From Pseudoramibacter alactolyticus ATCC 23263 (GTDB lineage: Bacteria > Bacillota > Clostridia > Eubacteriales > Eubacteriaceae), in the NCBI RefSeq assembly GCF_000185505.1, contig NZ_GL622359.1, forward strand, positions 965,412-1,029,411: a DNA stretch of 64,000 bases. The letters run 5' to 3'. Both the position numbers and the translations under genes were made by a program. Positions 1 to 64,000 of the stretch are shown here, piece after piece. The number at the start of each line of letters is the position of its first letter. The stretch's first letter is position 1. A model generated the notes under the pieces. That model saw nothing but the letters and a program-made list of their open reading frames with translations. It ran no database searches and was not told where the DNA came from.

Positions 1-1054
1 TTTTCGGAAAAAACTGAAATGCCACAAAGGCAATGACCGAAATAATAAAGGAATATTCCACCGCGAGTTTGAAAGTCGCCTTGACCCGGCCGTACTGGCG
101 GGCCCCATAATTAAAACCGAGAATCGGCTGGGATCCCTGGGCAAGTCCGACGAACACCCCGATGACAATGGCGTTGACTTTCATGCAGATGCCCGCTCCC
201 GAAAGGGGAATATCCGTGCCGTAAATCGACAGGGCGCCGTAATGGGTCAGCGAATGGTTTAAAATCACCTGCACCAGCGCAAAGAGCACTTGATTGAGGC
301 TGTTGCTCATGCCCAGCATCGCAATACGTCCGCAGTCCCAAAGATTCGGCCGCGCAAAGGAGGCTCGGGTCAGCTGCACCGTTTTGTACTGGAAAAGATA
401 ACGTACCGCGATGATGCAGGAAAGCACCTGGGACAGCGCCGTAGCCATAGCCGCGCCGGCGACACCCAAGTGCAGGCCAAAAATAAAAATCGGATCGAGA
501 ATGGTGTTGGTCACCGCGCCGACCACCATGAACATCATCGAGTACTTCGGCGAGCCGTCCGCCCGAATCATATTGCTCATCACATTGGTCAGCAGCAAAA
601 AAGGCAGTCCCAGCCCGGTAAAGCGCACATAGCTTTGCGCATAAGGCAACACGGTCTTCGTGGCGCCAAAGGCATAAAGCATCGGCGTCATGGCCGACTC
701 GACCACCGCCGCCAGCGTCACGCCGACAATTGCCGCCATCCATACCACCGTGCCCACGGTTTTTTCTGCCTGCGCATCGTTGCCCCGGCCAAGCTCCAGA
801 GAAAAATTCGCCGCACCGCCGATGCCGATGAGCAGCGTCAGCGCGAGACAGATTGTCGTGATCGGAAATGCCACATTGGTCGCTGCGTTTCCCAAATAGC
901 CCACGCCCTGACCGATAAAAATCTGATCGACGATATTGTAAAGCGAGCTGACGACCATGGCGATGATCGACGGCACCGCAAATTGCCGCAGGAGAGCCGG
1001 AATTTTTTCCCAGCCCAGCGGATTGCTTCCCTGGTTTTGTTTTTCTGCTGTCAA
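1..1054 (-). CDS. MATE family multidrug/cation efflux transporter (C-terminus cut by window edge)
   Basis: Reading the minus strand gives about 351 residues of a multi-pass membrane protein of the MATE family (MepA-like), which exports cationic compounds using an ion gradient. The N-terminal part reads PALLRQFAVPSIIAMVVSS followed by NIVDQIFIGQGVG, the usual MATE opening, and later segments contain FGLHLGVAGAAMATALSQ and GLAQGSQPILGFNYGARQ, both typical of the family. The first usable start is a TTG at 1054, because an in-frame TGA lies just upstream; AAAGGAA precedes it. Full-length members have about 450 residues, so roughly the last quarter lies outside the window. The substrate cannot be inferred. 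Family assignment is firm. Confidence 0.88.
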   Translation of the reverse strand, partial: MTAEKQNQGSNPLGWEKIPALLRQFAVPSIIAMVVSSLYNIVDQIFIGQGVGYLGNAATNVAFPITTICLALTLLIGIGGAANFSLELGRGNDAQAEKTVGTVVWMAAIVGVTLAAVVESAMTPMLYAFGATKTVLPYAQSYVRFTGLGLPFLLLTNVMSNMIRADGSPKYSMMFMVVGAVTNTILDPIFIFGLHLGVAGAAMATALSQVLSCIIAVRYLFQYKTVQLTRASFARPNLWDCGRIAMLGMSNSLNQVLFALVQVILNHSLTHYGALSIYGTDIPLSGAGICMKVNAIVIGVFVGLAQGSQPILGFNYGARQYGRVKATFKLAVEYSFIISVIAFVAFQFFPK

Positions 1055-1166
1055 AGCTTTTCCACCATTCCTTTCAATCGCTTTTCATTAAAAGCCGATG
1101 CGCCATCGGCCTTCACACACGACGACCGCCGTCTTTTCGGTGCAAGACAGCCCGCCGACAATTCAC

Positions 1167-1208
1167 AAAAAAAGCAGCTTCCCTTTTAAAACTGCTTCTC
1201 GAAGCTGC
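1167..1208 (-). terminator. Intrinsic terminator of the DAHP synthase gene
   Basis: On the minus strand GCAGCTTC (1201-1208) pairs with GAAGCTGC (1174-1181) and is followed by a run of seven T. It lies just beyond the stop codon at 1222 and separates the DAHP synthase gene from the MATE gene. Confidence 0.75.
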
Positions 1209-1221
1209 TGAATTTGAAGCT

Positions 1222-2259
1222 TCAGACCATTTCCGCCAATCCATAAATAAGCGCCTTCGATTTATCCCAGCCCAGGCAAGGATCGGTGATGGACTGACCG
1301 TAACACCCGCCGCCGATGGGCTGATTGCCGTCTTTCAGATAGCTTTCGATCATAAACCCCTTTACCAGCTGGTTGATGTCCGCCGAAACGCGACAGCTGT
1401 GCATCACGTCCTTGGCGATGCGTACTTGCTCCTGCCAGCGCTTGCCGGAATTGCAGTGATTAGTGTCCACGATCACCGCCGGGTTTTTAAGCTCGGCCTT
1501 TTCGTGATAGGCATCGAGCAATCCCTGCAGATCCTCATAATGATAATTGGGAAAGGTCCGCCCATATTGATTGACATAGCCCCGCAAAATGGCGTGCGCC
1601 AGCGGATTGCCGGCGGTTTTGACTTCCCAGCCGCGATAGAGAAAAGTGTGACCGTGCTGGGCTGCAATCAAGGAATTCATCATCACGGAAATATCGCCGG
1701 ATGTCGGATTTTTCATCCCTGCCGGGATGCCGATGCCGCTGGCCACGATGCGGTGCTGCTGATCCTCCACCGAGCGGGCGCCCACCGCCACATAGGCCAG
1801 CAAATCCGAAAGATAGCGGTGATTTTCCGGATAAAGCATTTCCTCTGCACAGGTAAAGCCCGTTTCGCGCACAGCGCGGGTGTGCATCTCGCGGATCGCG
1901 ATAATCCCCGTGAGCATATCCTCCTTCGCGTCGGGATCCGGTTGATGCAGCATGCCTTTGTAGCCCAGGCCCGTGGTCCGCGGCTTGTTGGTATAAACCC
2001 GCGGAATGATGAAAATTTTATCCTTCACCCGATCGGCAACCTTCGCCAGCCGATACAGATAATCGAGCACGGCGTCTTCACTGTCTGCCGAACAGGGGCC
2101 GATGATGAGCAGCAGCCGGTCGTCCTTGCCCGCAAAAATATCGGCAATCTGCTGATCCCGTTCTTCTTTAATCGCGGCAACCCGGGCGTTCAATGGAAAT
2201 TTTGTCTTCAATTCCTGGGGCGTCGGCATCTTCCTGAAAAATTCCATTTGCATATCCAT
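1222..2259 (-). CDS. aroF: 3-deoxy-7-phosphoheptulonate (DAHP) synthase, class I AroF/AroG type
   Basis: Catalyses the first step of the shikimate pathway, condensing phosphoenolpyruvate and erythrose 4-phosphate. The protein has 345 residues, close to the E. coli AroF/G/H length (about 350), with no chorismate mutase domain. Visible family blocks are LLLIIGPCSAD (metal-binding Cys), KPRTTGLGYKG (PEP site), GIPAGMKNPTSGD and DTNHCNSGK. An ATG at 2268 directly abuts the AAAGGAG ribosome site, so I place the start at the next ATG (2259), 9 bases after it. It is a single-gene unit with its own promoter and terminator. Feedback specificity (Tyr, Phe or Trp) cannot be read from the sequence. Confidence 0.93.
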   Translation of the reverse strand: MDMQMEFFRKMPTPQELKTKFPLNARVAAIKEERDQQIADIFAGKDDRLLLIIGPCSADSEDAVLDYLYRLAKVADRVKDKIFIIPRVYTNKPRTTGLGYKGMLHQPDPDAKEDMLTGIIAIREMHTRAVRETGFTCAEEMLYPENHRYLSDLLAYVAVGARSVEDQQHRIVASGIGIPAGMKNPTSGDISVMMNSLIAAQHGHTFLYRGWEVKTAGNPLAHAILRGYVNQYGRTFPNYHYEDLQGLLDAYHEKAELKNPAVIVDTNHCNSGKRWQEQVRIAKDVMHSCRVSADINQLVKGFMIESYLKDGNQPIGGGCYGQSITDPCLGWDKSKALIYGLAEMV

Positions 2260-2338
2260 CGTGATCATCTCCTTTGTAAGCGCTGCGGCGGCAATAATCG
2301 GCGGACCGCACCAGCCTCGTTATAAATGCTTGATTTAA

Positions 2339-2377
2339 AAAACGGCCTCCGCCGTTTAAATTGGTCTCATTATAACA
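2339..2377 (-). promoter_or_regulatory. Extended -10 promoter and 5'-terminal hairpin of the DAHP synthase gene
   Basis: TG-N-TATAAT reads on the minus strand at 2377-2369. Transcription should start near 2362, and a GC-rich hairpin (AAACGGC 2357-2351 with GCCGTTT 2345-2339, followed by more T) comes almost at once. It looks like a terminator but is so close to the start site that it may instead cap or stabilise the transcript. Confidence 0.5.
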
Positions 2378-2450
2378 TAACGATTCGAGGATACGCCCGT
2401 TTTAAGCATGTATTTATTTTCGTTCACAAGCCGTGAGCGATCGCCTCCCG

Positions 2451-2459
2451 TGTTATAAT
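2451..2459 (+). promoter_or_regulatory. Extended -10 promoter for yjbQ-sel1-yaaA
   Basis: TG-T-TATAAT at 2451-2459 is a perfect extended -10 element about 50 bases before the yjbQ start. No good -35 box is visible, which is common for extended -10 promoters. It is divergent from the DAHP synthase promoter about 80 bases away. Confidence 0.55.
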
Positions 2460-2508
2460 AAAATTGCGTAATAATTATCGTTTCATTTGCATTCAAAAGG
2501 AGTCTGTC

Positions 2509-2925
2509 ATGCAATCTTTTCGCAAAGAATTATTTTTTCACTTCGACACCCGCCGCGGCTTGAAGAACATTACCCCGGACGTCAAGGCGGCGCTGGCCGA
2601 AAGCGGCATCAGGGAAGGACTCGTGCTGGTCAACGCGATGAACATCACGGCCTCGGTGTTCATCAACGACGACGAGCCGGGACTTCACCGGGATTTTGAA
2701 CGCTGGCTCGAAAAACTCGCGCCGGAAAAACCCTACAGCCAATATGATCACAACGGCTACGAGGATAATGCCGACGCCCATCTCAAGCGCACCGTCATGG
2801 GCCGGGAGGTGGTTGTCGCCGTGACCGACGGCCGTCTGGATTTCGGCACCTGGGAGCAAATTTTTTATTACGAGCTCGACGGCAGGCGCACCAAGCATGC
2901 GCTGATCAAAATCATCGGCGAGTAG
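2509..2925 (+). CDS. yjbQ: YjbQ/UPF0047 family protein (secondary thiamine-phosphate synthase-like)
   Basis: A 138-residue single-domain protein of the YjbQ (UPF0047) family, some members of which can make thiamine phosphate as a side activity; the true cellular role is unsettled. Visible signatures are [15 protein letters not shown], the acidic/His segment [13 protein letters not shown] and [18 protein letters not shown], which resembles the family's GTWQ pattern with Glu replacing Gln. An upstream in-frame ATG exists, but AAAGGAG sits 8 bases before the ATG at 2509, so I chose that start. It is first in a three-gene plus-strand unit with a Sel1-repeat protein and yaaA. Confidence 0.85.
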
Positions 2926-2933
2926 GAGTGGTC

Positions 2934-3644
2934 ATGCCGACAACGGATTACGATTTTCACGCGCATTTTTTTGGCGACAATCGCCGGCTGATGACCGATG
3001 CTGAAAAAAAGCGGCTACACGCCGCCATCAGCACGGCCGCCGAGCATCGCGATCCCGAGGGAATGACGCTCCTCGGCCGTCTGTATTACGAAGGGTTTAC
3101 CGTCGCGCAGAATTATACGGCTGCACGCCGCTGGTTTGAGCGGGCCGATACCGCCGGCGACAGTTGGGGAACGGTCTATCTGGCTTATTGCTATTATTAC
3201 GGGCGAAATATTCCCGTCAATTATCCGCGGGCACGCGCGCTCTTCGCCAAAGCGGCCAAGGCGGGCAATCACTGCGCCCTTTATAAACTGGGCGACATGG
3301 CCCGAGACGGGCTGGCCGTCCCCGTCGATTTGCCCCGAGCTCTGGCCTGTTACCGCGAAGCCTTGGCCAAAATCACCCCAGCTATCCCCGAATATCCCAA
3401 TATTGCCGCGCGCATCGGCCATTTGCTCCTCGCCGGTATCGATCCCGACGCCGGCACGGCGGACGCCCTGCACTGGCTGCACATCGCCCAAGAGGGCTGC
3501 TACCGCCTGTTGATGCGCGGCGATCCCTACGCCCATTTATCCCTTCCCCAAATCGAAGCGGATCTCGCCGAATGCACGGCACTTCTTAAAGCGGCCGTGG
3601 CCGATCTGCCGCAAAAAGTGCGGTATCCAGGAAAGCCTTCATGA
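2934..3644 (+). CDS. Sel1-like (SLR) tetratricopeptide-type repeat protein
   Basis: A 236-residue soluble protein made largely of Sel1-like repeats, the alpha-helical hairpins that mediate protein-protein contacts. At least three units can be read: GMTLLGRLYYEGFTVAQNYT-AARRWFERA, TVYLAYCYYYGRNI-PVNYPRARALFAKA and ALYKLGDMARDGLAVPVDLP. A weaker unit ends near residue 175. There is no signal peptide or membrane segment. GGAG at 2925-2928 fits the ATG at 2934 better than an overlapping GTG at 2928. Its 3' end overlaps yaaA by four bases (ATGA), so the two are probably translationally coupled. No enzymatic function is implied. Confidence 0.82.
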   Translation: MPTTDYDFHAHFFGDNRRLMTDAEKKRLHAAISTAAEHRDPEGMTLLGRLYYEGFTVAQNYTAARRWFERADTAGDSWGTVYLAYCYYYGRNIPVNYPRARALFAKAAKAGNHCALYKLGDMARDGLAVPVDLPRALACYREALAKITPAIPEYPNIAARIGHLLLAGIDPDAGTADALHWLHIAQEGCYRLLMRGDPYAHLSLPQIEADLAECTALLKAAVADLPQKVRYPGKPS

Positions 3645-4393
3645 AAATCATCATTTCGCCGGCCAAAAAAATGACAACGGCTGTCGATACCGTTGCCGCC
3701 ACACGTCCGCTGTTGCTCGATCGGGCCAAAACGCTTTACGCCTGGCTGAAGGGCCGATATCCCGCTGCCCTGCAAAAACTCTGGCAGTGCAGTGACGCTA
3801 TCGCCGCACTGAATATCGAACGGCTGAAAAACACCGCCCTCGAGGATCTCGACACGGCACCGACACCGGCGCTCTTGGCCTATCAGGGCATTCAATACCA
3901 AGCCATGGCGCCCTTGGTCTTCACCGAGCATGCCGAAGCCTATCTCGCCGAACATCTGCGCATTTTATCGGCGCTTTACGGAGTACTGGCCCCCACCGAC
4001 GGCGTTGTTCCCTATCGCCTCGAAATGGCCCAGAAAGCTGTCGTCGCATCTCATCGCAATCTTTATGCCTTTTGGGGCGACGCGCTCTATCACAGCCTGA
4101 TGGACAAAGACCGCACCATCGTAAATCTGGCCTCTAAGGAATACGCCAAGGCTGTCATCCCTTATCTCATGCCCGGCGACCGTTTCGTCACCTGCCTGTT
4201 CGCCGACCTTGTGGATGGCAAACCGCGGCAAAAAGCCACCTACGCCAAGATGGCCCGAGGCGAAATGGTCCGCTTCATGGCCGAAAACGCCGTCACAGAT
4301 CTCGAGGCGCTTAAGGCCTTCGACGGCATTCATTATTTTTATGATGCCGGCCGGTCGAATGGCGATACCTTTGTCTTTATCCGCAGGCCTTGA
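3641..4393 (+). CDS. yaaA: Peroxide stress protein YaaA (UPF0246/DUF328)
   Basis: A 250-residue member of the YaaA family, known in E. coli to lower free intracellular iron and protect DNA during hydrogen peroxide stress. The N-terminus MKIIISPAKKM, the internal YQGIQYQAM, RILSALYGVLAPTD and NLASKEYAKAV, and the C-terminal GDTFVFIRR all match the family along its full length. It is the last gene of the yjbQ-sel1-yaaA unit, overlapping the Sel1 gene by four bases. It converges on the minus-strand EamA gene with only six bases between stop codons. Nothing in the sequence shows peroxide-responsive control. Confidence 0.93.
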   Translation: MKIIISPAKKMTTAVDTVAATRPLLLDRAKTLYAWLKGRYPAALQKLWQCSDAIAALNIERLKNTALEDLDTAPTPALLAYQGIQYQAMAPLVFTEHAEAYLAEHLRILSALYGVLAPTDGVVPYRLEMAQKAVVASHRNLYAFWGDALYHSLMDKDRTIVNLASKEYAKAVIPYLMPGDRFVTCLFADLVDGKPRQKATYAKMARGEMVRFMAENAVTDLEALKAFDGIHYFYDAGRSNGDTFVFIRRP

Positions 4394-4399
4394 CCCCCA

Positions 4400-4822
4400 T
4401 CATTTAAGCAGGCCGATGCCAATCAAGCAAAACACGATGCCGGCCACTTGTTTTAAATCGAGATGTTCTTTATAAAAAAGCACGCCCATCACCGCCAAAA
4501 CCACCGCCACGCAGATATTTGCGATGAGAGAAGCCTGGCTGACAGCCCAGCCGGCACGGTAAATCAAAAGATAGCCGGCCTCCAGTCCGATGATGGCCAA
4601 CCCCAGCGCCCAGGTGCTCCAATTCAAATGTCTGAAATCCGTCTGGAAATCGTGGGGCATGAACGCGAGATAAATAATCATGCAACAAATAAAGCTCACC
4701 AGATACGTCCCCGCCAGTGAAAGCATCGGGTTCGCATCGGGCGGCGTATTTTTTGACACATTATGATAGATCACATTGGATGCGATCACCATGACCATCG
4801 GCAAATAAACCATTAATTTCAT
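4400..4822 (-). CDS. Single-domain EamA/DMT-type transporter
   Basis: A 140-residue integral membrane protein with about five hydrophobic segments, ending with LDLKQVAGIVFCLIGIGLLK, the typical end of an EamA domain. It has one EamA unit rather than two, so it would need to dimerise, as half-size members of the drug/metabolite transporter superfamily do. The loop WAVSQASLIANICVAVVLAV is also family-like. Its start overlaps the stop of the upstream GNAT gene by four bases, so the two are translationally coupled and probably handle the same compound, which is unknown. The preceding leader suggests regulated expression. Confidence 0.72.
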   Translation of the reverse strand: MKLMVYLPMVMVIASNVIYHNVSKNTPPDANPMLSLAGTYLVSFICCMIIYLAFMPHDFQTDFRHLNWSTWALGLAIIGLEAGYLLIYRAGWAVSQASLIANICVAVVLAVMGVLFYKEHLDLKQVAGIVFCLIGIGLLK

Positions 4823-5235
4823 GCTAATGTCTTCTCCATGGTGATGTGCTCACAAAATTCATCCAAATAATTTTCCCCTTTAGCTGCATATCCCAGCTTT
4901 TCATAAAAAGACTGCACCCGCACCTGCGCCGAAAGCTGCAGTATCGGCACGCCTCGGCCTTTCAGCACTTTCTCCGCCGCCATGACCATTTGCGCACCGA
5001 AGCCTTCCCCGCGATGGGTTCGGATCACAGCAATGCGTCCGATGTGATAAGCTCCGGACGCGTCCCGGTAAAACCGACAGCAGCCCACGGCCTGATTGTT
5101 TTCATAAGCGACCAGATGGGTCGCCGTTTTATCCAACGCATCAAACTCGTCATGAAAGCCCTGCTCGTCGACAAAGACGGTCTGTCGGATGGTTCTCGCA
5201 TCCGGCGGCAGACCTGCCTGCATTCGTATTTCCAC
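4819..5235 (-). CDS. GNAT family N-acetyltransferase
   Basis: A 138-residue acetyl-CoA-dependent acyltransferase. Visible features are the substrate-side RQTVFVDEQGF, a block common to YjcF/ElaA-like GNATs, and the core IGRIAVIRTHRGEGFGAQMV, whose R-x-x-R-G-x-G-x-G/A pattern binds the acetyl-CoA pyrophosphate. A C-terminal LSAQVRVQSFYEKLGYAA completes the fold. A TTG lies upstream at 5256, but AAAGGGAG is placed 10 bases before the GTG at 5235, so I start there. It is the first gene of a two-gene unit with the EamA transporter. A modify-and-export pair is plausible, but the substrate is not identifiable. Confidence 0.85.
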   Translation of the reverse strand: MEIRMQAGLPPDARTIRQTVFVDEQGFHDEFDALDKTATHLVAYENNQAVGCCRFYRDASGAYHIGRIAVIRTHRGEGFGAQMVMAAEKVLKGRGVPILQLSAQVRVQSFYEKLGYAAKGENYLDEFCEHITMEKTLA

Positions 5236-5270
5236 GATTTCAAATCTCCCTTTCAATTTTTGCGTCCTTT

Positions 5271-5417
5271 AAAAAAGGATTCAAAGCCTCCCTTATAGCG
5301 CAAACGCGCCGTACCTGCGGTGAGGCTTTGAATCCTTGACACGCCACCCGGTGATGGCGCAGGACGTTTATTTTTTACAGCATCTTTATTATAGAAAAAA
5401 GGCTCGAAGCCTGTCAA
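5271..5417 (-). promoter_or_regulatory. Strong promoter and long structured leader with intrinsic terminator before GNAT-EamA (candidate riboswitch/attenuator)
   Basis: On the minus strand TTGACA (5417-5412), an 18-base spacer and TATAAT (5393-5388) form a near-consensus promoter. The transcript should start near 5381 and has about 146 bases before the GNAT start. It contains a short hairpin (CGCCA/TGGCG) and then a 16-bp perfect inverted repeat (5337-5322 with 5290-5275) followed by six T, a textbook intrinsic terminator placed ahead of the coding region. CGTCC near the 5' end can pair with GGACG just after the terminator. I could not match it to T-box, TPP, guanidine or other leader classes that I know. 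Confidence 0.62.
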
Positions 5418-5462
5418 GGAAAAATGACCGGTCAACATAAAAAATCTTGTCGCTTTACAATA

Positions 5463-5922
5463 GATGTGAGACCTTGAGAATAGAAAAAAGCGATTGAGCC
5501 CGTTAAAATTGTTTTTGCCACTAAACTCCTTTGACGAAAGGTCTTCAATCGTCATGAATAGTATATCGCATTCACAACGATTACTTGCCCCATACTCTTG
5601 AAACTGGAAGCGTTAGGTATTAAATATGGCAGATGGATGTTCCAAAAGCTTATTATGTCGGCAAGATGCCTGACAAATTCATCAGTATACTTTGATGAAG
5701 CATCAAGGAAACGATTCTGCAACTTCCTGAATTTCTGCTCGTTCAAGGATCTGAAAAAGCAGATGGACAGATATATGCGCAGATCGAACAACCTCCCAAT
5801 GGCAGTGCTTGGATGGATGTCTCCATTTGAAAGGCGTGCGCAGCCCAAGGGATAACTTTCGAGCCTTGGCAGAAACAATCGGATGTTATCAAATGACTTT
5901 CTCCTTTTTCAGATCTCACATC
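5463..5922 (+). mobile_element. Remnant of an insertion sequence with imperfect terminal inverted repeats
   Basis: GATGTGAGACCT at 5463-5474 and AGATCTCACATC at 5911-5922 are inverted copies matching at 11 of 12 positions, followed inward by similar A/G-rich tracts. Between them lies an 85-codon reading frame resembling the C-terminus of a DDE integrase-type transposase. The element is only about 460 bp, so most of the transposase is gone. No clear target-site duplication is seen. The IS family is not identifiable from this fragment. Confidence 0.55.
5598..5855 (+). pseudogene. C-terminal fragment of a DDE integrase-type transposase
   Basis: This 85-codon frame ends in DLKKQMDRYMRRSNNLPMAV, then LGWMSPFERR. 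That is the arrangement seen at the C-terminus of rve-type transposases, where a Tyr/Asn-containing helix precedes LGW-x-(S/T)P-x-E. The catalytic DDE residues and the N-terminal DNA-binding part are missing, and the only start is a TTG without a ribosome site. It lies inside an inverted-repeat-bounded remnant. It is therefore a decayed transposase, not an active one. Confidence 0.6.
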
Positions 5923-6102
5923 ATTGGATAACGTACATTTTTATATTTTTTTTATTCTCATCGTTGACAAATTTGCCAATAGCCATTCACCATCAGGTTT
6001 TTCTATTTGTGCCGTTTCTTGTTGACTTTTCGATGCCCTGCCTTTGTCTATAAAAAGAGCTGAAGGCTTAGCTGATATACCGAGCCTTCGCATCGTTCAA
6101 AT
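5923..6102. other. AT-rich spacer without a convincing gene
   Basis: Between the IS remnant and the cyclase pseudogene I see only a 50-codon minus-strand frame (5941-6093) with no ribosome site and no recognisable family. Its C-terminal part (EKPDGEWLLANLS) looks protein-like, so it could be another fragment of a lost gene, but it cannot be assigned. Confidence 0.3.
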
Positions 6103-6419
6103 TTACACAATGGCAGCCAACATCTCCGTCGCTCCGCGCACCTTCGAAACGTTGCAGATAAAACAGAATTCATAAACTTGATCTTTGGCCAATTCATCCA
6201 GCTAAATGTACTCCAAGATATGCACGCCCTGCTGAATCAGCAGGTAATGGTGAACCGGCTGCAGGTGTTCCAAAACAAACAAAGAGCCACCCGCGTTAAA
6301 TCCATCGACGCAGGCCCTGTCATTGCCGACGACGATAGCGCCGTCTTATTCGTCGGCTCATCCAGCCATTTCCCGGTTTCATACCAATTGACGCTTTTGT
6401 CGATCTGAGAGCCTTTCAT
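6103..6419 (-). pseudogene. Broken C-terminal part of a cyclase/kynurenine formamidase-like metal-dependent hydrolase
   Basis: Read on the minus strand, the downstream frame gives VHHYLLIQQGVHILEYI, then a TAG, then LDELAKDQVYEFCFICN and VRGATEMLAAIV. This follows the end of the cyclase (KynB-like) family: a His before a leucine pair, GV-x-I-x-E-x-(L/I)-N-L-D-E-L, then the RGA-(S/T)-G segment. The upstream part, starting at an ATG at 6419 (MKGSQIDKSVNWYETGKWLD), is in another frame. The gene thus has a frameshift, an in-frame stop where Asn is expected, and no N-terminal metal-binding half. It faces away from the neighbouring broken activator gene. Confidence 0.55.
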
Positions 6420-6469
6420 AATTCCCCGCTTTATAACACAGATAACACACTTTATTTTAAAAATCTGCA

Positions 6470-7047
6470 ATGTTTAATCATCACGCTTCCCACCTTCTCG
6501 AACAAATCGCCGATGCCCGTCTCTGCGACAGACATAAAAAGCTCATCTTTTCTGCCGTTCCGTCCGCAACGGACGTAAAACCATCCGTCGTACAGCGGCT
6601 ACACAATTTAACTGCCTTTTGCTGCCCACGCAACCCCGTTCGCCGACGAAAAGAAGATTTTAAAAGCATTGTCACCATCTTTATATCCGTGAAATTAATG
6701 CCTGCCATGGCACTTCCGTCGTCGGATTTGAGGATGCCGCCGAAATACTTTTCATGCAATTTCCCTGGCCCAGCAATATTCCCCAATTAAAACGTGTCCT
6801 CACTGAGTTGATTCTATCCACCGAAAATTTCTATATTGCCAAAGCCGATGTCTCACGCGCTCTTCAAAATGAAATTTTCGATGCCCTTCAAAAATTTCAT
6901 AATAATATTCATCTTGATCAGCCACTCAAGCCCGTCAATTAAGAGATCATTCAATTAGTACTCAAAGAAGAAGAAATGAATCACAGCCGGACTACCCTGT
7001 GGCGCATGCTCAAGAATCTCGACGCAAAACACAAGCCGAATGAATAA
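6470..7047 (+). pseudogene. Broken sigma-54-dependent transcriptional activator (AAA+ C-terminal half and HTH)
   Basis: The first frame carries DRHKKLIFSAVPSATDVK and NPVRRRKEDFKSI, matching the region before and including the PPLRER-x-EDI motif of sigma-54 activators. After a frameshift near 6680 the next frame reads LYIREINACHG, VVGFEDAAEILFMQFPWPSN and IPQLKRVLTELILSTENFYI, matching the FPWPGNIRQL block. A TAA at 6940-6942 interrupts it; beyond that EIIQLVLKEEEMN and SRTTLWRMLK give a shortened Fis-type helix-turn-helix ending at 7047. The Walker A half is missing. A PrpR-like propionate/aromatic sensor ancestor is possible but not provable. Confidence 0.62.
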
Positions 7048-7074
7048 CATGGTTCTTTAATATCCGAAATACAC

Positions 7075-7106
7075 AAAAAAAGCAGTTCAGATGCACTGCT
7101 TTTTTG
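7075..7106. terminator. Bidirectional intrinsic terminator
   Basis: AGCAGT (7081-7086) and ACTGCT (7095-7100) form a stem, flanked by an A-run on the left and a T-run on the right, so it can work on both strands. It ends the DUF445 gene on the minus strand and faces the broken activator on the plus strand. Confidence 0.75.
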
Positions 7107-7113
7107 TATATTT

Positions 7114-7992
7114 TCACACCACCACATTCAATATCCCCAAAATAAAGCCGATGAGCGCCCCGAGATTGACAATGGTCGTAAATTCCTTTTTCATCACCGA
7201 AAGCACCATAACTTCCAGCTCATCAACATTCATTGCGCCAATCTTATCCTCGACAATCTGCGAAACCGAAATGTGCGCCATCAGGCGCTCCACCCCTTCG
7301 CGCACCAATGTTTCATAGGCGCGGGCCACCGCTTCCTGCCAGGCTGCCGGATCGATCGCGACACGGGCGAGCAATTCTTCCGGTGTATGCGCTTCGGTAT
7401 GGCCGATTTTGCGATCAACTTCTCGGCGGATCAATGCCGGCCCTTTTTCGGCAATGGCTTCCGCAATTCCCTGCCCCACCGGCTCCGTCAGGGAGGCGAT
7501 CATCCGATCAGTAACAAACACACCGGTCAGCGTTCCAGCCAATTTTTTTCGCACAAGCGCCGGTCCCCGTTCGGCAATCACCCCTGCCACATCCAGTTGA
7601 TTCACGGAGGTCATGATCGAATCGGTCAGCACGCCGGCAATCCGGTTTTTAGCCTCGGCATAGCCTTCTTCAGAAGAGAAAAAATTCCCGGCAGACGCCC
7701 CCAACGACCGCTTCATAACCGCGGTGATGCGCGCCACCATCTGTGCTTCAAAGTCCGGTGCCGTGAGCCTGGCAACAATGTCATCCTTGGTGATGAGCGT
7801 TTCTGCAATCAGCGTCCCGGTGCGCTTTGCCAAATAATCTTTGCGTTTGGGAATGGCCCCGGGCGTAAAGGGCAGACGGCGGCCAAAGAAATAAACCGGA
7901 TGCTTCGGGAAAAAAAGCATCCGCACCGCCAGGTAGTTGGTGATATAGCCGATGAGCGCCCCGATGAGCGGGCCGGCTAAAACTTTGAGCAT
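7114..7992 (-). CDS. DUF445 family membrane protein
   Basis: A 292-residue DUF445 protein of unknown function. It begins with a hydrophobic segment containing GPLIGALIGYITNYLAVRML, the conserved family start with the GY-x-TN motif, followed by PFTPGAIPKRKDYLA. The middle is a long amphipathic region with IRREVDRKIG. A second hydrophobic segment (LGALIGFILGILNVVV) anchors the C-terminus, so both ends probably sit in the membrane with a soluble coiled middle. AGGAGG lies before the ATG at 7992, and an extended -10 (TG-C-TATACT) lies about 55 bases upstream. It is a single-gene unit between two terminators. Confidence 0.88.
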   Translation of the reverse strand: MLKVLAGPLIGALIGYITNYLAVRMLFFPKHPVYFFGRRLPFTPGAIPKRKDYLAKRTGTLIAETLITKDDIVARLTAPDFEAQMVARITAVMKRSLGASAGNFFSSEEGYAEAKNRIAGVLTDSIMTSVNQLDVAGVIAERGPALVRKKLAGTLTGVFVTDRMIASLTEPVGQGIAEAIAEKGPALIRREVDRKIGHTEAHTPEELLARVAIDPAAWQEAVARAYETLVREGVERLMAHISVSQIVEDKIGAMNVDELEVMVLSVMKKEFTTIVNLGALIGFILGILNVVV

Positions 7993-8080
7993 GGTTTTGC
8001 CTCCTGTTTGCTAAAATAAAATATTTTCAGTTGTTTTTAGTATAGCATAACCGCCAAACGGCAATCCTGCACTTCCAAAT

Positions 8081-8105
8081 AAAAAAAGCCCCGAAGGGCT
8101 TTTTT
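8081..8105. terminator. Intrinsic terminator downstream of nadA
   Basis: AAGCCC and GGGCTT flank a CGAA loop with an A-run and a T-run on the two sides. It lies right after the nadA stop codon on the minus strand and upstream of the DUF445 promoter. Confidence 0.75.
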
Positions 8106-8106
8106 A

Positions 8107-9018
8107 TTAGCCGGCTTCTACCATGCGGTCGATGGCCGCCCGGGATTCGACAATCACTTCCTCCGGCAGATCAATCGCTTCCCCCTCGCCGGTCACGGCG
8201 CGGTAGACATCCATCAGTGTGGTCATCTTCATGTTGTGGCACACACATTCTTTAGAGAGCAGATAAAACCGTTTGTCCGGGCATTCATATTGCAGATGCT
8301 CGACGATGGCGCTTTCCGTGCCGATGATAAAGGCTTTGGCGTCGCTCTCTTTCGCGTACTGCATGATCCCTGTGGTTGATCCCACATAATCGGCCCGATC
8401 AGTCACTTCGGCCAGACATTCCGGATGCACCAGCACCAGCGCGTTCGGATGAGCCGCCTTCACCCGGGCGACATCCGCCGCGCGCATGCGCATATGCGTG
8501 GGGCACCCGCCTTTGAAGAACGCAAAATGTTTTTCCGGAATCTGAGCCTCCACCCAACGCCCCAGGTTGCAGTCCGGCACAAACAGAATATTTTCTTCCG
8601 GCATCTTGCGGATGATCTTCACCGCCGACGACGACGTGACAATCATATCCACCCCGCGCTTAAAATCGGCCGTCGTGTTGATGTAGGCCACCGCCGCATA
8701 GCCCGGATATTGTTTTTTCAGCGCAATCAAATCTTCCCGGTCCATCTGGTCGGCCATCGGACACCCTGCTGCCGGGTTGGCCAGAAGCACCTGTTTTTCC
8801 GGAGAAAGCACCTTGCAGGTTTCTGCCATAAAGCGCACTCCGCACATCAAAATCGTTCGGTGGGGATCCTTAGCCGCCTGGACCGCCAGTCTGTAGGAAT
8901 CACCGACATAATCCGCCACTTCCCAGACAGCGTGACTTTGATAAGCGTGGGACAAAATACAAATATCCTTTTCCCGCTTCAGGCGAACGATTTCGTCCTG
9001 CAGCTCTCGCGTGTTCAC
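8107..9018 (-). CDS. nadA: Quinolinate synthase NadA
   Basis: Condenses iminoaspartate with dihydroxyacetone phosphate to quinolinate in de novo NAD synthesis, using an oxygen-sensitive [4Fe-4S] cluster. The three cluster cysteines can be placed in the family positions: one in MCGVRFMAETCKVL, one in a GCPTHMRMRA block, and one in KECVCHNMKM near the C-terminus. LSHAYQSHAVWEVADYVGDS is the usual N-terminal substrate block. I place the start at the GTG at 9018, preceded by AAGGAGG; the longer frame from 9048 lacks a ribosome site. The 303-residue length is normal. It is divergent from nadB-nadC-niaR and its -35 overlaps a TGTCA repeat. Confidence 0.95.
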   Translation of the reverse strand: MNTRELQDEIVRLKREKDICILSHAYQSHAVWEVADYVGDSYRLAVQAAKDPHRTILMCGVRFMAETCKVLSPEKQVLLANPAAGCPMADQMDREDLIALKKQYPGYAAVAYINTTADFKRGVDMIVTSSSAVKIIRKMPEENILFVPDCNLGRWVEAQIPEKHFAFFKGGCPTHMRMRAADVARVKAAHPNALVLVHPECLAEVTDRADYVGSTTGIMQYAKESDAKAFIIGTESAIVEHLQYECPDKRFYLLSKECVCHNMKMTTLMDVYRAVTGEGEAIDLPEEVIVESRAAIDRMVEAG

Positions 9019-9065
9019 AATGATGCCTCCTTCTTGTTTTTCATGCATCCGTGCAAATTAAGCTC

Positions 9066-9154
9066 ATTATACAGAACCCTTTTTTATCTGTCAATTAAAT
9101 TGTCATATTATTTTTGTCATCTGTCTTGTCAGTACACGATTCCTGTGATACAAT
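9066..9154. promoter_or_regulatory. Divergent nadA/nadB promoters with duplicated TGTCA-N7-TGTCA elements (candidate NiaR operators)
   Basis: nadA promoter on the minus strand: TTGACA (9094-9089), 17-base spacer, TATAAT (9071-9066). nadB promoter on the plus strand: TTGTCA (9126-9131), 17-base spacer, TACAAT (9149-9154). Between and overlapping the two -35 boxes, TGTCA occurs at 9089, 9101, 9115 and 9127, giving two copies of TGTCA-N7-TGTCA, one on each promoter. The niaR repressor gene in this cluster is the obvious candidate to bind here. Confidence 0.65.
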
Positions 9155-9218
9155 GCTAAAAATGCAGGCGAAACATCGCGCCCACACTGCTAAATATTCG
9201 AAAGGATTGACTACGATC

Positions 9219-10550
9219 ATGCACACCCCTTCTTCGTCCGGCGGTCATCCGCTGAACCAAACCGACGTGCTCATCGTCGGCTCCGGTTGTTCCGGTCTTT
9301 ACACCGCGTTAAATCTGCCCCGACATCTGAAGATCACTTTGATCACCAAGGCGGGCCTCACCGAAAATGATTCCTACCTGGCCCAGGGCGGCATCTGCAT
9401 GCTTCGGGACGACAGCGACTTCGATGCCTATTTTGCCGACACGCTGCGCGCAGGCCACGGCGAAAACGACAGGAGCTCCGTAACGATCATGATCCGCGAT
9501 TCCAAAAGCATCATCGAGGACCTCGTCGGCTACGGCGTGACCTTTGCCCGCAACGCCGACGGATCGTTTTGCTTCACCCGAGAGGGGGCGCATTCCCAAA
9601 ATCGCATCCTCTTCCACGAAGACATCACCGGCCGGGAAATCACCAGCCATCTTCTGACGGCGGTTCAGGCCCTGCCCAACGTCACCCTGATGCCCCACAC
9701 CACCCTGCTCGATATCGTCGAGGACGACGGTACCTGCGCCGGCGGTATCCTGCTCGGCGCAAACGGCAAGCTTTCCGCCGTTGCCGCAAGGCACACCGTG
9801 CTGGCCTGCGGCGGCATCGGCGGGCTCTATCCCCACTCCACCAATTTTCACCATTTGACGGGAGACGCCCTGGCCATCGCCTTGCATCACCACGTCGCGC
9901 TGAAAAACATCGATTACGTCCAGATCCATCCCACCACGTTATACACACCGAATCCTGAAGAGCGCTCCTTTCTGATTTCCGAATCGGTGCGCGGCGAAGG
10001 CGCACTGCTTTACGACAAAAACGGCCGCCGCTTTGTGGACGAGCTGCTCCCCCGGGACAAACTCACCCAGGCCATTCACGCTCAGATGCGCAAGGATCAA
10101 ACACCATTTGTCTGGGAGGATCTGCGCCCGATCCCGGCCAGAGAACGTCACGCGCATTTCCCCAACATCATCGCCCATTGCGCCGAGCACGGTTATGATG
10201 TCGACAGGGAATGCATTCCCGTAGTGCCGGCCCAGCATTACTTCATGGGCGGGGTCGCCGTGAATTACGAAAGCGCGACCTCCATGCCCCAGCTTTATGC
10301 CGTCGGCGAAACGGCCTGCAACGGCGTTCACGGCAGAAACCGCCTGGCCAGCAATTCCCTACTGGAAAGTCTGGTCTTTGCCCGCCGCGCCGCCCGCGAT
10401 ATCTCTGTCCGCACCGAAGCCGCGCCATCTCTGCACCCTTTTAATGCAATCGATTGGGATCACTACGCCGACAGCCGGCGCCTGGAAGAAAACAATCACG
10501 AACAGGTCAAACTGGCCATCAACCGCGTCCACGCGCGCTGCATCGCCTAA
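9219..10550 (+). CDS. nadB: L-aspartate oxidase NadB
   Basis: FAD enzyme that oxidises L-aspartate to iminoaspartate, the substrate of NadA. The N-terminal Rossmann motif is DVLIVGSGCSGLYTALNL. Further family blocks are YLAQGGICM, REGAHSQNRILF, ACGGIGGLYPHSTNFHHLTG and the catalytic QIHPTTL, followed by ESVRGEGALLYDKNGRRF and GRNRLASNSLLE. It has 443 residues, shorter than the 530-540 of E. coli or B. subtilis because most of the C-terminal helical domain is missing; I believe several clostridial homologues are similarly short. I chose the ATG at 9219 over more upstream starts that lie in the promoter region. It is followed by nadC at 10 bases. Confidence 0.94.
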   Translation: MHTPSSSGGHPLNQTDVLIVGSGCSGLYTALNLPRHLKITLITKAGLTENDSYLAQGGICMLRDDSDFDAYFADTLRAGHGENDRSSVTIMIRDSKSIIEDLVGYGVTFARNADGSFCFTREGAHSQNRILFHEDITGREITSHLLTAVQALPNVTLMPHTTLLDIVEDDGTCAGGILLGANGKLSAVAARHTVLACGGIGGLYPHSTNFHHLTGDALAIALHHHVALKNIDYVQIHPTTLYTPNPEERSFLISESVRGEGALLYDKNGRRFVDELLPRDKLTQAIHAQMRKDQTPFVWEDLRPIPARERHAHFPNIIAHCAEHGYDVDRECIPVVPAQHYFMGGVAVNYESATSMPQLYAVGETACNGVHGRNRLASNSLLESLVFARRAARDISVRTEAAPSLHPFNAIDWDHYADSRRLEENNHEQVKLAINRVHARCIA

Positions 10551-10560
10551 GGAGGTTTTT

Positions 10561-11427
10561 ATGGTTCAACTCGACCCGATTTCCATGACGTTAAACGCCG
10601 ATCCGTTAATCACCGCTGCCCTCAAGGAAGATATCACCCGAGAGGACATCACCACCAATTGCGTGATGCCCGAAGCCTGCCCCGGCGAAGTGGAGCTGCT
10701 CGCTAAGGGTGACGGGGTCCTGTGCGGGATGCCGGTCTTCGCCCGGGTTTTTGCCCTATTAGATCCGGACACCGTCGTCGAAGCCCTTGCCGCCGACGGC
10801 AACCGCGTGACCCCCGGACAAAAGCTTGCCATCGTCCGCGGGGACATCCGCGTCCTGCTTTCCGGAGAACGCACCGCCCTCAATTATCTGCAGCGCATGA
10901 GCGGCATCGCCACCGCTGCTCGCAAGGTCGTCGATCTGCTGGCCGAATGCCGCAGCGATCTTAAGCTGCTGGACTCCCGAAAAACCACACCCAACAACCG
11001 GCTTTTCGAAAAATACGCTGTGCGCATCGGCGGCGGGCACAACCACCGCTACAACCTGACGGACGGGGTGATGCTCAAGGACAACCACATCGCTGCAGCC
11101 GGCTCCATCACCAGGGCGGTCACCAGCGCCAGGGCCTACGCGCCCTTTGTGCATAAAATCGAGGTTGAAGTCGAGACTTTGGCCATGGCCGAAGAGGCCC
11201 TGGCGGCCGGCGCCGATATCATCATGCTTGACAACATGGATCACGACGCGATGGCCGAAGCCATCGCCCGCATCAACCATCAGGCCGAGGTGGAAATTTC
11301 CGGCAATATCACCGCCGAAGCCATCGCCAAAATAGCCGATCTCGGCGCCGATTATATCTCCAGCGGTGCCCTGACCCATTCGGCCCCCATTCTCGATCTG
11401 TCTTTAAAAAATCTGCGCCGGCTTTAA
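10561..11427 (+). CDS. nadC: Nicotinate-nucleotide pyrophosphorylase (carboxylating) NadC
   Basis: Converts quinolinate and PRPP to nicotinate mononucleotide, the last dedicated step of de novo NAD synthesis. The 288-residue protein shows the full family pattern: REDITTNCVM, GERTALNYLQRMSGIAT, LDSRKTTPNNRLFEKYAV with the substrate-binding Arg/Lys, GGGHNHRYNLTDGVMLKDNH, and the C-terminal IIMLDNM and EISGNI. The ATG at 10561 follows AAGGAGG closely. It sits between nadB and niaR on one transcript, so the three-step route from aspartate is encoded by nadA, nadB and nadC within 3.3 kb. Confidence 0.95.
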   Translation: MVQLDPISMTLNADPLITAALKEDITREDITTNCVMPEACPGEVELLAKGDGVLCGMPVFARVFALLDPDTVVEALAADGNRVTPGQKLAIVRGDIRVLLSGERTALNYLQRMSGIATAARKVVDLLAECRSDLKLLDSRKTTPNNRLFEKYAVRIGGGHNHRYNLTDGVMLKDNHIAAAGSITRAVTSARAYAPFVHKIEVEVETLAMAEEALAAGADIIMLDNMDHDAMAEAIARINHQAEVEISGNITAEAIAKIADLGADYISSGALTHSAPILDLSLKNLRRL

Positions 11428-11463
11428 TGCCCAGCGTATTCATCCCATTAGAAAGGAGCCTTT

Positions 11464-12021
11464 ATGAAGGGAAAAGAACGCCGACAACACATTTATTATC
11501 TGCTTTCCGGCAGTGCAAAGCCACTCCCCGGAGCCATCCTGGCCCAAAAAACCGGCGTGAGCCGCCAGGTGGTGGTGCAGGACATCGCCCTGATGCGTGC
11601 CGACGGCATCGACATTCTCTCCACCCATCGCGGTTATTGTCTGCGTCAGGCCGCATTGACAGCCAGCCGGGTATTCAAAGTCAATCACAGCGACGAACAG
11701 ACAGAAGAAGAACTGACCACCATCGTCGATCTCGGGGGAAAAGTCGAGGACGTCTTTGTTTTTCATCGGGTTTACGGCGTGCTGAGGGCCCCACTTCCGA
11801 TCCGTTCCCGACGCGATATCCACATCTATCTTTCCCATATTACGCCCGGCCCTTCAACCCTTTTGAAAAACACCACCGCCGGCTATCACTACCACACCGT
11901 CACTGCCGAGTCGGAGGAAATTCTCGATCTGATCCAGGAAGCCCTGACCGAAAAGGGTTTTCTGGCCAAACTCCAGGATTATGAACCGGTTGATTTCTGG
12001 CACGAAAACGCCACCGGCTGA
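11464..12021 (+). CDS. niaR: NiaR-type niacin-responsive transcriptional repressor (HTH + 3H domain)
   Basis: A 185-residue regulator with an N-terminal winged helix (about residues 5-60, including TGVSRQVVVQDIALMRADG) and a C-terminal 3H domain named for three conserved histidines. The His-containing VFHRVYG and TAGYHYHTV segments are visible, with SRRDIHIYLSHI between them. NiaR (YrxA) proteins in Bacillota repress NAD synthesis and niacin uptake genes when niacin is present. Its place at the end of nadB-nadC and the repeated TGTCA elements at the nadA/nadB promoters fit autoregulation of the cluster. An AAAGGAG ribosome site precedes the ATG at 11464. Confidence 0.88.
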   Translation: MKGKERRQHIYYLLSGSAKPLPGAILAQKTGVSRQVVVQDIALMRADGIDILSTHRGYCLRQAALTASRVFKVNHSDEQTEEELTTIVDLGGKVEDVFVFHRVYGVLRAPLPIRSRRDIHIYLSHITPGPSTLLKNTTAGYHYHTVTAESEEILDLIQEALTEKGFLAKLQDYEPVDFWHENATG

Positions 12022-12053
12022 TCGCTTAATTGCAGACCGCCAAAAACAACACG

Positions 12054-12086
12054 CGAAAAAAGCAGCTCCAACGAGCTGCTTTTTGA
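12054..12086 (+). terminator. Intrinsic terminator of nadB-nadC-niaR
   Basis: AGCAGCTC (12061-12068) pairs with GAGCTGCT (12073-12080), followed by TTTT and preceded by an A-run, so it may also stop transcription of the convergent SulP gene. Confidence 0.75.
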
Positions 12087-12097
12087 TTGGAAAGCCT

Positions 12098-14347
12098 TTA
12101 TGAATGCGGCGGCCAGTCCATCTGATCTGCCAGCTGTTTGCGCCAAGCCTCAATGCGGGCGGCCAGCGCCGGATTTTCCTGCTTGAGAATCTGCCGATGG
12201 CGATTCCGCGCCTGTCTGAATTGTTCAAAGGTCTCCGGATAATGCGTTTTGAAATAGCGCTCCCGATGCATCCGAAAATGCACAATGCGCTTGAGGGCTT
12301 CCCGCTCCATGCCGATCAGCTTCTCGTCCAGATGCGCATGATAGGCCACCAAATCGGCAACGATTTTCTGATACTGTTCCGCGCTCAGATCGCCTTTGTT
12401 TTCCATCATAGCCAACCGCATTTCCAGAAGATCCATGAACTTTTCTTCGTCGAGGCCGCTCCAATACTGGCCAAACTGTCGCTGTTCCTTCGCGGCAATC
12501 TGTTCGCCGTCAAAGCGATCCGCCGCGGCAATATCCTCTGCAAAACGCTCTGCCATTTCCCTCATTTTGTGGTCGGCATCGGCACCGTAAACCCATTCGT
12601 ATTCCGCCATCGCCGCATCGGCCGGGCCCCCTTGCCCTGCGGCGCCCTCCGGCAGGCGCACATAGGTCGCGCCGTCTCCCTCAGTTAGGGGATAGGGCGG
12701 TGTGAGGCCAGCATCCGCCAAAGCCATCGCCATTGTCGGGCGCAGCGCGTGATCGTCGAAAAGCACCTGTCCGCCGAAGGTGCGCAGCTGATCATTCACC
12801 GCACCGGGATGCTCGGTGAGATAAAGTCGAACACCTCGGGCCTTCAAATGCCGATACAAAATGAGCAGCTGCTCCGTGGCCGTCACATCCACGCTGCTGA
12901 TGCCCCTGGCGTCCACCACCGCCACACGGGTGTTGCTGGTGACTGCCGCTTCCAGCTGAGACTGAAACACACCGATATTGGCAAAGAAAAGTGCCGCATT
13001 GAATTGGTAGAGCACCACATTTTCAATCGGTCGCGCATCCCGGGTGCGCGACAGGGCATAAAAACCCTCGTGATCTGGAATACAGCCGAGAAAAGCGGTT
13101 GCCGGTCGGGATGCCCTAAGCACCACGGTGAGAAACGATAGCCCCACACCGGCCACCACGCCGGCGACGGAGCCGCGGATGAGCACCACGGCAAAAACGA
13201 TATAAAAAATCACGAATTCCACCCGGTCGACCTTTTTGAGTTTATGGGCCAGATCAAATTCAAGAATTGAGAACAGCGCCGCAATCACGATTCCCGTAAG
13301 CACCGGCACCGGCAAAAAGCCGATAAAGCCCGTCGCAAAACAAAGCACCAGTGCCATTGTCGCCGCGGCCACCACCGACATCATCTGGGAGTTGACCCCA
13401 AAATCCCCGGCAATCCCGGTGCGCGACACCGAACCGCTGACCGGCGGGCAGCCAAAAAGCCCCGATACCAGATTTGCCGCAGTATAGGCCAAAAGCTCCC
13501 GGTTGTTGTCAATGGAATCCCCATGGGCCATCCCCACCGAACCCGTCGCCAACAATGTCTCTGCCGTAATCACCAGCGCCACTGAAAAGCTGGATATGAA
13601 AATCCGCGGCAGCATGGCCAGAAGTCTGGCATCAAGCTGCGGGAGCACCGGCCGAGGCAGTCCCGGGGGCACCGCCGGCAGCAGCGCTACCCCATGCTGA
13701 TCCAGGTGAAATATCAATGTTAATACCGCGCCGACGCCCATCATCACCACACTCATCGGCACCTTTGGGCACACCCTTTTGCCGAGCATAATCACGACAA
13801 AGGTCCCCACGCCAAGCGCCAGAGAAAGCACGTTGAAACCGGCCTGAGCCGTCGCCGCGATATGGGGCAGAAGCTCAGCGATTTCCCCCATGCCGGCCGT
13901 TCCGCCGTAAAGCTTGGGGATCTGCATCAGAATGATCTCAGTGCAAATCCCGGTGATGAACCCGCCGAGCACCGGCGAGGAGATAAACTTGGTGAACCGG
14001 CCTGCTTTAAGTAGCCAAAAAAACAATAGCCACAGAGTCACCGCCAACGTGATCACCGGCACCACGCGGACAGCCGCCGCCGATTGCAGCCTGATGCCAA
14101 GGGTCCCCACCACCAAACTGCCGACCAATGCCGCCGGCGCCGCATCCACGCCAAACACAAACCGGGGAGACGAGGTGATCAGCCCGAAAACCAAAATCGG
14201 CAAGAGAGAGCCATAAAGCCCATACACCGGGGGCAGCCCCGCAATCTGCGCGTAACCCATGGCGATAGGAATCGACACCAGCGCCACGATAATCCCCGAC
14301 GGCAGGTCTTTTTTTAAATCCTCAGCGCGATAGTTTTTTAAAAACAT
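12098..14347 (-). CDS. SulP/SLC26 family anion transporter with STAS domain and long C-terminal extension
   Basis: A 749-residue membrane protein. The N-terminal part up to about residue 425 is a SulP core with family blocks LPSGIIVALVSIPIAMGYAQ, GLPPVYGLYGSLLP, FKLANLVSGLFGC-type AANLVSGLFGCPPVSGSVSR and PVLTGIVIAALFSI. A STAS domain follows (about 430-547), including VAVVDARGISSVDVTATEQL. SulP proteins move sulfate, bicarbonate or dicarboxylates; the substrate here is unknown. Unusually, about 200 further residues follow the STAS domain, hydrophilic, charged and predicted helical, without a domain that I recognise. The start overlaps the 3' end of the trhP-like gene by 10 bases, so the two are cotranscribed. 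Confidence 0.88.
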   Translation of the reverse strand: MFLKNYRAEDLKKDLPSGIIVALVSIPIAMGYAQIAGLPPVYGLYGSLLPILVFGLITSSPRFVFGVDAAPAALVGSLVVGTLGIRLQSAAAVRVVPVITLAVTLWLLFFWLLKAGRFTKFISSPVLGGFITGICTEIILMQIPKLYGGTAGMGEIAELLPHIAATAQAGFNVLSLALGVGTFVVIMLGKRVCPKVPMSVVMMGVGAVLTLIFHLDQHGVALLPAVPPGLPRPVLPQLDARLLAMLPRIFISSFSVALVITAETLLATGSVGMAHGDSIDNNRELLAYTAANLVSGLFGCPPVSGSVSRTGIAGDFGVNSQMMSVVAAATMALVLCFATGFIGFLPVPVLTGIVIAALFSILEFDLAHKLKKVDRVEFVIFYIVFAVVLIRGSVAGVVAGVGLSFLTVVLRASRPATAFLGCIPDHEGFYALSRTRDARPIENVVLYQFNAALFFANIGVFQSQLEAAVTSNTRVAVVDARGISSVDVTATEQLLILYRHLKARGVRLYLTEHPGAVNDQLRTFGGQVLFDDHALRPTMAMALADAGLTPPYPLTEGDGATYVRLPEGAAGQGGPADAAMAEYEWVYGADADHKMREMAERFAEDIAAADRFDGEQIAAKEQRQFGQYWSGLDEEKFMDLLEMRLAMMENKGDLSAEQYQKIVADLVAYHAHLDEKLIGMEREALKRIVHFRMHRERYFKTHYPETFEQFRQARNRHRQILKQENPALAARIEAWRKQLADQMDWPPHS

Positions 14348-15609
14348 AAAGCCTCCTCACGTTCGGCGCTTTTTCTGCGCAAAATGCTCATCGGCGCCAC
14401 CGGCTGGTCGAGCTTTAAGCGATAGCGCATTTTGGCGTGGGGGGTCGATGCAATCGGCACGCCGGCCGCGTCTGTCAGCCCTTTAGCCTGCTGCGCCGAA
14501 AACAGCGGCGAATCCCCCGTGCCCGGCTGAATAATTTCGATTGCATCGCCCTCATTAATCTTGCCGCGCTGCTCCACCGTCGCCATGCCCGACGCCGCAT
14601 CATAATCCAAAACCACCCCGGCAAAATCGTAATTCCGGGTGTAACTGCTGGTGCCGAAATTTTCAGCATCCGGCCCGGCAATGCCACCGTAGAAAGCCGT
14701 GGTGTAATGGCGGTGACTGACCTTGGTGAGTTCCGCCACCCAATCCGGCGGCACCACAAAATCGGGATCCGCCGCTGCCGCGTCGACAATGCGCCGGTAA
14801 ATGCCCGTCACTGTCGCCACATAAAAGGCACTCTTCATCCGCCCCTCGATTTTAAAACTGTCGACGCCGAACCGCATCAGCTCCGGAACCTGACGCGCCA
14901 GGCACAAATCCTTGGAATTCATGATAAAAGTACCCGTTTCATCCTCAGACACCGGAAAATATTCTCCCGGCCGCCTGGACTCCTCCAACCGATATTGCCA
15001 GCGGCAGGGCTGAGCGCAGTCTCCGCGGTTGGCATCCCGCCCCGTCAGATAATGGGACAGCAGACAGCGCCCGGAATAGGAAATGCACATGGCCCCGTGC
15101 ACAAACGTTTCGATCTCCATGCCGGCCGGCCGCGTTTCACAAAGGGTCTTGATCTCTGCGCCGGAAAGCTCTCTGGCCAGCACAATGCGACTGGCTCCCA
15201 AATCGTGCCAAAAACCCACAGACCGGCTGTTGACGTTGTTCGCCTGGGTACTTACCGACACCGCAAGCTCGGGCGCTGTCCGGCGCACCACGGCAAACAC
15301 GCCCGGATCTGCGACGAGCACTCCATCCACGCCGATCTCATGCAAAAATTGAATATAGGGCTCCAAACCGTCAAAATCCGCTTCATGTGGGATCATGTTC
15401 AGCGTGACAAAAATCTTCTTCCCCCGGGCATGCACCCAAGCTGTCGCTTCGCCCAGTTCCTCATCCGAAAAATTATCGGCCCGTGCCCGCAGCCCAAAAT
15501 GCGCTCCGGCACAATAAACGGCATCGGCGCCGTAAACAACGGCAAACCGCAGTTTCTCAAAATTGCCCGCCGGTGCCAATACTTCCGGCTTTTTTCTTTT
15601 TTCTTTCAT
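14338..15609 (-). CDS. trhP: U32 family protein, TrhP-type (tRNA hydroxylation protein P / collagenase-like)
   Basis: A 423-residue member of the U32 family, annotated as peptidases but in E. coli and B. subtilis (TrhP/YrrN-O type) required with prephenate for 5-hydroxyuridine formation in tRNA wobble positions. Key blocks are ELLAPAG-like PEVLAPAGNFEKLRFAVVYG, VSTQANNVNSRSV, the signature E-x-FVHGAMC, SGRCLLSHYLTGRDANRG and CAQPCRW with the clustered cysteines, and DSFKIEGRMKSAFYVA. Length and C-terminal domain match TrhP. It precedes the SulP gene with a 10-base overlap and follows mltG across a terminator, an arrangement also seen in Bacillota, where U32 genes sit near mltG. Confidence 0.87.
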   Translation of the reverse strand: MKEKRKKPEVLAPAGNFEKLRFAVVYGADAVYCAGAHFGLRARADNFSDEELGEATAWVHARGKKIFVTLNMIPHEADFDGLEPYIQFLHEIGVDGVLVADPGVFAVVRRTAPELAVSVSTQANNVNSRSVGFWHDLGASRIVLARELSGAEIKTLCETRPAGMEIETFVHGAMCISYSGRCLLSHYLTGRDANRGDCAQPCRWQYRLEESRRPGEYFPVSEDETGTFIMNSKDLCLARQVPELMRFGVDSFKIEGRMKSAFYVATVTGIYRRIVDAAAADPDFVVPPDWVAELTKVSHRHYTTAFYGGIAGPDAENFGTSSYTRNYDFAGVVLDYDAASGMATVEQRGKINEGDAIEIIQPGTGDSPLFSAQQAKGLTDAAGVPIASTPHAKMRYRLKLDQPVAPMSILRRKSAEREEALCF

Positions 15610-15650
15610 CTTCCGCTCTTTTTAATTGTAACGCAGCATTGCTCTGCTTT

Positions 15651-15677
15651 TAAAAAGGACACGCCGCAGCGTGTCCT
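15651..15677 (-). terminator. Intrinsic terminator of mltG
   Basis: AGGACACGC (minus 15677-15669) pairs with GCGTGTCCT (15664-15656) around a four-base loop and runs into TTTTTA. It sits between the mltG stop and the trhP start. Confidence 0.75.
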
Positions 15678-15696
15678 CTTGTTCACTTGTTCAAAT

Positions 15697-16935
15697 TTAA
15701 TTCATGTATTTTTTAATATTCTGCTGATGTTCATCAATCGTCTTGGCAAAATGGATTTTCCCCGACTTCATGTCTGCCACAAAATAATAATAATTCGTAT
15801 CCGCCGGTGCAATCGCCGCCTTGATGGATTTCATCCCCGGCGAGCAAATCGGCCCAACGGGCAGCCCCGCATTTTGATACGTATTATAGGGTGAATCGGC
15901 TTTCAAGTCATTGTTGGAAAGCACCGCCTTCTTATTGCCCAACGCATAGTTAACCGTGATATCCGACTGAAGCTTCATCCCCGCCTTGATGCGATTGTAG
16001 AACACCGAAGCCACATTAGTCTTATCTTCGTCTAATTTGCTTTCCATTTCCACCAATGAGCCCATGGTCAAAATTTCATCAACCGAGTGACCGCTGTCTT
16101 TGATCTTCTTCAGCGTCGCTTCATTAAACTTCGCCTGGGTATTGGCCAGCATTCTGTTGACCACCGTCGCAGCACTGGTATTGGATACGAATTGATAGGT
16201 ATCCGGGAAGAGATATCCCTCCATCGGCGTCCGCCCCGAAGCCTTGTCCGGATACGAACTCAAAATGCTGTAGCGCTTTTTATAGTCGCTGACTTTTTTT
16301 GTTTCGGTGATAAATTCATCTTTCGAACAAATATGTGCATCGGATAAGATTTCTGCCATTTCTTTAACGGTCTTCCCTTCCGGAATCGTGACCGATAAAG
16401 CCCCGGCATAACTCTTGCCGTTGAGCATGGCGTTAAAAATCTGCACCGAAGACATCGACGGTGTGAACTGATAATTGGCCGCTTTTATTTTTTTCGTGCC
16501 CCGGCTGTGGCGGCCGGCATAACTTTGAAAAACCATGCGGCTGCGGATCAAGCCTTTTCGTTCGAGAATTCTGGCAATATCCTCAATGTTCGAACCGTCC
16601 GGGATTTCAACAATGATTTTTTTCCTGCTGCTCGATACCGGCAATAGCTGACGATTGTAATAGCTGTGCCACCCAGCGATAAAAATAATCGCAGCAAGCG
16701 CGACGCACCCCAATGCAATCAGGATATGCTTTCGTGAACGCCGGCGGTTTTCTTCAAAAACGGGATCCTCATCGTCCGTCTCATACGCATCGTCATCAAA
16801 TTCGTCGTCCCAATCGTCCGCCGTTTCCTCATCATACAATGCTTCTTCTGAAGCATCTGTCTCTTCTGCCAGAATGGTTTTATAGTATCCATTCTCGCGG
16901 CCGGTGCCATCGCTTGCGCCGTGACTTTTCGCCAT
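15697..16935 (-). CDS. mltG: Endolytic murein transglycosylase MltG (YceG-like)
   Basis: A 412-residue, membrane-anchored enzyme that cuts nascent glycan strands and sets peptidoglycan chain length. An acidic cytoplasmic tail (residues about 20-60, rich in Asp/Glu) precedes one transmembrane helix (about 70-90, HILIALGCVALAAIIFIAGW). The periplasmic-type domain follows, with the LysM-like part (VEIPDGSNIEDIARILERKG) and the catalytic region MEGYLFPDTYQF, LTMGSLVEMES (catalytic Glu) and SPYNTYQNAGLPVGPICSPG. All key blocks are present. The next upstream gene is the YlbF-family gene, 33 bases away, likely in the same transcript. Confidence 0.93.
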   Translation of the reverse strand: MAKSHGASDGTGRENGYYKTILAEETDASEEALYDEETADDWDDEFDDDAYETDDEDPVFEENRRRSRKHILIALGCVALAAIIFIAGWHSYYNRQLLPVSSSRKKIIVEIPDGSNIEDIARILERKGLIRSRMVFQSYAGRHSRGTKKIKAANYQFTPSMSSVQIFNAMLNGKSYAGALSVTIPEGKTVKEMAEILSDAHICSKDEFITETKKVSDYKKRYSILSSYPDKASGRTPMEGYLFPDTYQFVSNTSAATVVNRMLANTQAKFNEATLKKIKDSGHSVDEILTMGSLVEMESKLDEDKTNVASVFYNRIKAGMKLQSDITVNYALGNKKAVLSNNDLKADSPYNTYQNAGLPVGPICSPGMKSIKAAIAPADTNYYYFVADMKSGKIHFAKTIDEHQQNIKKYMN

Positions 16936-16967
16936 GATTACCTCTCTTCTCGATTGTTGCCCGTTTT

Positions 16968-17333
16968 TTAATGAATTCCTGGCAATCCGCCGAATAAATT
17001 CGCATCCAAACCGATCGCAGTGCTGATTTTCTGAACAATATCTTGAAATATCGGCATCACTGCCATCTGCGCCTGGAAAAAGGAAGCGATTTCCGGGACG
17101 GCCATGATCTCCATGGTTTTTGCATTGAAATCTGCAATTTCCTCATTTGAAAGGGACTGGCCCATCGCCTGACGCGCCTGCATTGCCAGCTGCGCCTGCA
17201 TATATCTTTGCGCCCGCTGAAACTGCTCCGGATTCTGCTTCAATGCCGCCTGCGCTGCTCTAAACCGCACACATTCAGGCGCATTTGCCAATGTTTCGGC
17301 AAAGGTATCTGCAGCGTCGTAAATATTTTCCAC
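16968..17333 (-). CDS. YlbF/YmcA family protein
   Basis: A 121-residue helical protein of the YlbF family (Com_YlbF). In Bacillus, YlbF, YmcA and YaaT form a complex that directs mRNA processing by RNase Y and influences competence, biofilm and sporulation. The conserved pattern of a tyrosine-like start (VENIYDAADTFAETLANAPE), an alanine-rich first helix and the later MEIMAVPEIASFFQAQM fits the family, and there is no membrane segment. I place the start at GTG 17333, eight bases after GGAGG; the longer frame begins inside that ribosome site. It lies between rnj and mltG, so a link to RNA turnover is attractive but only inferred. Confidence 0.75.
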   Translation of the reverse strand: MENIYDAADTFAETLANAPECVRFRAAQAALKQNPEQFQRAQRYMQAQLAMQARQAMGQSLSNEEIADFNAKTMEIMAVPEIASFFQAQMAVMPIFQDIVQKISTAIGLDANLFGGLPGIH

Positions 17334-17426
17334 AGAAATGGCCTCCTCCCGCACGATATGATGTTTTATTTTAACATAGAACGATTGGAATTGTTACCCT
17401 TTTAGTCAATATTCTCGGCTGACGCA

Positions 17427-19190
17427 TCAAACTTCCATCAAAATGGGCAGGATCATCGGCTTGCGCTGCGTCTTCTTATACAGGTAATGGAAAAGCGAAT
17501 CCTGGATCGCATTTTTGATATTTTTCCAATCGGTGATATTTTTGTTTTCACAATCACTGAGCGCCTTGCGAACTTCCTTGCGCGCGCCATCAATCAAATC
17601 CTCGGACTCGCGCATATAAACAAACCCACGGGAAATAATATCCGGACCGGCGACGACTTTCCCCTTACGCATCGACAGCACAACAATGAACAATCCGTCT
17701 TCCGACAGCCGCTTGCGGTCGTTCAGAACGATATTACCGATATCCCCGACGCCAAGACCATCCACCAAAACAGCTTCTGCCGGAATTTCGTCCACTTTCT
17801 TGAAATCTTTGTGACTAAGTTCCATCACATCGCCGTTTTGCTGAATCCGAATATTCTTGGGATCCATCCCGAGGGACTCTGCCAGCTTGGCGTGACGCTT
17901 GAGCATCCGCGCCTCCCCATGGACCGGCATGAAAAACCGCGGTTTCACCAAAGTGTGAATGATCTTGAGTTCTTCACATTTAGCGTGGCCCGACGTGTGG
18001 ATGTAGGCAAATTTATTGTAGATCACCTCCGCGCCCAGATCGACTAACTTATTCATAATTTCAGCGACCATTTTTTCATTCCCCGGCACCGGCGAAGCGG
18101 AAATAATGATCGTGTCGTTCTTATCGATCTGCAAGAATCGATGGTTGCCGTTAGCCATACGCCCGAGGGCCGCCATCGGTTCGCCCTGAGAGCCGGTGGT
18201 GATCACCACCAATTGGGATGGCTTGTATTTCTTCATATCCTTAATGTCGATCACCACATCTTTGGGGACATCGAGATAACCCAGGTCGCTGGCTACCGAC
18301 GTCATGGTTTCCATGCTGCGCCCGTTGATGATCACCTTGCGGTTATAGTAAGCCGCCGTGTTGATCACCTGCTGAATGCGATGCACATTCGACGCAAAGG
18401 TCGTCACGATGATGCGGTTCTTATTGCCGCGGAACAGATTAAAAAAAGTCTTTCCGATATCGCTTTCGCTGCCGGCATAGCCTGATTCTTCCACGTTCGT
18501 CGAATCGCAGAGCAACAGGTCGACACCGCGATTGCCCAACGCCGCGATGCGCTGCAAATCGATGATGTCGCCATCCACCGGATGAAAATCAATTTTGAAG
18601 TCCCCAGTATGGAAAACCGTGGCCGCCGGCGTTTTGATGCACAGCGCAACCGAATCGGCAATCGAGTGGTTCACATGGATAAATTCCACCCGGAAATCAC
18701 CGATGGTAACCTCGCTGCCGGCGCTGATGATATGCCGTTTGGTCTTGCTGATCAGCCGATGTTCTTCCAGTTTGTGATCAATCAAACCGACGGTCAGCTT
18801 TGTCGCATAAATCGGCGCATTCACCCGCTTCAGAAAATACGGGATCCCGCCGATATGATCTTCGTGACCGTGGGTAATGACCAGCGCCTTTACTTTATCG
18901 GCATTCTTTTCCAGATAGCTGTAATCCGGCAGCACCGTGTCGATGCCGTACATGTCATCATCCGGAAATTTAAGCCCGCAGTCGACGATGATGATTTCAT
19001 CCCCGTACTGGAAGGCCGTCATGTTCTTCCCGATCTCGCCGAGGCCGCCGACGGGAATGATCCTCAGTTTCTTTTCCCGTTTCCGACTGGCTTCATGCTT
19101 ATGGATGCTGCCGCTTTTTCCGTTCTTCTTGCGGCGAAACCACCCTCTCCGATGACTCTGATTCTTATTCTGCTGTTGATTCTCGCTCAA
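17427..19190 (-). CDS. rnj: Ribonuclease J
   Basis: A 587-residue metallo-beta-lactamase/beta-CASP ribonuclease with 5'-3' exo- and endonuclease activity, central to mRNA decay and rRNA maturation in Bacillota. Visible are GGLGEIGKNM, the zinc motif ITHGHEDHIGGIPY, NHSIADSVALCIKTP, FHTGDFKID, the beta-CASP element GRSMETMTSVASDLGYL, VVITTGSQGEPMAAL and SGHAKCEELK, and the C-terminal domain. About 45 basic, low-complexity residues precede the catalytic domain. I chose TTG 19190 (after GAAAGGAAG) because the upstream frame has no ribosome site. Only one RNase J is in the window. Confidence 0.93.
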   Translation of the reverse strand: MSENQQQNKNQSHRRGWFRRKKNGKSGSIHKHEASRKREKKLRIIPVGGLGEIGKNMTAFQYGDEIIIVDCGLKFPDDDMYGIDTVLPDYSYLEKNADKVKALVITHGHEDHIGGIPYFLKRVNAPIYATKLTVGLIDHKLEEHRLISKTKRHIISAGSEVTIGDFRVEFIHVNHSIADSVALCIKTPAATVFHTGDFKIDFHPVDGDIIDLQRIAALGNRGVDLLLCDSTNVEESGYAGSESDIGKTFFNLFRGNKNRIIVTTFASNVHRIQQVINTAAYYNRKVIINGRSMETMTSVASDLGYLDVPKDVVIDIKDMKKYKPSQLVVITTGSQGEPMAALGRMANGNHRFLQIDKNDTIIISASPVPGNEKMVAEIMNKLVDLGAEVIYNKFAYIHTSGHAKCEELKIIHTLVKPRFFMPVHGEARMLKRHAKLAESLGMDPKNIRIQQNGDVMELSHKDFKKVDEIPAEAVLVDGLGVGDIGNIVLNDRKRLSEDGLFIVVLSMRKGKVVAGPDIISRGFVYMRESEDLIDGARKEVRKALSDCENKNITDWKNIKNAIQDSLFHYLYKKTQRKPMILPILMEV

Positions 19191-19265
19191 AAAAATAACT
19201 TCCTTTCTGATCGCACGTGATTGCACACCGCGCACTTATTTATTATTTTTATCCCTTCGGGGATT

Positions 19266-19991
19266 TTAAATTCTTTTTATCATTCCTTTATTGCTCGCAA
19301 AAGCGTCAACCGGAAGTTCACCCGTTATCGAAATTTCATCCCGCGTCACTTGACAGCGCAATGCCGTCACGCAAAGCCCCGCCGAAATGCCTTCCCGCAA
19401 AAGGGCCGCAAATTCCGAATCGGTCGCTTCGTTAGGAATCACACAGACCGCGTCCTCCCGCTGGACAACAAAACAAAGCCCGTCGGCATAACCCGCCCGA
19501 ACCCCATCGATGAGACTGCGCAGGTGTTTACGCCCCCTGGCCGTCGGGGCATCCGGAAAGCAAGCGCAGGCCCGCCCGCCGCACTTCACTACCAAATTGA
19601 CACTCTTCACTTCAATAGCGCCCGGGCGCCCGTCAAAAGTCCCGGCCAGATCGAAGCGGCTGTCACCTCGGGTCACCTCCCGCCGCAAGTCATTGATTTC
19701 AGGAAGCGACACAAAATATTCATAGGCCAGACGATTGGCCATCGTTGCATCAATACAAACCCAACGATCCTGATAACTCACCGCGAGCAGCGTATAATCC
19801 GTTTTGCGATTTGGCGCCGGATTAAAGCTCAAGCGCAGCGCCGCTCCCGGCAGCATCAATTCCCCCATACGGCCGGTATTGGGCACATGGGCGATCGTTT
19901 CGCTGCCGTCAGCAAGGCGCACCTCTGCCACGAACCGATTGCGCCGCTTGATCAAACTGGCATCGGCCAATGGCTGTTCCGACAGACGCAA
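19266..19991 (-). CDS. sfsA: SfsA family DNA/RNA nuclease-like protein
   Basis: A 241-residue SfsA protein, originally called sugar fermentation stimulation protein. The family has an OB-like N-terminal part and a restriction-endonuclease-like C-terminal core. Conserved blocks are VPNTGRMGELMLPGA, YQDRWVCIDATMANRL, SRFDLAGTF, the PD-(D/E)xK-like IEVKSVNLV, and FPDAPTARGRKHLRSL. The start is a TTG placed directly after the TAA of the upstream DUF1292 gene, so translation probably depends on readthrough coupling. The true substrate of the family is not known with certainty. Confidence 0.9.
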   Translation of the reverse strand: MRLSEQPLADASLIKRRNRFVAEVRLADGSETIAHVPNTGRMGELMLPGAALRLSFNPAPNRKTDYTLLAVSYQDRWVCIDATMANRLAYEYFVSLPEINDLRREVTRGDSRFDLAGTFDGRPGAIEVKSVNLVVKCGGRACACFPDAPTARGRKHLRSLIDGVRAGYADGLCFVVQREDAVCVIPNEATDSEFAALLREGISAGLCVTALRCQVTRDEISITGELPVDAFASNKGMIKRI

Positions 19992-20288
19992 TTAACCTTC
20001 AAACCCCAATTCATCAGGGTCGATCTGGTCATAGGCATCTGCCACAGCTTGAAATTCCGCTTCGTCGTCCACCGGAACCAAAGCCATGGCTTCATCCTCA
20101 TTTTCATCGCCTTCAATCCGCATGGCAATCGCTTCATCCAAATCGGCATCTGCCAGGATGGCGTAGTTTTTTTCTTCAACACTCAGGGTGCATACCAATT
20201 CAAAGGCTTTCTCTTCCCCTGCTTCGTTTTTCAGCATGATCGTTTCAGCGTGTCCGTTCTGATGATCATGATTGCGTTCTTCTGCCAT
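19992..20288 (-). CDS. DUF1292 family protein
   Basis: A 98-residue acidic protein of the DUF1292 family, function unknown. It shows the family core: ETIMLKNEAGEEKAFELVCT, a hydrophobic strand YAILADADLDE, and an acidic tail MALVPVDDEAEFQAVADAYD. The ATG at 20288 is preceded by AAGAGG with seven bases between; an ATG nine bases upstream is too close. DUF1292 genes usually follow ruvX in Clostridia, as here. The gene ends at the first base of sfsA. Confidence 0.85.
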   Translation of the reverse strand: MAEERNHDHQNGHAETIMLKNEAGEEKAFELVCTLSVEEKNYAILADADLDEAIAMRIEGDENEDEAMALVPVDDEAEFQAVADAYDQIDPDELGFEG

Positions 20289-20333
20289 TTGCATACCTCT
20301 TTTCTTTTTTATGGATCACTCCGATGCAACGGC

Positions 20334-20543
20334 TTATTGCTGTTGCCATTTGCTTTTAATCCGGGCTATCAACGGGGCATCCGCCACCGGCTCCAGCACC
20401 TCGTGCCGCTCTCCGCCATCGTCGATATCGACAATCGCCATGATGCGCAGCTGATGCTCGGCATTGCTAAAGATGGCATAACGCTTGCCATCCAAAGTCA
20501 CCCCGCCTTGCCAGCACAGGGTCTCCGATATATTACTGCGCAT
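20334..20543 (-). CDS. Small DUF1292-like protein
   Basis: A 69-residue protein whose start overlaps the 3' end of ruvX by 11 bases. It has the strand-like segments VTLDGKRYAIFSNAEHQLRI and MAIVDIDDGGERHEVLEPVA, which resemble the second half of DUF1292 proteins; the first strand pair is shortened. It lies immediately before the full-length DUF1292 gene, so this may be a tandem duplication followed by divergence. Coding is supported by tight packing and family resemblance; function is unknown. Confidence 0.6.
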   Translation of the reverse strand: MRSNISETLCWQGGVTLDGKRYAIFSNAEHQLRIMAIVDIDDGGERHEVLEPVADAPLIARIKSKWQQQ

Positions 20544-20964
20544 ACGGATCGTTCTCGCGGTCTAAATACATTTGCAAAATGAGCTGGGCCGACAGGGTAT
20601 CAATATGCTGCTTGCGGTTTTCCCGACGCACGCCGCCGGCGATCAAAACCGCTTCCGAGGCTCTTGTTGTCAACCGCTCGTCAATATAGATAACTTCAAG
20701 CCCAAGACGCTTTGCTAAGAAATTACAATAATTTTTGGTTTTTCGCACTTGCGCAGTCTCCCGGCCATCCATATCCTTCGGCAGCCCCGCGACCGCGGTC
20801 TTAATGTTAAACTGTGTCACCACATCGCCGAAAAATGCCAAATCTGCATTTCGATCGGCTTTTTTATAGGTTCGGTAGCCCTGCGCCGTTACACCCAAAG
20901 CGTCTGAAACTGCAATACCAACGTATTTATCGCCGATATCTAAGCCTAAAATTTTCTCTGTCAC
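20533..20964 (-). CDS. ruvX: RuvX/YqgF family nuclease (pre-16S rRNA / Holliday junction resolvase-like)
   Basis: A 143-residue RNase H-fold protein. In E. coli YqgF takes part in the final 16S rRNA maturation; it is also annotated as a putative Holliday junction resolvase. The first acidic residue is in LGLDIGDKYVGIAVSDA, followed by VAGLPKDMDGRE and the second metal-binding acidic cluster in YIDERLTTRAS. The C-terminal part HIDTLSAQLILQMYLD is typical. It sits in the widely conserved alaS-ireB-ruvX-DUF1292 order, although a terminator separates ireB from ruvX. Confidence 0.92.
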   Translation of the reverse strand: MTEKILGLDIGDKYVGIAVSDALGVTAQGYRTYKKADRNADLAFFGDVVTQFNIKTAVAGLPKDMDGRETAQVRKTKNYCNFLAKRLGLEVIYIDERLTTRASEAVLIAGGVRRENRKQHIDTLSAQLILQMYLDRENDPYAQ

Positions 20965-21023
20965 ATCTTTCTCCCGTTTTGACCATCCGCTATTTTTAAC
21001 GCCGCATCCGCAAAACGGCTTAA

Positions 21024-21058
21024 AGAAAAAGCCCCAGATGGCCGCACCTGGGACTTCT
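21024..21058 (-). terminator. Intrinsic terminator after alaS-ireB
   Basis: An eight-pair stem, AGTCCCAG (21055-21048) with CTGGGGCT (21037-21030), is followed by TTTTTCTTT on the minus strand. It separates ireB from ruvX. Confidence 0.75.
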
Positions 21059-21080
21059 ATGAATCATTTTATTGGCTCGT

Positions 21081-21359
21081 TCACTCAGTGATACCGTCTA
21101 AATAACGCTTGACCAGCTCATCCAATAATTCGTCGCGCTCAATCCGCTGAATTAAAGTCCTGGCATCATTGTAGCTCGTAATATAAGTCGGATCTCCAGA
21201 CATAACGTAACCGACGATCTGATTAACGGGATTGTAGCCCTTCGCAACCAAAGCTTCCTGAACGGCTTTCATAATCGCATCAATCGCCTGTCCTCTTTGC
21301 TTATCTGCATCGAACATGATGGTTCCACGATCAAAAATCGTCTGATTATTATCACTCAT
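21081..21359 (-). CDS. ireB: IreB family regulatory phosphoprotein (UPF0297/YrzL)
   Basis: A 92-residue protein of the IreB (UPF0297) family; in Enterococcus IreB is a phosphorylated substrate of the Ser/Thr kinase IreK and affects cephalosporin resistance. The family is conserved in Bacillota. The sequence shows QTIFDRGTIMFD, where the conserved threonine lies, VQEALVAKGYNPVNQIVGY and MSGDPTYITSYNDARTLI. The start at 21359 follows GGAGGAGAAGG; the longer frame upstream overlaps that site. It is directly downstream of alaS, the usual position. Confidence 0.92.
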   Translation of the reverse strand: MSDNNQTIFDRGTIMFDADKQRGQAIDAIMKAVQEALVAKGYNPVNQIVGYVMSGDPTYITSYNDARTLIQRIERDELLDELVKRYLDGITE

Positions 21360-21461
21360 TATGCCTTCTCCTCCCATCGGGTCTTGTATCATTTTACCGC
21401 AACAAAGCAGCCAAAACAAGCTTTATTTCGATTTGGGACCGTTTATTTTCTCAAAACAGGT

Positions 21462-24110
21462 TTATGCCAATTGATCCTTGATTAAATCTTTAGCTTTTTC
21501 GAGAGCGTCGGCCATTTTTTCCGGTCGTTTGCCGCCGGCCTGGGCCATATCCGGGCGGCCGCCGCCGCCGCCGCCGGCAACTTGAGCCACTTCGCGAATC
21601 AAATTGCCCGCGTGAAAACCGCGCTTGACAAGATCCTTCGTCGCCGTCGCGATAAAATTGATCTTGCCGCCGTTCACCGTTCCGATCACGGCGATGCCGC
21701 TACCCATTTTATCCTTGAGCCTGTCGGAAAGCTCGCGCAGCTCGTCCATTTCCATGCCGTCTACGCCGGCAATCGCCGCTTTCACCCCGGCAATTTCGAC
21801 GATGTTTTGGGCAATCTCCCCGGCCGCAGATCCTGCCTGCTGCTGCTTGAGCGCCGCGATTTCCCGATCCTGGGCTTTGCCTTGTTCCTCAAGTTCGGCG
21901 ATCTTTTCAACCAGCTGTGCCGGGTTCGCCTTCACCATGCCCGAAACCTTTCGCAAAGTCGCTTCGGCCCTGGCCATTTCATGATAGGTATTCATCCCGG
22001 TTGCGGCTTCAATCCGGCGAATGCCGGCCGCAACACCGCTTTCGCTTAAAATTTTGAACATCCCGGCCTGGGCGGCGTTGGTTAGATGGGTGCCGCCGCA
22101 TAACTCGATGGAATAATCCCCGACGCGCACCACGCGAACAATGTTGCCGTATTTTTCACCAAAAAGCGCCATGGCGCCGAGTTTTTTTGCCTCGTCGATA
22201 TCCGTTTCGAAAATAGTCACCGGCATCGCTTCAAGAATCACCTGATTCACGATCGTTTCAACCCTGGCGATTTCTTCAGCCGTCATCGGCTGAAAATGGT
22301 TAAAGTCAAAACGCAGGCGGTCCGGCGAGACAAAGGAACCGGCCTGTTCCACATGATCCCCAAGCACCTGCTTGAGCGCCTTTTGCAGCATATGCGTGGC
22401 GGTGTGGTTGCGGGCCGTTGCCATACGGTCCGCCTTGTTCACTTCGCTGATCACTGTCTGACCCGTTTTAAAGCTGCCGCTTTCAACCTTCCCATAATGA
22501 ATATGGCGCTTCAGACTGCCATAACGGCAATCGCTCACGGCAATTCTCGCGGTGCCGTCGGCACTTTCGATCACACCGCTGTCGCCAACCTGCCCGCCGC
22601 TTTGAGCATAAAACACCGTTTGATCAAGCAGCACCAGCACATTGTCACCGGCCTTGGCTTCATCCACCAAGGTGTCGTTCACGATCAGCCCCAGAATTTT
22701 GCCGTCGGCCTTCAGCGCGTCGTAACCCACAAAGGCATCCACCGCGTCGGCCCCCAGCGGGTTAAAAGGATCGTCCGCCCAAACGGCCGTATCGCTTTCG
22801 GCGCGGGCGGCGCGGGCCCGTTCCCGCTGGGCATCCATGGCCTTCTCAAAATCTTCGTAGGGAATGGCAAAACCCCGTTCCTCAACAATTTCCCGCGTCA
22901 GATCAAAGGGGAAACCAAAGGTGTCGTAAAGTTTAAACGCCTCTGCGCCCGAAAAAATCCTTTCGCCGGGGGCTTCCGCTTCGAGCTTTTCGAGCATCGC
23001 ATTGAGCTGGGACAGCCCTTGGTCGATGGTCGCGTCAAAGCGTTCTTCTTCAATTTGAATAATCTTCTGAATGGTTTTCTGTTTTTCTTTGAGTTCCGGA
23101 TAGGCATCGCCGGAAACGGCCACCACTTCCTTGGCCACATCGTGAAGGAAGGTGCCCTTGATCCCCAGCAGTCGGCCATGTCGGGCAGCTCGACGCAAAA
23201 TCCGGCGCAGCACATAGCCCCGCCCCTCATTGCTCGGCATAATGCCGTCACCGATCATAAAGGTCACCGATCGAATGTGGTCAGTAATGACGCGGATGGA
23301 AACATCCTTTTCCGCGTCATCGCCGTAATGTTCGCCGCAAAGACTGCAAATGTAATCTAAGACGTGGCGGATCGTATCCACCTCAAAGATGTTGTCGACG
23401 CCCTGCAAAATCGTCGCCATGCGTTCAAGCCCCATACCCGTATCGATATTCGGATGGTCAAGCGGCGTGTAGCGGTCGTTTTCATCCCGATCAAACTGAG
23501 TGAATACCAGATTCCAGAATTCCACAAAGCGATCGCAGTCACAGCCCGGCCCGCAGGTGGGTTTGCCACAGCCGTAAGCCTCGCCGCGGTCATAGAAAAT
23601 TTCCGAGCAGGGACCGCAGGGACCAGTCCCGTGCTCCCAAAAGTTGTCTTCCTTGCCCAAACGCACAATGTGATCTTCCGCCACGCCAACCGACCGCCAC
23701 AAATCGTGGGCGGTGTCGTCGTCCAGATAAATCGTCACGTAAATCTTGTCCGGATCCATGCCCATTTTGTCGGTAATAAATTCCCAGGCCCACGGAATCA
23801 CCTCCGGCTTGAAATAATCCCCGAAGGAAAAATTGCCCATCATTTCAAAAAAAGTCCCGTGGCGCGCGGTTTTCCCGACGTTGTCAATATCCGGCGTGCG
23901 GATGCATTTCTGGCAGGTCGTGACCCGTTTGCGCGGCGGCACTTCGTCCCCGGTGAAATAAGCCTTCATCGGGGCCATCCCCGAATTGATCAAAAGCAAA
24001 CTTTTATCGTTGTGCGGCACCAGCGAAAAACTCTTAAGCCGCAGATGCCCCTTGCTTTCAAAAAAAGCGAGGTAGCGTTCGCGTATTTCGTTCAGTCCCA
24101 AAGGTTCCAT
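21462..24110 (-). CDS. alaS: Alanyl-tRNA synthetase
   Basis: Charges tRNA-Ala. The 882-residue protein has all expected domains: class II catalytic core (GLNEIRERYLAFFESKGH, NSGMAPMKAYFTG, HGTFFEMMGNFSFGDYFK, GLERMATILQG), tRNA-recognition domain, editing domain with metal ligands HTATHMLQKAL and CGGTHL, and a C-terminal DHHA1 domain ending in a glycine-rich GGGGGGRPDMAQAGG. The start at 24110 is preceded by GAGGACAG; a much longer upstream frame overlaps the promoter and the next gene and is not used. No T-box is present in its leader. Confidence 0.97.
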   Translation of the reverse strand: MEPLGLNEIRERYLAFFESKGHLRLKSFSLVPHNDKSLLLINSGMAPMKAYFTGDEVPPRKRVTTCQKCIRTPDIDNVGKTARHGTFFEMMGNFSFGDYFKPEVIPWAWEFITDKMGMDPDKIYVTIYLDDDTAHDLWRSVGVAEDHIVRLGKEDNFWEHGTGPCGPCSEIFYDRGEAYGCGKPTCGPGCDCDRFVEFWNLVFTQFDRDENDRYTPLDHPNIDTGMGLERMATILQGVDNIFEVDTIRHVLDYICSLCGEHYGDDAEKDVSIRVITDHIRSVTFMIGDGIMPSNEGRGYVLRRILRRAARHGRLLGIKGTFLHDVAKEVVAVSGDAYPELKEKQKTIQKIIQIEEERFDATIDQGLSQLNAMLEKLEAEAPGERIFSGAEAFKLYDTFGFPFDLTREIVEERGFAIPYEDFEKAMDAQRERARAARAESDTAVWADDPFNPLGADAVDAFVGYDALKADGKILGLIVNDTLVDEAKAGDNVLVLLDQTVFYAQSGGQVGDSGVIESADGTARIAVSDCRYGSLKRHIHYGKVESGSFKTGQTVISEVNKADRMATARNHTATHMLQKALKQVLGDHVEQAGSFVSPDRLRFDFNHFQPMTAEEIARVETIVNQVILEAMPVTIFETDIDEAKKLGAMALFGEKYGNIVRVVRVGDYSIELCGGTHLTNAAQAGMFKILSESGVAAGIRRIEAATGMNTYHEMARAEATLRKVSGMVKANPAQLVEKIAELEEQGKAQDREIAALKQQQAGSAAGEIAQNIVEIAGVKAAIAGVDGMEMDELRELSDRLKDKMGSGIAVIGTVNGGKINFIATATKDLVKRGFHAGNLIREVAQVAGGGGGGRPDMAQAGGKRPEKMADALEKAKDLIKDQLA

Positions 24111-24195
24111 CAATTTCTGTCCTCTCGTTTCCTGTGATTCGTTATGAAAACCGGAATGATCATCCGGCTTAAAATCAGCAAAAAGTGCTGCTATT

Positions 24196-24223
24196 ATTTT
24201 AACGTAACCAATAAAAAAGTCAA
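24196..24223 (-). promoter_or_regulatory. alaS promoter
   Basis: TTGACT (24223-24218), a 16-base spacer and TAAAAT (24201-24196) lie about 90 bases before the alaS start on the minus strand. The leader between them contains no T-box element. Confidence 0.55.
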
Positions 24224-24286
24224 GGTTCCGTGATGAAACCCTGACGGGATGCGCCGATGATTCTCCGCGCCGTTTCGTTTTATTTT

Positions 24287-25423
24287 TTATGCTCGCAGCC
24301 GTTCGACAATCCGCCGGACGGCCGTCACCGTTTGCTCGATTTGTTTTGCCGTAGTGCCGCGGCCAAGGGTCAGGCGCAGCGCGTTGCGCGCGCGGTTTTC
24401 CGGCACGCCGATGGCGGTAAGCACATGGGAGGGACTCAGCGAGCCCGCCGTGCAAGCCGATCCTCCGGAAGCTTCGATCCCGGCCAGATCCAGCGCGGTG
24501 AGCAGGGCCTCGCTGCGCAAATCGTCGAAGCAAAAGCTGGCATTCCCCGGCAAGCGACGCTCGGGATGCCCGGTGAGACGCACCCCGGGAATCGCCGTGA
24601 GCCCGGCAATTAACGCGTCCCGCAGCGCCGCTTCCCGCCTGGCGCCGGCCGCCTGATCGGCTGCTGCCAGCTTCGCCGCCGCGCCGATGCCGACGATGGC
24701 CGCCGTGTTTTCGGTGCCGGCACGGCGGCCGCGTTCCTGTTCACCGCCGTGAATCAACGGTTCCAGCTTGCAGCCCGGCCGAACGTAAAGGGCGCCGGCG
24801 CCCTTGGGCCCATAAAACTTGTGCCCGGAAAGGGACAGCAGATCCACATCCAACGCCCGCACATCCATGGATACATTGCCGCAGGCCTGCACGGCATCCG
24901 TGTGAAATCGCACGCCGGCCGCATGGGCAACGGCAGCCAGCTCCGCAATGGGCTCGACGGTGCCGATTTCGTTGTTGGCCGCCATCACCGAAACCAAAAT
25001 CGTATCGTCTTGAATCGCCGCCTTAAGCGCTTTGGGATCGACCAAACCGACGCTGTCCACCGGCAAATAGGTGATTTCAAAGCCGCAGCGTTCAAGAAAA
25101 GCGCAGGTGCCGAGCACGGCGGGGTGCTCGATCGCCGTGGTAATCAAATGGCGCCCCCGCGCCCGAAGGGCAAAGGCCGTGCCTTTTATCGCCCAATTAT
25201 CGGATTCGGAGCCGCCGGAAGTAAAAAAAATAGAGGCCGGTTCAGCTTTTAACAGCGCCGCCACCTGGCGTCTGGCCTCTTCAACGCCGGCCCGCGCCGC
25301 CTGACCGTCCCGGTAAACAGCCGAGGGATTGCCGAAAACCGCATCCAAATAAGGCTGCATCACCTGGGCAACGGCCGGATCCACCGGCGTTGTCGCCGCA
25401 TGATCCAAATAAATCCGATTCAT
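24287..25423 (-). CDS. iscS: Cysteine desulfurase (NifS/IscS-type)
   Basis: A 378-residue PLP enzyme that takes sulfur from cysteine for Fe-S clusters and tRNA thiolation. Family blocks are YLDHAATTPVDPAV, FTSGGSESDNWAIKG, IEHPAVLGTC, SVMAANNEIGTVEPI, the PLP lysine in LLSLSGHKFYGPKG and RRAGTENTAAIVG. The persulfide cysteine is in ASGGSACTAGSLSPSHVL; the loop is short, as in group II-like NifS of Bacillota. Its start overlaps the stop of the upstream Rrf2 gene (ATGA), a strong sign of coupling. No iscU or mnmA follows within the window. Confidence 0.93.
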   Translation of the reverse strand: MNRIYLDHAATTPVDPAVAQVMQPYLDAVFGNPSAVYRDGQAARAGVEEARRQVAALLKAEPASIFFTSGGSESDNWAIKGTAFALRARGRHLITTAIEHPAVLGTCAFLERCGFEITYLPVDSVGLVDPKALKAAIQDDTILVSVMAANNEIGTVEPIAELAAVAHAAGVRFHTDAVQACGNVSMDVRALDVDLLSLSGHKFYGPKGAGALYVRPGCKLEPLIHGGEQERGRRAGTENTAAIVGIGAAAKLAAADQAAGARREAALRDALIAGLTAIPGVRLTGHPERRLPGNASFCFDDLRSEALLTALDLAGIEASGGSACTAGSLSPSHVLTAIGVPENRARNALRLTLGRGTTAKQIEQTVTAVRRIVERLRA

Positions 25424-25839
25424 AAAGACTCTCCATCTGAGCCGCCGATCAAATCCTGAAGCGAGCGATGGTCGATCACCGAGCGGATGCTGTTCTGAAC
25501 GTCCATCCACAGGTTCACCGTCGGGCAGGACTGCGCCCGGTTGCAGTCCACCGCTTCGGCATCACAGCCGCAAAATTCGATGGGGCCTTCCACCGCATCG
25601 ATCACTTCTCCCACGACAATGGCGCTGGGCTCCCGCGTTAACTGATAGCCCCCATGGGCGCCGCGCAGACTCCGGATCAAGCCCGCCTTTTTGAGCTTCG
25701 AAAATAATTGTTCGAGATACGCATCGGAAAAATGCTGTTTATCTGCTATTTCTTTGATGGACATCGGCCCCTTGCCGTAGTGCGAAGCCAGTTCGCACAT
25801 CGCAAGCACGCCGTATTGTCCTTTGGTTGATAATTTCAT
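25420..25839 (-). CDS. Rrf2 family transcriptional regulator (IscR/CymR-like)
   Basis: A 139-residue winged-helix regulator. The N-terminus MKLSTKGQYGVLAMCELASH and the recognition region FSDAYLEQLFSKLKKAGLI, SLRGAHGGYQLTR are diagnostic for Rrf2. Four cysteines lie at FCGCDAEAVDCNRAQSCP, three of which could hold an Fe-S cluster as in IscR; CymR lacks them, so an IscR-like Fe-S or redox sensor is more likely. The gene is directly coupled to cysteine desulfurase, the expected target. A 27-bp inverted repeat overlaps its own transcription start, suggesting autoregulation. Confidence 0.87.
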   Translation of the reverse strand: MKLSTKGQYGVLAMCELASHYGKGPMSIKEIADKQHFSDAYLEQLFSKLKKAGLIRSLRGAHGGYQLTREPSAIVVGEVIDAVEGPIEFCGCDAEAVDCNRAQSCPTVNLWMDVQNSIRSVIDHRSLQDLIGGSDGESL

Positions 25840-25854
25840 TTTTTGCCTCCTGAG

Positions 25855-25892
25855 CAATTCCAACTCGTTCGCTCGGAATTGTCTGTATTATA
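25855..25892 (-). promoter_or_regulatory. Promoter of the Rrf2-desulfurase operon with a 27-bp inverted repeat
   Basis: TGATATAAT (extended -10, hexamer at 25892-25887) is followed by CAATTCC (25881-25875 on the minus strand) and GGAATTG (25861-25855), perfect 7-bp arms 13 bases apart. The repeat covers the expected start point, a good place for a repressor. It could also fold as a 5' hairpin in the mRNA. Confidence 0.55.
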
Positions 25893-26004
25893 TCACAGCA
25901 ACGATCAAAATCAAGCCTGTTTTTATTTTGCCATCGACTTTTTTGTCAGCCTTCTGCCGGGCGAATGCCCTCCGAAAAACGAACGGTCTGCCATCCGGCT
26001 ATCG

Positions 26005-26036
26005 CAAAAATAAAGGCAGAATCGAGGTTCTGCCTT
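26005..26036 (-). terminator. Intrinsic terminator after the NERD-like/HRDC gene
   Basis: AAGGCAGAA and TTCTGCCTT (26036-26028 and 26021-26013) form a nine-pair stem followed by TATTTTT on the minus strand, isolating the upstream genes from the Rrf2 operon. Confidence 0.75.
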
Positions 26037-26050
26037 GCTGCTGTGCGGCT

Positions 26051-27154
26051 TTAAATCGGCGTATGGTCCACCATTTGCAAAATGGCCTCGCCGTAACGGC
26101 TGATCTGCTCGCTGTCCATCCCGGAGACGCGGAGCAGCTGATCGATGCTCGACGGCTTGGCTTTCACAATGTTATCCAAACCGCGGTCGCTCAAAATCAC
26201 AACTTCGCTGTGCCGGGTTCGCTGCGCCTGGCGCTTGCGCCAAAGCATCAGCGATTCCCGCAAGGCGAGCTCCGACCGCGTGAAGCGATCCTCTGGCTTA
26301 CGCCTTTCCTCCGAACTGAGCGCATCGATTTCCTCCACGAGATTCTGAGGATCGTAAACGCGAGTGCGGCCGGTTGCCTGATCGGTTGCCCGGCGCATCG
26401 CCCGCGCCTTTTCGCTCTCGACCATCATGGTCTCTTTCAGTTTGATCAAACGCTGCTCCAGCCCCACGTTGTTTTTCATTGTCGCAAGTACCCGGGCCAT
26501 CATTTTATCGACCCCTTCGGAAAACACCGGCGAATAGCCTTCCAAATCGGCCCTGAGGGTCTGCGGAAGATCGCTGAGACTGATCACATGATTGGCCGAT
26601 TCTGTTCGAACGTCGCGAATTTCCGCATTGTCGCTGATCACCACAAAGCCGTGATAATCCTGACGCGCGGTTTTGGGAAAGAAAGAAATCAGCGCCTTAA
26701 TATCGGCATCCACTTCGGCCATCGGATTATCGAAATAATTTTTATCTTCCGGCGATTTAAAGTGGGTCCACCAACGCGCACTTTCTTCGCCGACAATCCA
26801 GCCATCCGGCACATGCAGATATTTAAACACGTAAATCCCGCTGCGTTCTCTGAGCATCAGATGAATGACATGGGTGCCGCCGTCTGCCGTCGGCACATAG
26901 ATATTTCGGTACAGCCGCGCTTCTTCGCCGCAGACATCGGCCACGGTGCCGGCCAAAAAACGCTCTTCATCGGTCGGCCCGTTATCCTGATCGGCCATGA
27001 TCTCCACTTCTTCAAACAGACTTTCCGCCGCTTCCACTTCGGCCGCTGCCTTTGTTCGGGATGCCCGGCGCCTTCCGGCCACGAGCACCGCCACGATTAC
27101 GATCACGACAACCGCCACTGCGAATATCACCATTCCAACTGTCCAATGCATCAT
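26051..27154 (-). CDS. Membrane-anchored NERD-like domain protein with C-terminal HRDC domain
   Basis: A 367-residue protein with one N-terminal transmembrane helix (about residues 7-27), a NERD-like region (about 62-180) and an HRDC domain (about 298-365: ALRESLMLWRKRQAQRTRHS, LSDRGLDNIVKAKPSSIDQL, LRVSGMDSEQISRYGEAIL). NERD is a nuclease-related fold. The characteristic GIYVF and DGWIVGEESARWWTHF strands are visible, but the metal-binding Asp and the E-x-K pair of active members are replaced (THVIH and VFKYLH). HRDC binds nucleic acid. So it may be a membrane-bound nucleic-acid-binding protein without nuclease activity. Function unknown; the start follows CGGAGG. Confidence 0.68.
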   Translation of the reverse strand: MMHWTVGMVIFAVAVVVIVIVAVLVAGRRRASRTKAAAEVEAAESLFEEVEIMADQDNGPTDEERFLAGTVADVCGEEARLYRNIYVPTADGGTHVIHLMLRERSGIYVFKYLHVPDGWIVGEESARWWTHFKSPEDKNYFDNPMAEVDADIKALISFFPKTARQDYHGFVVISDNAEIRDVRTESANHVISLSDLPQTLRADLEGYSPVFSEGVDKMMARVLATMKNNVGLEQRLIKLKETMMVESEKARAMRRATDQATGRTRVYDPQNLVEEIDALSSEERRKPEDRFTRSELALRESLMLWRKRQAQRTRHSEVVILSDRGLDNIVKAKPSSIDQLLRVSGMDSEQISRYGEAILQMVDHTPI

Positions 27155-27178
27155 TTCAACCTCCGTTCTGCATACGAT

Positions 27179-28018
27179 TTAATCGGCCAAGTAATGTCTC
27201 CGCAAACGGGCCCTCGCCGCTTCGTCTAATCCCAAGGCCTTTGTCAAATAAGCATCGACACTGCCATAGGCTTCGGATACCGCGGCGGCTGCCGTTTCGA
27301 AATAAACCTGCTGCACTTGGCAAAGCAGGGCAATCTGCGCGAGCACTTGCGGATCATCCGTCGCCTGACGGGAAAAATCGACGATGCTTTTTATCCGCTC
27401 TGCCAAAACCGCGTTGGATGCCAGATAATCCGCCAGCACCACCGACATTTCCACGCCAAGGGCCAGCAGCACAACCGCTGCGATCATGCCCGTCCGGTCT
27501 TTTCCGGCCGTGCAATGCCATAGCACCGCACCGGTTTTGTTCTCCAGAATAATCGCAAGTACCTGCCGAATCTGAGCCATCACCCCATCGTTGAGCGCCG
27601 CCTGTCGGTAACGCGCCGCCTGAAATCTCACGACATCCAGATTCATCGCCTGCACCTGTTCCACCAATAACATGCCAGGTTCACGCTGTTTTTGGCCCGC
27701 GGGTTTTGACCTTTCATCCGGTAAAATCGGCACCCGGTGATAAAAAACCCGGGGAATAATCACATCGGGCTGGCGCGCCGTTTCCGAAGGACGGCGCAAA
27801 TCCACGACATGGTGCACAATCCCGCCCAGTTTCTGGGCATCTTCTGCATCAATCCAATTCAAATGATCACCGCGCAGCAGGCGTCCCGGCGCGATTTTTC
27901 GCCCATCCGCCACCGGGATGCCGCCTAAATCCCTGATATTATAGGTGCCGTTTAAGGAAAGATAACGGCCATGGGGCAATCGCTCATCCATTTGCTTCAT
28001 TTGCGTTGTCGTCATCAT
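27179..28018 (-). CDS. Tyrosine-protein phosphatase (Y_phosphatase3 type)
   Basis: About 279 residues. The active-site P-loop HCTAGKDRTG carries the catalytic Cys and Arg. The family N-terminus is clear: SLNGTYNIRDLGGIPVADGR, LLRGDHLNWIDAEDAQKL and VVDLRRPSE, typical of bacterial protein tyrosine/phosphoinositide phosphatases of the Y_phosphatase3 family. No signal peptide is visible. The start is uncertain: ATG 28018 has AGGG nine bases upstream; ATG 28063 is possible; the longest frame from 28117 would begin inside the 3' end of the 6S-like RNA and is rejected. It is 25 bases from the NERD-like gene. Confidence 0.82.
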   Translation of the reverse strand: MMTTTQMKQMDERLPHGRYLSLNGTYNIRDLGGIPVADGRKIAPGRLLRGDHLNWIDAEDAQKLGGIVHHVVDLRRPSETARQPDVIIPRVFYHRVPILPDERSKPAGQKQREPGMLLVEQVQAMNLDVVRFQAARYRQAALNDGVMAQIRQVLAIILENKTGAVLWHCTAGKDRTGMIAAVVLLALGVEMSVVLADYLASNAVLAERIKSIVDFSRQATDDPQVLAQIALLCQVQQVYFETAAAAVSEAYGSVDAYLTKALGLDEAARARLRRHYLAD

Positions 28019-28091
28019 GCTGTTAAACCCTGATCCATTTCTCAATTCCGCTGCGGCCATCATGCTGACGCGGCCGCCTTTCAAACATATT

Positions 28092-28267
28092 AAAAAATCC
28101 CGAATGTGCCGTCCCATATTTTTGACGCCTAGCGGATGCTAGGTGGGTGCCCTGCTCTAAGCACCAGCCATCCGCTCAAAGGCGGCACGACATCGTCTAA
28201 GAGACATCCGGACTCCCTGTAAAAAGATGTAGGTTCAAAAATAGAGTGGTAACGTACACTTCAGGAT
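28092..28267 (-). ncRNA. ssrS: 6S RNA (ssrS/bsrA-like) candidate
   Basis: A promoter (TTTTCA, 17 bases, TATAAT at 28279-28274 on the minus strand) is followed by about 176 bases without an open frame. The first 16 bases (28267-28252) pair with a 3' segment at 28112-28097: eight pairs, one bulged A, four pairs, another bulge, three pairs, then six T. Internal helices (for example around GCACC at both sides of 28170, and CCGC/GCGG) support a long imperfect hairpin, the 6S RNA shape, which binds sigma-A RNA polymerase. Segments GAACCTACAT and GGCACCCACCTAG remind me of clostridial 6S sequences. Position near an Rrf2-desulfurase pair matches Bacillus synteny. Confidence 0.66.
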
Positions 28268-28344
28268 ATAAATATTATAGTCGATTTTTTTTATCTTGAA
28301 AAGGATAAAATCTTGCCACACTTTGCGGCGTTCCGAGCTTTATA

Positions 28345-29751
28345 TCAGCCGTGTTCAAGATGCCGCTCCAGCAGATTCAGCGCCATCGCGATATTGTCCA
28401 CCGGATAAAGTTTAAGCGGCAGCGCGCCGGAGCGTTTCATCGATTTTTTCAAGCGCTCGGCGTTGCTCCGAGGCAGGATGCAGGCGGAAAATCCCAGCTT
28501 GCCGCCCTCCTGCACGCGCTTTTCGGCGTTTTGAACGTTGCGCACTTCACCGGTGAGCCCCACTTCCCCCATGATCAGCCAATCCGGCGGCACCTCAAAA
28601 TCCCGGAAACTGGAATAAAGCGCCGCCACCGCCGCCAAATCCGTGGCCGGCTCGTCAATCTTCATGCCCCCCACCACGTTCAGATAAGCATCCATATTTT
28701 GCAGACGCACCCCGAGGCGCTTTTCCATCACTGCAATGAGCAGCACCATCCGATTGTAATCCAGGCCGGTGGCCATGCGCCGCGGATTGGCAAAGCCCGA
28801 TTCGCATACCAGTCCCTGCAGTTCCACCAACAGCGGCCGACTGCCTTCAAGGGTCGGCACCGCCACCGAACCGCAGGTGTTTTTCGGCCGGGACATCAGC
28901 ATCATCTCTGATGGATTCTTGACCTGAGCCAGACCCGTGTCCGTCATTTCGAAAACCCCGAGCTCATTGGTTGACCCAAAACGGTTCTTCACCGCTCGCA
29001 GCATGCGGTAAGCATGGTATTTTTCGCCTTCAAAATAAAGCACCGTGTCCACCATGTGCTCGAGGATGCGCGGTCCGGCAAGATTTCCTTCTTTGGTCAC
29101 ATGTCCCACCAAAAACATGGCGATGCCGTCTTTTTTAGCTACCTGGATCAACGCGTTGGCATTTTCTCGAATTTGGGAGACCGAGCCCGGCGCCGAGGTG
29201 ATCTCCGGGGAATACATCGTCTGGATCGAATCGATCACCACCAGATCTGGCTGCTCGGCCAGGATCGTCTCACGGATATAAGGCACGTTGATCTCCGACA
29301 GAAAAAATGCGTTCTCTGATGTCACCTGCATCCGCTCCGCCCGCATTTTGAGCTGTTCCTCCGATTCTTCCCCGGAAATATAGAGCACTTTCAGTCCCTG
29401 GCGTCCCAGGCTTTCCGCCGTCTGCAGCAGAATCGTCGATTTGCCGATGCCCGGATCCCCGCCGAGGAGCATCACACCCCCGCGCACAATACCCCCGCCG
29501 AGCACCCGGTCAAGCTCCGCGTTGTGAGTCGCAATACGCCCTTCCCGCTTGCTGGTGATCTGCGAAAGTTTTTTGGGCCTGGTATAGTTGCCGCGCTCAC
29601 GCCGGGCCGCCACCGAGCCGCCCCTGGCCGCCGGCGCCTCCACTTCTTCTTCAAAGGTATTCCACTGGCCGCACTGGGGGCAGCGCCCCATCCACTTGGG
29701 CACCACATGTCCACAGTGACGGCACACGTATTTGGTTCGTAATTTGGCCAT
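28345..29751 (-). CDS. radA: DNA repair protein RadA (Sms)
   Basis: A 468-residue branch-migration helicase that helps RecA in recombinational repair. The N-terminal zinc finger reads YVCRHCGHVVPKWMGRCPQC. The RecA-like core has Walker A LLGGDPGIGKSTILLQ, Walker B-type DLVVIDSIQTMYSP and the RadA-specific AVKNRFGSTNELGVFEM. The C-terminal Lon-like domain includes DYNRMVLLIAVMEKRLG, VVGGMKIDEPATDLA and IMGEVGLTGEVRNV. The start at 29751 follows GGAGG with five bases. It is unlinked to clpC or disA here, its usual partners in Bacillota, and is bounded by the lipoprotein gene upstream. Confidence 0.95.
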   Translation of the reverse strand: MAKLRTKYVCRHCGHVVPKWMGRCPQCGQWNTFEEEVEAPAARGGSVAARRERGNYTRPKKLSQITSKREGRIATHNAELDRVLGGGIVRGGVMLLGGDPGIGKSTILLQTAESLGRQGLKVLYISGEESEEQLKMRAERMQVTSENAFFLSEINVPYIRETILAEQPDLVVIDSIQTMYSPEITSAPGSVSQIRENANALIQVAKKDGIAMFLVGHVTKEGNLAGPRILEHMVDTVLYFEGEKYHAYRMLRAVKNRFGSTNELGVFEMTDTGLAQVKNPSEMMLMSRPKNTCGSVAVPTLEGSRPLLVELQGLVCESGFANPRRMATGLDYNRMVLLIAVMEKRLGVRLQNMDAYLNVVGGMKIDEPATDLAAVAALYSSFRDFEVPPDWLIMGEVGLTGEVRNVQNAEKRVQEGGKLGFSACILPRSNAERLKKSMKRSGALPLKLYPVDNIAMALNLLERHLEHG

Positions 29752-29774
29752 GACTGCCTCCAACTTTTGCCGTT

Positions 29775-29798
29775 AAGAAAAGGGCCCGAAGGCCCCGA
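29775..29798 (-). terminator. Intrinsic terminator of the lipoprotein gene
   Basis: GGGCC, a TTCG loop, then GGCCC and TTTTCTT on the minus strand, 10 bases after the lipoprotein stop codon and before radA. Confidence 0.7.
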
Positions 29799-29808
29799 TA
29801 TCTAAAAT

Positions 29809-30651
29809 TTATGGTTGTGTGGGATTATCTTGAGGGCCACCGCTTGGCGGTGATTGTGTGTCGTTGTTTCCCTGACCGTTGTTATTGCTCCCGCCGGTAT
29901 TACCATGCTGAGACGACGAATTATTCGATGAACTCCCGGAATGGTTCTGCGTGTTTGAATCCCGATTATACGAAGGATATCTGCTGGTATTACCAGAATT
30001 CTGCGTTGAGGTGCTGTTCGAATTGTAACGGCTGCCCGAGGAATTGCTTGACGCCCCGGACGACCAGTTGCCTGACGATGCCGACGATCGACTGCCCGTG
30101 CCTTTCTCGTTGGCGATTTCCGCTTTGCGGGTATTTATCCATTTGCCTGTTTCCTTTGACTGGTAACGCAAATAACAAATGGCGTAGGTCTTATCGTAAT
30201 AAATCTGAGCCGTATTCTTCATTTTGCCAAAAGGAAATTCCTGAAGCACCGACCGGCTCCCGTCGCTCAGCGTCACGCGGAGATCGTAGGTGATTTTGCT
30301 CTTCTTAATGGCCTGATCCTGGGCCGCATCCACCGCGTTTGTCGCGTCGTAATACAAATAACGGGTTTCATTCACCGCAAAGGAATCGTTCTCTTCCAAC
30401 ATATTATCGTTGTATTCGTATTGTACCGAATCTCGAATATTCACCACAGTAATGGCCTTGCCGGTTTTATTTTCCAGCTTAATTTTATAGGTGCCCATGG
30501 TGTTGCTGGCCGTCCCGATGGACTTCATGACCGTGTGGGATTTGCGCGTCGCCTTTTGGGTTTTTTCGTTTAGACTGCTGCATCCGCCGCAAATGATGGC
30601 GGCACAAATCATCAGCGCCAGCCCGCTATAAAAACGCATTCGCTTTTTCAT
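29809..30651 (-). CDS. Putative lipoprotein with Ser/Asn/Gly-rich C-terminal tail
   Basis: A 280-residue secreted protein. The N-terminus has a basic, hydrophobic signal (KKRMRFYSGLALMICAAII) followed by CGGCSS, a lipobox-like site with an unusual Cys at -3. Residues about 45-185 look like a beta-rich domain (GTYKIKLENKTGKAITVVNI, RYLYYDATNAVDAA, ITYDLRVTLSDGSRSVLQEF). The last 95 residues are low-complexity, dominated by Ser, Asn, Gly and Gln, ending in a Pro-rich stretch. I do not recognise a family. The tail could span the cell wall. It has its own promoter and terminator. Confidence 0.7.
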   Translation of the reverse strand: MKKRMRFYSGLALMICAAIICGGCSSLNEKTQKATRKSHTVMKSIGTASNTMGTYKIKLENKTGKAITVVNIRDSVQYEYNDNMLEENDSFAVNETRYLYYDATNAVDAAQDQAIKKSKITYDLRVTLSDGSRSVLQEFPFGKMKNTAQIYYDKTYAICYLRYQSKETGKWINTRKAEIANEKGTGSRSSASSGNWSSGASSNSSGSRYNSNSTSTQNSGNTSRYPSYNRDSNTQNHSGSSSNNSSSQHGNTGGSNNNGQGNNDTQSPPSGGPQDNPTQP

Positions 30652-30663
30652 GCTTGTCTCCTT

Positions 30664-30722
30664 TGACGATGGTCATCGTCTTTACTGCGAACCATTATAC
30701 GTTATTCCCCTGCACTTGGCAA
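30664..30722 (-). promoter_or_regulatory. Lipoprotein gene promoter and 16-bp palindrome
   Basis: TTGCCA (30722-30717), 17 bases, TATAAT (30699-30694) on the minus strand. Between the start point and the ribosome site lies GACGATG-N2-CATCGTC (30664-30679), a perfect 7-bp inverted repeat two bases apart, shaped like a repressor site. Confidence 0.5.
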
Positions 30723-30762
30723 GAAAGCCGCTAAAAATCATTGGTGCATGGGGGCCAATCGC

Positions 30763-31527
30763 TTAAAAAACCGTTAAAAGCGCGGTGACAATCGGGCCGC
30801 CGGCCAACACACAAAAGACGGCCGAGAGCGCAATGGCCGGCCCGAAGGGAATTTTCCTCTGCCGCGTCGCCGCCGCAAAAATAAGGCCGAAGCCACAGGC
30901 CAGCAGCAAAAAGAGGGACAATGCCCAAACGCCCACATAAAGTCCGGCCATCAAGCATAATTTAATATCGCCGTCCCCCAGCCCCCTGCGGCCGGTTCGG
31001 CGTTCAAAAAGCCACGCCACAAGCCAAAGAACCGCCGCGAGCACGAATGCGCCGCCGATATCGGCCAGCACGGTCTGCCATGCTGTCCCGAGGGTTAACG
31101 GCGCCATCGCGAGCCACCACACGATCCCCGCGGCGACCAGCCCATCGGCGATGGTGTAGGTTTTAATATCCACCAGGGCGACCGCCATCAGAATCCCGGC
31201 AAAGCCCAGCACCTTAAGCGTCGTCCAGCTCCAGCCGAAACGCTGCGCGATCACCGCGGCCGCCGCGCCGAAAGCGATTTCTGTGAAGGGCAATGCCGGC
31301 GGAATTTTGCTGCCGCAGTAACGGCATCGCCCCCCAAGCCGCAAATAGGCCAGCACCGGCACCAAATCCGCCGGCGACAACAGATGCCCGCAGGCCTCAC
31401 AATGGCTTCGCCCACGCCATGGATTTTCTCCCCGAGCCAGTCGATCAGCCACACAGGCGATAAAACTCCCCAAGATGGCTCCTATCATAAAAATGACAAA
31501 TCCCGTCACCGCATCAATCCGTTCCAT
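30763..31527 (-). CDS. pilD: Prepilin peptidase (A24 family, type IV leader peptidase)
   Basis: A 254-residue polytopic membrane aspartic protease that cleaves and may N-methylate type IV pilin-like precursors. The N-terminal domain contains GAILGSFIACVADRLARGE and the paired CxxC motifs (CEACGHLL and CRYCGSKI). The two catalytic aspartates lie in ALVDIKTYTIADG and LGDGDIKLCLMAG, the latter the GxGD-type motif. No pilin, ATPase or assembly genes are nearby, so its substrates, possibly competence pseudopilins, lie elsewhere; dprA, comM and radA in this window fit a competence function. It is downstream of the ilvB terminator. Confidence 0.9.
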   Translation of the reverse strand: MERIDAVTGFVIFMIGAILGSFIACVADRLARGENPWRGRSHCEACGHLLSPADLVPVLAYLRLGGRCRYCGSKIPPALPFTEIAFGAAAAVIAQRFGWSWTTLKVLGFAGILMAVALVDIKTYTIADGLVAAGIVWWLAMAPLTLGTAWQTVLADIGGAFVLAAVLWLVAWLFERRTGRRGLGDGDIKLCLMAGLYVGVWALSLFLLLACGFGLIFAAATRQRKIPFGPAIALSAVFCVLAGGPIVTALLTVF

Positions 31528-31603
31528 CGCCCCATTTCCTTTCCGAATCTTTTCTGTATTTTATTCATTTTATCGAAATCGACTGCCGATTGCAATTTTG
31601 CAC

Positions 31604-31645
31604 AACAAAAAAACAGACTTTCCAAAATTGCTTTTGAAAAGTCTG
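31604..31645 (-). terminator. Terminator of the cimA-leuCDB-ilvD-ilvB operon
   Basis: A ten-pair stem, CAGACTTTTC (31645-31636) with GGAAAGTCTG (31623-31614), followed by seven T on the minus strand, closes the branched-chain operon right after ilvB. Confidence 0.82.
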
Positions 31646-31657
31646 CAACCGCCTATT

Positions 31658-33322
31658 TTATTCGTAATAAATCTCGTCGATGGGTTTGCCCGCAGGCACC
31701 ATCGGATAAACGCCTTCTTCGTTGTCAATTTGGCAGTGCACGAGCACCGGTTCGTCAAGATCCCTGATTTCGGCCAAAGTCTTGTCGAGTGACGCAAGAT
31801 CCGTCACTTCGTAGCTGCGGATATTAAACGCTTCGGCCAGTTTCAGGTAATTCACCGCATGATCGTCAAGATCCGTCTGGGCGTAGCGGCGATCGTTGAA
31901 AAGCTTCTGCCACTGGCGCACCATGCCCAGGGTTTCGTTGTCGAACAGGAAAATCTTAATCGGCAGATTGTAGCGCCGCACCGTCGTCAGCTCGGTAAAA
32001 TTCATCCGAAAAGAGCCGTCGCCGGCGACCAGTACGACGTCGTGACCCGGCTTGGCAAACTGGCAGCCAATGGCCGCACCGAGACCAAAGCCCATCGTGC
32101 CGAGCCCGCCGGAGGTGATGTACTGCCCCGGAAACTGGAACTGCCAGTATTGCCCAACCCACATCTGATGCTGGCCGACTTCGGTCACCACATAGGCATC
32201 TTTAAACGCGCGGTTGATGTGATGAATGACGGTTTTCGGGTAATAACTGTTCTCCGATTTTTCCGGCAGCGGCCATTCTGCGATCTGCGCGTACCATTCC
32301 GGATAGGTTTTTTCTTCCACCAATTCGTAAAGCTTGGGCAGCGCATCAGACACATCGGCGCAGATGTGCACATTGGCTTCGACATTCTTTTCGAATTCGG
32401 TCGGGTCGACATCGATCTGAATGATCTTTTTGTCCCGCATAAATTCGTTGATGTTGCCGGTGACGCGGTCGGAAAAACGCGCGCCCACCGCAATCAGCGT
32501 GTCGCAGTTGATGACGGCGAGATTGCATTCCTGAGAACCGTGCATCCCGACAAGCCCCAGCGACAGCGGATTGTCCCGCGGAATGCTGCCGAGCCCCATC
32601 AGCGAGTTGGCCACCGGAATGCCGGTCTTTTCGGCAAAAGCCACCAGCTCCCTGGTCGCACCGGATTTGAGCACGCCGCCTCCGGCATAGATAATCGGCC
32701 GCTCGGCGCGGTTGATGTATCTGGCCGCCCTATTTAACGCATCCCGCTGGGGTCTGGGCGACGCGCCGTCGAGAGAATAGGGTTCCTGCGGCGCGTATTC
32801 CACCTCCGCCATAAAGATATCCTTGGGCACGTCGATCACCACCGGGCCCGGCCGGCCGCTTTGCGCAATGCGAAACGCTTCGCGAATCGTCGGCGCCAGC
32901 ATCGTGATGTCTTTAATGATAAAGTTATGCTTGGTGATGGGCATGGTGATGGAGGTCACGTCCACTTCCTGAAAGGAATCCTTCCCCAAAAGCTGCTGGG
33001 TCACTTGACCGGTGATCACCACCAGCGGCGTCGAGTCCAGATGTGCATTGGCAATGCCGGTAATGGCGTTGGTCGCCCCGGGACCGGAGGTCGTGATGCC
33101 GACCCCCACTTTGCCGGATGCCCGAGCGTAGCCCTCTGCCGCGTGGATGCCGTTTTGTTCGTGGCAAGGCTCCACCTGAAAGATATTGTGTTCGAGACGA
33201 TAAAAAGCATCGAAAAGCGGAATGACCGAACCGCCGGGATACGAAAAGACAAAATCGACCTGCTGCTCTTCCAGACACTTGACGACGATCTCCGACCCTT
33301 TTAAAATTTGACTATTAATCAT
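31658..33322 (-). CDS. ilvB: Acetolactate/acetohydroxyacid synthase, large (catalytic) subunit
   Basis: TPP enzyme forming acetohydroxybutyrate (Ile route) or acetolactate (Val/Leu route). The 554-residue protein has the full set of blocks: FSYPGGSVIPLFDAFYR, HEQNGIHAAEGYARASGKVG with the catalytic Glu region, FQEVDVTSITMPITKHN, FSDRVTGNI, and the TPP/Mg motif VLVAGDGSFRMNFTEL with NNETLGMVRQWQ-like FDNETLGMVRQWQKLFNDRR. The ATG at 33322 overlaps the stop of a 32-codon ORF (ATGA), suggesting coupled translation; its own ribosome site is weak. No ilvN regulatory subunit lies beside it. It is the last gene of the operon. Confidence 0.95.
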   Translation of the reverse strand: MINSQILKGSEIVVKCLEEQQVDFVFSYPGGSVIPLFDAFYRLEHNIFQVEPCHEQNGIHAAEGYARASGKVGVGITTSGPGATNAITGIANAHLDSTPLVVITGQVTQQLLGKDSFQEVDVTSITMPITKHNFIIKDITMLAPTIREAFRIAQSGRPGPVVIDVPKDIFMAEVEYAPQEPYSLDGASPRPQRDALNRAARYINRAERPIIYAGGGVLKSGATRELVAFAEKTGIPVANSLMGLGSIPRDNPLSLGLVGMHGSQECNLAVINCDTLIAVGARFSDRVTGNINEFMRDKKIIQIDVDPTEFEKNVEANVHICADVSDALPKLYELVEEKTYPEWYAQIAEWPLPEKSENSYYPKTVIHHINRAFKDAYVVTEVGQHQMWVGQYWQFQFPGQYITSGGLGTMGFGLGAAIGCQFAKPGHDVVLVAGDGSFRMNFTELTTVRRYNLPIKIFLFDNETLGMVRQWQKLFNDRRYAQTDLDDHAVNYLKLAEAFNIRSYEVTDLASLDKTLAEIRDLDEPVLVHCQIDNEEGVYPMVPAGKPIDEIYYE

Positions 33323-33417
33323 GGGATTCTCACATTTCTCGTTATTAGGCACAGGCGAAGCGCCAGCTGCATGGCAATGGCGCGCCCGTGCTTGTCAAGA
33401 CAGACGGTGATTCGCAT
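33319..33417 (-). CDS. 32-codon ORF between ilvD and ilvB, coupled to ilvB
   Basis: Starting at ATG 33417, right after a GGAAGG ribosome-site-like stretch, this frame encodes MRITVCLDKHGRAIAMQLAL followed by RLCLITRNVRIP and stops with TGA overlapping the ilvB ATG. It lies in the 130-base gap between ilvD and ilvB. The overlap suggests it delivers ribosomes to the weak ilvB start. Alternatively it is the remnant of a lost gene at this spot, for example part of an ilvN-like subunit. Coding is supported only by the coupling geometry, so confidence is low. Confidence 0.3.
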   Translation of the reverse strand: MRITVCLDKHGRAIAMQLALRLCLITRNVRIP

Positions 33418-33452
33418 CCTTCCGCCTCGTCTTCGACTGCTGATGGCGTTTT

Positions 33453-35096
33453 CTATTTTAATACCGCGCCTTCGTTGGCCGACGATACCAGTTTGGCGTA
33501 GCGCGCCAGATAGCCGGTGGTGATGTCCGGCGTCTTGGGCGTCCAGCCCTCTTTGCGGGCCGCCATTTCTTCATCGGAAACCAGCAAATCGATCCTGCGA
33601 TTCGGGATGTCGATGCGAATGCGGTCGCCGTTCTTCACAAAGGCGATGGGGCCGCCGGCGGCGGCTTCCGGCGAAACGTGGCCAATGCAGGCGCCGCGGG
33701 TCGCGCCGGAAAAGCGCCCGTCCGTGACGAGCGCGACAGAATCGCCGAGCCCCATGCCCATGATGGCCGAGGTCGGATTGAGCATTTCGCGCATGCCCGG
33801 GCCGCCCTTGGGTCCTTCATAGCGGATAACCACCACATCGCCGGCGACGATTTGGCCGCCGTCAATGGCTGCCTGGGCATCTTCTTCAGAGTCAAAAACT
33901 TTAGCCGGGCCTTCGTGCACGAGCATTTCCGGCAGCACGGCCGACTGCTTCACCACGCCGGTATCCGGCGCCAAGCTGCCCCCGAGCATGGTCAGGCCGC
34001 CGCGATCCATATAGGGACGATCAATGGGACGGATGACTTCCGGATTGAGATTAAACGCATGGGCGATGTTTTCCCCGACCGTTTTTCCCGTGATGGTCTT
34101 GCAGTCGAGGTTAAGCAAATCCTTTTTGGCAAGCTCCTTCATCACGGCATAAATGCCGCCGGCCGCGTTCAAATCTTCCATATGGTCGTCGCCGGCCGGT
34201 GCCAGATGACAGAGATTTGGCGTGCGGTCGGAAACGGCATTGACAATATCCGGGTTGATGACCACCCCGGCTTCATGGGCGATGGCCGGCAGATGCAGCA
34301 TCGTATTGGTGCTGCAACCCAGCGCCATATCGACGGTCAGCGCATTATAAAATGCGGCCTCTGTCATGATGTCAGACGGACGGGTATCGCTTTCCACCAT
34401 CTTCATCACCTGCATGCCGGCGTGCTTGGCCAGACGCAGCCGTTCGGAATAGACCGCCGGAATCGTACCGTTGCCCCGCAGGCCCATGCCCAGCGCTTCG
34501 GTCAGACAATTCATCGAATTCGCCGTGTACATCCCCGAGCAGGAGCCGCAGGTCTGGCAGGTGTGACCGACATAATCGTCAAATTGGTCGTCGTTGATTT
34601 TACCCGCGGCATAAGCGCCCTGAGCTTCGAACATCGCCGAAAGAGAAACCTTGCGGCCGCCGACATTACCGGCGAGCATCGGTCCGCCGGACACAAAGGT
34701 TGTCGGCAGATTGAGTCTGGCCGCCGCCATAAGCAGCCCCGGCACGTTCTTGTCGCAGTTCGGAATCATCACCATGCCGTCAAAGTGGTGGGCAATGGCC
34801 ATAGCTTCGGTAGAATCGGCGATGAGTTCACGGGTGACCAGCGAATACTTCATGCCCTGATGCCCCATGGCGATCCCGTCGCACACGGCGATCGCCGGGA
34901 TTTCCACCGGGGTGCCGCCGGCCATGCGCACGCCGGCCTTTACCGCCTCGGTGATTTTATCCAGATTCATATGCCCCGGAACAATTTCATTGAAAGAGTT
35001 GACCACGCCGATCAGCGGGCGTTCCATTTCTTCCCGGGTGTAGCCCAGCGCGTTAAACAGGGAATATGCCGCGGGCGTTCTTTTGATTTTTTCCAT
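33453..35096 (-). CDS. ilvD: Dihydroxy-acid dehydratase
   Basis: Fe-S enzyme converting dihydroxy acids to 2-keto acids, the third common step of valine and isoleucine synthesis. The 547-residue protein carries [16 protein letters not shown], the cluster cysteines in [16 protein letters not shown] and [36 protein letters not shown], and [20 protein letters not shown] with [20 protein letters not shown]. It follows leuB by about 60 bases and continues the operon. It accounts for the late isoleucine steps downstream of a keto-acid reductoisomerase (ilvC) that is not present in this window. Confidence 0.96.
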
Positions 35097-35155
35097 AATA
35101 ATGCCTCTTCTTTCGCGCCGGATACGTTTTAGCGCGCTCAGTTTTTATTTAATCT

Positions 35156-36217
35156 TTAGAGATTTTCGATAATGTGCCGACCCATTTCCCGGCAGCCGAT
35201 CACCTTTTCGCCGGCCGTGGCAATATCGCCGGTACGCCAGCCTTGCTGCAGCGTCTTCTCCACAGCGTCTTCAATGTTTTTTGCTTCTGCTTCAAGACCG
35301 AGGGTGTAGCGCAGCATCATCGCGACAGAAAGCACGGTCGCAATCGGATTGGCCTTGTCTTCGCCGGCAATATCCGGCGCCGAGCCGTGAATCGGTTCGT
35401 ACATCCCGAAATTGTTTTCGCCCAGCGATGCCGACGGCAGCATGCCGATGGAGCCGGTGATGGTCGAAGATTCGTCGGAGAGAATATCGCCGAAAAGATT
35501 GCCCGTCAAAATGACGTCGAACTGCCGGGGATTGATCACCAGCTGCATGGCCGCGTTGTCGACATACAGATAATCGACTTCGACCTCGGGATAATCCTCG
35601 GCCACGCCCTGCACGATCTTGCGCCAGAGTCTCGAGGTTTCGAGGACATTGGCCTTATCGACACAGGTCAGCTTTTTGCCGCGCTTCATTGCGGAATCAA
35701 ACCCGATTTTGGCAATGCGTTCCACCTCCGATCGAGAATAGTTCATCAAATCGGAGGCAAATTCATCCCCCTCGCGATGCTTTTCACCGAAATACACATC
35801 GCCGGTCAATTCCCGGACGACCAGCACGTCAAGCCCGTCGCCGATGATTTCCGGTTTGAGGGGCGACGCGTCCCGCAGTTCATCAAAGAGCATGGCCGGG
35901 CGCAGATTGGCATAAAGCCCCAGCGCCTTGCGAATGCCAAGCAGCCCGGTTTCCGGCCGTTTGTCCCCCGGCAGGTTGTCCCATTTCGGGCCGCCCATCG
36001 CGCCGAGCAGCACCGCGTCGGATGCCCGGCACACCTCCACCGTTTCCTGGGGCAGGGGCGATCCGGTTTTGTCGATGGCAATCCCGCCGGCGAGTACCTC
36101 GGCATAGTCGAACCGATGGCCGTACTTCCTGCCGATTTCATCCAGCACCTTCTGGCTCGCGCCGACAATCTCCGGGCCGATGCCGTCTCCCTTGATCACT
36201 GCGATTTTGTAATTCAT
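35156..36217 (-). CDS. leuB: 3-isopropylmalate / 3-methylmalate dehydrogenase
   Basis: A 353-residue NAD-dependent decarboxylating dehydrogenase. Family blocks are [95 protein letters not shown] and [20 protein letters not shown]. In this operon it is combined with citramalate synthase rather than isopropylmalate synthase, so its main substrate is probably 3-methylmalate, giving 2-oxobutyrate for isoleucine; it may also serve leucine synthesis if leuA is elsewhere. The start follows GGAGAGC. Confidence 0.95.
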
Positions 36218-36247
36218 GATGCTCTCCTTTAATCTTCTGTTTAAACC

Positions 36248-36739
36248 TTAAAGCATATTGGCGTTGACGTAGTTCACCAAACCCCCGGCCGCGATAAGTT
36301 CCTGCATAAACGGCGGGAAGGGCTGCCCCTGAAAGCTTTTTCCCTTGGTCACGTCGGTGATCTTCCCGGAATCGAAATCGACTTCGACGGTATCGCCGGC
36401 TTCGATCGCGGCGACCGCCTCCGGGCTTTCAAGGATCGGCAGACCGATATTGATCGCATTGCGGTAGAAAATGCGGGCAAAACTATTAGCAATCACACAG
36501 GAAACGCCCGATGCCTTGATGGCAATCGGCGCGTGTTCCCTGGAGGAGCCGCAGCCAAAGTTATCGTCGGCGACGATGATATCCCCCTTGTGAACGTTGT
36601 TCACAAAATCCTTATCGATATCTTCCATGCAGTGTTCGGCCAATTCCAGCGGGTCCGAGGTGTTTAAATAGCGCGCCGGGATGATGACATCCGTATCGAC
36701 ATTGTCGCCATAGCGAAAAACTTTTCCTTTTGCGTTCAT
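36248..36739 (-). CDS. leuD: 3-isopropylmalate / citramalate dehydratase, small subunit
   Basis: The 163-residue swivel-domain subunit that completes the aconitase-like active site with LeuC. It has the archaeal/clostridial short form, with [20 protein letters not shown], the hallmark [20 protein letters not shown] and [20 protein letters not shown]. It lies 17 bases after leuC and about 30 before leuB. Together with LeuC it would isomerise citramalate (and perhaps isopropylmalate). Confidence 0.95.
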
Positions 36740-36756
36740 CGTAATAAAATCCTTTC

Positions 36757-38019
36757 TTATAATTCATCCGGCGTGCCGATGCGGCCGAGGACTGCCGATG
36801 CGGCTGCCGTTTCCGGGCTGGCCAGATAAACTTCTGAATCGACGTGGCCCATCCGGCCGACGAAATTGCGGTTGGTGGTGGAAACGCAGCGTTCGCCCGC
36901 CGCAAGGATTCCCATGTGCCCGCCGAGACAGGGACCGCAGGTCGGTGTGCTGATGGCGCAGCCCGCCGCCACAAAGTCTTTGAAGAATCCGGCGTCCATG
37001 CATTGTTCCCAAATCTTCGGCGTGGCCGGAATGATGAGCACGCGCACCCCATCGGCCACTTTGCGGCCCTTTAAGATTTTGTCGGCCTTTTCGAAATCGG
37101 AGAAGCGGCCGTTGGTGCAGGAGCCGATCACGACCTGGTGGATGGTTAGCGGTTCTTCGATTTCGTCAACGGTCTTCGTGTTTTCCGGCAGATGCGGGAA
37201 GGCCACCGTCGGCTTGAGCTCCGACAAGTTGATGTCGAACACGGCGTCATATTCCGCGTCGGCATCCGCTTCGTAAACCGTGTAGGGTTTGGATGAATGT
37301 TCTTTAATATAGGCGACGGTCTGTTCGTCCACCGGGAAAATCCCGTTCTTGCCGCCGGCTTCAATGGCCATGTTGGCAATGGTGAAACGGTCGTCCATGG
37401 TCAGGCTGGCCACGCCGGGGCCGGCGAATTCCATCGATTGATAGAGGGCACCGTCGACGCCGATCATCCCGATGATGTGAAGGATCAGATCCTTTCCGGA
37501 GACATTGGGTTTAAAGCTTCCCGTCAGGTTAAACTTCAAAGCGCTCGGCACTTTAAACCAGGCCTTGCCGGTTGCCATGCCCACGGCCATGTCTGTAGAG
37601 CCGACCCCGGTGGAAAAGGCCCCCAGTGCCCCGTAGGTGCAGGTGTGCGAATCCGCACCGATCACCAGATCGCCGCCGACCACCAGACCTTTTTCCGGCA
37701 GCAGGGCATGCTCCACGCCCATTTCCCCCACTTCAAAATAGTTTGAGATCTTTTGCCCGCCGGCAAATTCCCGGACTTTCTTGCATTGTTCGGCCGCTTT
37801 GATATCTTTATTCGGCGCAAAATGGTCCGGCACCAGTGCAACCTTTTCCCTGTCGAATACTTGATCGGTATCGAGATTCTTAAATACGTTGATGGCCACC
37901 GGCGAGGTGATGTCGTTGCCCAGCACCATGTCTAAATTCGCCATGATCAAATCGCCCGCCTTCACGGAATCCGCACCGGCGTGTGCCGCCAGGATCTTCT
38001 GCGTCATTGTCATTCCCAT
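36757..38019 (-). CDS. leuC: 3-isopropylmalate / citramalate dehydratase, large subunit
   Basis: A 420-residue aconitase-family subunit with a [4Fe-4S] cluster. The three cluster cysteines are in [20 protein letters not shown]-like [23 protein letters not shown] and [15 protein letters not shown]. The N-terminus [20 protein letters not shown] and [20 protein letters not shown] are family-typical, the form usually called HacA/LeuC type 2. I chose ATG 38019 after AAGGAG; a longer frame to 38097 has no ribosome site. It follows cimA by about 100 bases. Confidence 0.95.
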
Positions 38020-38116
38020 GATTTTTCTCCTTCTCGTTGATACTAAAATATTAAAATGCTTTTTTGACGGCCTACAGCCTATCCTAAAAGCTTTCAAATG
38101 AGCTTAAAGGCACCGT

Positions 38117-39709
38117 TTACACCAGATGATATTCACGCACCCGACGCTCCATGTCCGAGAGCAGCTTGTATTCGACAGAGTCGATAAGTGCGATCAAACT
38201 GGCCTCGATCACGTCAGTCGAAACGCCAACATTGCTCCAAATATCCTGACCGTCGGTGCTTTCGATCAGCACGCGCACCTTAGAGGCCGTCGCCCCCTGG
38301 TCGATCACGCGCACCTTAAAATCCGTCAGGCGCAAATCGCGAATGCTGGGATAAAAGGTCTCGAGGGTTTTGCGCAGCGCTTTGTCCAGCGCGTTAACCG
38401 GGCCGTCGCCCTCCGCCGCATTGATGGCTTCCTCGCCGTCCACCGAAAGCTTAACGACCGCCGAAGCGGAGATCGCCCGGCCAGCCACCGGCTTTTCACC
38501 AATGGTCTTAAAATCTTCAATTTCGAAGAAGGGCTTGAACTTGCCGAGTTCCTTGCGAATCAAAAGCCGGATCGAACTTTCGGCGCCTTCAAATTGATAG
38601 CCTTCGTATTCGAGCGCCTTGATGCGGTCCATCACCCGGGTGGTGGCCTCCGAATGCTTGTCGATGGTCGGATCCACCTCGTTGATCAGCTGGATGATCG
38701 TTCCCCGGCCGGAGACCTCCGACATCAGAATGCGCCGGCTGTTGCCCACCGTTTCCGGCAGAATGTGCTCGAACGAACTCGGCGCTTTCATCACCGCGTC
38801 GATGTGCATGCCGCCTTTATGGGCGAAAGCGCTCTTGCCAATATAGGGCTCCTTGCCGCTGAGAGCAAAATTGGAAATTTCCGCAATTTTAATGGCCGCG
38901 CTCGTCAGATTCTGAATGCCGTCGGTTTCGATACAGTCATAGCCCATCTTCAGCTGCAAATTCGCAATGATGGTCGATAGGTTGGCGTTGCCGCAGCGCT
39001 CACCGTAGCCTAAAAACGTTCCCTGAACCTGGGTCGCGCCGGCTTCGACCGCCGCCATCGAGTTGGCCACGCCCACGCCGATATCATTGTGGGCGTGAAT
39101 GGCGATCTCCGCCGCTATCGTCTTCTGCAGTTCACGGATGATCATCGCTATTTCCGTCGGCAGAGAACCGCCGTTGGTATCGCACAGCGCAAGCGATACC
39201 GCTCCGCCGCGTTCCGCGGCCTGAAGCACCGCCAGCGCATATTCGGCATTGAGTTTATAACCGTCGAAAAAATGTTCTGCGTCAAAGATAACCTTCACAC
39301 CCCGATCGGTTAAAAAGCGGCAGCTGTCTTCCACCATCGCCAGATTCTCTTCGAGGGTCGTCCCGATGATTTCCTCCACATGGAAAGAGGACGCCTTTCC
39401 GAAAATCGCCGCATACGGAGTGCCCGCTTCAAGAATGGCCAGCAGATTGGTGTCGTCCTCCGGGGAAATTCCCGGCCGTCGGGTCGAACCGAAAGCACAA
39501 AGCACTGCGTGACGCAGCTCGACGCCCTTCAGTTCCTCAAAAAAGGCAATGTCCTTGGGATTGGATCCCGGATTGCCCGCTTCGATAATATCAATCCCCA
39601 GCTTGTCCAACGTTTTTAAAATATTCAGTTTGTCCTCAACGGAAAAGGAAATGCCCTCGGCCTGGGCCCCGTCCCGCAAGGTGGAATCAAAGGTTGTGAT
39701 CTTTGTCAT
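38117..39709 (-). CDS. cimA: Citramalate synthase
   Basis: Condenses pyruvate with acetyl-CoA to (R)-citramalate, the entry to threonine-independent isoleucine synthesis. The 530-residue length and the start ITTFDSTLRDGAQAEGISFS are typical of clostridial CimA, distinct from LeuA. Other blocks: EAGNPGSNPKD, FDAEHFFDGYKLN, DTNGGSLPTEI, the metal-binding HAHNDIGVGVANSMAAVEAG, GYGERCGNANLSTI and HKGGMHIDAV, then a LeuA-type C-terminal allosteric domain. It is the first structural gene behind the T-box, and leuC, leuD, leuB downstream supply the following steps. Its feedback sensitivity to isoleucine is expected from the family but cannot be judged here. Confidence 0.94.
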   Translation of the reverse strand: MTKITTFDSTLRDGAQAEGISFSVEDKLNILKTLDKLGIDIIEAGNPGSNPKDIAFFEELKGVELRHAVLCAFGSTRRPGISPEDDTNLLAILEAGTPYAAIFGKASSFHVEEIIGTTLEENLAMVEDSCRFLTDRGVKVIFDAEHFFDGYKLNAEYALAVLQAAERGGAVSLALCDTNGGSLPTEIAMIIRELQKTIAAEIAIHAHNDIGVGVANSMAAVEAGATQVQGTFLGYGERCGNANLSTIIANLQLKMGYDCIETDGIQNLTSAAIKIAEISNFALSGKEPYIGKSAFAHKGGMHIDAVMKAPSSFEHILPETVGNSRRILMSEVSGRGTIIQLINEVDPTIDKHSEATTRVMDRIKALEYEGYQFEGAESSIRLLIRKELGKFKPFFEIEDFKTIGEKPVAGRAISASAVVKLSVDGEEAINAAEGDGPVNALDKALRKTLETFYPSIRDLRLTDFKVRVIDQGATASKVRVLIESTDGQDIWSNVGVSTDVIEASLIALIDSVEYKLLSDMERRVREYHLV

Positions 39710-39726
39710 ATCCCACTCCTTACAAT

Positions 39727-40028
39727 AAAAAACGTCTCTTTATATCGTTTGATATAAAGAGACGGAGTAAACACATTTATTCCGCGGTACCACTCTTCTT
39801 GATATGAGCAACCACATATCCGCTTCAGGTCGGAGCTATGCTCTTAACCCTAATCCGTTAACGCCGGAATGGAAGTTTTCGGCCTCCCCTACTTTTGTTC
39901 CATTTGGGGTCGGCTGCTCACGAGTGATTATTGCGCATCCGCTTTTTATTGCCATCGCACCTACCGGCAACTCTCTTTAAAAAACTTGTGATGTTTTTCT
40001 CTCGTTCATCGCATTGTTATTTGATATT
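39727..40028 (-). promoter_or_regulatory. T-box riboswitch, probable isoleucine (ATC) specifier
   Basis: Minus-strand leader of the branched-chain operon. The T-box sequence AGAGTGGTACCGCGG lies at 39796-39782 and a strong terminator (13-pair stem GTCTCTTTATATC/GATATAAAGAGAC at 39763-39734, then six T) at its end. A stem I basal helix can be drawn between ACGAG (40005-40001) and CTCGT (39924-39920). Directly before its right strand lies ATC-A (codon 39928-39926), so an Ile specifier is most likely. Uncharged tRNA-Ile would therefore allow readthrough into cimA. Confidence 0.9.
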
Positions 40029-40034
40029 GGATAC

Positions 40035-40062
40035 AGTATAGCACTTTCATGCATTTTGTCAA
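40035..40062 (-). promoter_or_regulatory. Promoter of the T-box/cimA operon
   Basis: TTGACA (40062-40057), a 16-base spacer and TATACT (40040-40035) on the minus strand, immediately before the T-box leader. Confidence 0.75.
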
Positions 40063-40121
40063 CTGTTTTTTCAGTTGATTTGAAATAATTTCAAATTTAT
40101 ACATTTTTCAAAAAATTACAA

Positions 40122-40616
40122 TCATTTTCTCTGATTGCGATTGTAAAAACATTGTTTCATCAATTCAATGCAATCATTTTCGCATATGCCGGCGTAAATT
40201 TCCATTGCGTTGGCAAGCATCGGATGCCTGCCCAAATCGGCCGTGGTCTCCACCGCGCCAAAACGTTTCTCCGCCGCGCCGTAAACCAGCTTGGCCAAGC
40301 GCGCCTGAATGACGGCCCCCATGCACATGGGGCATGGCTCCGCCGTCACATAAAGCGTGCAGTCGTCGAGGCGCCAGCGGCCCAGCCTCTGAGCCGCCGC
40401 GCGAATCACCAGCAGCTCTGCATGGGCCGTCGGATCCTGCAGTGTCTCCTTGCGATTGTGATCTGCCGCGACCACTTGACCGCCGCACACCACGACTGCT
40501 CCAACGGGAAACTCCCCCGCCGCCAAGGCTTGTCGCCCCTCATCCAGCGCGAGCCGCATCCAATCCTGCATCGTCAGCTGCCTGGCCTTTAAAAAAGTTT
40601 CTCTTTTAACATCCAT
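40122..40616 (-). CDS. tadA: tRNA-specific adenosine deaminase
   Basis: Deaminates A34 to inosine in tRNA-Arg(ACG) so that it reads three codons. The 164-residue protein has the zinc deaminase motifs: HAELLVIRAA with the catalytic Glu and zinc His, and PCPMCMGAVIQARLAKLVYG with the two zinc Cys. The family-specific GEFPVGAVVV and DHNRKETLQDPTAHAE are present. The start at 40616 follows GGAG at seven bases, and the N-terminus carries about 14 extra residues before the usual MQDWMRLAL start. It follows lon by about 70 bases, with only a weak hairpin between them. Confidence 0.93.
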   Translation of the reverse strand: MDVKRETFLKARQLTMQDWMRLALDEGRQALAAGEFPVGAVVVCGGQVVAADHNRKETLQDPTAHAELLVIRAAAQRLGRWRLDDCTLYVTAEPCPMCMGAVIQARLAKLVYGAAEKRFGAVETTADLGRHPMLANAMEIYAGICENDCIELMKQCFYNRNQRK

Positions 40617-40685
40617 TTAAGATCTCCGCAAAAAAACCGGCAAATCAAAAATATCCCGGCCTTTTTCTCTTCGCCGTGCAGCCAA

Positions 40686-43076
40686 CTATAGAATCACGGA
40701 TAGATCCGATTCTGCATCCTTCGCGCCGTTAAGCGCATGGTCAAAGCGAATCGCATAAGTCGGCAGCTCAATATCCAAAGCGATCTTCAGCACATCGTCA
40801 ATGGTCTCGGCAAAATAAAACTGCAGCTGATCGGTCACTTCCTTGGGAACATCCTCGAGATCCTGCTCGTTTTCTTTCGGCAAAATGATGCGTTCGATGC
40901 CGCTGCGCTGCGCTGCCATCACCTTCTCCTTAATGCCGCCGACCGGCAGCACCTGGCCGGAGAGCGTGATTTCGCCGGTCATCGAGAGTTTGGCGTCCAC
41001 CGATTTGCCGAGGATCAGCGATGCCAGTGCCGTCATCAGCGTCACGCCGGCGCTGGGCCCGTCCTTGGGCGTGGCGCCGGCCGGCACATGAATATGCGTA
41101 TCGTATTTGTCAAATTCAAAATCGGAGCCTTCTTTCCCGATCCGCGAGCGCAGCAAGCTCATGGCGATGGTCGCGCTCTCCTTCATCACGTCGCCCAGCT
41201 GCCCGGTCATAATCAAGCGGCCGTTCCCCAGCATAAAGGTCGCCTCGGTAAAGAGGATCTCCCCGCCGACAGCCGTCCAGGCCATGCCGGTCACCACGCC
41301 GGGAGCGTTGTGCTCACTCGCTTTTTCGTGAAAGCGCTTTTTGTGCCCTAAATAAGTTTCCAGATTATCGACGCTCACGTGAACATTGTCGGCTTTGCGG
41401 GCAACGATTTGCGTCGCGGTTTTGCGCGCGATCTTATCCAGCTCTTTGGTAAGCCCGCGCACCCCGGCTTCCGCCGTATAATCCGCGATAATTCTGTCAA
41501 TCGCCTCGCGGTCCACCTCGAGCTGTTCCGCCGTCAGGCCGTTTTCTTTCAGAATTTTGGGCAGCAAATGTTCTTCCGCGATATGACGCTTCTCGTTGTT
41601 GGTATAAGATGAAAGCTCGATCATCTCGGCGCGGTCCAAAAGCGCTCCGGGAATCCGGCCTGCGTCGTTGGCCGTCGCGATAAAGAACACGTTAGACAAG
41701 TCGTAGGGCACTTCCAGATAGTGATCCGAGAAGGTATTGTTCTGTTCCGGATCGAGCACTTCGAGCAATGCCGCCGATGGATCCCCTTGAATCGAGGCGC
41801 CCAGCTTGTCGATCTCATCCAGCACAAACACCGGATTCATCGTGCCCGCGTCGCGAATGCCCTTCACAATGCGCCCCGGCAGCGCGCCGATATAAGTTCG
41901 GCGATGGCCGCGGATCTCAGATTCGTCCCGCACGCCGCCCAAACTCGCGCGCACATATTGCCGGCCCAGGGCTTCGGCGATGGATTTTCCCAGGCTCGTC
42001 TTGCCGGTGCCTGGAGGGCCCACCAAAAGCAGGATGGTCCCCTGACGGTCCTGCTTCATTTCCATCACGGCCAGATGCTCGATGATGCGGTCTTTCACAT
42101 CCTCAATCCCATAGTGGTTGGCGTCTAAAATTTTACGCGCTTCTTCGATATCGATATGGGTGGCTTCGCAGGTCCACGGCATCTCGAGCAGCAAGTCCAG
42201 ATAATTCATGATGATCGCCACTTCGGAAGAGCCCTGAGGCGTGTTGTCTAACTTTTTCAGCTCCTTCAGCGCGACCTTGCGCACGGCCTCGGGCATATCG
42301 GAATCCTCGATGCGCCGGCGATAATCATCGCTGTCGTCAACGTCGTCTTCCCCCAATTCCGCCTCGATATTTTTGAGCTGCTCCCGCAGCATGGCTTCCC
42401 GATAATTTTTATCTTTTTCCCGGGCGTATTTCTTGCTGATCTCCAGTTTCAGGTGCACCGAATCTTTTTCTTTAATCAGAAAATCGATGAATTTCAATGC
42501 GCGCTTCTTCTGGGAATTGATTTCGAGCAGCGCCTGTTTTTCCACGATGGACAAATTCATCATCGGCACCACATAGCCCATCAGCTGCTCCACGGAGGTC
42601 AGTGTCATCATCACCTTCAGAAAATAGTCGGCACCTTTAAAGTTCGCCGCCAGCTGCTCCACCAGCGACTTAATATAGGCCGTCATTTCCGCATTATCCG
42701 CTTCGCTCAGGTCTTCCCAGTCGGGATGCTCGGCGTATTCTGCCGTCAGCTGCTCATCGGTGTTGTCGATATGAATGATGTCCACCCGCCGCAGGGTAAA
42801 CACGTCGATCACAAAGCCGTTGCTGGCTTCTTCGATGCGGTCAAAGCGCAGCAAAACGCCGATGCGGTAAAAGGAGGCGTCGTTCATATCGTCCAGCGCC
42901 ACATCTTCTTTTGTGGAAACGCCCACCGCCAGGGAGTTGGCTTCGCCGATATATTTTTGAATATTTCTGCCGACGGTTTCCGTCACGTAAATGCGATTTT
43001 TGATGCCCGGAAAGATCACCGTCTCCGTGATGGGGATCACCGGTGCGATCAGCGGAAGTTGATTGTCTAATGCCAT
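40686..43076 (-). CDS. lon: ATP-dependent protease Lon
   Basis: A 796-residue LonA-type protease that degrades misfolded and regulatory proteins. It has an N-terminal substrate-binding LAN domain (residues about 8-205), a long helical arm, an AAA+ module with Walker A VGPPGTGKTSLGKSIAEALG (around 355-375) and Walker B VFVLDEIDKLG, and the C-terminal Ser-Lys protease domain with GATPKDGPSAGVTLMTALAS (catalytic Ser near 680) and VGGIKEKVMAAQRSGI (Lys near 725). Its start overlaps the MarR stop codon (TAATG), so it is translationally coupled to that regulator, which probably controls it. Confidence 0.96.
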   Translation of the reverse strand: MALDNQLPLIAPVIPITETVIFPGIKNRIYVTETVGRNIQKYIGEANSLAVGVSTKEDVALDDMNDASFYRIGVLLRFDRIEEASNGFVIDVFTLRRVDIIHIDNTDEQLTAEYAEHPDWEDLSEADNAEMTAYIKSLVEQLAANFKGADYFLKVMMTLTSVEQLMGYVVPMMNLSIVEKQALLEINSQKKRALKFIDFLIKEKDSVHLKLEISKKYAREKDKNYREAMLREQLKNIEAELGEDDVDDSDDYRRRIEDSDMPEAVRKVALKELKKLDNTPQGSSEVAIIMNYLDLLLEMPWTCEATHIDIEEARKILDANHYGIEDVKDRIIEHLAVMEMKQDRQGTILLLVGPPGTGKTSLGKSIAEALGRQYVRASLGGVRDESEIRGHRRTYIGALPGRIVKGIRDAGTMNPVFVLDEIDKLGASIQGDPSAALLEVLDPEQNNTFSDHYLEVPYDLSNVFFIATANDAGRIPGALLDRAEMIELSSYTNNEKRHIAEEHLLPKILKENGLTAEQLEVDREAIDRIIADYTAEAGVRGLTKELDKIARKTATQIVARKADNVHVSVDNLETYLGHKKRFHEKASEHNAPGVVTGMAWTAVGGEILFTEATFMLGNGRLIMTGQLGDVMKESATIAMSLLRSRIGKEGSDFEFDKYDTHIHVPAGATPKDGPSAGVTLMTALASLILGKSVDAKLSMTGEITLSGQVLPVGGIKEKVMAAQRSGIERIILPKENEQDLEDVPKEVTDQLQFYFAETIDDVLKIALDIELPTYAIRFDHALNGAKDAESDLSVIL

Positions 43077-43513
43077 TATTGCCTCCTGTCGTCGCTGACA
43101 ATTTTGTGAATCAATGTAATCAGCGTTTCAATTTCTATTTCGTTTAATTGCGATTCAATCTGCTCGACGAGCTGCATCTGTGCCCGCAACTTCATCCGAG
43201 CAATCGTTTTGCCTTTGTCTGTGAGCCGGATATAATAAACGCGGCGATCTTCGCGGGATTTTTCTTTTACCACACAGCCACTGTCCATCAGCTTGCCGAT
43301 GAGCTCCGTGACGGTCGGTTTGGACAACCCAAAGCGCACGGCCAAATCACTGAAGGTGACGTTTTTATTTGTGTCCAGCACCCGCAGGCAGGCCATCTGC
43401 CGCGCCGTCAACGCATCTTCACAGCAGCGTGCCTTGACATGCTCGCTGCAGGCGTCACCGAGTTCGGCAATCTGCACCGTCGCTTCAATTAGCCTCTGTC
43501 TGTTGCAGGTCAT
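43076..43513 (-). CDS. MarR family transcriptional regulator
   Basis: A 145-residue winged-helix regulator. The DNA-binding part reads TFSDLAVRFGLSKPTVTELI followed by GKLMDSGCVVKEKSREDRRV and YIRLTDKGK, the diagnostic MarR wing. Several N-terminal cysteines (MTCNRQRL, ACSEHVKARCCEDA) raise the possibility of thiol-based redox sensing, though this is only inference. I chose ATG 43513, which has GGAG six bases upstream. It lies directly before lon (one-base overlap), and a 23-bp inverted repeat occurs between its promoter and start. It may therefore regulate itself and lon. Confidence 0.86.
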   Translation of the reverse strand: MTCNRQRLIEATVQIAELGDACSEHVKARCCEDALTARQMACLRVLDTNKNVTFSDLAVRFGLSKPTVTELIGKLMDSGCVVKEKSREDRRVYYIRLTDKGKTIARMKLRAQMQLVEQIESQLNEIEIETLITLIHKIVSDDRRQ

Positions 43514-43526
43514 AAAGCACTCCATT

Positions 43527-43585
43527 AATTAGTTTGGTTTTACCTAATTTTTTAAAAGTATACCCTCTCTCCCCAAGGATGTCAA
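43527..43585 (-). promoter_or_regulatory. marR-lon promoter with a 23-bp inverted repeat
   Basis: TTGACA (43585-43580), 17 bases, TATACT (43562-43557) on the minus strand is a near-consensus promoter. AATTAG (43549-43544 minus) and CTAATT (43532-43527) are perfect 6-bp arms 11 bases apart, located just after the start point, a plausible MarR operator. Confidence 0.62.
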
Positions 43586-43679
43586 GCAAGGACGGGTGTT
43601 TTTTACTGACCCTCGTGTTCTTTCGACAACACATTTCTCAAAATAAAGCTTTCTTTTTGCAAGTCAAAATCAATCGCAC

Positions 43680-43710
43680 GAAAAAGCCGACCTCCAAAGA
43701 GATCGGCTGA
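43680..43710 (-). terminator. Intrinsic terminator of pckA
   Basis: AGCCGATC (43708-43701) pairs with GGTCGGCT (43692-43685), one G-T pair, then TTTTT on the minus strand, right after the pckA stop codon. Confidence 0.72.
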
Positions 43711-43725
43711 AAATTCTGTGACTGT

Positions 43726-45303
43726 TTACTTGCCTATCGGGCCGGCTGCGATAATCGCTTCCGACATATGGGTGTATTTCTTGAAATTTTCGACGAAGTG
43801 CTGTGCCAAATCTTTAGCCGTTTTGTCATAGGCATCTTTATCGGCCCAGGTGTTGCGGGGCATCATCACATCGTCCGGCACGCCGGGGCAACTCACCGGT
43901 ACTTCGACATTAAAAATATCATCGTGGACCATCGGCATATCTTCGAGCAGACCAGCCGTCGCCGCGGACACAATCGCCCGGGTATATTTCAGCTTGATGC
44001 GGCTGCCGACACCGTAAGGCCCCCCGGACCAGCCCGTATTTACTAGATAAACGTTACAATTGTACTGGTCGATGCGCTGGCCAAGCAGCTCCGCATAGCG
44101 GGAAGCCGGCAGCGGCAGGAAAGGTTCGCCAAAGCAGGTGCTGAAGGTGGTCGTCGGTTCGGTGATGCCGCGTTCCGTTCCGGCAAGCTTGCTGGTGTAG
44201 CCGGAAACAAAATGATACATCGCCTGATATTTATTGAGCTTGGCAACCGGCGGCAGCACCCCAAAGGCATCTGCCGTCAAAAAGATCACCGTGCTCGGAT
44301 GTCCCCCGACGCTGGGAATCACCGCATTGGGAATGTAGTCCAGCTGATAGCCGACGCGGGTGTTTTCCGTGTAACGGCTGTCCGCATAATCCGGCACCCC
44401 GTTTTCGTCAAGAACGACATTTTCGACCACCGACCCGAATTTGATCGCCCGGTAAATTTCCGGCTCTCTTTCTTCGGTCAAATCGATGCACTTGGCAAAG
44501 CAGCCGCCTTCGAAATTGAAGATCCCGTTATCGCTCCAGCCATGTTCGTCATCGCCGATGAGACCGCGGGAAGGATCCGCTGAAAGGGTGGTCTTGCCGG
44601 TGCCGGACAAACCGAAAAACAGCGCCGTCTTGCCATCGTCATCCACGTTGGCCGAACAATGCATGGTAAACACATCGCGCTGCGGCAGCAAAAAATTCAT
44701 CACCGAGAAAATCGATTTTTTAATTTCACCACAGTAACGGGAGCCGGCGATGAGCACCACTTTTTTCTTGAAACTCAAAATAATGCAGGCTTCGCTGTTG
44801 GTGCCGTCCACGGCCGGATCACACTGATAGCCCGGCATGGCAATCACGGTGAACTGCGGATCAATCGCCTGAGCCTCGGCGTCGTCTGCCGGATCGATGA
44901 AAAGGTCACGGGCAAATAAATTCTGGCTGGCATATTCATTGATCACGCGGATCGGCAGCTGATAATCCTTGTCGGCTCCGGCATAACCGTCAAACACATA
45001 AAGTTCGTCTCTTTGGCCGACATATGCGATCATCTTCTGATAAAGCGCTTCAAATTTGGCTTCGTCAAAAGGCATGTTGGTATTGCCCCAGGCCACTTTA
45101 TCGTGACTGATCTCGTCGTCAACGATGAAACGATCTTTGGGAGAACGGCCGGTGTATTTCCCCGTGTTCACCACAATGGCGCCCGTATTTGAAAGCACGC
45201 CTTCGCCTCTTTCAAGGGCCTTCGCCGTAAGTGTCGGTGCTTCTGCATTGGCTAACGCTTTTTTTCCGTTAAGTCCCAGATACGACAGATCCAATTCGTA
45301 CAT
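43726..45303 (-). CDS. pckA: Phosphoenolpyruvate carboxykinase (ATP)
   Basis: Interconverts oxaloacetate and PEP with ATP/ADP; it serves gluconeogenesis or, in fermenters, CO2 fixation to oxaloacetate. The 525-residue protein is of the ATP type. Blocks visible: [18 protein letters not shown], the kinase-1a P-loop [58 protein letters not shown] and [17 protein letters not shown], plus [13 protein letters not shown]. The start at 45303 is preceded by AAAGGAG. The unit is monocistronic, with a promoter about 180 bases upstream. Confidence 0.96.
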
Positions 45304-45521
45304 GTGTTTTCTCCTTTTGCCTCATTTTGAAAACCTTTTAATTCAGTTTTGTGATGTTCTGCATCATTATTCATTCTTCTTCATGCGCAAAACCCATCAT
45401 TTTCATGTTTTTTCAAATATTTGCTTTGCTATTCGATTATTTTATCGGATAATGCGGCTAAACAGATGAAAATTTTCAAAATGTATACAAAAATTATACC
45501 CGAAGATGACTAATAATGCAA
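45304..45521 (-). promoter_or_regulatory. pckA promoter and long untranslated leader with a 12-bp palindrome
   Basis: TTGCAT (45521-45516), 17 bases, TATAAT (45498-45493) on the minus strand. The leader of about 180 bases is AT-rich without clear structure or terminator. TGAAAATTTTCA at 45478-45467 is a perfect palindrome just downstream of the expected start and could be an operator. Beyond the promoter, up to the YgjP-like gene, I see nothing else. Confidence 0.5.
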
Positions 45522-45572
45522 CGATTTACCCGTCATTCCCGGTAAAATTTTATCAATCTTTTGAGAAAACCA

Positions 45573-46256
45573 TTACCCTTTCCAATCCTCTGACGCCAAT
45601 TTTTCCGAGAGCTGTGTCAACTTTTTCTTTTGATGCGCGTAATCCGGACAGTAGCGATGCACCATCTCCCAAAATGCCTGGGAATGGTTCATATGACTCA
45701 GATGGCAAAGCTCATGAATCACTACGGCGTCAATGGCCTCGCCATCGGCCATAATGAGTTTCCATGAAAAGTTAAGCCGCCCCTTTGATGAGCAGGAACC
45801 CCATCGCGTCGATGCGCCGTTGATGCGCACCTGCACCGGATGGTTGCCGATCACCATTTCAAACCAAGCCACCCGCTGACGGATCACCTCTTCGGCGAAG
45901 GTTCGGTACACGCCGACAATCCCCCGTTTGAGCGTCGCCTCGTCACAGCCGGTCGGCACCGTAACAAGGTTATCCCGGGGGTTGACGGCTCGCCGCAGCG
46001 CAAAAGTCCCGTCCGGCACTGCCAACACGGGAATCGATACCCCCAAAAGCCGCAGCCACATATGATCGGTCACCCGGAATTGCGTTTTTTGCAGCTGTGC
46101 CTTTTGCCGGGTCTGAATCCAAGCGCTCTTCTTGCGAATAAAACGGTCGATTTCGGAAACGGGCATGTCCAGTGGCGCCCGCGCTTCCAGACTGCCGTCT
46201 TCAATCACTTTGAGCGCAAGCGTTTTACGTCGCGAGCGTATTAAATGATAATCCAC
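45573..46256 (-). CDS. YgjP/DUF45-type metal-dependent hydrolase (SprT-like zinc site)
   Basis: A 227-residue protein of the YgjP-like metallopeptidase family. The zinc motif is VVIHELCHLSHMNHSQAFWE (HExxH with a downstream His), preceded by RWGSCSSKGRLNFSWKLIMA, the family's W-G-S-C-S block, which is diagnostic. The N-terminus HLIRSRRKTLALKVIEDGSL is also typical. I chose GTG 46256 after AAAGGGGG. Its substrate is unknown; some relatives act in DNA-repair or antiphage contexts, but nothing here indicates that. It diverges from coaBC. Confidence 0.86.
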   Translation of the reverse strand: MDYHLIRSRRKTLALKVIEDGSLEARAPLDMPVSEIDRFIRKKSAWIQTRQKAQLQKTQFRVTDHMWLRLLGVSIPVLAVPDGTFALRRAVNPRDNLVTVPTGCDEATLKRGIVGVYRTFAEEVIRQRVAWFEMVIGNHPVQVRINGASTRWGSCSSKGRLNFSWKLIMADGEAIDAVVIHELCHLSHMNHSQAFWEMVHRYCPDYAHQKKKLTQLSEKLASEDWKG

Positions 46257-46360
46257 GATGGTCCCCCTTTCTGTGCCGTCGTTCGGCCGACGCATTTTCG
46301 ACTATTTTACCACAACTGCGCCTTTCTTCCGGGAAATTTTTGCAATCCGAACTGCATTGC

Positions 46361-46389
46361 TTGTCGATAACGTCCATTTTTGTTATACT
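46361..46389 (+). promoter_or_regulatory. coaBC promoter
   Basis: TTGTCG (46361-46366), a 17-base spacer ending in TGT, and TATACT (46384-46389): a -35 plus extended -10 promoter about 48 bases before the coaBC start. Confidence 0.65.
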
Positions 46390-46436
46390 TCAACCAATTC
46401 ACGCTGTTACGCAGCCGGATCACAAGAAAGGCACCT

Positions 46437-47630
46437 ATGAATTTAGAAAACAAAACGGTGATTCTGGGCATTTCAGCCAGCATCGCCGCCTATAAAATGG
46501 CCGACGTCGCCTCGGCGCTGGCCAAGCAGCATTGCGCTGTGCACACGATCATGACGCCCAACGCCACAGAAATCATCACCCCGCTGACCTTTGCCACCCT
46601 CACCGGACACAATTGCATCACCGATACCTTCGACAAAACCGTCAACTACAACGTGGCTCACGTGTCCCTCGCCAAACAGGCCGATGTGCTGCTGATCGCG
46701 CCGGCCACGGCCAACGTCATCGCCAAACTGGCCCACGGCCTGGCCGACGACATGCTCACCACCACGGCCCTGGCCTGCACCTGCCCCAAACTCATCGCGC
46801 CGGCGATGAACACCGCGATGTACACCAACCCGGTCGTGCAGCGCAATCTTGAACAGCTGCGCCGGGACGGCTGGACGGTGATTGATCCGGATTCCGGCGT
46901 TCTGGCCTGCAAAGACGTCGGCGCCGGCAAATTGCCCCGGCCCGAAACCCTGCTGGATTTCATTTATCCCCATATCGCCTGCCCCCGGGACCTGGCCGGC
47001 AAAAAAATCCTGATCACCGCGGGGCCAACCTGTGAAGCCATCGATCCGGTGCGCTACATCTCCAACCATTCCAGCGGAAAAATGGGTTACGCCCTGGCCC
47101 GGGCAGCCATGCTTCGCGGGGCCGAGGTCACCCTCGTCTCCGGCCCGACCCATCTCCCAGCGGTTCCCTTTGTCGACACCGTTCCCGTCATTTCCGCCGA
47201 GGAAATGTACGGCGCCGTCGTCTCCCGTTTCCCGGCGCAGGACATCGTCATCAAAGCGGCGGCCGTCGCCGACTACACGCCCGCCCAAACAGCGGCCGAT
47301 AAAATCAAAAAAAAGGACGGCGATCTCGCCATCCCCTTAAAGCGCACCCATGATATCATCGGCACCCTCGGCGCCCAAAAAAAGCCCGGCCAGTTTATCT
47401 GCGGTTTCTCGATGGAAACCCGGGATCTCGTTGCCAACAGCCGTAAAAAACTGGCCAAAAAAAATCTGGACATGATCGTCGCCAACAACCTGCGGGTCAA
47501 AGGCGCAGGCTTCAGCGGCAACACCAATGTGGTCACCCTGATCACCCGGGATCAGGAAGAAGCGCTGCCGCTGATGTCCAAGAACGAAGTGGCCCATGCG
47601 ATTTTATCTTTCATTTTAAAGCGAGGCTGA
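46437..47630 (+). CDS. coaBC: Bifunctional phosphopantothenoylcysteine decarboxylase / phosphopantothenate-cysteine ligase
   Basis: Two consecutive steps of coenzyme A synthesis. The N-terminal flavin-dependent CoaC part (residues 1 to about 180) has LGISASIAAYKMADVASAL, NVAHVSLAKQADVLLIAPAT, GLADDMLTTTALAC, the PAMNTAMYTNP active-site motif and GVLACKDVGAGKLP with the catalytic Cys. The C-terminal CoaB part has ILITAGPTCEAIDPVRYISN, SSGKMGYALARAAMLRGAEV and the catalytic VKAAAVADYTP-type IKAAAVADYTP. The 397-residue length is normal. The ATG at 46437 follows AAGAAAGG. It is the only plus-strand gene between 12 and 64 kb. Confidence 0.95.
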   Translation: MNLENKTVILGISASIAAYKMADVASALAKQHCAVHTIMTPNATEIITPLTFATLTGHNCITDTFDKTVNYNVAHVSLAKQADVLLIAPATANVIAKLAHGLADDMLTTTALACTCPKLIAPAMNTAMYTNPVVQRNLEQLRRDGWTVIDPDSGVLACKDVGAGKLPRPETLLDFIYPHIACPRDLAGKKILITAGPTCEAIDPVRYISNHSSGKMGYALARAAMLRGAEVTLVSGPTHLPAVPFVDTVPVISAEEMYGAVVSRFPAQDIVIKAAAVADYTPAQTAADKIKKKDGDLAIPLKRTHDIIGTLGAQKKPGQFICGFSMETRDLVANSRKKLAKKNLDMIVANNLRVKGAGFSGNTNVVTLITRDQEEALPLMSKNEVAHAILSFILKRG

Positions 47631-47640
47631 TGCTGCGAAA

Positions 47641-47678
47641 AAGATCGCCTGTCATTTTTTGACAGACGATTTTTTTAA
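47641..47678 (+). terminator. Intrinsic terminator of coaBC
   Basis: ATCGCCTGTC and GACAGACGAT form an almost perfect stem around six T, followed by TTTTTTT. It stops coaBC transcription before the convergent dprA gene. Confidence 0.75.
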
Positions 47679-47687
47679 TGTTTGATT

Positions 47688-48797
47688 TTATGATCCCGCC
47701 AAAAGCGTGATCTGCCCGTAATCCACCGCAACGGCCCCTTTGAGTTCCAGCATCATCAACAGCGCATTGATCTGCTGAATGGGCTCCCCGCTCACCTGCA
47801 CCAGAGCGTCCACCGTCAGAATTCCTTTTTGCAGCCAGTGATACAAAGCCGCTTCCTCCGCCGACAATGTCACAGCCGGCGCTTCGGCATCAACCGACGG
47901 TGTTTTGACTGCCGGCTGCAGCGGACCATAGTCCTCCAGCACATCGCCGGGTTCCGTCACAACCTTCGCCCCGTCTTTGAGCAATTGATTGCCGCCGACA
48001 CTTTGCCGACGGTGGATATCCTGGGGAACCGCGTACACGTTTTTGCCCTGCTCCAGCCCGTGGGACGCCGTGATCAAGGCGCCGCTTTTTTCCCGGGCCT
48101 CCACCACCAAAATGCCGTCGCTCAAGCCGCTGATAATGCGGTTGCGCTGGGGAAAATGCCCTTTAAGCGGCGGCTCATCCAGAAAATACTCCGAGACCAA
48201 AAGCCCTTCGGCCGCCACTCGGTCGTAAAGCGCTCGGTTGCTCGCCGGGTAGCAGCGGTCGATGCCCGTGCCCAGCACGGCGATGGTCGAACCGATCCCC
48301 GAAAGCGCGCCCTCGGCACTGGCGGCGTCGATGCCGTCAGCCAGCCCCGAAACCACGGTGATGCCGGCTTCCGAAAAGGCATGGGCAAAATCCCGGGCCG
48401 TACGCTCGGCCCCCGGGGTCGCATTGCGCGACCCCACCATGGCGAGCGTCGCTTCGCTTGTCAAAAACGCCTCATTGCCCATCGCGAAAAATCCCACCGG
48501 CGGATCGTAAATCTGCCGCAGCCGCTCGGGATATCGCGGATCCTCCCGACTGATATAGACGATGCCGCGGCGCATCATCAATGTCCGGGCCTTTTCTGCC
48601 GGCGCCAAATCCCGCCGGCCTGTGATTTTCTCGATATCCTTGGCCCGCAGCATGCCCGTCGCCCGAAGCTCCGCCGCATCCGCGTGATAAATGCGCTCCG
48701 GCGATGCCAGCACCGCCAGCAGGCTGTTCTTCTTTTTGTTGGACAAATCGGTGATGCTTGCCAGCCACAAATCGTATAAGTGTGTATGTTCTGTCAT
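47688..48797 (-). CDS. dprA: DNA processing protein DprA (Smf)
   Basis: Loads RecA on incoming single-stranded DNA during natural transformation. The 369-residue protein has the N-terminal helix-hairpin-helix/SAM-like region, the Rossmann core with MVGSRNATPGAERTARDFAH, VVSGLADGIDAASAEGAL, AVLGTGIDRCYPASNRALYD, and ILVVEAREKSGALITASHGL, plus a C-terminal winged helix (LYHWLQKGILTVDALVQVSG). It follows comM by nine bases with AGGAGG at its start. Together with comM, radA and the prepilin peptidase it indicates that the lineage has, or had, natural competence. Confidence 0.94.
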   Translation of the reverse strand: MTEHTHLYDLWLASITDLSNKKKNSLLAVLASPERIYHADAAELRATGMLRAKDIEKITGRRDLAPAEKARTLMMRRGIVYISREDPRYPERLRQIYDPPVGFFAMGNEAFLTSEATLAMVGSRNATPGAERTARDFAHAFSEAGITVVSGLADGIDAASAEGALSGIGSTIAVLGTGIDRCYPASNRALYDRVAAEGLLVSEYFLDEPPLKGHFPQRNRIISGLSDGILVVEAREKSGALITASHGLEQGKNVYAVPQDIHRRQSVGGNQLLKDGAKVVTEPGDVLEDYGPLQPAVKTPSVDAEAPAVTLSAEEAALYHWLQKGILTVDALVQVSGEPIQQINALLMMLELKGAVAVDYGQITLLAGS

Positions 48798-48806
48798 CGC
48801 GCCCTC

Positions 48807-50321
48807 CTATTGCGCCGGGCGGTAAGCCACCGCCTCGGACAAATGGAGCAGACCGATGGTCTCAGCCCCGTCGAGATCGGCAATGGTGCGCGCAAGTTTT
48901 AAAATTCGGTGATAGCCCCGGCCCGAAAGCTTCAGCTTGCGATAGGTCATCTCCATAAAGCCGCGCCCCCGGGCATCCAATCCGCAATAGCGCTCGATGT
49001 GCCGCGGCTCCAGCTGCGCATTAAAATAAAGCCCCGGCTCATCGGCAAAACGCGCGTTTTGAATGACCCGGGCGCGATTGACCCGCTCGCGGATCGCTGC
49101 CGAAGGCTCCCCCCGTTCCCGGCTGGCCAATTCTTTGATATCCGCCGCCGGCACCTCCACACGGATGTCCATGCGGTCGAGCATCGGTCCGGAAATCCGT
49201 CCCTGATACTTGCGGATCTCGTTGGCCGTGCAGCGGCAATTATGGGTCGGATCGCCGTAGTAACCGCAGGGGCAGGGGTTCATACTGGCGATAAGCATGA
49301 AAGATGCCGGATAGGTCAATGTGGCGTTCACTCGGGAAATCGTCACCCGGTGGTCCTCGATGGGCTGGCGCAGCACTTCCAATGCGCTTTTCTGAAATTC
49401 GGGCAGCTCGTCCAGAAAGAGCACGCCCAGATGGGCCAGGGAGACCTCTCCCGGCTTGGGAATTTTGCCGCCGCCGATGAGCGAAACGTTCGATATGGTG
49501 TGATGAGGCGCGCGAAAGGGCCGTTCTGTCATGATATTGTCCGTCAGCAGACCGGAGATCGAATAAATTTTGGTGATTTCCAGGGCTTCATCCAGGGTCA
49601 AATCCGGCAGAATCGACGGAAAGGCCTTGGCCAGCATGCTCTTGCCCGATCCCGGCGGCCCGGACATCAGCACGTTGTGGGCCCCTGCCGCGGCGATTTC
49701 CAGCGCGCGCTTGGCATTGTCCTGCCCTTTAATCTCCGAAAAATCGATATATCCCCGGGGCCGGTCCGGGCGCAGCAAAGTTTCCGGCGCGATGGCAAAG
49801 GGCGCGATCGGGGCTTCGCCCGTCAAATGGGCAACCACCTCCGCGATGTTGTTCGCCGGCAAAATGGTCATCCCGTCCACCACGGCCCCCTCAGTTTTAT
49901 TGCGCGCCGGCAGGATCACCTGTTTTACACCGTGAGCCTTGGCTGCCAGCACCATCGGCAGCACCCCGTTGACGGGTTTGATGTCGCCATTAAGCGACAA
50001 TTCTCCAAACACGACGCTGTCGTCCAAGTCCGCACGCACCTGCTCCGACGCGACCAAAAGCCCTAACGCGATCGGCAGATCGTAGGCCGGACCTTCTTTT
50101 CGCAGATCGGCCGGTGCCAGATTCACGGTGATGCGCTTCAGCGGATAGCGCAGCCCGGAATTTTTGAGCGCCGAGAACACGCGCTCCTTGGATTCCTTGA
50201 TGCCGGCATCCGGCAGTCCCACCACCGCGTATCCCGGCAGCCCGTTGTTGATGTCGACTTCCACCGTCACCAAAATACCTTCCACGCCTAAAAGGCCGCA
50301 GCTTTTAATTTGCGCCAGCAT
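48807..50321 (-). CDS. comM: ComM/YifB family Mg-chelatase-like AAA+ ATPase
   Basis: A 504-residue hexameric AAA+ helicase; ComM promotes branch migration during transformation. It has a Lon-like N-terminal domain (VEVDINNGLPGYAVVGLPDA, KRITVNLAPADLRKEGPAYD), then the AAA+ core with Walker A SGPPGSGKSMLAKAFPSILP, RPFRAPHHTISNVSLIGGG, GVLFLDELPEFQKSALEVLR and MNPCPCGYYGD, and a C-terminal Mg-chelatase-like domain. I placed the start at ATG 50321 after GGGAGG. It lies 20 bases after the PurF-like gene and is followed by dprA. Confidence 0.93.
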   Translation of the reverse strand: MLAQIKSCGLLGVEGILVTVEVDINNGLPGYAVVGLPDAGIKESKERVFSALKNSGLRYPLKRITVNLAPADLRKEGPAYDLPIALGLLVASEQVRADLDDSVVFGELSLNGDIKPVNGVLPMVLAAKAHGVKQVILPARNKTEGAVVDGMTILPANNIAEVVAHLTGEAPIAPFAIAPETLLRPDRPRGYIDFSEIKGQDNAKRALEIAAAGAHNVLMSGPPGSGKSMLAKAFPSILPDLTLDEALEITKIYSISGLLTDNIMTERPFRAPHHTISNVSLIGGGKIPKPGEVSLAHLGVLFLDELPEFQKSALEVLRQPIEDHRVTISRVNATLTYPASFMLIASMNPCPCGYYGDPTHNCRCTANEIRKYQGRISGPMLDRMDIRVEVPAADIKELASRERGEPSAAIRERVNRARVIQNARFADEPGLYFNAQLEPRHIERYCGLDARGRGFMEMTYRKLKLSGRGYHRILKLARTIADLDGAETIGLLHLSEAVAYRPAQ

Positions 50322-50341
50322 ATGTGCCTCCCTCGATCCGA

Positions 50342-51766
50342 TCAATCTTTTTCAGCCATATCTTCTTTGCCGTCCCAGCAATAGGTGCACAATTTGCAGC
50401 GGTCGATGCCCACCGCGTCGATCATATCTTCGAGCTCATGATAGCCCAAAGAGGTAAAGCGCGAATGCTCGCAAATCCGCGACACCATTTCCCGGTGCTC
50501 GTCCGTCCGATGATCGATGTAGGCCGGGAGCCGTTCTTCATCGTGTTCCCCCTCGATTTCACGCACCATCCGCCGCGCAATCAGATCATATTCCGAGGTC
50601 GAGCGGGAAAAGTTCAAATATTTGCAGCCGTACATAATCGGCGGGCAGGCCGAGCGAATATGCACTTCCTTCGCGCCGGCTTCAAACAGATAATCCGCCA
50701 TCTTTTTGGTTTGGGTCCCGCGGACGATGGAGTCATCCACCAAAAGCAGCCGCTTGTCTTTAATCAGGCTCGGGATGCTGATGAGCTTCATGTTGGCAAT
50801 CATCTGGCGCGTGCTTTGGGTTGGCGGCATAAAGCTGCGGGGCCAGGTCGGTGTGTATTTGATGAGCGGCCGGGTGTAGGGCAGGCCTGAAGCATTCGCG
50901 TAGCCCAACGCGTGCGCAATCCCCGAATCCGGCACCCCGCTGACACAGTCGACCTCAAGTCCCGCATCGCGCCTGGCCAACGACGCACCGCAGCGGTAGC
51001 GCACCGCTTCGACATTCTTCCCCGCGTAATTGGCCGGCGGATAACCGTAATAGGTCCAGAGGAAGGTGCAAATTTTCATCGTTCTGCCGGGTTTTTCAAT
51101 GGTCTCATAGCCATCGGGCTTGATCAACACAATTTCATTAGGGCCTAATTCATAGGCATCCTGATAGTCCAAATTTTGGTAGGCAAAATTTTCCATCGAC
51201 ACCGCATAGCCGTCGCCGTTTTTCCCGATGGTGAGTGACGTCCGGCCATAGCGGTCCCGTGCCGCATAAATCCCTTCCGTGGTCATCACAAGCATCGTCA
51301 GCGATCCGTTGACTTGTGCCAGCGCCGCTTTCATGCCGTCGATCAGCGTATCGCAAGAAGAAATGATCGTCGCTACCAGCTCCGTTTCATTCACCCGGCC
51401 GCGGCTCATTTCCATGAGCTGCCCGCGATTGTCGCTCAGCACCTTTTTTAGAATTTCCCGGCTGTTATTGACGCGGCCGACGGTGCCCAGCACAAAATTG
51501 CCGAAATGCGCCCGCACAATCAGGGGCTGCGGCGAACCGTCACTGATGCTGCCGATGCCCAATGACCCTTTCATATGACGTACATCGTCGCTGAATTTCG
51601 TGCGGAAAGGGGCATTTTCGATATTGTGAATGGCCTTTGAAAAATGGCCGTCTTCGCAAACCACGAGTCCGCCCCGGTTGGTTCCCAAATGTGAATGGTA
51701 GTCTGTTCCGAAAAACAGATCCGCCACACCGTCGCGCTTTGATGCAACGCCAAACAAACCTCCCAT
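50342..51766 (-). CDS. PurF-like amidophosphoribosyltransferase paralogue lacking the glutaminase cysteine
   Basis: A 474-residue protein with the domain order of PurF: N-terminal Ntn-hydrolase-like glutaminase domain and C-terminal phosphoribosyltransferase. The catalytic Cys that follows the initiator Met in active PurF (C-G-I/V-F-G) is Gly here: the protein starts MGGLFGVASK. The rest of the first domain is recognisable (GTNRGGLVVCEDG). The PRPP motif LLLVDDSIVRGTQT and SACPPIMYGC are intact, and a C-terminal RCKLCTYCWDG could contribute Fe-S ligands. It probably cannot use glutamine and may use ammonia, or act as a PRPP sensor. No other purine gene is near. Confidence 0.82.
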   Translation of the reverse strand: MGGLFGVASKRDGVADLFFGTDYHSHLGTNRGGLVVCEDGHFSKAIHNIENAPFRTKFSDDVRHMKGSLGIGSISDGSPQPLIVRAHFGNFVLGTVGRVNNSREILKKVLSDNRGQLMEMSRGRVNETELVATIISSCDTLIDGMKAALAQVNGSLTMLVMTTEGIYAARDRYGRTSLTIGKNGDGYAVSMENFAYQNLDYQDAYELGPNEIVLIKPDGYETIEKPGRTMKICTFLWTYYGYPPANYAGKNVEAVRYRCGASLARRDAGLEVDCVSGVPDSGIAHALGYANASGLPYTRPLIKYTPTWPRSFMPPTQSTRQMIANMKLISIPSLIKDKRLLLVDDSIVRGTQTKKMADYLFEAGAKEVHIRSACPPIMYGCKYLNFSRSTSEYDLIARRMVREIEGEHDEERLPAYIDHRTDEHREMVSRICEHSRFTSLGYHELEDMIDAVGIDRCKLCTYCWDGKEDMAEKD

Positions 51767-51803
51767 AATTGCCTCCTGCTTTGAATTTAATGTGATTACG
51801 GTT

Positions 51804-51809
51804 ATTATA
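51804..51809 (-). promoter_or_regulatory. -10 box upstream of the PurF-like gene
   Basis: TATAAT at 51809-51804 on the minus strand, about 38 bases before the ATG at 51766, with a weak -35 (TTCAGG) 16 bases further upstream. Confidence 0.45.
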
Positions 51810-51884
51810 CCGCAAATCGTTTACTCCTGAATAGTCCCGAAATCAATTTATTCCGGGCCGCATCCGCCTGTCCTCAAAAAAGCA

Positions 51885-51914
51885 CAAAAAAAGAAGCCGC
51901 CGAAGCGGCTTCCT
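51885..51914 (-). terminator. Intrinsic terminator of ispH-rpsA
   Basis: GAAGCCGC, a TTCG loop, GCGGCTTC, then seven T on the minus strand, just after the ispH-rpsA stop codon. Confidence 0.82.
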
Positions 51915-51927
51915 CCAGTGGTTCCTT

Positions 51928-54114
51928 TTATTCTTCGTTTTCGCCGGCATCATCGGCATCTTTGCCGAAATCCAACTGACCAAAGAGATCGCCGAAGGAA
52001 TCACCCAGGGTAAAGTTTGCGTTATCTTCATAAACAGTGGTATCATGCTGCGGCTGACGTCTGCGCGATCTGCGCCCCCCGGCAGCCCCGCCGCCTGAAC
52101 GGCGACCGCCGCCATTGCCGCCTTCTCTGCGCTGTTGTCTCTGCGGACGTTCCGGCGCTTCGAGGGTCGCTTTGATGCTCAAGCTGATCTTTTCCTTTTC
52201 GCGGTTGATTCCGATGATCTTAACCTTCACGGTATCGCCCGGCGTCAGCTCGGACGCAACGGATTCGACGCGGCGATAGCTGATTTCGGAAATGTGAATC
52301 AAGCCTTCAACGCCCGGGATGATTTCGGCAAAGGCCCCGAAATCCAAAACATTGGTGATCTTGACTTCGACTTCATCGCCTTCTTTGTACTGTTCGACAA
52401 AGGTATCCCACGGTTTCGGCTGCAGCGCTTTCACGCTGAGCTTGATCTTCTTTTCTTCGTCGTTCTTCTGAATGACCTTGGCTTCGATTTCCTGCCCCTT
52501 TTCAAGCAAATCCTTCGGTTCGTTGGCACGGGCCCAGGTCAAATCCGAACGGTGAACGAAACCATCAATACCGTCGAGGTCGATGAAGATCCCGAAATTC
52601 GTGATGGTCTTAACCGTCCCTTTGAGGACATCATCCAAATTGATTTCGGCGTAACGTTTTTCTTTCTGCTCGCGCTGCACCTTCTGACGTTCTTTGTACT
52701 CTTTTTCGAGGATCACACGCTGAGAAAAGATCGCGCGGCGGCGTCTTGCATTGTAGTCGATGATTTTCCCGCGGACTTCTTTGCCAACCAGCGTATTGAG
52801 ATCCTTGATATAGCGCACATGATACTGAGACGCCGGCATGAAGATATCGGTAAAGCCAATATCGACGATAAGACCGCTGCCGGAAACGCTCTTGACAGTT
52901 CCTTCAAGGATTTCTTCGTTTTTATAGGCTTCTTCCAAACGACGCTGGGTTTTTTGATTGTCAAATTTGATCTTTGACAGTCTGACAGCACCATTGTCAT
53001 CGTGCAAATCGGTCACAATCGCATTGATCTTGTCCCCGGCCTTCACTTCGTCGGTCAGAGCGACGTCGTTTTTCCAGGTGTAGTCATTGCGCTTGATCAC
53101 ACCATCTGCTTTATATCCAATGTTCAGGATAATTTCATCATCGTTGACTTCAATGACTTCCCCCTCAACCGCTGACCCTCTGTGAATCGGCTTGAAGGAT
53201 TCATCAATAGCAGCCGCGAAATCAAATGCTTCATCTGTCATTTCTGCTGTTTCCTGAACCTGCATGTTTTCCGTTTTGTTTTCTTCCATTCTTTCCGTTA
53301 CCTCCTTAACGATCCAGTCCGGCGTGGATGCTCCCGCTGTGATTCCGACCCTATCGCAGTGCTTGATCTCATCGAGATTTAATTCTCCGGCTGTCTCTAT
53401 ATGGCATGTATTGCTGCATTGCGCTTTGCACACCTCATACAGTTTTTGCGTGTTCGAGGAATGATAACCGCCCACAACAATCATATATTCCACACGTTTG
53501 GCCGTTTCAACCGCAGCGGCTTGTCTTTCCGCAGTCGCCGAACAAATCGTGTTAAATATCACACATTCATCGGTTCTTTCTTTGAGAACCTTTGTGATGG
53601 CATTAAATCTATCTTTGATAGCAGTCGTCTGTGCCACCACACAAAGTTTTGCCGTGTGGGGAATCGCAGCGGCCTCTTCAACCGTATTGACCACGATGGC
53701 CGGTTGTTTGTCACACCAGCCGGTCGCCCCGACCACCTCCGGGTGATCCGCGTTGCCCACGATGACAACCTGATATCCTTTGGCATCATAGTCGCTGACC
53801 CTTTGCTGCATCGCGCGAACAAAAGGGCAGGTCGCATCGACGATGGTCAGGCCCTTCGCCTCAGCCTGATCCATCACAGCCTTGCTGACGCCGTGAGAGC
53901 GAATAATCACGGTTCCCGACGGGATTTCCTCAATGGCATCCACTTTGATAATGCCCATCTGCTCGAGCCGCTCCATTTCCTGGCGGTTATGGGAAATATC
54001 CCCCAAACAGTAAATCGGCTGATGTGCGGCATTTTTCAGGGTGTCGTCCGCCAGTGCCATCGCATTGGTAATCCCGAAGCAATAACCTGCTTTATCTGCG
54101 ACGATAACCTTCAT
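51928..54114 (-). CDS. ispH-rpsA: Fusion of 4-hydroxy-3-methylbut-2-enyl diphosphate reductase (IspH) and ribosomal protein S1
   Basis: 728 residues in one frame. Residues 1 to about 280 are IspH, the last enzyme of the MEP isoprenoid pathway, with its [4Fe-4S] cysteines in DKAGYCFGITNAMALAD, VDATCPFVRAMQ and FNTICSATAERQ, plus HPEVVGATGW and the end GITAGASTPDWIVKEV. After an acidic linker (about 285-315) come four S1 RNA-binding domains, each with the G-x-V-x-x-(I/V)-x-x-(F/Y) pattern (for example VEGEVIEVNDDEIILNIGYK, LKGTVKTITNFGIFIDLDGI, EVKITNVLDFGAFAEIIPGV). A Gly/Arg-rich and acidic tail ends the protein. This fusion is established in Clostridia. Confidence 0.95.
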   Translation of the reverse strand: MKVIVADKAGYCFGITNAMALADDTLKNAAHQPIYCLGDISHNRQEMERLEQMGIIKVDAIEEIPSGTVIIRSHGVSKAVMDQAEAKGLTIVDATCPFVRAMQQRVSDYDAKGYQVVIVGNADHPEVVGATGWCDKQPAIVVNTVEEAAAIPHTAKLCVVAQTTAIKDRFNAITKVLKERTDECVIFNTICSATAERQAAAVETAKRVEYMIVVGGYHSSNTQKLYEVCKAQCSNTCHIETAGELNLDEIKHCDRVGITAGASTPDWIVKEVTERMEENKTENMQVQETAEMTDEAFDFAAAIDESFKPIHRGSAVEGEVIEVNDDEIILNIGYKADGVIKRNDYTWKNDVALTDEVKAGDKINAIVTDLHDDNGAVRLSKIKFDNQKTQRRLEEAYKNEEILEGTVKSVSGSGLIVDIGFTDIFMPASQYHVRYIKDLNTLVGKEVRGKIIDYNARRRRAIFSQRVILEKEYKERQKVQREQKEKRYAEINLDDVLKGTVKTITNFGIFIDLDGIDGFVHRSDLTWARANEPKDLLEKGQEIEAKVIQKNDEEKKIKLSVKALQPKPWDTFVEQYKEGDEVEVKITNVLDFGAFAEIIPGVEGLIHISEISYRRVESVASELTPGDTVKVKIIGINREKEKISLSIKATLEAPERPQRQQRREGGNGGGRRSGGGAAGGRRSRRRQPQHDTTVYEDNANFTLGDSFGDLFGQLDFGKDADDAGENEE

Positions 54115-54128
54115 ACACTATCTCCATT

Positions 54129-54157
54129 ATTGTATTTGAAAACCAATTAATTGTCTA
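54129..54157 (-). promoter_or_regulatory. ispH-rpsA promoter
   Basis: TAGACA (54157-54152), 17 bases, TACAAT (54134-54129) on the minus strand, 15 bases before the ATG at 54114. The leader is therefore very short. Confidence 0.55.
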
Positions 54158-54227
54158 TCATTTTTTAAAAAAATTACATTTTTTATTTCTTTTTTCTGAA
54201 AAGTTTTTCTGAAAAAACAAAAAATAT

Positions 54228-54806
54228 TCAAAGCGCATAAATCTGCGCCATGATGTGTTCACTGACCGCTTCGCTTTCCTCCGAACGCATTTTTTTGCCG
54301 TAATATTCGGTGAGCCAAATGGGTTCCCCGATCGTCACCTTCACTTTGCCCCGCCATTTGTATTCGCCGGTGATGTGGACCGGCAGAATCGGCGCGCGGG
54401 TCTTCTGGGCGAAGACGATAAACCCGTCAGCCGGTTTGACCTTCTGCCCTTTCTTGACGCGGGTGCCCTCCGGAAAGATCCCGATTTGTTCGTCGTTGCG
54501 CAAATACCCCAGCGTGGTCTTGAGCGTCTCCACCGAAACGTGATGGCGGTCCACCGGGAAAACGTGCACCTTGGTCAAAATCCAGCTCACAAAGCGGCCG
54601 GAAAAAATTTCTTTTTTGGCCATCCAGTAAATCGGGCGGCGAATCGGAAAAATCGTATCGATCAACAGCGGGTCGTACCAATACGTATGATTGGCGCACA
54701 CCACGGCGCGGCCGCTCTTCGGAATATTCTCCCGCCCCTCAACGCTCACATTGATCCAGCACCAATTGACCAGACGAAAAAGCCAATGCGCAATCCGGTA
54801 AATCAT
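54228..54806 (-). CDS. plsC: 1-acyl-sn-glycerol-3-phosphate acyltransferase
   Basis: A 192-residue membrane-associated acyltransferase that makes phosphatidic acid from lysophosphatidate. The catalytic H-x4-D motif is in CANHTYWYDPLLID and the second block is GIFPEGTRVKKGQKV; ARAPILPVHITGEY-like TRAPILPVHITGEY follows. A hydrophobic N-terminal helix (YRIAHWLFRLVNWCWINVSV) anchors it. I chose ATG 54806, which overlaps the cmk stop codon (ATGA) and follows GGGGAGG. The cmk-plsC arrangement is common in Clostridia. Confidence 0.92.
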   Translation of the reverse strand: MIYRIAHWLFRLVNWCWINVSVEGRENIPKSGRAVVCANHTYWYDPLLIDTIFPIRRPIYWMAKKEIFSGRFVSWILTKVHVFPVDRHHVSVETLKTTLGYLRNDEQIGIFPEGTRVKKGQKVKPADGFIVFAQKTRAPILPVHITGEYKWRGKVKVTIGEPIWLTEYYGKKMRSEESEAVSEHIMAQIYAL

Positions 54807-55459
54807 CGGCAATCCTCCCCAATGGCTTTTAAAATCGCCGCACACACGTCGGGAATATCCAACCCGGTCGTGTCTACGCGGACGGCGTCGTCGCAGCAGA
54901 CAAGAGGACCAACGTCCCGATGGGCATCGTTATAGTCCCGCTGCGCGATGTCCGCTTCGATGGCCGCCAGCGTTTTGTCGCCCAGCTGACCTTTTTCCTT
55001 TAATTCGTCGAAACGGCGTCTCGCACGTTCTTCCACGGTGGCGTCCAGATAAAACTTATAATCGGCTTCGGGCAATACCACCGACCCGATATCCCGGCCG
55101 TCCATGATCACGTCGGTATCTCCGGCGATCTTTTGCTGCTGAGCCACCAAAAGCGCGCGCACTTCGGGAATCACCGCCACTTTCGAAGTGAAACGGCTGA
55201 CTTCGGGGTCCCGAATCGCCGCAGTCACATCTTCGTCGTTCAAGAAAACCTGCCGACCTTCAAAGCGAATGACCGCCGTCTCGGCCAGCGCCGCCACCGC
55301 CGCCGTATCGTCAAAATCAAGCCGATGGCTCAGCGCCGCGTAGGTAATGGCACGATACATCGCACCGGTATCCAAATACACAATGTTCAGCTGCGCTGCC
55401 ACCATCTTCGCAATGGTGCTTTTGCCGGCACCCGCCGGCCCATCAATGGCTATTTGCAT
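54803..55459 (-). CDS. cmk: Cytidylate kinase
   Basis: Phosphorylates CMP/dCMP. The 218-residue protein starts MQIAIDGPAGAGKSTIAKMV, with the Walker A P-loop, followed by YLDTGAMYRAITYAAL and DGRDIGSVVLPEADYKFYLD, LGDKTLAAIEADIAQRDYND. All family blocks are present. I start at ATG 55459, preceded by GGAGAG; upstream frame residues overlap the flavoprotein gene and are not used. In Clostridia cmk often precedes plsC and ispH-rpsA, as here. Confidence 0.95.
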   Translation of the reverse strand: MQIAIDGPAGAGKSTIAKMVAAQLNIVYLDTGAMYRAITYAALSHRLDFDDTAAVAALAETAVIRFEGRQVFLNDEDVTAAIRDPEVSRFTSKVAVIPEVRALLVAQQQKIAGDTDVIMDGRDIGSVVLPEADYKFYLDATVEERARRRFDELKEKGQLGDKTLAAIEADIAQRDYNDAHRDVGPLVCCDDAVRVDTTGLDIPDVCAAILKAIGEDCR

Positions 55460-55460
55460 G

Positions 55461-56684
55461 CTACTCTCTCCGTGTTCCCGCCGCAAAGCCCGTGCTCGCG
55501 GCAATTTGAATATTGAAGCCGCCGGTGAACCCGTCGACATCGATCATCTCCCCGGCAAAATAAAGGCCGGCGATCCGTTTAGAAGCCATGGTTTTGGGAT
55601 TGATCTCCGCGGTGGATACCCCGCCGGCCGTCACAATCGCCGTATTGGGATCATCAAACCCCTGAATGGTAAGGGACAGATGTTTTAACACCGCCGTTAA
55701 GGATTTGCGCTCAATCCGGCCGATCTGATTGGTTTTTTTATCGCCGGCGACACCCGCCGCCGCCAAAATCACGGGGATCATCCGCCTGGGCAAAAGCGCT
55801 TCCAGGGTGTGGTCGATTTGACGGTTTTTGAATTGATCAAAATCCCGCAGCAATCTGGCATCCAACTGTGCTTCGGCCAGTGCCGGTTTAAGATCCAGCA
55901 CCACTTGATAGCACTCCGGCGCTTCGTCCATCAGTGCCGAAAACGTCAAAATCAACGGGCCTGAAAGGCCGAAATGGGTCATCAGCACTTCGCCGCGCAA
56001 TTTGGTCTGGAGCCGCTCCCCACGATAAAGCGCCGCCTCGATGTTTTTGAGCGTCAGCCCCTGAAGGGCTTTTGGCCAGGTTTCTTTGGTCTTTATCCCC
56101 ACAAGGGATGGCCGGCAGGGCGTCAGGGTGTGACCCAGCCGCTCGGCTTCCCGCAAGCCCCAGCCGTCGGAACCCGTCGAGCGATAGCTCAGCCCGCCGG
56201 TGGCCATCACAACCTTGTCAACTGCCAGCATCTCGCCGCCGGCCAGCGTCACCCCGACGGCCCGGTCCGCTTCCACTAAAATCGCCGTCACCTCGGCATG
56301 CAAGCGCACATCCACCTGTGCCGCCCCCAGCGCTTTGCCAAAGGCGCGGATAATATCACTGGATTTGTCACTCGCCGGGAACACCCGATTACCGCGCTCC
56401 ACCTTGAGCGGGCATCCCTGGGATTCGATCAGCGCCATCAGGTCCCAGTGACTGAACCCCGCGATGGCCGAATACATAAACCGGGCGTTGTGCACCACAT
56501 TGTCAAGAAAAGCGCGCTCATCGCAATCGTTGGTCAGATTGCAGCGTCCTTTTCCCGTGATATACAGTTTTTTGCCGAGCTTTTCGTTTTTTTCAAGCAG
56601 AGTCACCGAATCCCCGCTCTTCGCCGCGGCCAGGGCGGCCATCATGCCGGCCGGCCCGCCGCCGATTACGATTGTCTTTTTCAT
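55461..56684 (-). CDS. HI0933/YhiN-like flavoprotein (NAD(P)/FAD-dependent oxidoreductase)
   Basis: A 407-residue FAD-binding protein of the HI0933 (YhiN/BaiN-type) family. It has the Rossmann motif VIGGGPAGMMAALAAAKSGD, the family signature KLGKKLYITGKGRCNLTNDC, a DKVVMATGGLSYRSTGSDGWG segment split across the GG doublet, and the C-terminal ETGGVSTAEI-like TAGGVSTAEINPKTM with GLYFAGEMIDVDGFTGGFNI. Some relatives reduce bile acid or other unsaturated substrates, but the general role is unknown. It is next to cmk, a conserved neighbourhood in Clostridia. Confidence 0.88.
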   Translation of the reverse strand: MKKTIVIGGGPAGMMAALAAAKSGDSVTLLEKNEKLGKKLYITGKGRCNLTNDCDERAFLDNVVHNARFMYSAIAGFSHWDLMALIESQGCPLKVERGNRVFPASDKSSDIIRAFGKALGAAQVDVRLHAEVTAILVEADRAVGVTLAGGEMLAVDKVVMATGGLSYRSTGSDGWGLREAERLGHTLTPCRPSLVGIKTKETWPKALQGLTLKNIEAALYRGERLQTKLRGEVLMTHFGLSGPLILTFSALMDEAPECYQVVLDLKPALAEAQLDARLLRDFDQFKNRQIDHTLEALLPRRMIPVILAAAGVAGDKKTNQIGRIERKSLTAVLKHLSLTIQGFDDPNTAIVTAGGVSTAEINPKTMASKRIAGLYFAGEMIDVDGFTGGFNIQIAASTGFAAGTRRE

Positions 56685-56719
56685 ATTGAGCTATTATATC
56701 ACAGGGCCGGCCGATCCGC

Positions 56720-57292
56720 TCATCCTTTTTTTCGGATCACATAGGCCACGGGCGCTCCCTGATGATTCTCGACACTGAAGCGATAAGCCTCAAAACGGTG
56801 ATCGAGCGCCCGCACCCACCTGGCCACACCCTCGGCCTCCGCGCGACCAGAGGCGTGAGCATAAGCGCAAATCGTCAAGATTCCGCCCCCGGCCAGCACC
56901 TTCGCCGCCGCATTCAATGCGGTCAGCGTCGTTTCCCGCCGGGTCACCACGGCGGAATCGCCCCCGGGAAAATAGCCGAGATTAAACATCGCCGCGCGAA
57001 TCCGGGAATCCTGAACGATCTCCGGTACCGTCCCCAAAGTCTCGTGACCCTGATGATACCAATGCACCGGCCCCGCCCATTGCCGTTCGGCCAGTTTATC
57101 CCGCGCCATCGTCAATGCCGCTTTCTGGATATCAAAGCCGTATACCCGGCCGGTCGCCCCAACGGCTTCGGCCAGAAAACAGGCATCCTCCCCGGTGCCC
57201 ACCGTCGCGTCAAGGGCGCTGTCACCGGGGATGAGCACCTCAGCCACGCAGGTGCGCACAAAATCCGTCTGCCTGCGAAAGTGCTCAAGCAT
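56720..57292 (-). CDS. Class I SAM-dependent methyltransferase, YtqB-like (rRNA methylase family)
   Basis: A 190-residue Rossmann methyltransferase of the YtqB-like rRNA_methylase family. The SAM motif is ALDATVGTGEDACFLAEAVG, followed by GRVYGFDIQKAALTMARDKL and MFNLGYFPGGDSAVVTRRET, which is characteristic of the family (F-N-L-G-Y-L-P-G-G-D). A B. subtilis homologue methylates tRNA anticodon-arm uridine derivatives (MnmM), so a tRNA substrate is possible. I chose ATG 57292 after GGAGAAGG; it overlaps the upstream pseudouridine synthase gene by eight bases. Confidence 0.88.
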   Translation of the reverse strand: MLEHFRRQTDFVRTCVAEVLIPGDSALDATVGTGEDACFLAEAVGATGRVYGFDIQKAALTMARDKLAERQWAGPVHWYHQGHETLGTVPEIVQDSRIRAAMFNLGYFPGGDSAVVTRRETTLTALNAAAKVLAGGGILTICAYAHASGRAEAEGVARWVRALDHRFEAYRFSVENHQGAPVAYVIRKKG

Positions 57293-58025
57293 CGCCTTCT
57301 CCCTGGACGGCGCGGCGCAATTTTGCCACTTCATCCGGACGCAGACGCCGCCATTCTCCCGGTTTGAGGGTATCGTCCGCAATGTCGCCGATGGCCGTCC
57401 GCCGCAGCGCCACCACCGGATACCCCACCGCCGCGCACATCTTGCGAATCTGGCGCTTTTTGCCTTCGCAAAGGGTGATAGATAAGCGTGTAGAGCCCCG
57501 CTTGCGCCGAAGCACGGTCACTTCCGCCGGCTGGGTACGGTAGGTTTTTGTGCCGGCATCGTCCAGCGGGATCACGACCCCTTCGCGCAGCGCCGCCAAT
57601 GCCGGTGCCGTCAGCTGCCCCTTCACCACCGCCTCGTAAACCTTGTCAAGGTGATAACTGGGATGGGTCAGCCGGAAGGTGAGATCGCCGTCGTTAGTCA
57701 AAATCAAAAGCCCCTCCGTATCCTTGTCGAGGCGGCCGATGGCATAAAGCCGCACCTCCGCCGCCACCAAATCGAGAATCCTGCGCTCGGCGTGGACATC
57801 CTCGCTGGTGGTCACCACCCCCCTGGGCTTGTTGAGCAGAAGATAGACTTTTCTCTCCGGCGCAATGAGCTTTCCATCCACGAACACCACATCTCCGGGG
57901 GTCACCTGAACCCCGGGCGTATCGACCACGCTGCCGTTCACCATCACCCGGCCGTCGGCAATCATCGCCTCGGATCCGCGGCGGGAGGCCACCCCGCATT
58001 GGGCCATGTATTTTTGAAGTCTCAT
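57285..58025 (-). CDS. rluB: rRNA pseudouridine synthase, RsuA/RluB family
   Basis: A 246-residue enzyme that isomerises uridine in ribosomal RNA. It starts with an S4 RNA-binding domain (MRLQKYMAQCGVASRRGSEA, VMVNGSVV), followed by the catalytic domain YLLLNKPRGVVTTSED, the Asp-containing YAIGRLDKDTEGLLILTNDG and LTHPSYHLDKVYEAVVKG, and RKRGSTRLSITLCEGKKRQI. The family cannot be split reliably between RluB and RsuA, but neighbours scpA and scpB favour RluB. Its start overlaps the scpB stop by four bases. Confidence 0.92.
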   Translation of the reverse strand: MRLQKYMAQCGVASRRGSEAMIADGRVMVNGSVVDTPGVQVTPGDVVFVDGKLIAPERKVYLLLNKPRGVVTTSEDVHAERRILDLVAAEVRLYAIGRLDKDTEGLLILTNDGDLTFRLTHPSYHLDKVYEAVVKGQLTAPALAALREGVVIPLDDAGTKTYRTQPAEVTVLRRKRGSTRLSITLCEGKKRQIRKMCAAVGYPVVALRRTAIGDIADDTLKPGEWRRLRPDEVAKLRRAVQGEGDA

Positions 58026-58603
58026 GCATCCTCCTGTGTTTCGGCCGGCGCCTCCTCTTCTTCCGGCACTTTAAAATCGGCTACCGGCGGCAAATCTCCC
58101 AGGCTCTCGATGTTCAATGCTTTTAAAAAGGCCGGCGTCGTCACATAAAAAAAAGGCCGCCCCGGCGCTTCCTTTCGCCCTGCTTCGGCAATGAGCTCGT
58201 GATCCAGAAGGTTTTTGATGGAACTCGCCGAAGAAACCCCGCGAATCCGCTCGACATCCACCCGGGTCACCGGCTGCCGATAGGCGACGATGGCCAGGGT
58301 TTCCATCGCCGCCCGGGACAATGCATTGTTTTTGCCGAAGCGCTGGACCTTTTTGATTACTGGATACAACGAGGGTTTGGTTGAAAGCTGCCAGCTGTCC
58401 CCAACACGCACCAGCCGCAGGCCGCGATCCGCCTCGCCATAACGCGCCTGAAGCGCCACGAGATACCGCAGGACTTCTTCTTCGGTCAGGCCCGCCGCCG
58501 CCGCCAGCGCCGATACGGCCACGGCGTCGCCACAAGCAAAAAGAATGCCTTCCAGCCAGCCGAAAATCGGCGCTTCAAAATCATTGTGATTGGGTTCATC
58601 CAT
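58022..58603 (-). CDS. scpB: Segregation and condensation protein B
   Basis: A 193-residue condensin accessory protein with two winged helices, binding ScpA and SMC for chromosome segregation. The sequence reads GWLEGILFACGDAVAVSALA, GLRLVRVGDSWQLSTKPSLY, the signature LSRAAMETLAIVAYRQPVTR with VERIRGVSSASSIKNLLDH, and PGRPFFYVTTPAFLKALNI, all diagnostic. An acidic, Glu-rich tail ends the protein. I chose ATG 58603 after GGAGGG, overlapping scpA by eight bases. Confidence 0.95.
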   Translation of the reverse strand: MDEPNHNDFEAPIFGWLEGILFACGDAVAVSALAAAAGLTEEEVLRYLVALQARYGEADRGLRLVRVGDSWQLSTKPSLYPVIKKVQRFGKNNALSRAAMETLAIVAYRQPVTRVDVERIRGVSSASSIKNLLDHELIAEAGRKEAPGRPFFYVTTPAFLKALNIESLGDLPPVADFKVPEEEEAPAETQEDA

Positions 58604-59333
58604 GGGGTTCCCTCCGATTGTCAATTAAAATATCCGCAAACCGCCGACGCTGCCGTGTCGTGATGCGCCCCGTTTTAAATAGCTCCAATACCGCCAGAAA
58701 AGACGTCACCACTTCCCCGGTTTGATGATCGCGCACAATCTGTGAAAAAGCGACCGACTGCCGCGGGGCACCGGTCAATGCGGTCTCAATGCGCGCAATT
58801 TGCTCCTCGGTGGTGTAAGGGTCCTGGACGAGCTTCGTCTGGGGCACATCTTTAAAGGAATGATCTTCCCGCCACCGGTCCATCAGGCGCTGATAACCGG
58901 CGGCCAAGGCTTCAGCCTCGACGCTCACCGCCTTTTCTTCCGCAGTCAGCGGCAGATATATCGGATCCCGGTACACCGCCCCGCTGTAACGGGAGAACTC
59001 CCGTTCCAGATAAAAACTAGCTGCTTTATAAAGCTGATAAGCTGCCAGCTGCTGAATCAGCAGCGCTTCCGAATCTTCTTCCTCCGCCGTCTCGACCTCT
59101 TGCCGCGGCAAAAGACGCTTGGCCTTAAGGGCGATCAGGCGGGACGCCATCACGATAAACGCACTGGCAACACTCAAATCCATTGCCTGCCAACTCCGAA
59201 TCGTTTCCAGATACTGGGTGGTGATGGTCGAAATGGACACATCATAAATGTCCATTTCGTTTTTTCGAATCAGCGTCAAAAGCAGATCCATCGGTCCTTC
59301 GAAATCATTGATATGCACCTGATAACTTTGCAC
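58596..59333 (-). CDS. scpA: Segregation and condensation protein A
   Basis: The 245-residue kleisin of the SMC-ScpAB condensin. The N-terminus YQVHINDFEGPMDLLLTLIR with KNEMDIYDVSISTITTQYL and the later SAFIVMASRLIALKAKRLLP are family signatures; the C-terminal winged helix begins near VVTSFLAVLELFKTGRITTR. It lies between the site-2-protease homologue downstream and scpB, in the usual scpA-scpB-rluB order; note that in this minus-strand run scpA is read first. Confidence 0.95.
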   Translation of the reverse strand: MQSYQVHINDFEGPMDLLLTLIRKNEMDIYDVSISTITTQYLETIRSWQAMDLSVASAFIVMASRLIALKAKRLLPRQEVETAEEEDSEALLIQQLAAYQLYKAASFYLEREFSRYSGAVYRDPIYLPLTAEEKAVSVEAEALAAGYQRLMDRWREDHSFKDVPQTKLVQDPYTTEEQIARIETALTGAPRQSVAFSQIVRDHQTGEVVTSFLAVLELFKTGRITTRQRRRFADILIDNRREPHG

Positions 59334-59336
59334 GGT

Positions 59337-59978
59337 TCACCCCAGGATCCACGAAAAAACCGGATTTAAAATCGCACCATAAAGATTCAGAATCCCGCTG
59401 ACAATCGGCGTGATGACGGCGCCGAAAACCCCGGTGAACATCAAAATCAAAAGCACCCAATAGCCGTAATGGGAAAACGCCGCATAACGCCGCTGTGCTT
59501 CATAGGGTAAAAACTCCTGAAGCACCTGGGATCCATCCAGCGGCGGAATCGGAATTAAATTGAAAATGCCGAACATCACGTTGTACAGGTAAATGTTCTG
59601 CAGGATCAGCTGCAAAATCATATTGTTTAGCGGCAGGCAAGCGTCATAGGCTGCCATCCCGATAAAACCCAGAAGGAGATTTGTCAGACAGCCCGAAAGG
59701 GCCACCGCGATCATCCCCTTGCGCCGGTCTTTAAAATTGTCGGGATTGACCGGCACCGGCTTGGCCCAGCCAAAGCGAACGAAAACCAGCGCCAGCAGCC
59801 CGATAGGATCAATGTGTCTGAGCGGATTAAGGGTCAATCGGCCGGCCAATTTCGGCGTGTCATCTCCCATGGCTTCAGCGGCATAGCCGTGGGCCGCTTC
59901 GTGAAAGCAGATCGCGATGAGAATGCCCGGAATCGAAAAGATCAGATTTAAAAAATAGTCGCTTGAAAAATGAAACAT
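59337..59978 (-). CDS. Site-2 protease family (M50) membrane metalloprotease
   Basis: A 213-residue polytopic protein. The zinc site is ICFHEAAHGYAAEAMGDDTP (HExxH), and the second metal site is NLIPIPPLDGSQVL (the N-x-x-P-x-P-P-L-D-G form of short YwhC/YfmC-like M50 members). GRLTLNPLRHIDPIGLLALV is another family block. Such proteins are minimal intramembrane proteases of uncertain substrate. Gene order lysA, this protease, scpA, scpB is common in Bacillota. The gene starts four bases after the lysA stop. Confidence 0.92.
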   Translation of the reverse strand: MFHFSSDYFLNLIFSIPGILIAICFHEAAHGYAAEAMGDDTPKLAGRLTLNPLRHIDPIGLLALVFVRFGWAKPVPVNPDNFKDRRKGMIAVALSGCLTNLLLGFIGMAAYDACLPLNNMILQLILQNIYLYNVMFGIFNLIPIPPLDGSQVLQEFLPYEAQRRYAAFSHYGYWVLLILMFTGVFGAVITPIVSGILNLYGAILNPVFSWILG

Positions 59979-59981
59979 TGT

Positions 59982-61250
59982 CTATAACCATTCCGGAACC
60001 CGGTCAAAATGCAGGAGTTCCTCATCCGTTTCCCGCTCGACGATCACCGCATCCCGATCGCCGGACAACAGCACCACCGCCGGCCGCCCAAAGCGGTTGT
60101 AAACGCTGGCCATCGTGTAATTATAAGCCCCGGTATTCGTCACCATCAATGTGTCGCCCACTGTCGGCTGATTGAGCGGCATTTCCGCGATAAGCTGATC
60201 GTTTTCGCAGGCGCGTCCGCTGATCCGACAGGATTCCAGCTGCTCCTCCGCTTTGCCGTTACAGATAAATGCTTCGTATTGCGCCCCGTAGAGGGCCGGC
60301 CGAGGATTGTCGTTCATACCGCCGTCAATCGCCACGTATTTGCGAACCCCCGGGATGGTCTTCACCGTTCCCACGGTATAAAGGGTTACCCCCGCTTCAC
60401 AAGCGATAAACCGGCCGGGCTCCACCACCAGTTTCGGACATTCAAGGCCCTCCGCCCGGCACCACTGTTTGACATGGTCCACCATCTGTGGAATATACTT
60501 GAGGGTATCAAAGCTTTCATCACCGGTCAGATAGGGGATGCCGAAACCGCCGCCGAGATTCAGCGTGGTCAAGGGCACACCCTCCTGCACCAGTGCCTGA
60601 TAGAGGCTTAGCATGCGGTCTGCCGCGAGCACAAAGGGTTTATCATCCACAATCTGCGAGCCGATGTGACAATGCAGCCCGTCGACGGTGATGCCGCGCA
60701 TCTGCGATGCCTTGCGCACCACGGCCTTCGCCTGCTGATAGGGAATCCCAAATTTGGAATCCTCTGTCCCCGTCTGGATCAGCTCGTGGGTATGGGCCTC
60801 CACGCCGGGCGAAATGCGAAACATGATGGCGATTTCTGCCCCGGTTTCTGCCTGAATCGTTTCAAGGCGGGCAAGTTCATCCTCGCTGTCGACAACAATG
60901 TGCCCGACCCCATATTCAACCGCATAGCGCAGTTCGTCCACACGCTTGTTATTGCCGTGAAAACAAATGCGCTCCGCCGGGAATCCCGCTTTTAAAGCGG
61001 TCATGATTTCCCCGCGGGAAACCGTATCCAGCGAAATGCCTTCTGAAGCAATAATCCGGCACATCGCCAGGTTGGTAAAGGCCTTCCCCGCATAATTGAT
61101 ATCGTAAGCCACGCCGGTTAAATCAAACGCCTTTCTGATCGCCTTAATGCGGTCGCGGATTATATCCTCGCTCATCACATAGAGCGGGGTTCCGTATTTT
61201 TTTGCCAGGGCAACCGTATCAAATCCTGCAAATGTTAAATTCTCTGCCAT
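59982..61250 (-). CDS. lysA: Diaminopimelate decarboxylase
   Basis: Last step of lysine synthesis, also setting the pool of meso-diaminopimelate. The 422-residue PLP enzyme has AYDINYAGKAFTNLAMCRII with the PLP lysine, ISLDTVSRGEIMTALKAGFP, GLHCHIGSQIVDD, LNLGGGFGIPYLTGDESFD, VVEPGRFIACEAGVTLYTVG, and near the end SGRACENDQLIAEM with the active-site Cys and MVTNTGAYNYTMASVYNRFG. Length is normal. It heads the long transcript toward the site-2 protease and scpAB. Confidence 0.95.
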   Translation of the reverse strand: MAENLTFAGFDTVALAKKYGTPLYVMSEDIIRDRIKAIRKAFDLTGVAYDINYAGKAFTNLAMCRIIASEGISLDTVSRGEIMTALKAGFPAERICFHGNNKRVDELRYAVEYGVGHIVVDSEDELARLETIQAETGAEIAIMFRISPGVEAHTHELIQTGTEDSKFGIPYQQAKAVVRKASQMRGITVDGLHCHIGSQIVDDKPFVLAADRMLSLYQALVQEGVPLTTLNLGGGFGIPYLTGDESFDTLKYIPQMVDHVKQWCRAEGLECPKLVVEPGRFIACEAGVTLYTVGTVKTIPGVRKYVAIDGGMNDNPRPALYGAQYEAFICNGKAEEQLESCRISGRACENDQLIAEMPLNQPTVGDTLMVTNTGAYNYTMASVYNRFGRPAVVLLSGDRDAVIVERETDEELLHFDRVPEWL

Positions 61251-61309
61251 GCGTTAACTCCTCGTCATCGATTTATTTGTGTGAATTCGCCGCAATCATG
61301 GCCGCGGCG

Positions 61310-61361
61310 CAATAGAAAATAAGAGGTGATCTGTGGCCGTTTCGACGCCATCGATCACCTC
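61310..61361 (-). terminator. Hairpin after the NUDIX gene, possible terminator
   Basis: GAGGTGATC (61361-61353) and GATCACCTC (61331-61323) form a nine-pair stem with a long loop on the minus strand. The following T stretch is interrupted (TTATTTTCTATT), so terminator function is only likely. Confidence 0.5.
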
Positions 61362-61369
61362 AATAATGT

Positions 61370-61897
61370 TTAAGAATGTGAGAAATAATAACCTAAGGCG
61401 CAAACGGTTTTTGCGTCTGTAAAATACTGTTTGTCGTAAAGTGCGCGGACCGTTTGAATGGGCAGGCGAACCACCTCAATAAATTCATCGTCATCGGCTT
61501 CAAGCGCTTGATGCTCAAGCTGCGTGGCAATAAAAAGAAAGGTTTCTTCATCGCAGCAACCGGGTGTCGGCCAGACTTTGCCGCAGGGAATTAACGCTGT
61601 CGGTTTCAGTCCGATTTCTTCCTGCAATTCACGCGTGCCGGTCATCTCCGGTGTCTCTTTGCCCTCCATCAAGCCAGCCGGGATCTCCAGCAGATAATCT
61701 TCAATCGCGGAGCGATATTGCTTGACAAAAAGCATCGTGTCGCCATCAACCGGCAATACACCAACACCGTTACGATGTTTAACGATTTCCCGCTTGGCCA
61801 GCTTGCCATTGGGCAGCTCGACGGTATTCAACTTTAAATCGAGAATTTTTCCCGCGTAAAGCACTTCCGATGTGACGATTTTCTCTTCATTATCCAA
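61370..61897 (-). CDS. NUDIX hydrolase, ADP-ribose pyrophosphatase type
   Basis: A 175-residue NUDIX protein, probably splitting ADP-ribose to AMP and ribose phosphate. The Nudix box reads G-x5-E-x7-RELQEEIG (segment starting GLMEGKETPEMTGT), followed by KPTALIPCGKVWPTPGCCDE, typical of NudF-like enzymes. The N-terminus EEKIVTSEVLYAGKILDLKL and the end DAKTVCALGYYF also fit. It lies 9 bases after nrdR, so it belongs to the ftsZ-nrdR transcript. Confidence 0.9.
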   Translation of the reverse strand: MDNEEKIVTSEVLYAGKILDLKLNTVELPNGKLAKREIVKHRNGVGVLPVDGDTMLFVKQYRSAIEDYLLEIPAGLMEGKETPEMTGTRELQEEIGLKPTALIPCGKVWPTPGCCDEETFLFIATQLEHQALEADDDEFIEVVRLPIQTVRALYDKQYFTDAKTVCALGYYFSHS

Positions 61898-61906
61898 AGG
61901 ATCTCC

Positions 61907-62359
61907 TCATTCGGCCATGAGCTTATCCAGCTCACTTTTAAAAGTTTCGACGTCTTTAAACTCGCGATACACGGACGCAAAGCGCACATAGGCCACTTGG
62001 TCAATCTTCTTGAGCTCATTCATCACCCGCTCGCCGATATAAATGGATGATACTTCTTTGTCTTCAATCTGATACAATTCCCGTTCCAGATTGTCAACCA
62101 GCTTTTCAATCGTCGCAATGGCAACTGGGCGTTTTTCGCAGGACTTGATGATTCCATTGTAAATTTTATTGCGGTCATAGGGTTCCCGCTGTCCGCTTTT
62201 CTTCACAACAATGAGCGGAATGTTTTCAATCCGCTCATAGGTCGTGAATCTTTTTTTACAATGTTCACATTCTCGTCGGCGTCGAATCATCGTGTTGTCA
62301 TCGGCAGGTCTGGAATCAATGACTTTGCTGCCGTCGTAATTGCAAAACGGGCACTTCAT
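61907..62359 (-). CDS. nrdR: Transcriptional repressor NrdR
   Basis: Represses ribonucleotide reductase genes according to dATP/ATP. The 150-residue protein has the N-terminal zinc ribbon [20 protein letters not shown] with [20 protein letters not shown] (four Cys) and the ATP-cone domain ([55 protein letters not shown]). Length and motifs are canonical. It follows ftsZ by three bases and is not near any nrd gene here. Confidence 0.96.
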
Positions 62360-62362
62360 ACC

Positions 62363-63463
62363 TTAGTCTTCTTTATTTAAAAACGTCGGAATGGTAAACA
62401 GATCTTTCGAATCGTTTCTGGCCGGCTGTACGTTTCTGTTCGGCTGTTTCTGAGCACGCTGCTGGGACTGGGCGCCTTCTTTGATCGCCTTTAATTCTTC
62501 GCTTTCTTCTGCCGGCAAAAATCCGGTTGCGATCACCGTGATCTGGATTTCGTCGCCCATGCTTTCATCGATGGTAGCCCCAAAAATTACGTTTGCGTCT
62601 TCGTCGCAGGCTTCGCGCGCGATGGTTGCCGCTTTATCCACTTCAAACAAGGAGAGATCATCACCGGCTGTGATATTGAGCAGCACACCGGTTGCCCCGT
62701 TGATTTCGGTTTCGAGCAAAGGGCTCAAAATCGCTTCCTTGGCAGCTTCTTCCGCGCGGTTTTCGCCGGTAGCGCGGCCAACACCCATGTGCGCCAGGCC
62801 CGCGTCCTGCATGATGGTTTTCACATCGGCAAAGTCAAGACTGACAAGACCCGGCATGGAAATCAAATCGGAGATGCTCTTAACCCCCTGAAGCAGAACG
62901 TCATCCGCCAGCTTAAAAGCTTCTCTTAATGAGGTGGATTTATCTGCCATCCGCAGCAAACGGTCATTTGGAATGGTCACCAACGCATCGACGTTATCTT
63001 GAAGGAAGTCGCAGGCAATTTGCGCATTGCGCATGCGAACCCGCCCTTCGAAGGAGAATGGTTTCGTCACAACGCCAATGGTCAAAATACCCATTTCCTG
63101 CGCAATTTTAGCGATAATCGGCGCAGCTCCGGAGCCAGTGCCGCCGCCCATGCCAGCCGTTACGAAAAGCAGGTCCGTGCCCTGAATCACTTCGGCAATA
63201 GCATCTCGGCTTTCCTCCGCAGAGCGCTGTCCCATTTCCGGGTTTCCGCCGGCACCCAGACCACCGGTTGTTTTTTCGCCGATTTGCAGACGCTTTTCTG
63301 CCAATGTCAGGGCAAGCGCCTGATTGTCCGTATTAATCGAAACAAAATCCACGCCCTTCAGCCCGGATTCAATCATGCGGTTGACGGCATTATTTCCGCC
63401 GCCGCCAATGCCGACAACACGAATTTGAGCAAAATTATCGTTGTAGTTGTCCAGTTCTATCAC
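62363..63463 (-). CDS. ftsZ: Cell division protein FtsZ
   Basis: The 366-residue tubulin-like GTPase that forms the division ring. It has [20 protein letters not shown], the tubulin signature [60 protein letters not shown] and IHGATINESMGDE-like [21 protein letters not shown] linker of about 30 residues ends in [13 protein letters not shown], the conserved C-terminal peptide that binds FtsA/SepF. The start is GTG 63463 preceded by AGGAGG. Upstream lies a promoter, and beyond it an ftsQ-like gene. Confidence 0.97.
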
Positions 63464-63542
63464 TTTACTTCCTCCTGGTTCTCACATCTATATTGCTTAT
63501 TTTAATGGGTTTGCTTTATTTTCTTATGGTTTATACCGTTTT

Positions 63543-63571
63543 ATTGTATCGTTTTCTACTGGATATTTCAA
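63543..63571 (-). promoter_or_regulatory. ftsZ promoter
   Basis: TTGAAA (63571-63566), 17 bases, TACAAT (63548-63543) on the minus strand, about 75 bases before the ftsZ start. The rest of the AT-rich 230-base gap between ftsZ and the ftsQ-like gene shows nothing else definite. Confidence 0.6.
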
Positions 63572-63696
63572 GCGCGTAAACAATTTTTACAGTATTCTTT
63601 TTTTATAATAACCCTTCTTTTTTAACTTTGCAATACAGCAAGATTTTTTTTGCATTTTTTATGAATGTTTTTTCATTTTTATGCCAAACAGCTTGA

Positions 63697-64000
63697 CTAA
63701 CGATTCTTGACAATTGGATAAGGGCCGGTTGTCAAATCCACGTTCATATTGCTCTGCTTCTGAGAAAACAATGTTTGAATATAATCCATGTGCTTCTGCA
63801 GGTTCCCGACACTGACCACCTCGATATTGAGGTTCGATTTGGTAATGATTCGATAGGTATTATCCGACGTATAAGCCACTTCGGATACCTTTGTCAACAT
63901 GCCGCCGGCTTCCAATGTCTTTAGAATAGCAAACGCTTCATCTTGCCTGCGCCAGGGCGCAAACGACAGAGTCTCGCCCGAACGATAACGCCCCTTCAAC
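63697..64000 (-). CDS. FtsQ/DivIB-like cell division protein (N-terminus outside window)
   Basis: About 100 C-terminal residues are visible. They contain FAILKTLEAGGMLTKVSEVA and NTYRIITKSNLNIEVVSVGN, then DYIQTLFSQKQSNMNVDLTT and a short end (VDLTTGPYPIVKNR). This pattern of a beta domain with a final strand beginning with a conserved Asp resembles the beta-domain end of FtsQ/DivIB, which anchors the FtsL/FtsB complex at the division site. Position immediately upstream of ftsZ supports this. The frame continues past base 64000, so the start is not known. Confidence 0.6.
   Translation of the reverse strand, partial: LKGRYRSGETLSFAPWRRQDEAFAILKTLEAGGMLTKVSEVAYTSDNTYRIITKSNLNIEVVSVGNLQKHMDYIQTLFSQKQSNMNVDLTTGPYPIVKNR

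Follow-up and report, generated by a model that had tools for sequence, protein, structure and literature searches.

The window, by which we mean the whole 64,000-nucleotide stretch of Pseudoramibacter alactolyticus ATCC 23263 that was analysed, carries on its minus strand a strong promoter, a structured leader and two overlapping genes. The features are given below, in the order in which they would be transcribed.

5388..5417, minus strand: sigma-70 promoter (TTGACA 5417-5412, 18-nt spacer, TATAAT 5393-5388)
5340..5361, minus strand: P1 hairpin (arms 5361-5355 and 5346-5340, 7 pairs, loop TCACCGGG at 5354-5347)
5350..5352, minus strand: 5' half of the pseudoknot (kissing) helix, ACC within the P1 loop
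5275..5337, minus strand: P2, which is the intrinsic terminator hairpin (perfect 16-bp lower stem, 5337-5322 with 5290-5275)
5319..5321 with 5291..5292, minus strand: P2 above the lower stem (bulged A 5321; CC/GG, 5320-5319 with 5292-5291)
5310..5318, minus strand: conserved aptamer strand GCAGGTACG, in which GGT 5315-5313 is the 3' half of the pseudoknot
5298..5309, minus strand: D2 hairpin atop P2 (5 pairs), the defining feature of the Gd4v motif in PMC9788692
5293..5297, minus strand: conserved TATAA strand, with T5295 at the inferred D1 position (G in guanidine-IV)
5271..5276, minus strand: terminator T-run, TTTTTT
5246..5250, minus strand: ribosome-binding site GGGAG, read from the sequence
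4819..5235, minus strand: GNAT acetyltransferase (GTG start, 138 aa; PF00583, E 4.5e-16; PF13673, E 7.8e-16)
4400..4822, minus strand: single-domain (half-size) EamA/DMT-type transporter (140 aa; PF00892, E 6.8e-10)

The initial annotation had proposed a near-consensus promoter, a 146-base leader with a small hairpin and a 16-bp terminator stem plus T-run, and a GNAT gene coupled through ATGA to a half-size EamA gene, and all of these were recovered here. The promoter matches sigma-70 at 12 of 12 positions and has the top score in the 5 kb scanned; transcription would start near 5381, giving a leader of about 146 nt up to the GTG at 5235. The leader anatomy is confirmed by sequence and by folding, the segment 5382-5235 having an energy of -56.8 kcal/mol against -38.1 +/- 4.1 for its shuffles (z = -4.55; 0 of 200 as good). 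The two genes overlap at 4822-4819 and both were confirmed by Pfam, and the solved structure nearest to the GNAT is SACOL1063 (5jph). What had been taken for a plain terminator loop is more than that, since the conserved core of the aptamer and another hairpin, D2, lie within its 31 nt. We found no convincing further copy of the leader in its own genome, where it is single copy. Two ordinary RNAs also lie in the window according to Rfam, a T-box leader (39755-40018, minus strand, 98.8 bits) and a 6S RNA (28093-28270, minus strand, 76.6 bits).

We are confident that the window leader is a Gd4v-type (guanidine-IV-variant) riboswitch that works as a transcriptional ON switch. Gd4v is presented in the accessible text of Lenkeit et al. 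(2022, PMC9788692) as an orphan riboswitch candidate derived as a variant of guanidine-IV, with PRK07324 transaminases (in some cases in one operon with COG2423), GNATs and MATE transporters as its genes and sugE never in the set. The motif shares with the window leader a P1 and a terminator-like P2 joined by a pseudoknot, the D2 hairpin (5309-5298 in the window, and present in all 8 leaders of the set aligned below) and the gene contexts, which in the window and its relatives L151-L154 are GNAT, MATE and PRK07324 with an OCD-family gene. It also shares a D1 nucleotide other than G, which is U (T5295) in 8 of 8 leaders at a position deduced from the text and the mutants: D1 is described there as a nucleotide that guanidine-IV requires and that differs in Gd4v, where it is never G, and among the mutated positions of the L. 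lactis guanidine-IV RNA (G62, G66, U67 and G72) we chose the G72 equivalent because G66 and U67 were tested as conserved in Gd4v and G62 is only 90% conserved. The difference is that the window operon holds a half-size EamA gene, a family that neither Lenkeit paper, 2022 or 2020, mentions in its main text. The earlier assignment to a riboswitch or attenuator is right, whereas the description of the leader as uncharacterised does not hold, because a motif with these features was already published in 2022. It is not a new class but a new member of a known one, and the EamA association is a clue to the ligand.

A match to a known Rfam family had been named as the result that would deprive the leader of novelty. 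With Rfam 15, at the gathering score and at E 10, no riboswitch family was returned for the window leader or for the relatives tested, and the check is uninformative and its negative outcome misleading here, because related leaders likewise go unmatched; a missing Rfam match does not make a leader new. Guanidine-I (ykkC) also controls guanidine exporters, and leaders resembling it by eye precede SMR genes in relatives, but its structure is unrelated and the window leader has no Rfam match to it.

The proposed search for homologous leaders was more productive. Protein searches among 198 relatives found a GNAT-EamA pair in G034, of the same family, 45% identical, and upstream of it the same kind of promoter and leader, with the unpaired letters the same and the stems different: the loop TCACCGGG is followed inside the terminator by GCCGCAGGTACGG, a hairpin and TATAAGG. 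An intact Gd4v leader also stands in G013 (L045 / L094), where the EamA gene behind it is interrupted by an in-frame TAG, lacks an obvious ATG start and looks like a decaying target gene. A covariance model (R1) with only the window, G034 and G013 as sources matched G300, of another family, where leader, GNAT and EamA follow in the same order; the arrangement is thus present in three genomes (G000, G034, G300) from two families, and the same RNA lies upstream of a GNAT in G1009. Within the family of G300, R1 matches precede a GNAT (L151), MATE genes (L152, L154) and a transaminase (L153; 1603-2770) that belongs to PRK07324 with 531.8 bits against a cut-off of 476 and is followed by a gene of the ornithine cyclodeaminase/mu-crystallin family (OCD_Mu_crystall); L155, a weak and apparently decayed match, was excluded from the leader set. 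Promoters matching at 10-12 of 12 positions and ending 18-26 nt upstream of the motif occur in 6 of the 7 other leaders. The regions before 31 GNAT relatives (in Selenomonas, Mediterraneibacter, Bifidobacterium and others) gave no match to the RNA, so membership of this GNAT family is not enough to predict the leader. A search of plasmids found nothing, and two pattern matches in viral contigs were discarded because in both the terminator portion of the motif was missing. A guanidine-IV pattern run over 299 genomes gave 5 matches, about the count of the reversed-pattern control, none with a terminator, and these were likewise discarded.

The structure was tested on 8 Gd4v-type leaders (the window and its 7 closest relatives) over 24 pairs. 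Standard pairs fill 94.2% of the cells in this set and 94-96% over both alignments, against 31-37% in slid controls of the 8-leader test and 23-37% over both alignments, the pair counts being somewhat inflated, since the structure of the model guided the fitting of alignments A4 and A5. Changes on both sides were seen in 19 of the 24 pairs (0 of 500 shuffles as high), and the size of the effect and these two-sided changes are not explained by the model-fitted alignment alone. They include 7 of 7 pairs in P1, 8 of 9 in the upper stem of P2 and 4 of 5 in D2, whose five pairs are formed in every leader. G-Y-A-GGTACGG and ATAAG are invariant in all 8. A second set of 16, consisting of 12 Selenomonadales leaders and 4 of Gd4v type, gave the same result. 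The kissing helix has 3 bp only and, with its P1-loop ACC, is invariant within the 8 close leaders, and the pair A5352-U5313 is replaced by G-C in 11 of the 16 sequences.

How the leader may switch can be proposed by analogy with published work on Gd4v and guanidine-IV. In guanidine-IV, the ligand promotes kissing of the P1 loop with a loop in the terminator stem; this contact impedes full formation of the terminator, and the switching decision precedes transcription of the terminator. The available text of PMC9788692 adds that the P1-P2 linker becomes shorter once the terminator is complete and that Gd4v constructs yielded terminated product alone when ligand was left out. In the window, the linker measures 3 nt with the complete terminator and 11 nt when pairing in P2 is confined to its upper part, which is consistent with a mechanism like that of guanidine-IV. 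Without ligand, P2 would close completely, with about 3 nt separating it from P1, and the polymerase would terminate at the T-run. With ligand, the P1-loop ACC (5352-5350) would pair with GGU (5315-5313) in the internal loop of P2, and the ligand may lock together with the conserved loops and the core capped by D2 before the lower part of P2 forms, hindering the terminator so that GNAT and EamA are transcribed. We infer ligand-dependent antitermination of this kind for the window leader, and the kissing of ACC with GGU is its conserved alternative pairing. The initial annotation had pointed instead to a 5' CGTCC that can pair with a GGACG just after the terminator; this pairing does exist (5 pairs, or 6 with the next base), but it is probably not the switch and is not generally conserved, a comparable enclosing helix directly adjoining the motif being found in 1 of the 7 other leaders (G013, 7 bp), which is about chance level.

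An ordinary guanidine-IV riboswitch that senses guanidine, with EamA as the guanidine exporter, would account for the shared architecture and pseudoknot, and MATE and GNAT genes are common to both classes. Guanidine-IV (mepA / GGAM-1; PMC7736828; Salvail et al. 2020) has the same fold and kissing loop and uses the terminator as its expression platform; it controls mostly sugE, MATE and PnuC genes and has a guanidine KD near 0.2 mM (PMC7736828). However, it is without D2 and has G at D1, which differs from the window and its 7 closest relatives, and according to the accessible part of PMC9788692, PRK07324 contexts never occur with guanidine-IV and Gd4v RNAs bind guanidine at more than 1 mM or not at all. 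The contrast can be seen within the genus of the window, because G001 carries a guanidine-IV-like leader (L137, about 1385-1500, plus strand) without D2 and with G at D1 before sugE, the match to which is split over two frames. We thus consider a guanidine sensor at this locus very unlikely. A constitutive attenuator, or one controlled by an antiterminator or other protein and merely shaped like Gd4v, is a still less probable explanation: the terminator is strong and no Gd4v ligand was named in the literature searched, later papers included, but some 20 nucleotides, most of them in loops and bulges, stay invariant across two families while the stems covary freely and the genes downstream are diverse and unrelated, which together is the pattern of an aptamer. 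A perfect 16-bp repeat could by itself equally be a transposon-derived or chance inverted repeat beside two unrelated genes; yet it is single copy in the genome, leader and gene order are kept in other genera, and the compensatory changes refute this origin, to which we give almost no weight.

With the leader taken as Gd4v, the genes downstream become informative about its ligand. In the published work, as far as the available text goes, a Gd4v-controlled GNAT from Mitsuokella jalaludinii acetylated agmatine best, and neither agmatine nor guanidine was proved to be the natural ligand. The earlier idea of a modify-and-export unit fits, because the order of leader, GNAT and EamA recurs in G034 and G300, and the gene pair suggests acetylation of an amine followed by or alongside its export, the amine being guanidine-like; the window GNAT probably acetylates a guanidine-like compound, and the half-size EamA may export a guanidine-related, agmatine-like amine. 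A further hint to the ligand chemistry may lie in the L153 transaminase, whose next-best named relatives, both below their cut-offs, are GntC (the hydroxyarginine cyclodehydratase of the guanitoxin pathway) and capreomycidine synthase. Gd4v is a gut-associated orphan RNA found in several phyla, and a compact Gd4v-GNAT-EamA operon in two families narrows its ligand to an amine that can be both acetylated and exported. Because the GNAT and the small exporter are two proteins open to direct assay, the ligand question also becomes more testable.

Related leaders extend the link with EamA. In 11 Selenomonadales genomes a half-size EamA gene alone stands behind such a leader, and these leaders (L101-L103 and L105-L112, about 1501-1580) combine D2 with G at D1 and a GCC/GGC kissing pair, a mixture that is absent from the published contrast between guanidine-IV and Gd4v; they may represent a third specificity variant. 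Taken jointly, the half-size EamA proteins under these leaders could form a family that exports either the Gd4v ligand itself or its acetyl derivative, while the Selenomonadales leaders could be a further specificity variant between guanidine-IV and Gd4v, and the ligand could be hydroxyarginine-like or a cyclic guanidino amine; as a whole we regard this reading as possible but rather doubtful. Four more distant EamA relatives (L062, L068, L070, L071) have another type of leader in common, approximately YCGGRTGARCACCTRCCGY and then a terminator, which had no Rfam match. One Gd4v-like leader (L118, 1501-1577, plus strand) has a D2-like hairpin and A at D1, and the gene immediately downstream of it is an SMR gene of SugE type, a combination that the accessible text of PMC9788692 reports as absent for Gd4v. 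In another Gd4v-like leader (L104, 1501-1720), the nearest downstream reading frame is very short, and beyond it lie a second promoter-like stretch and then the gene of an Mrp-type ATPase.
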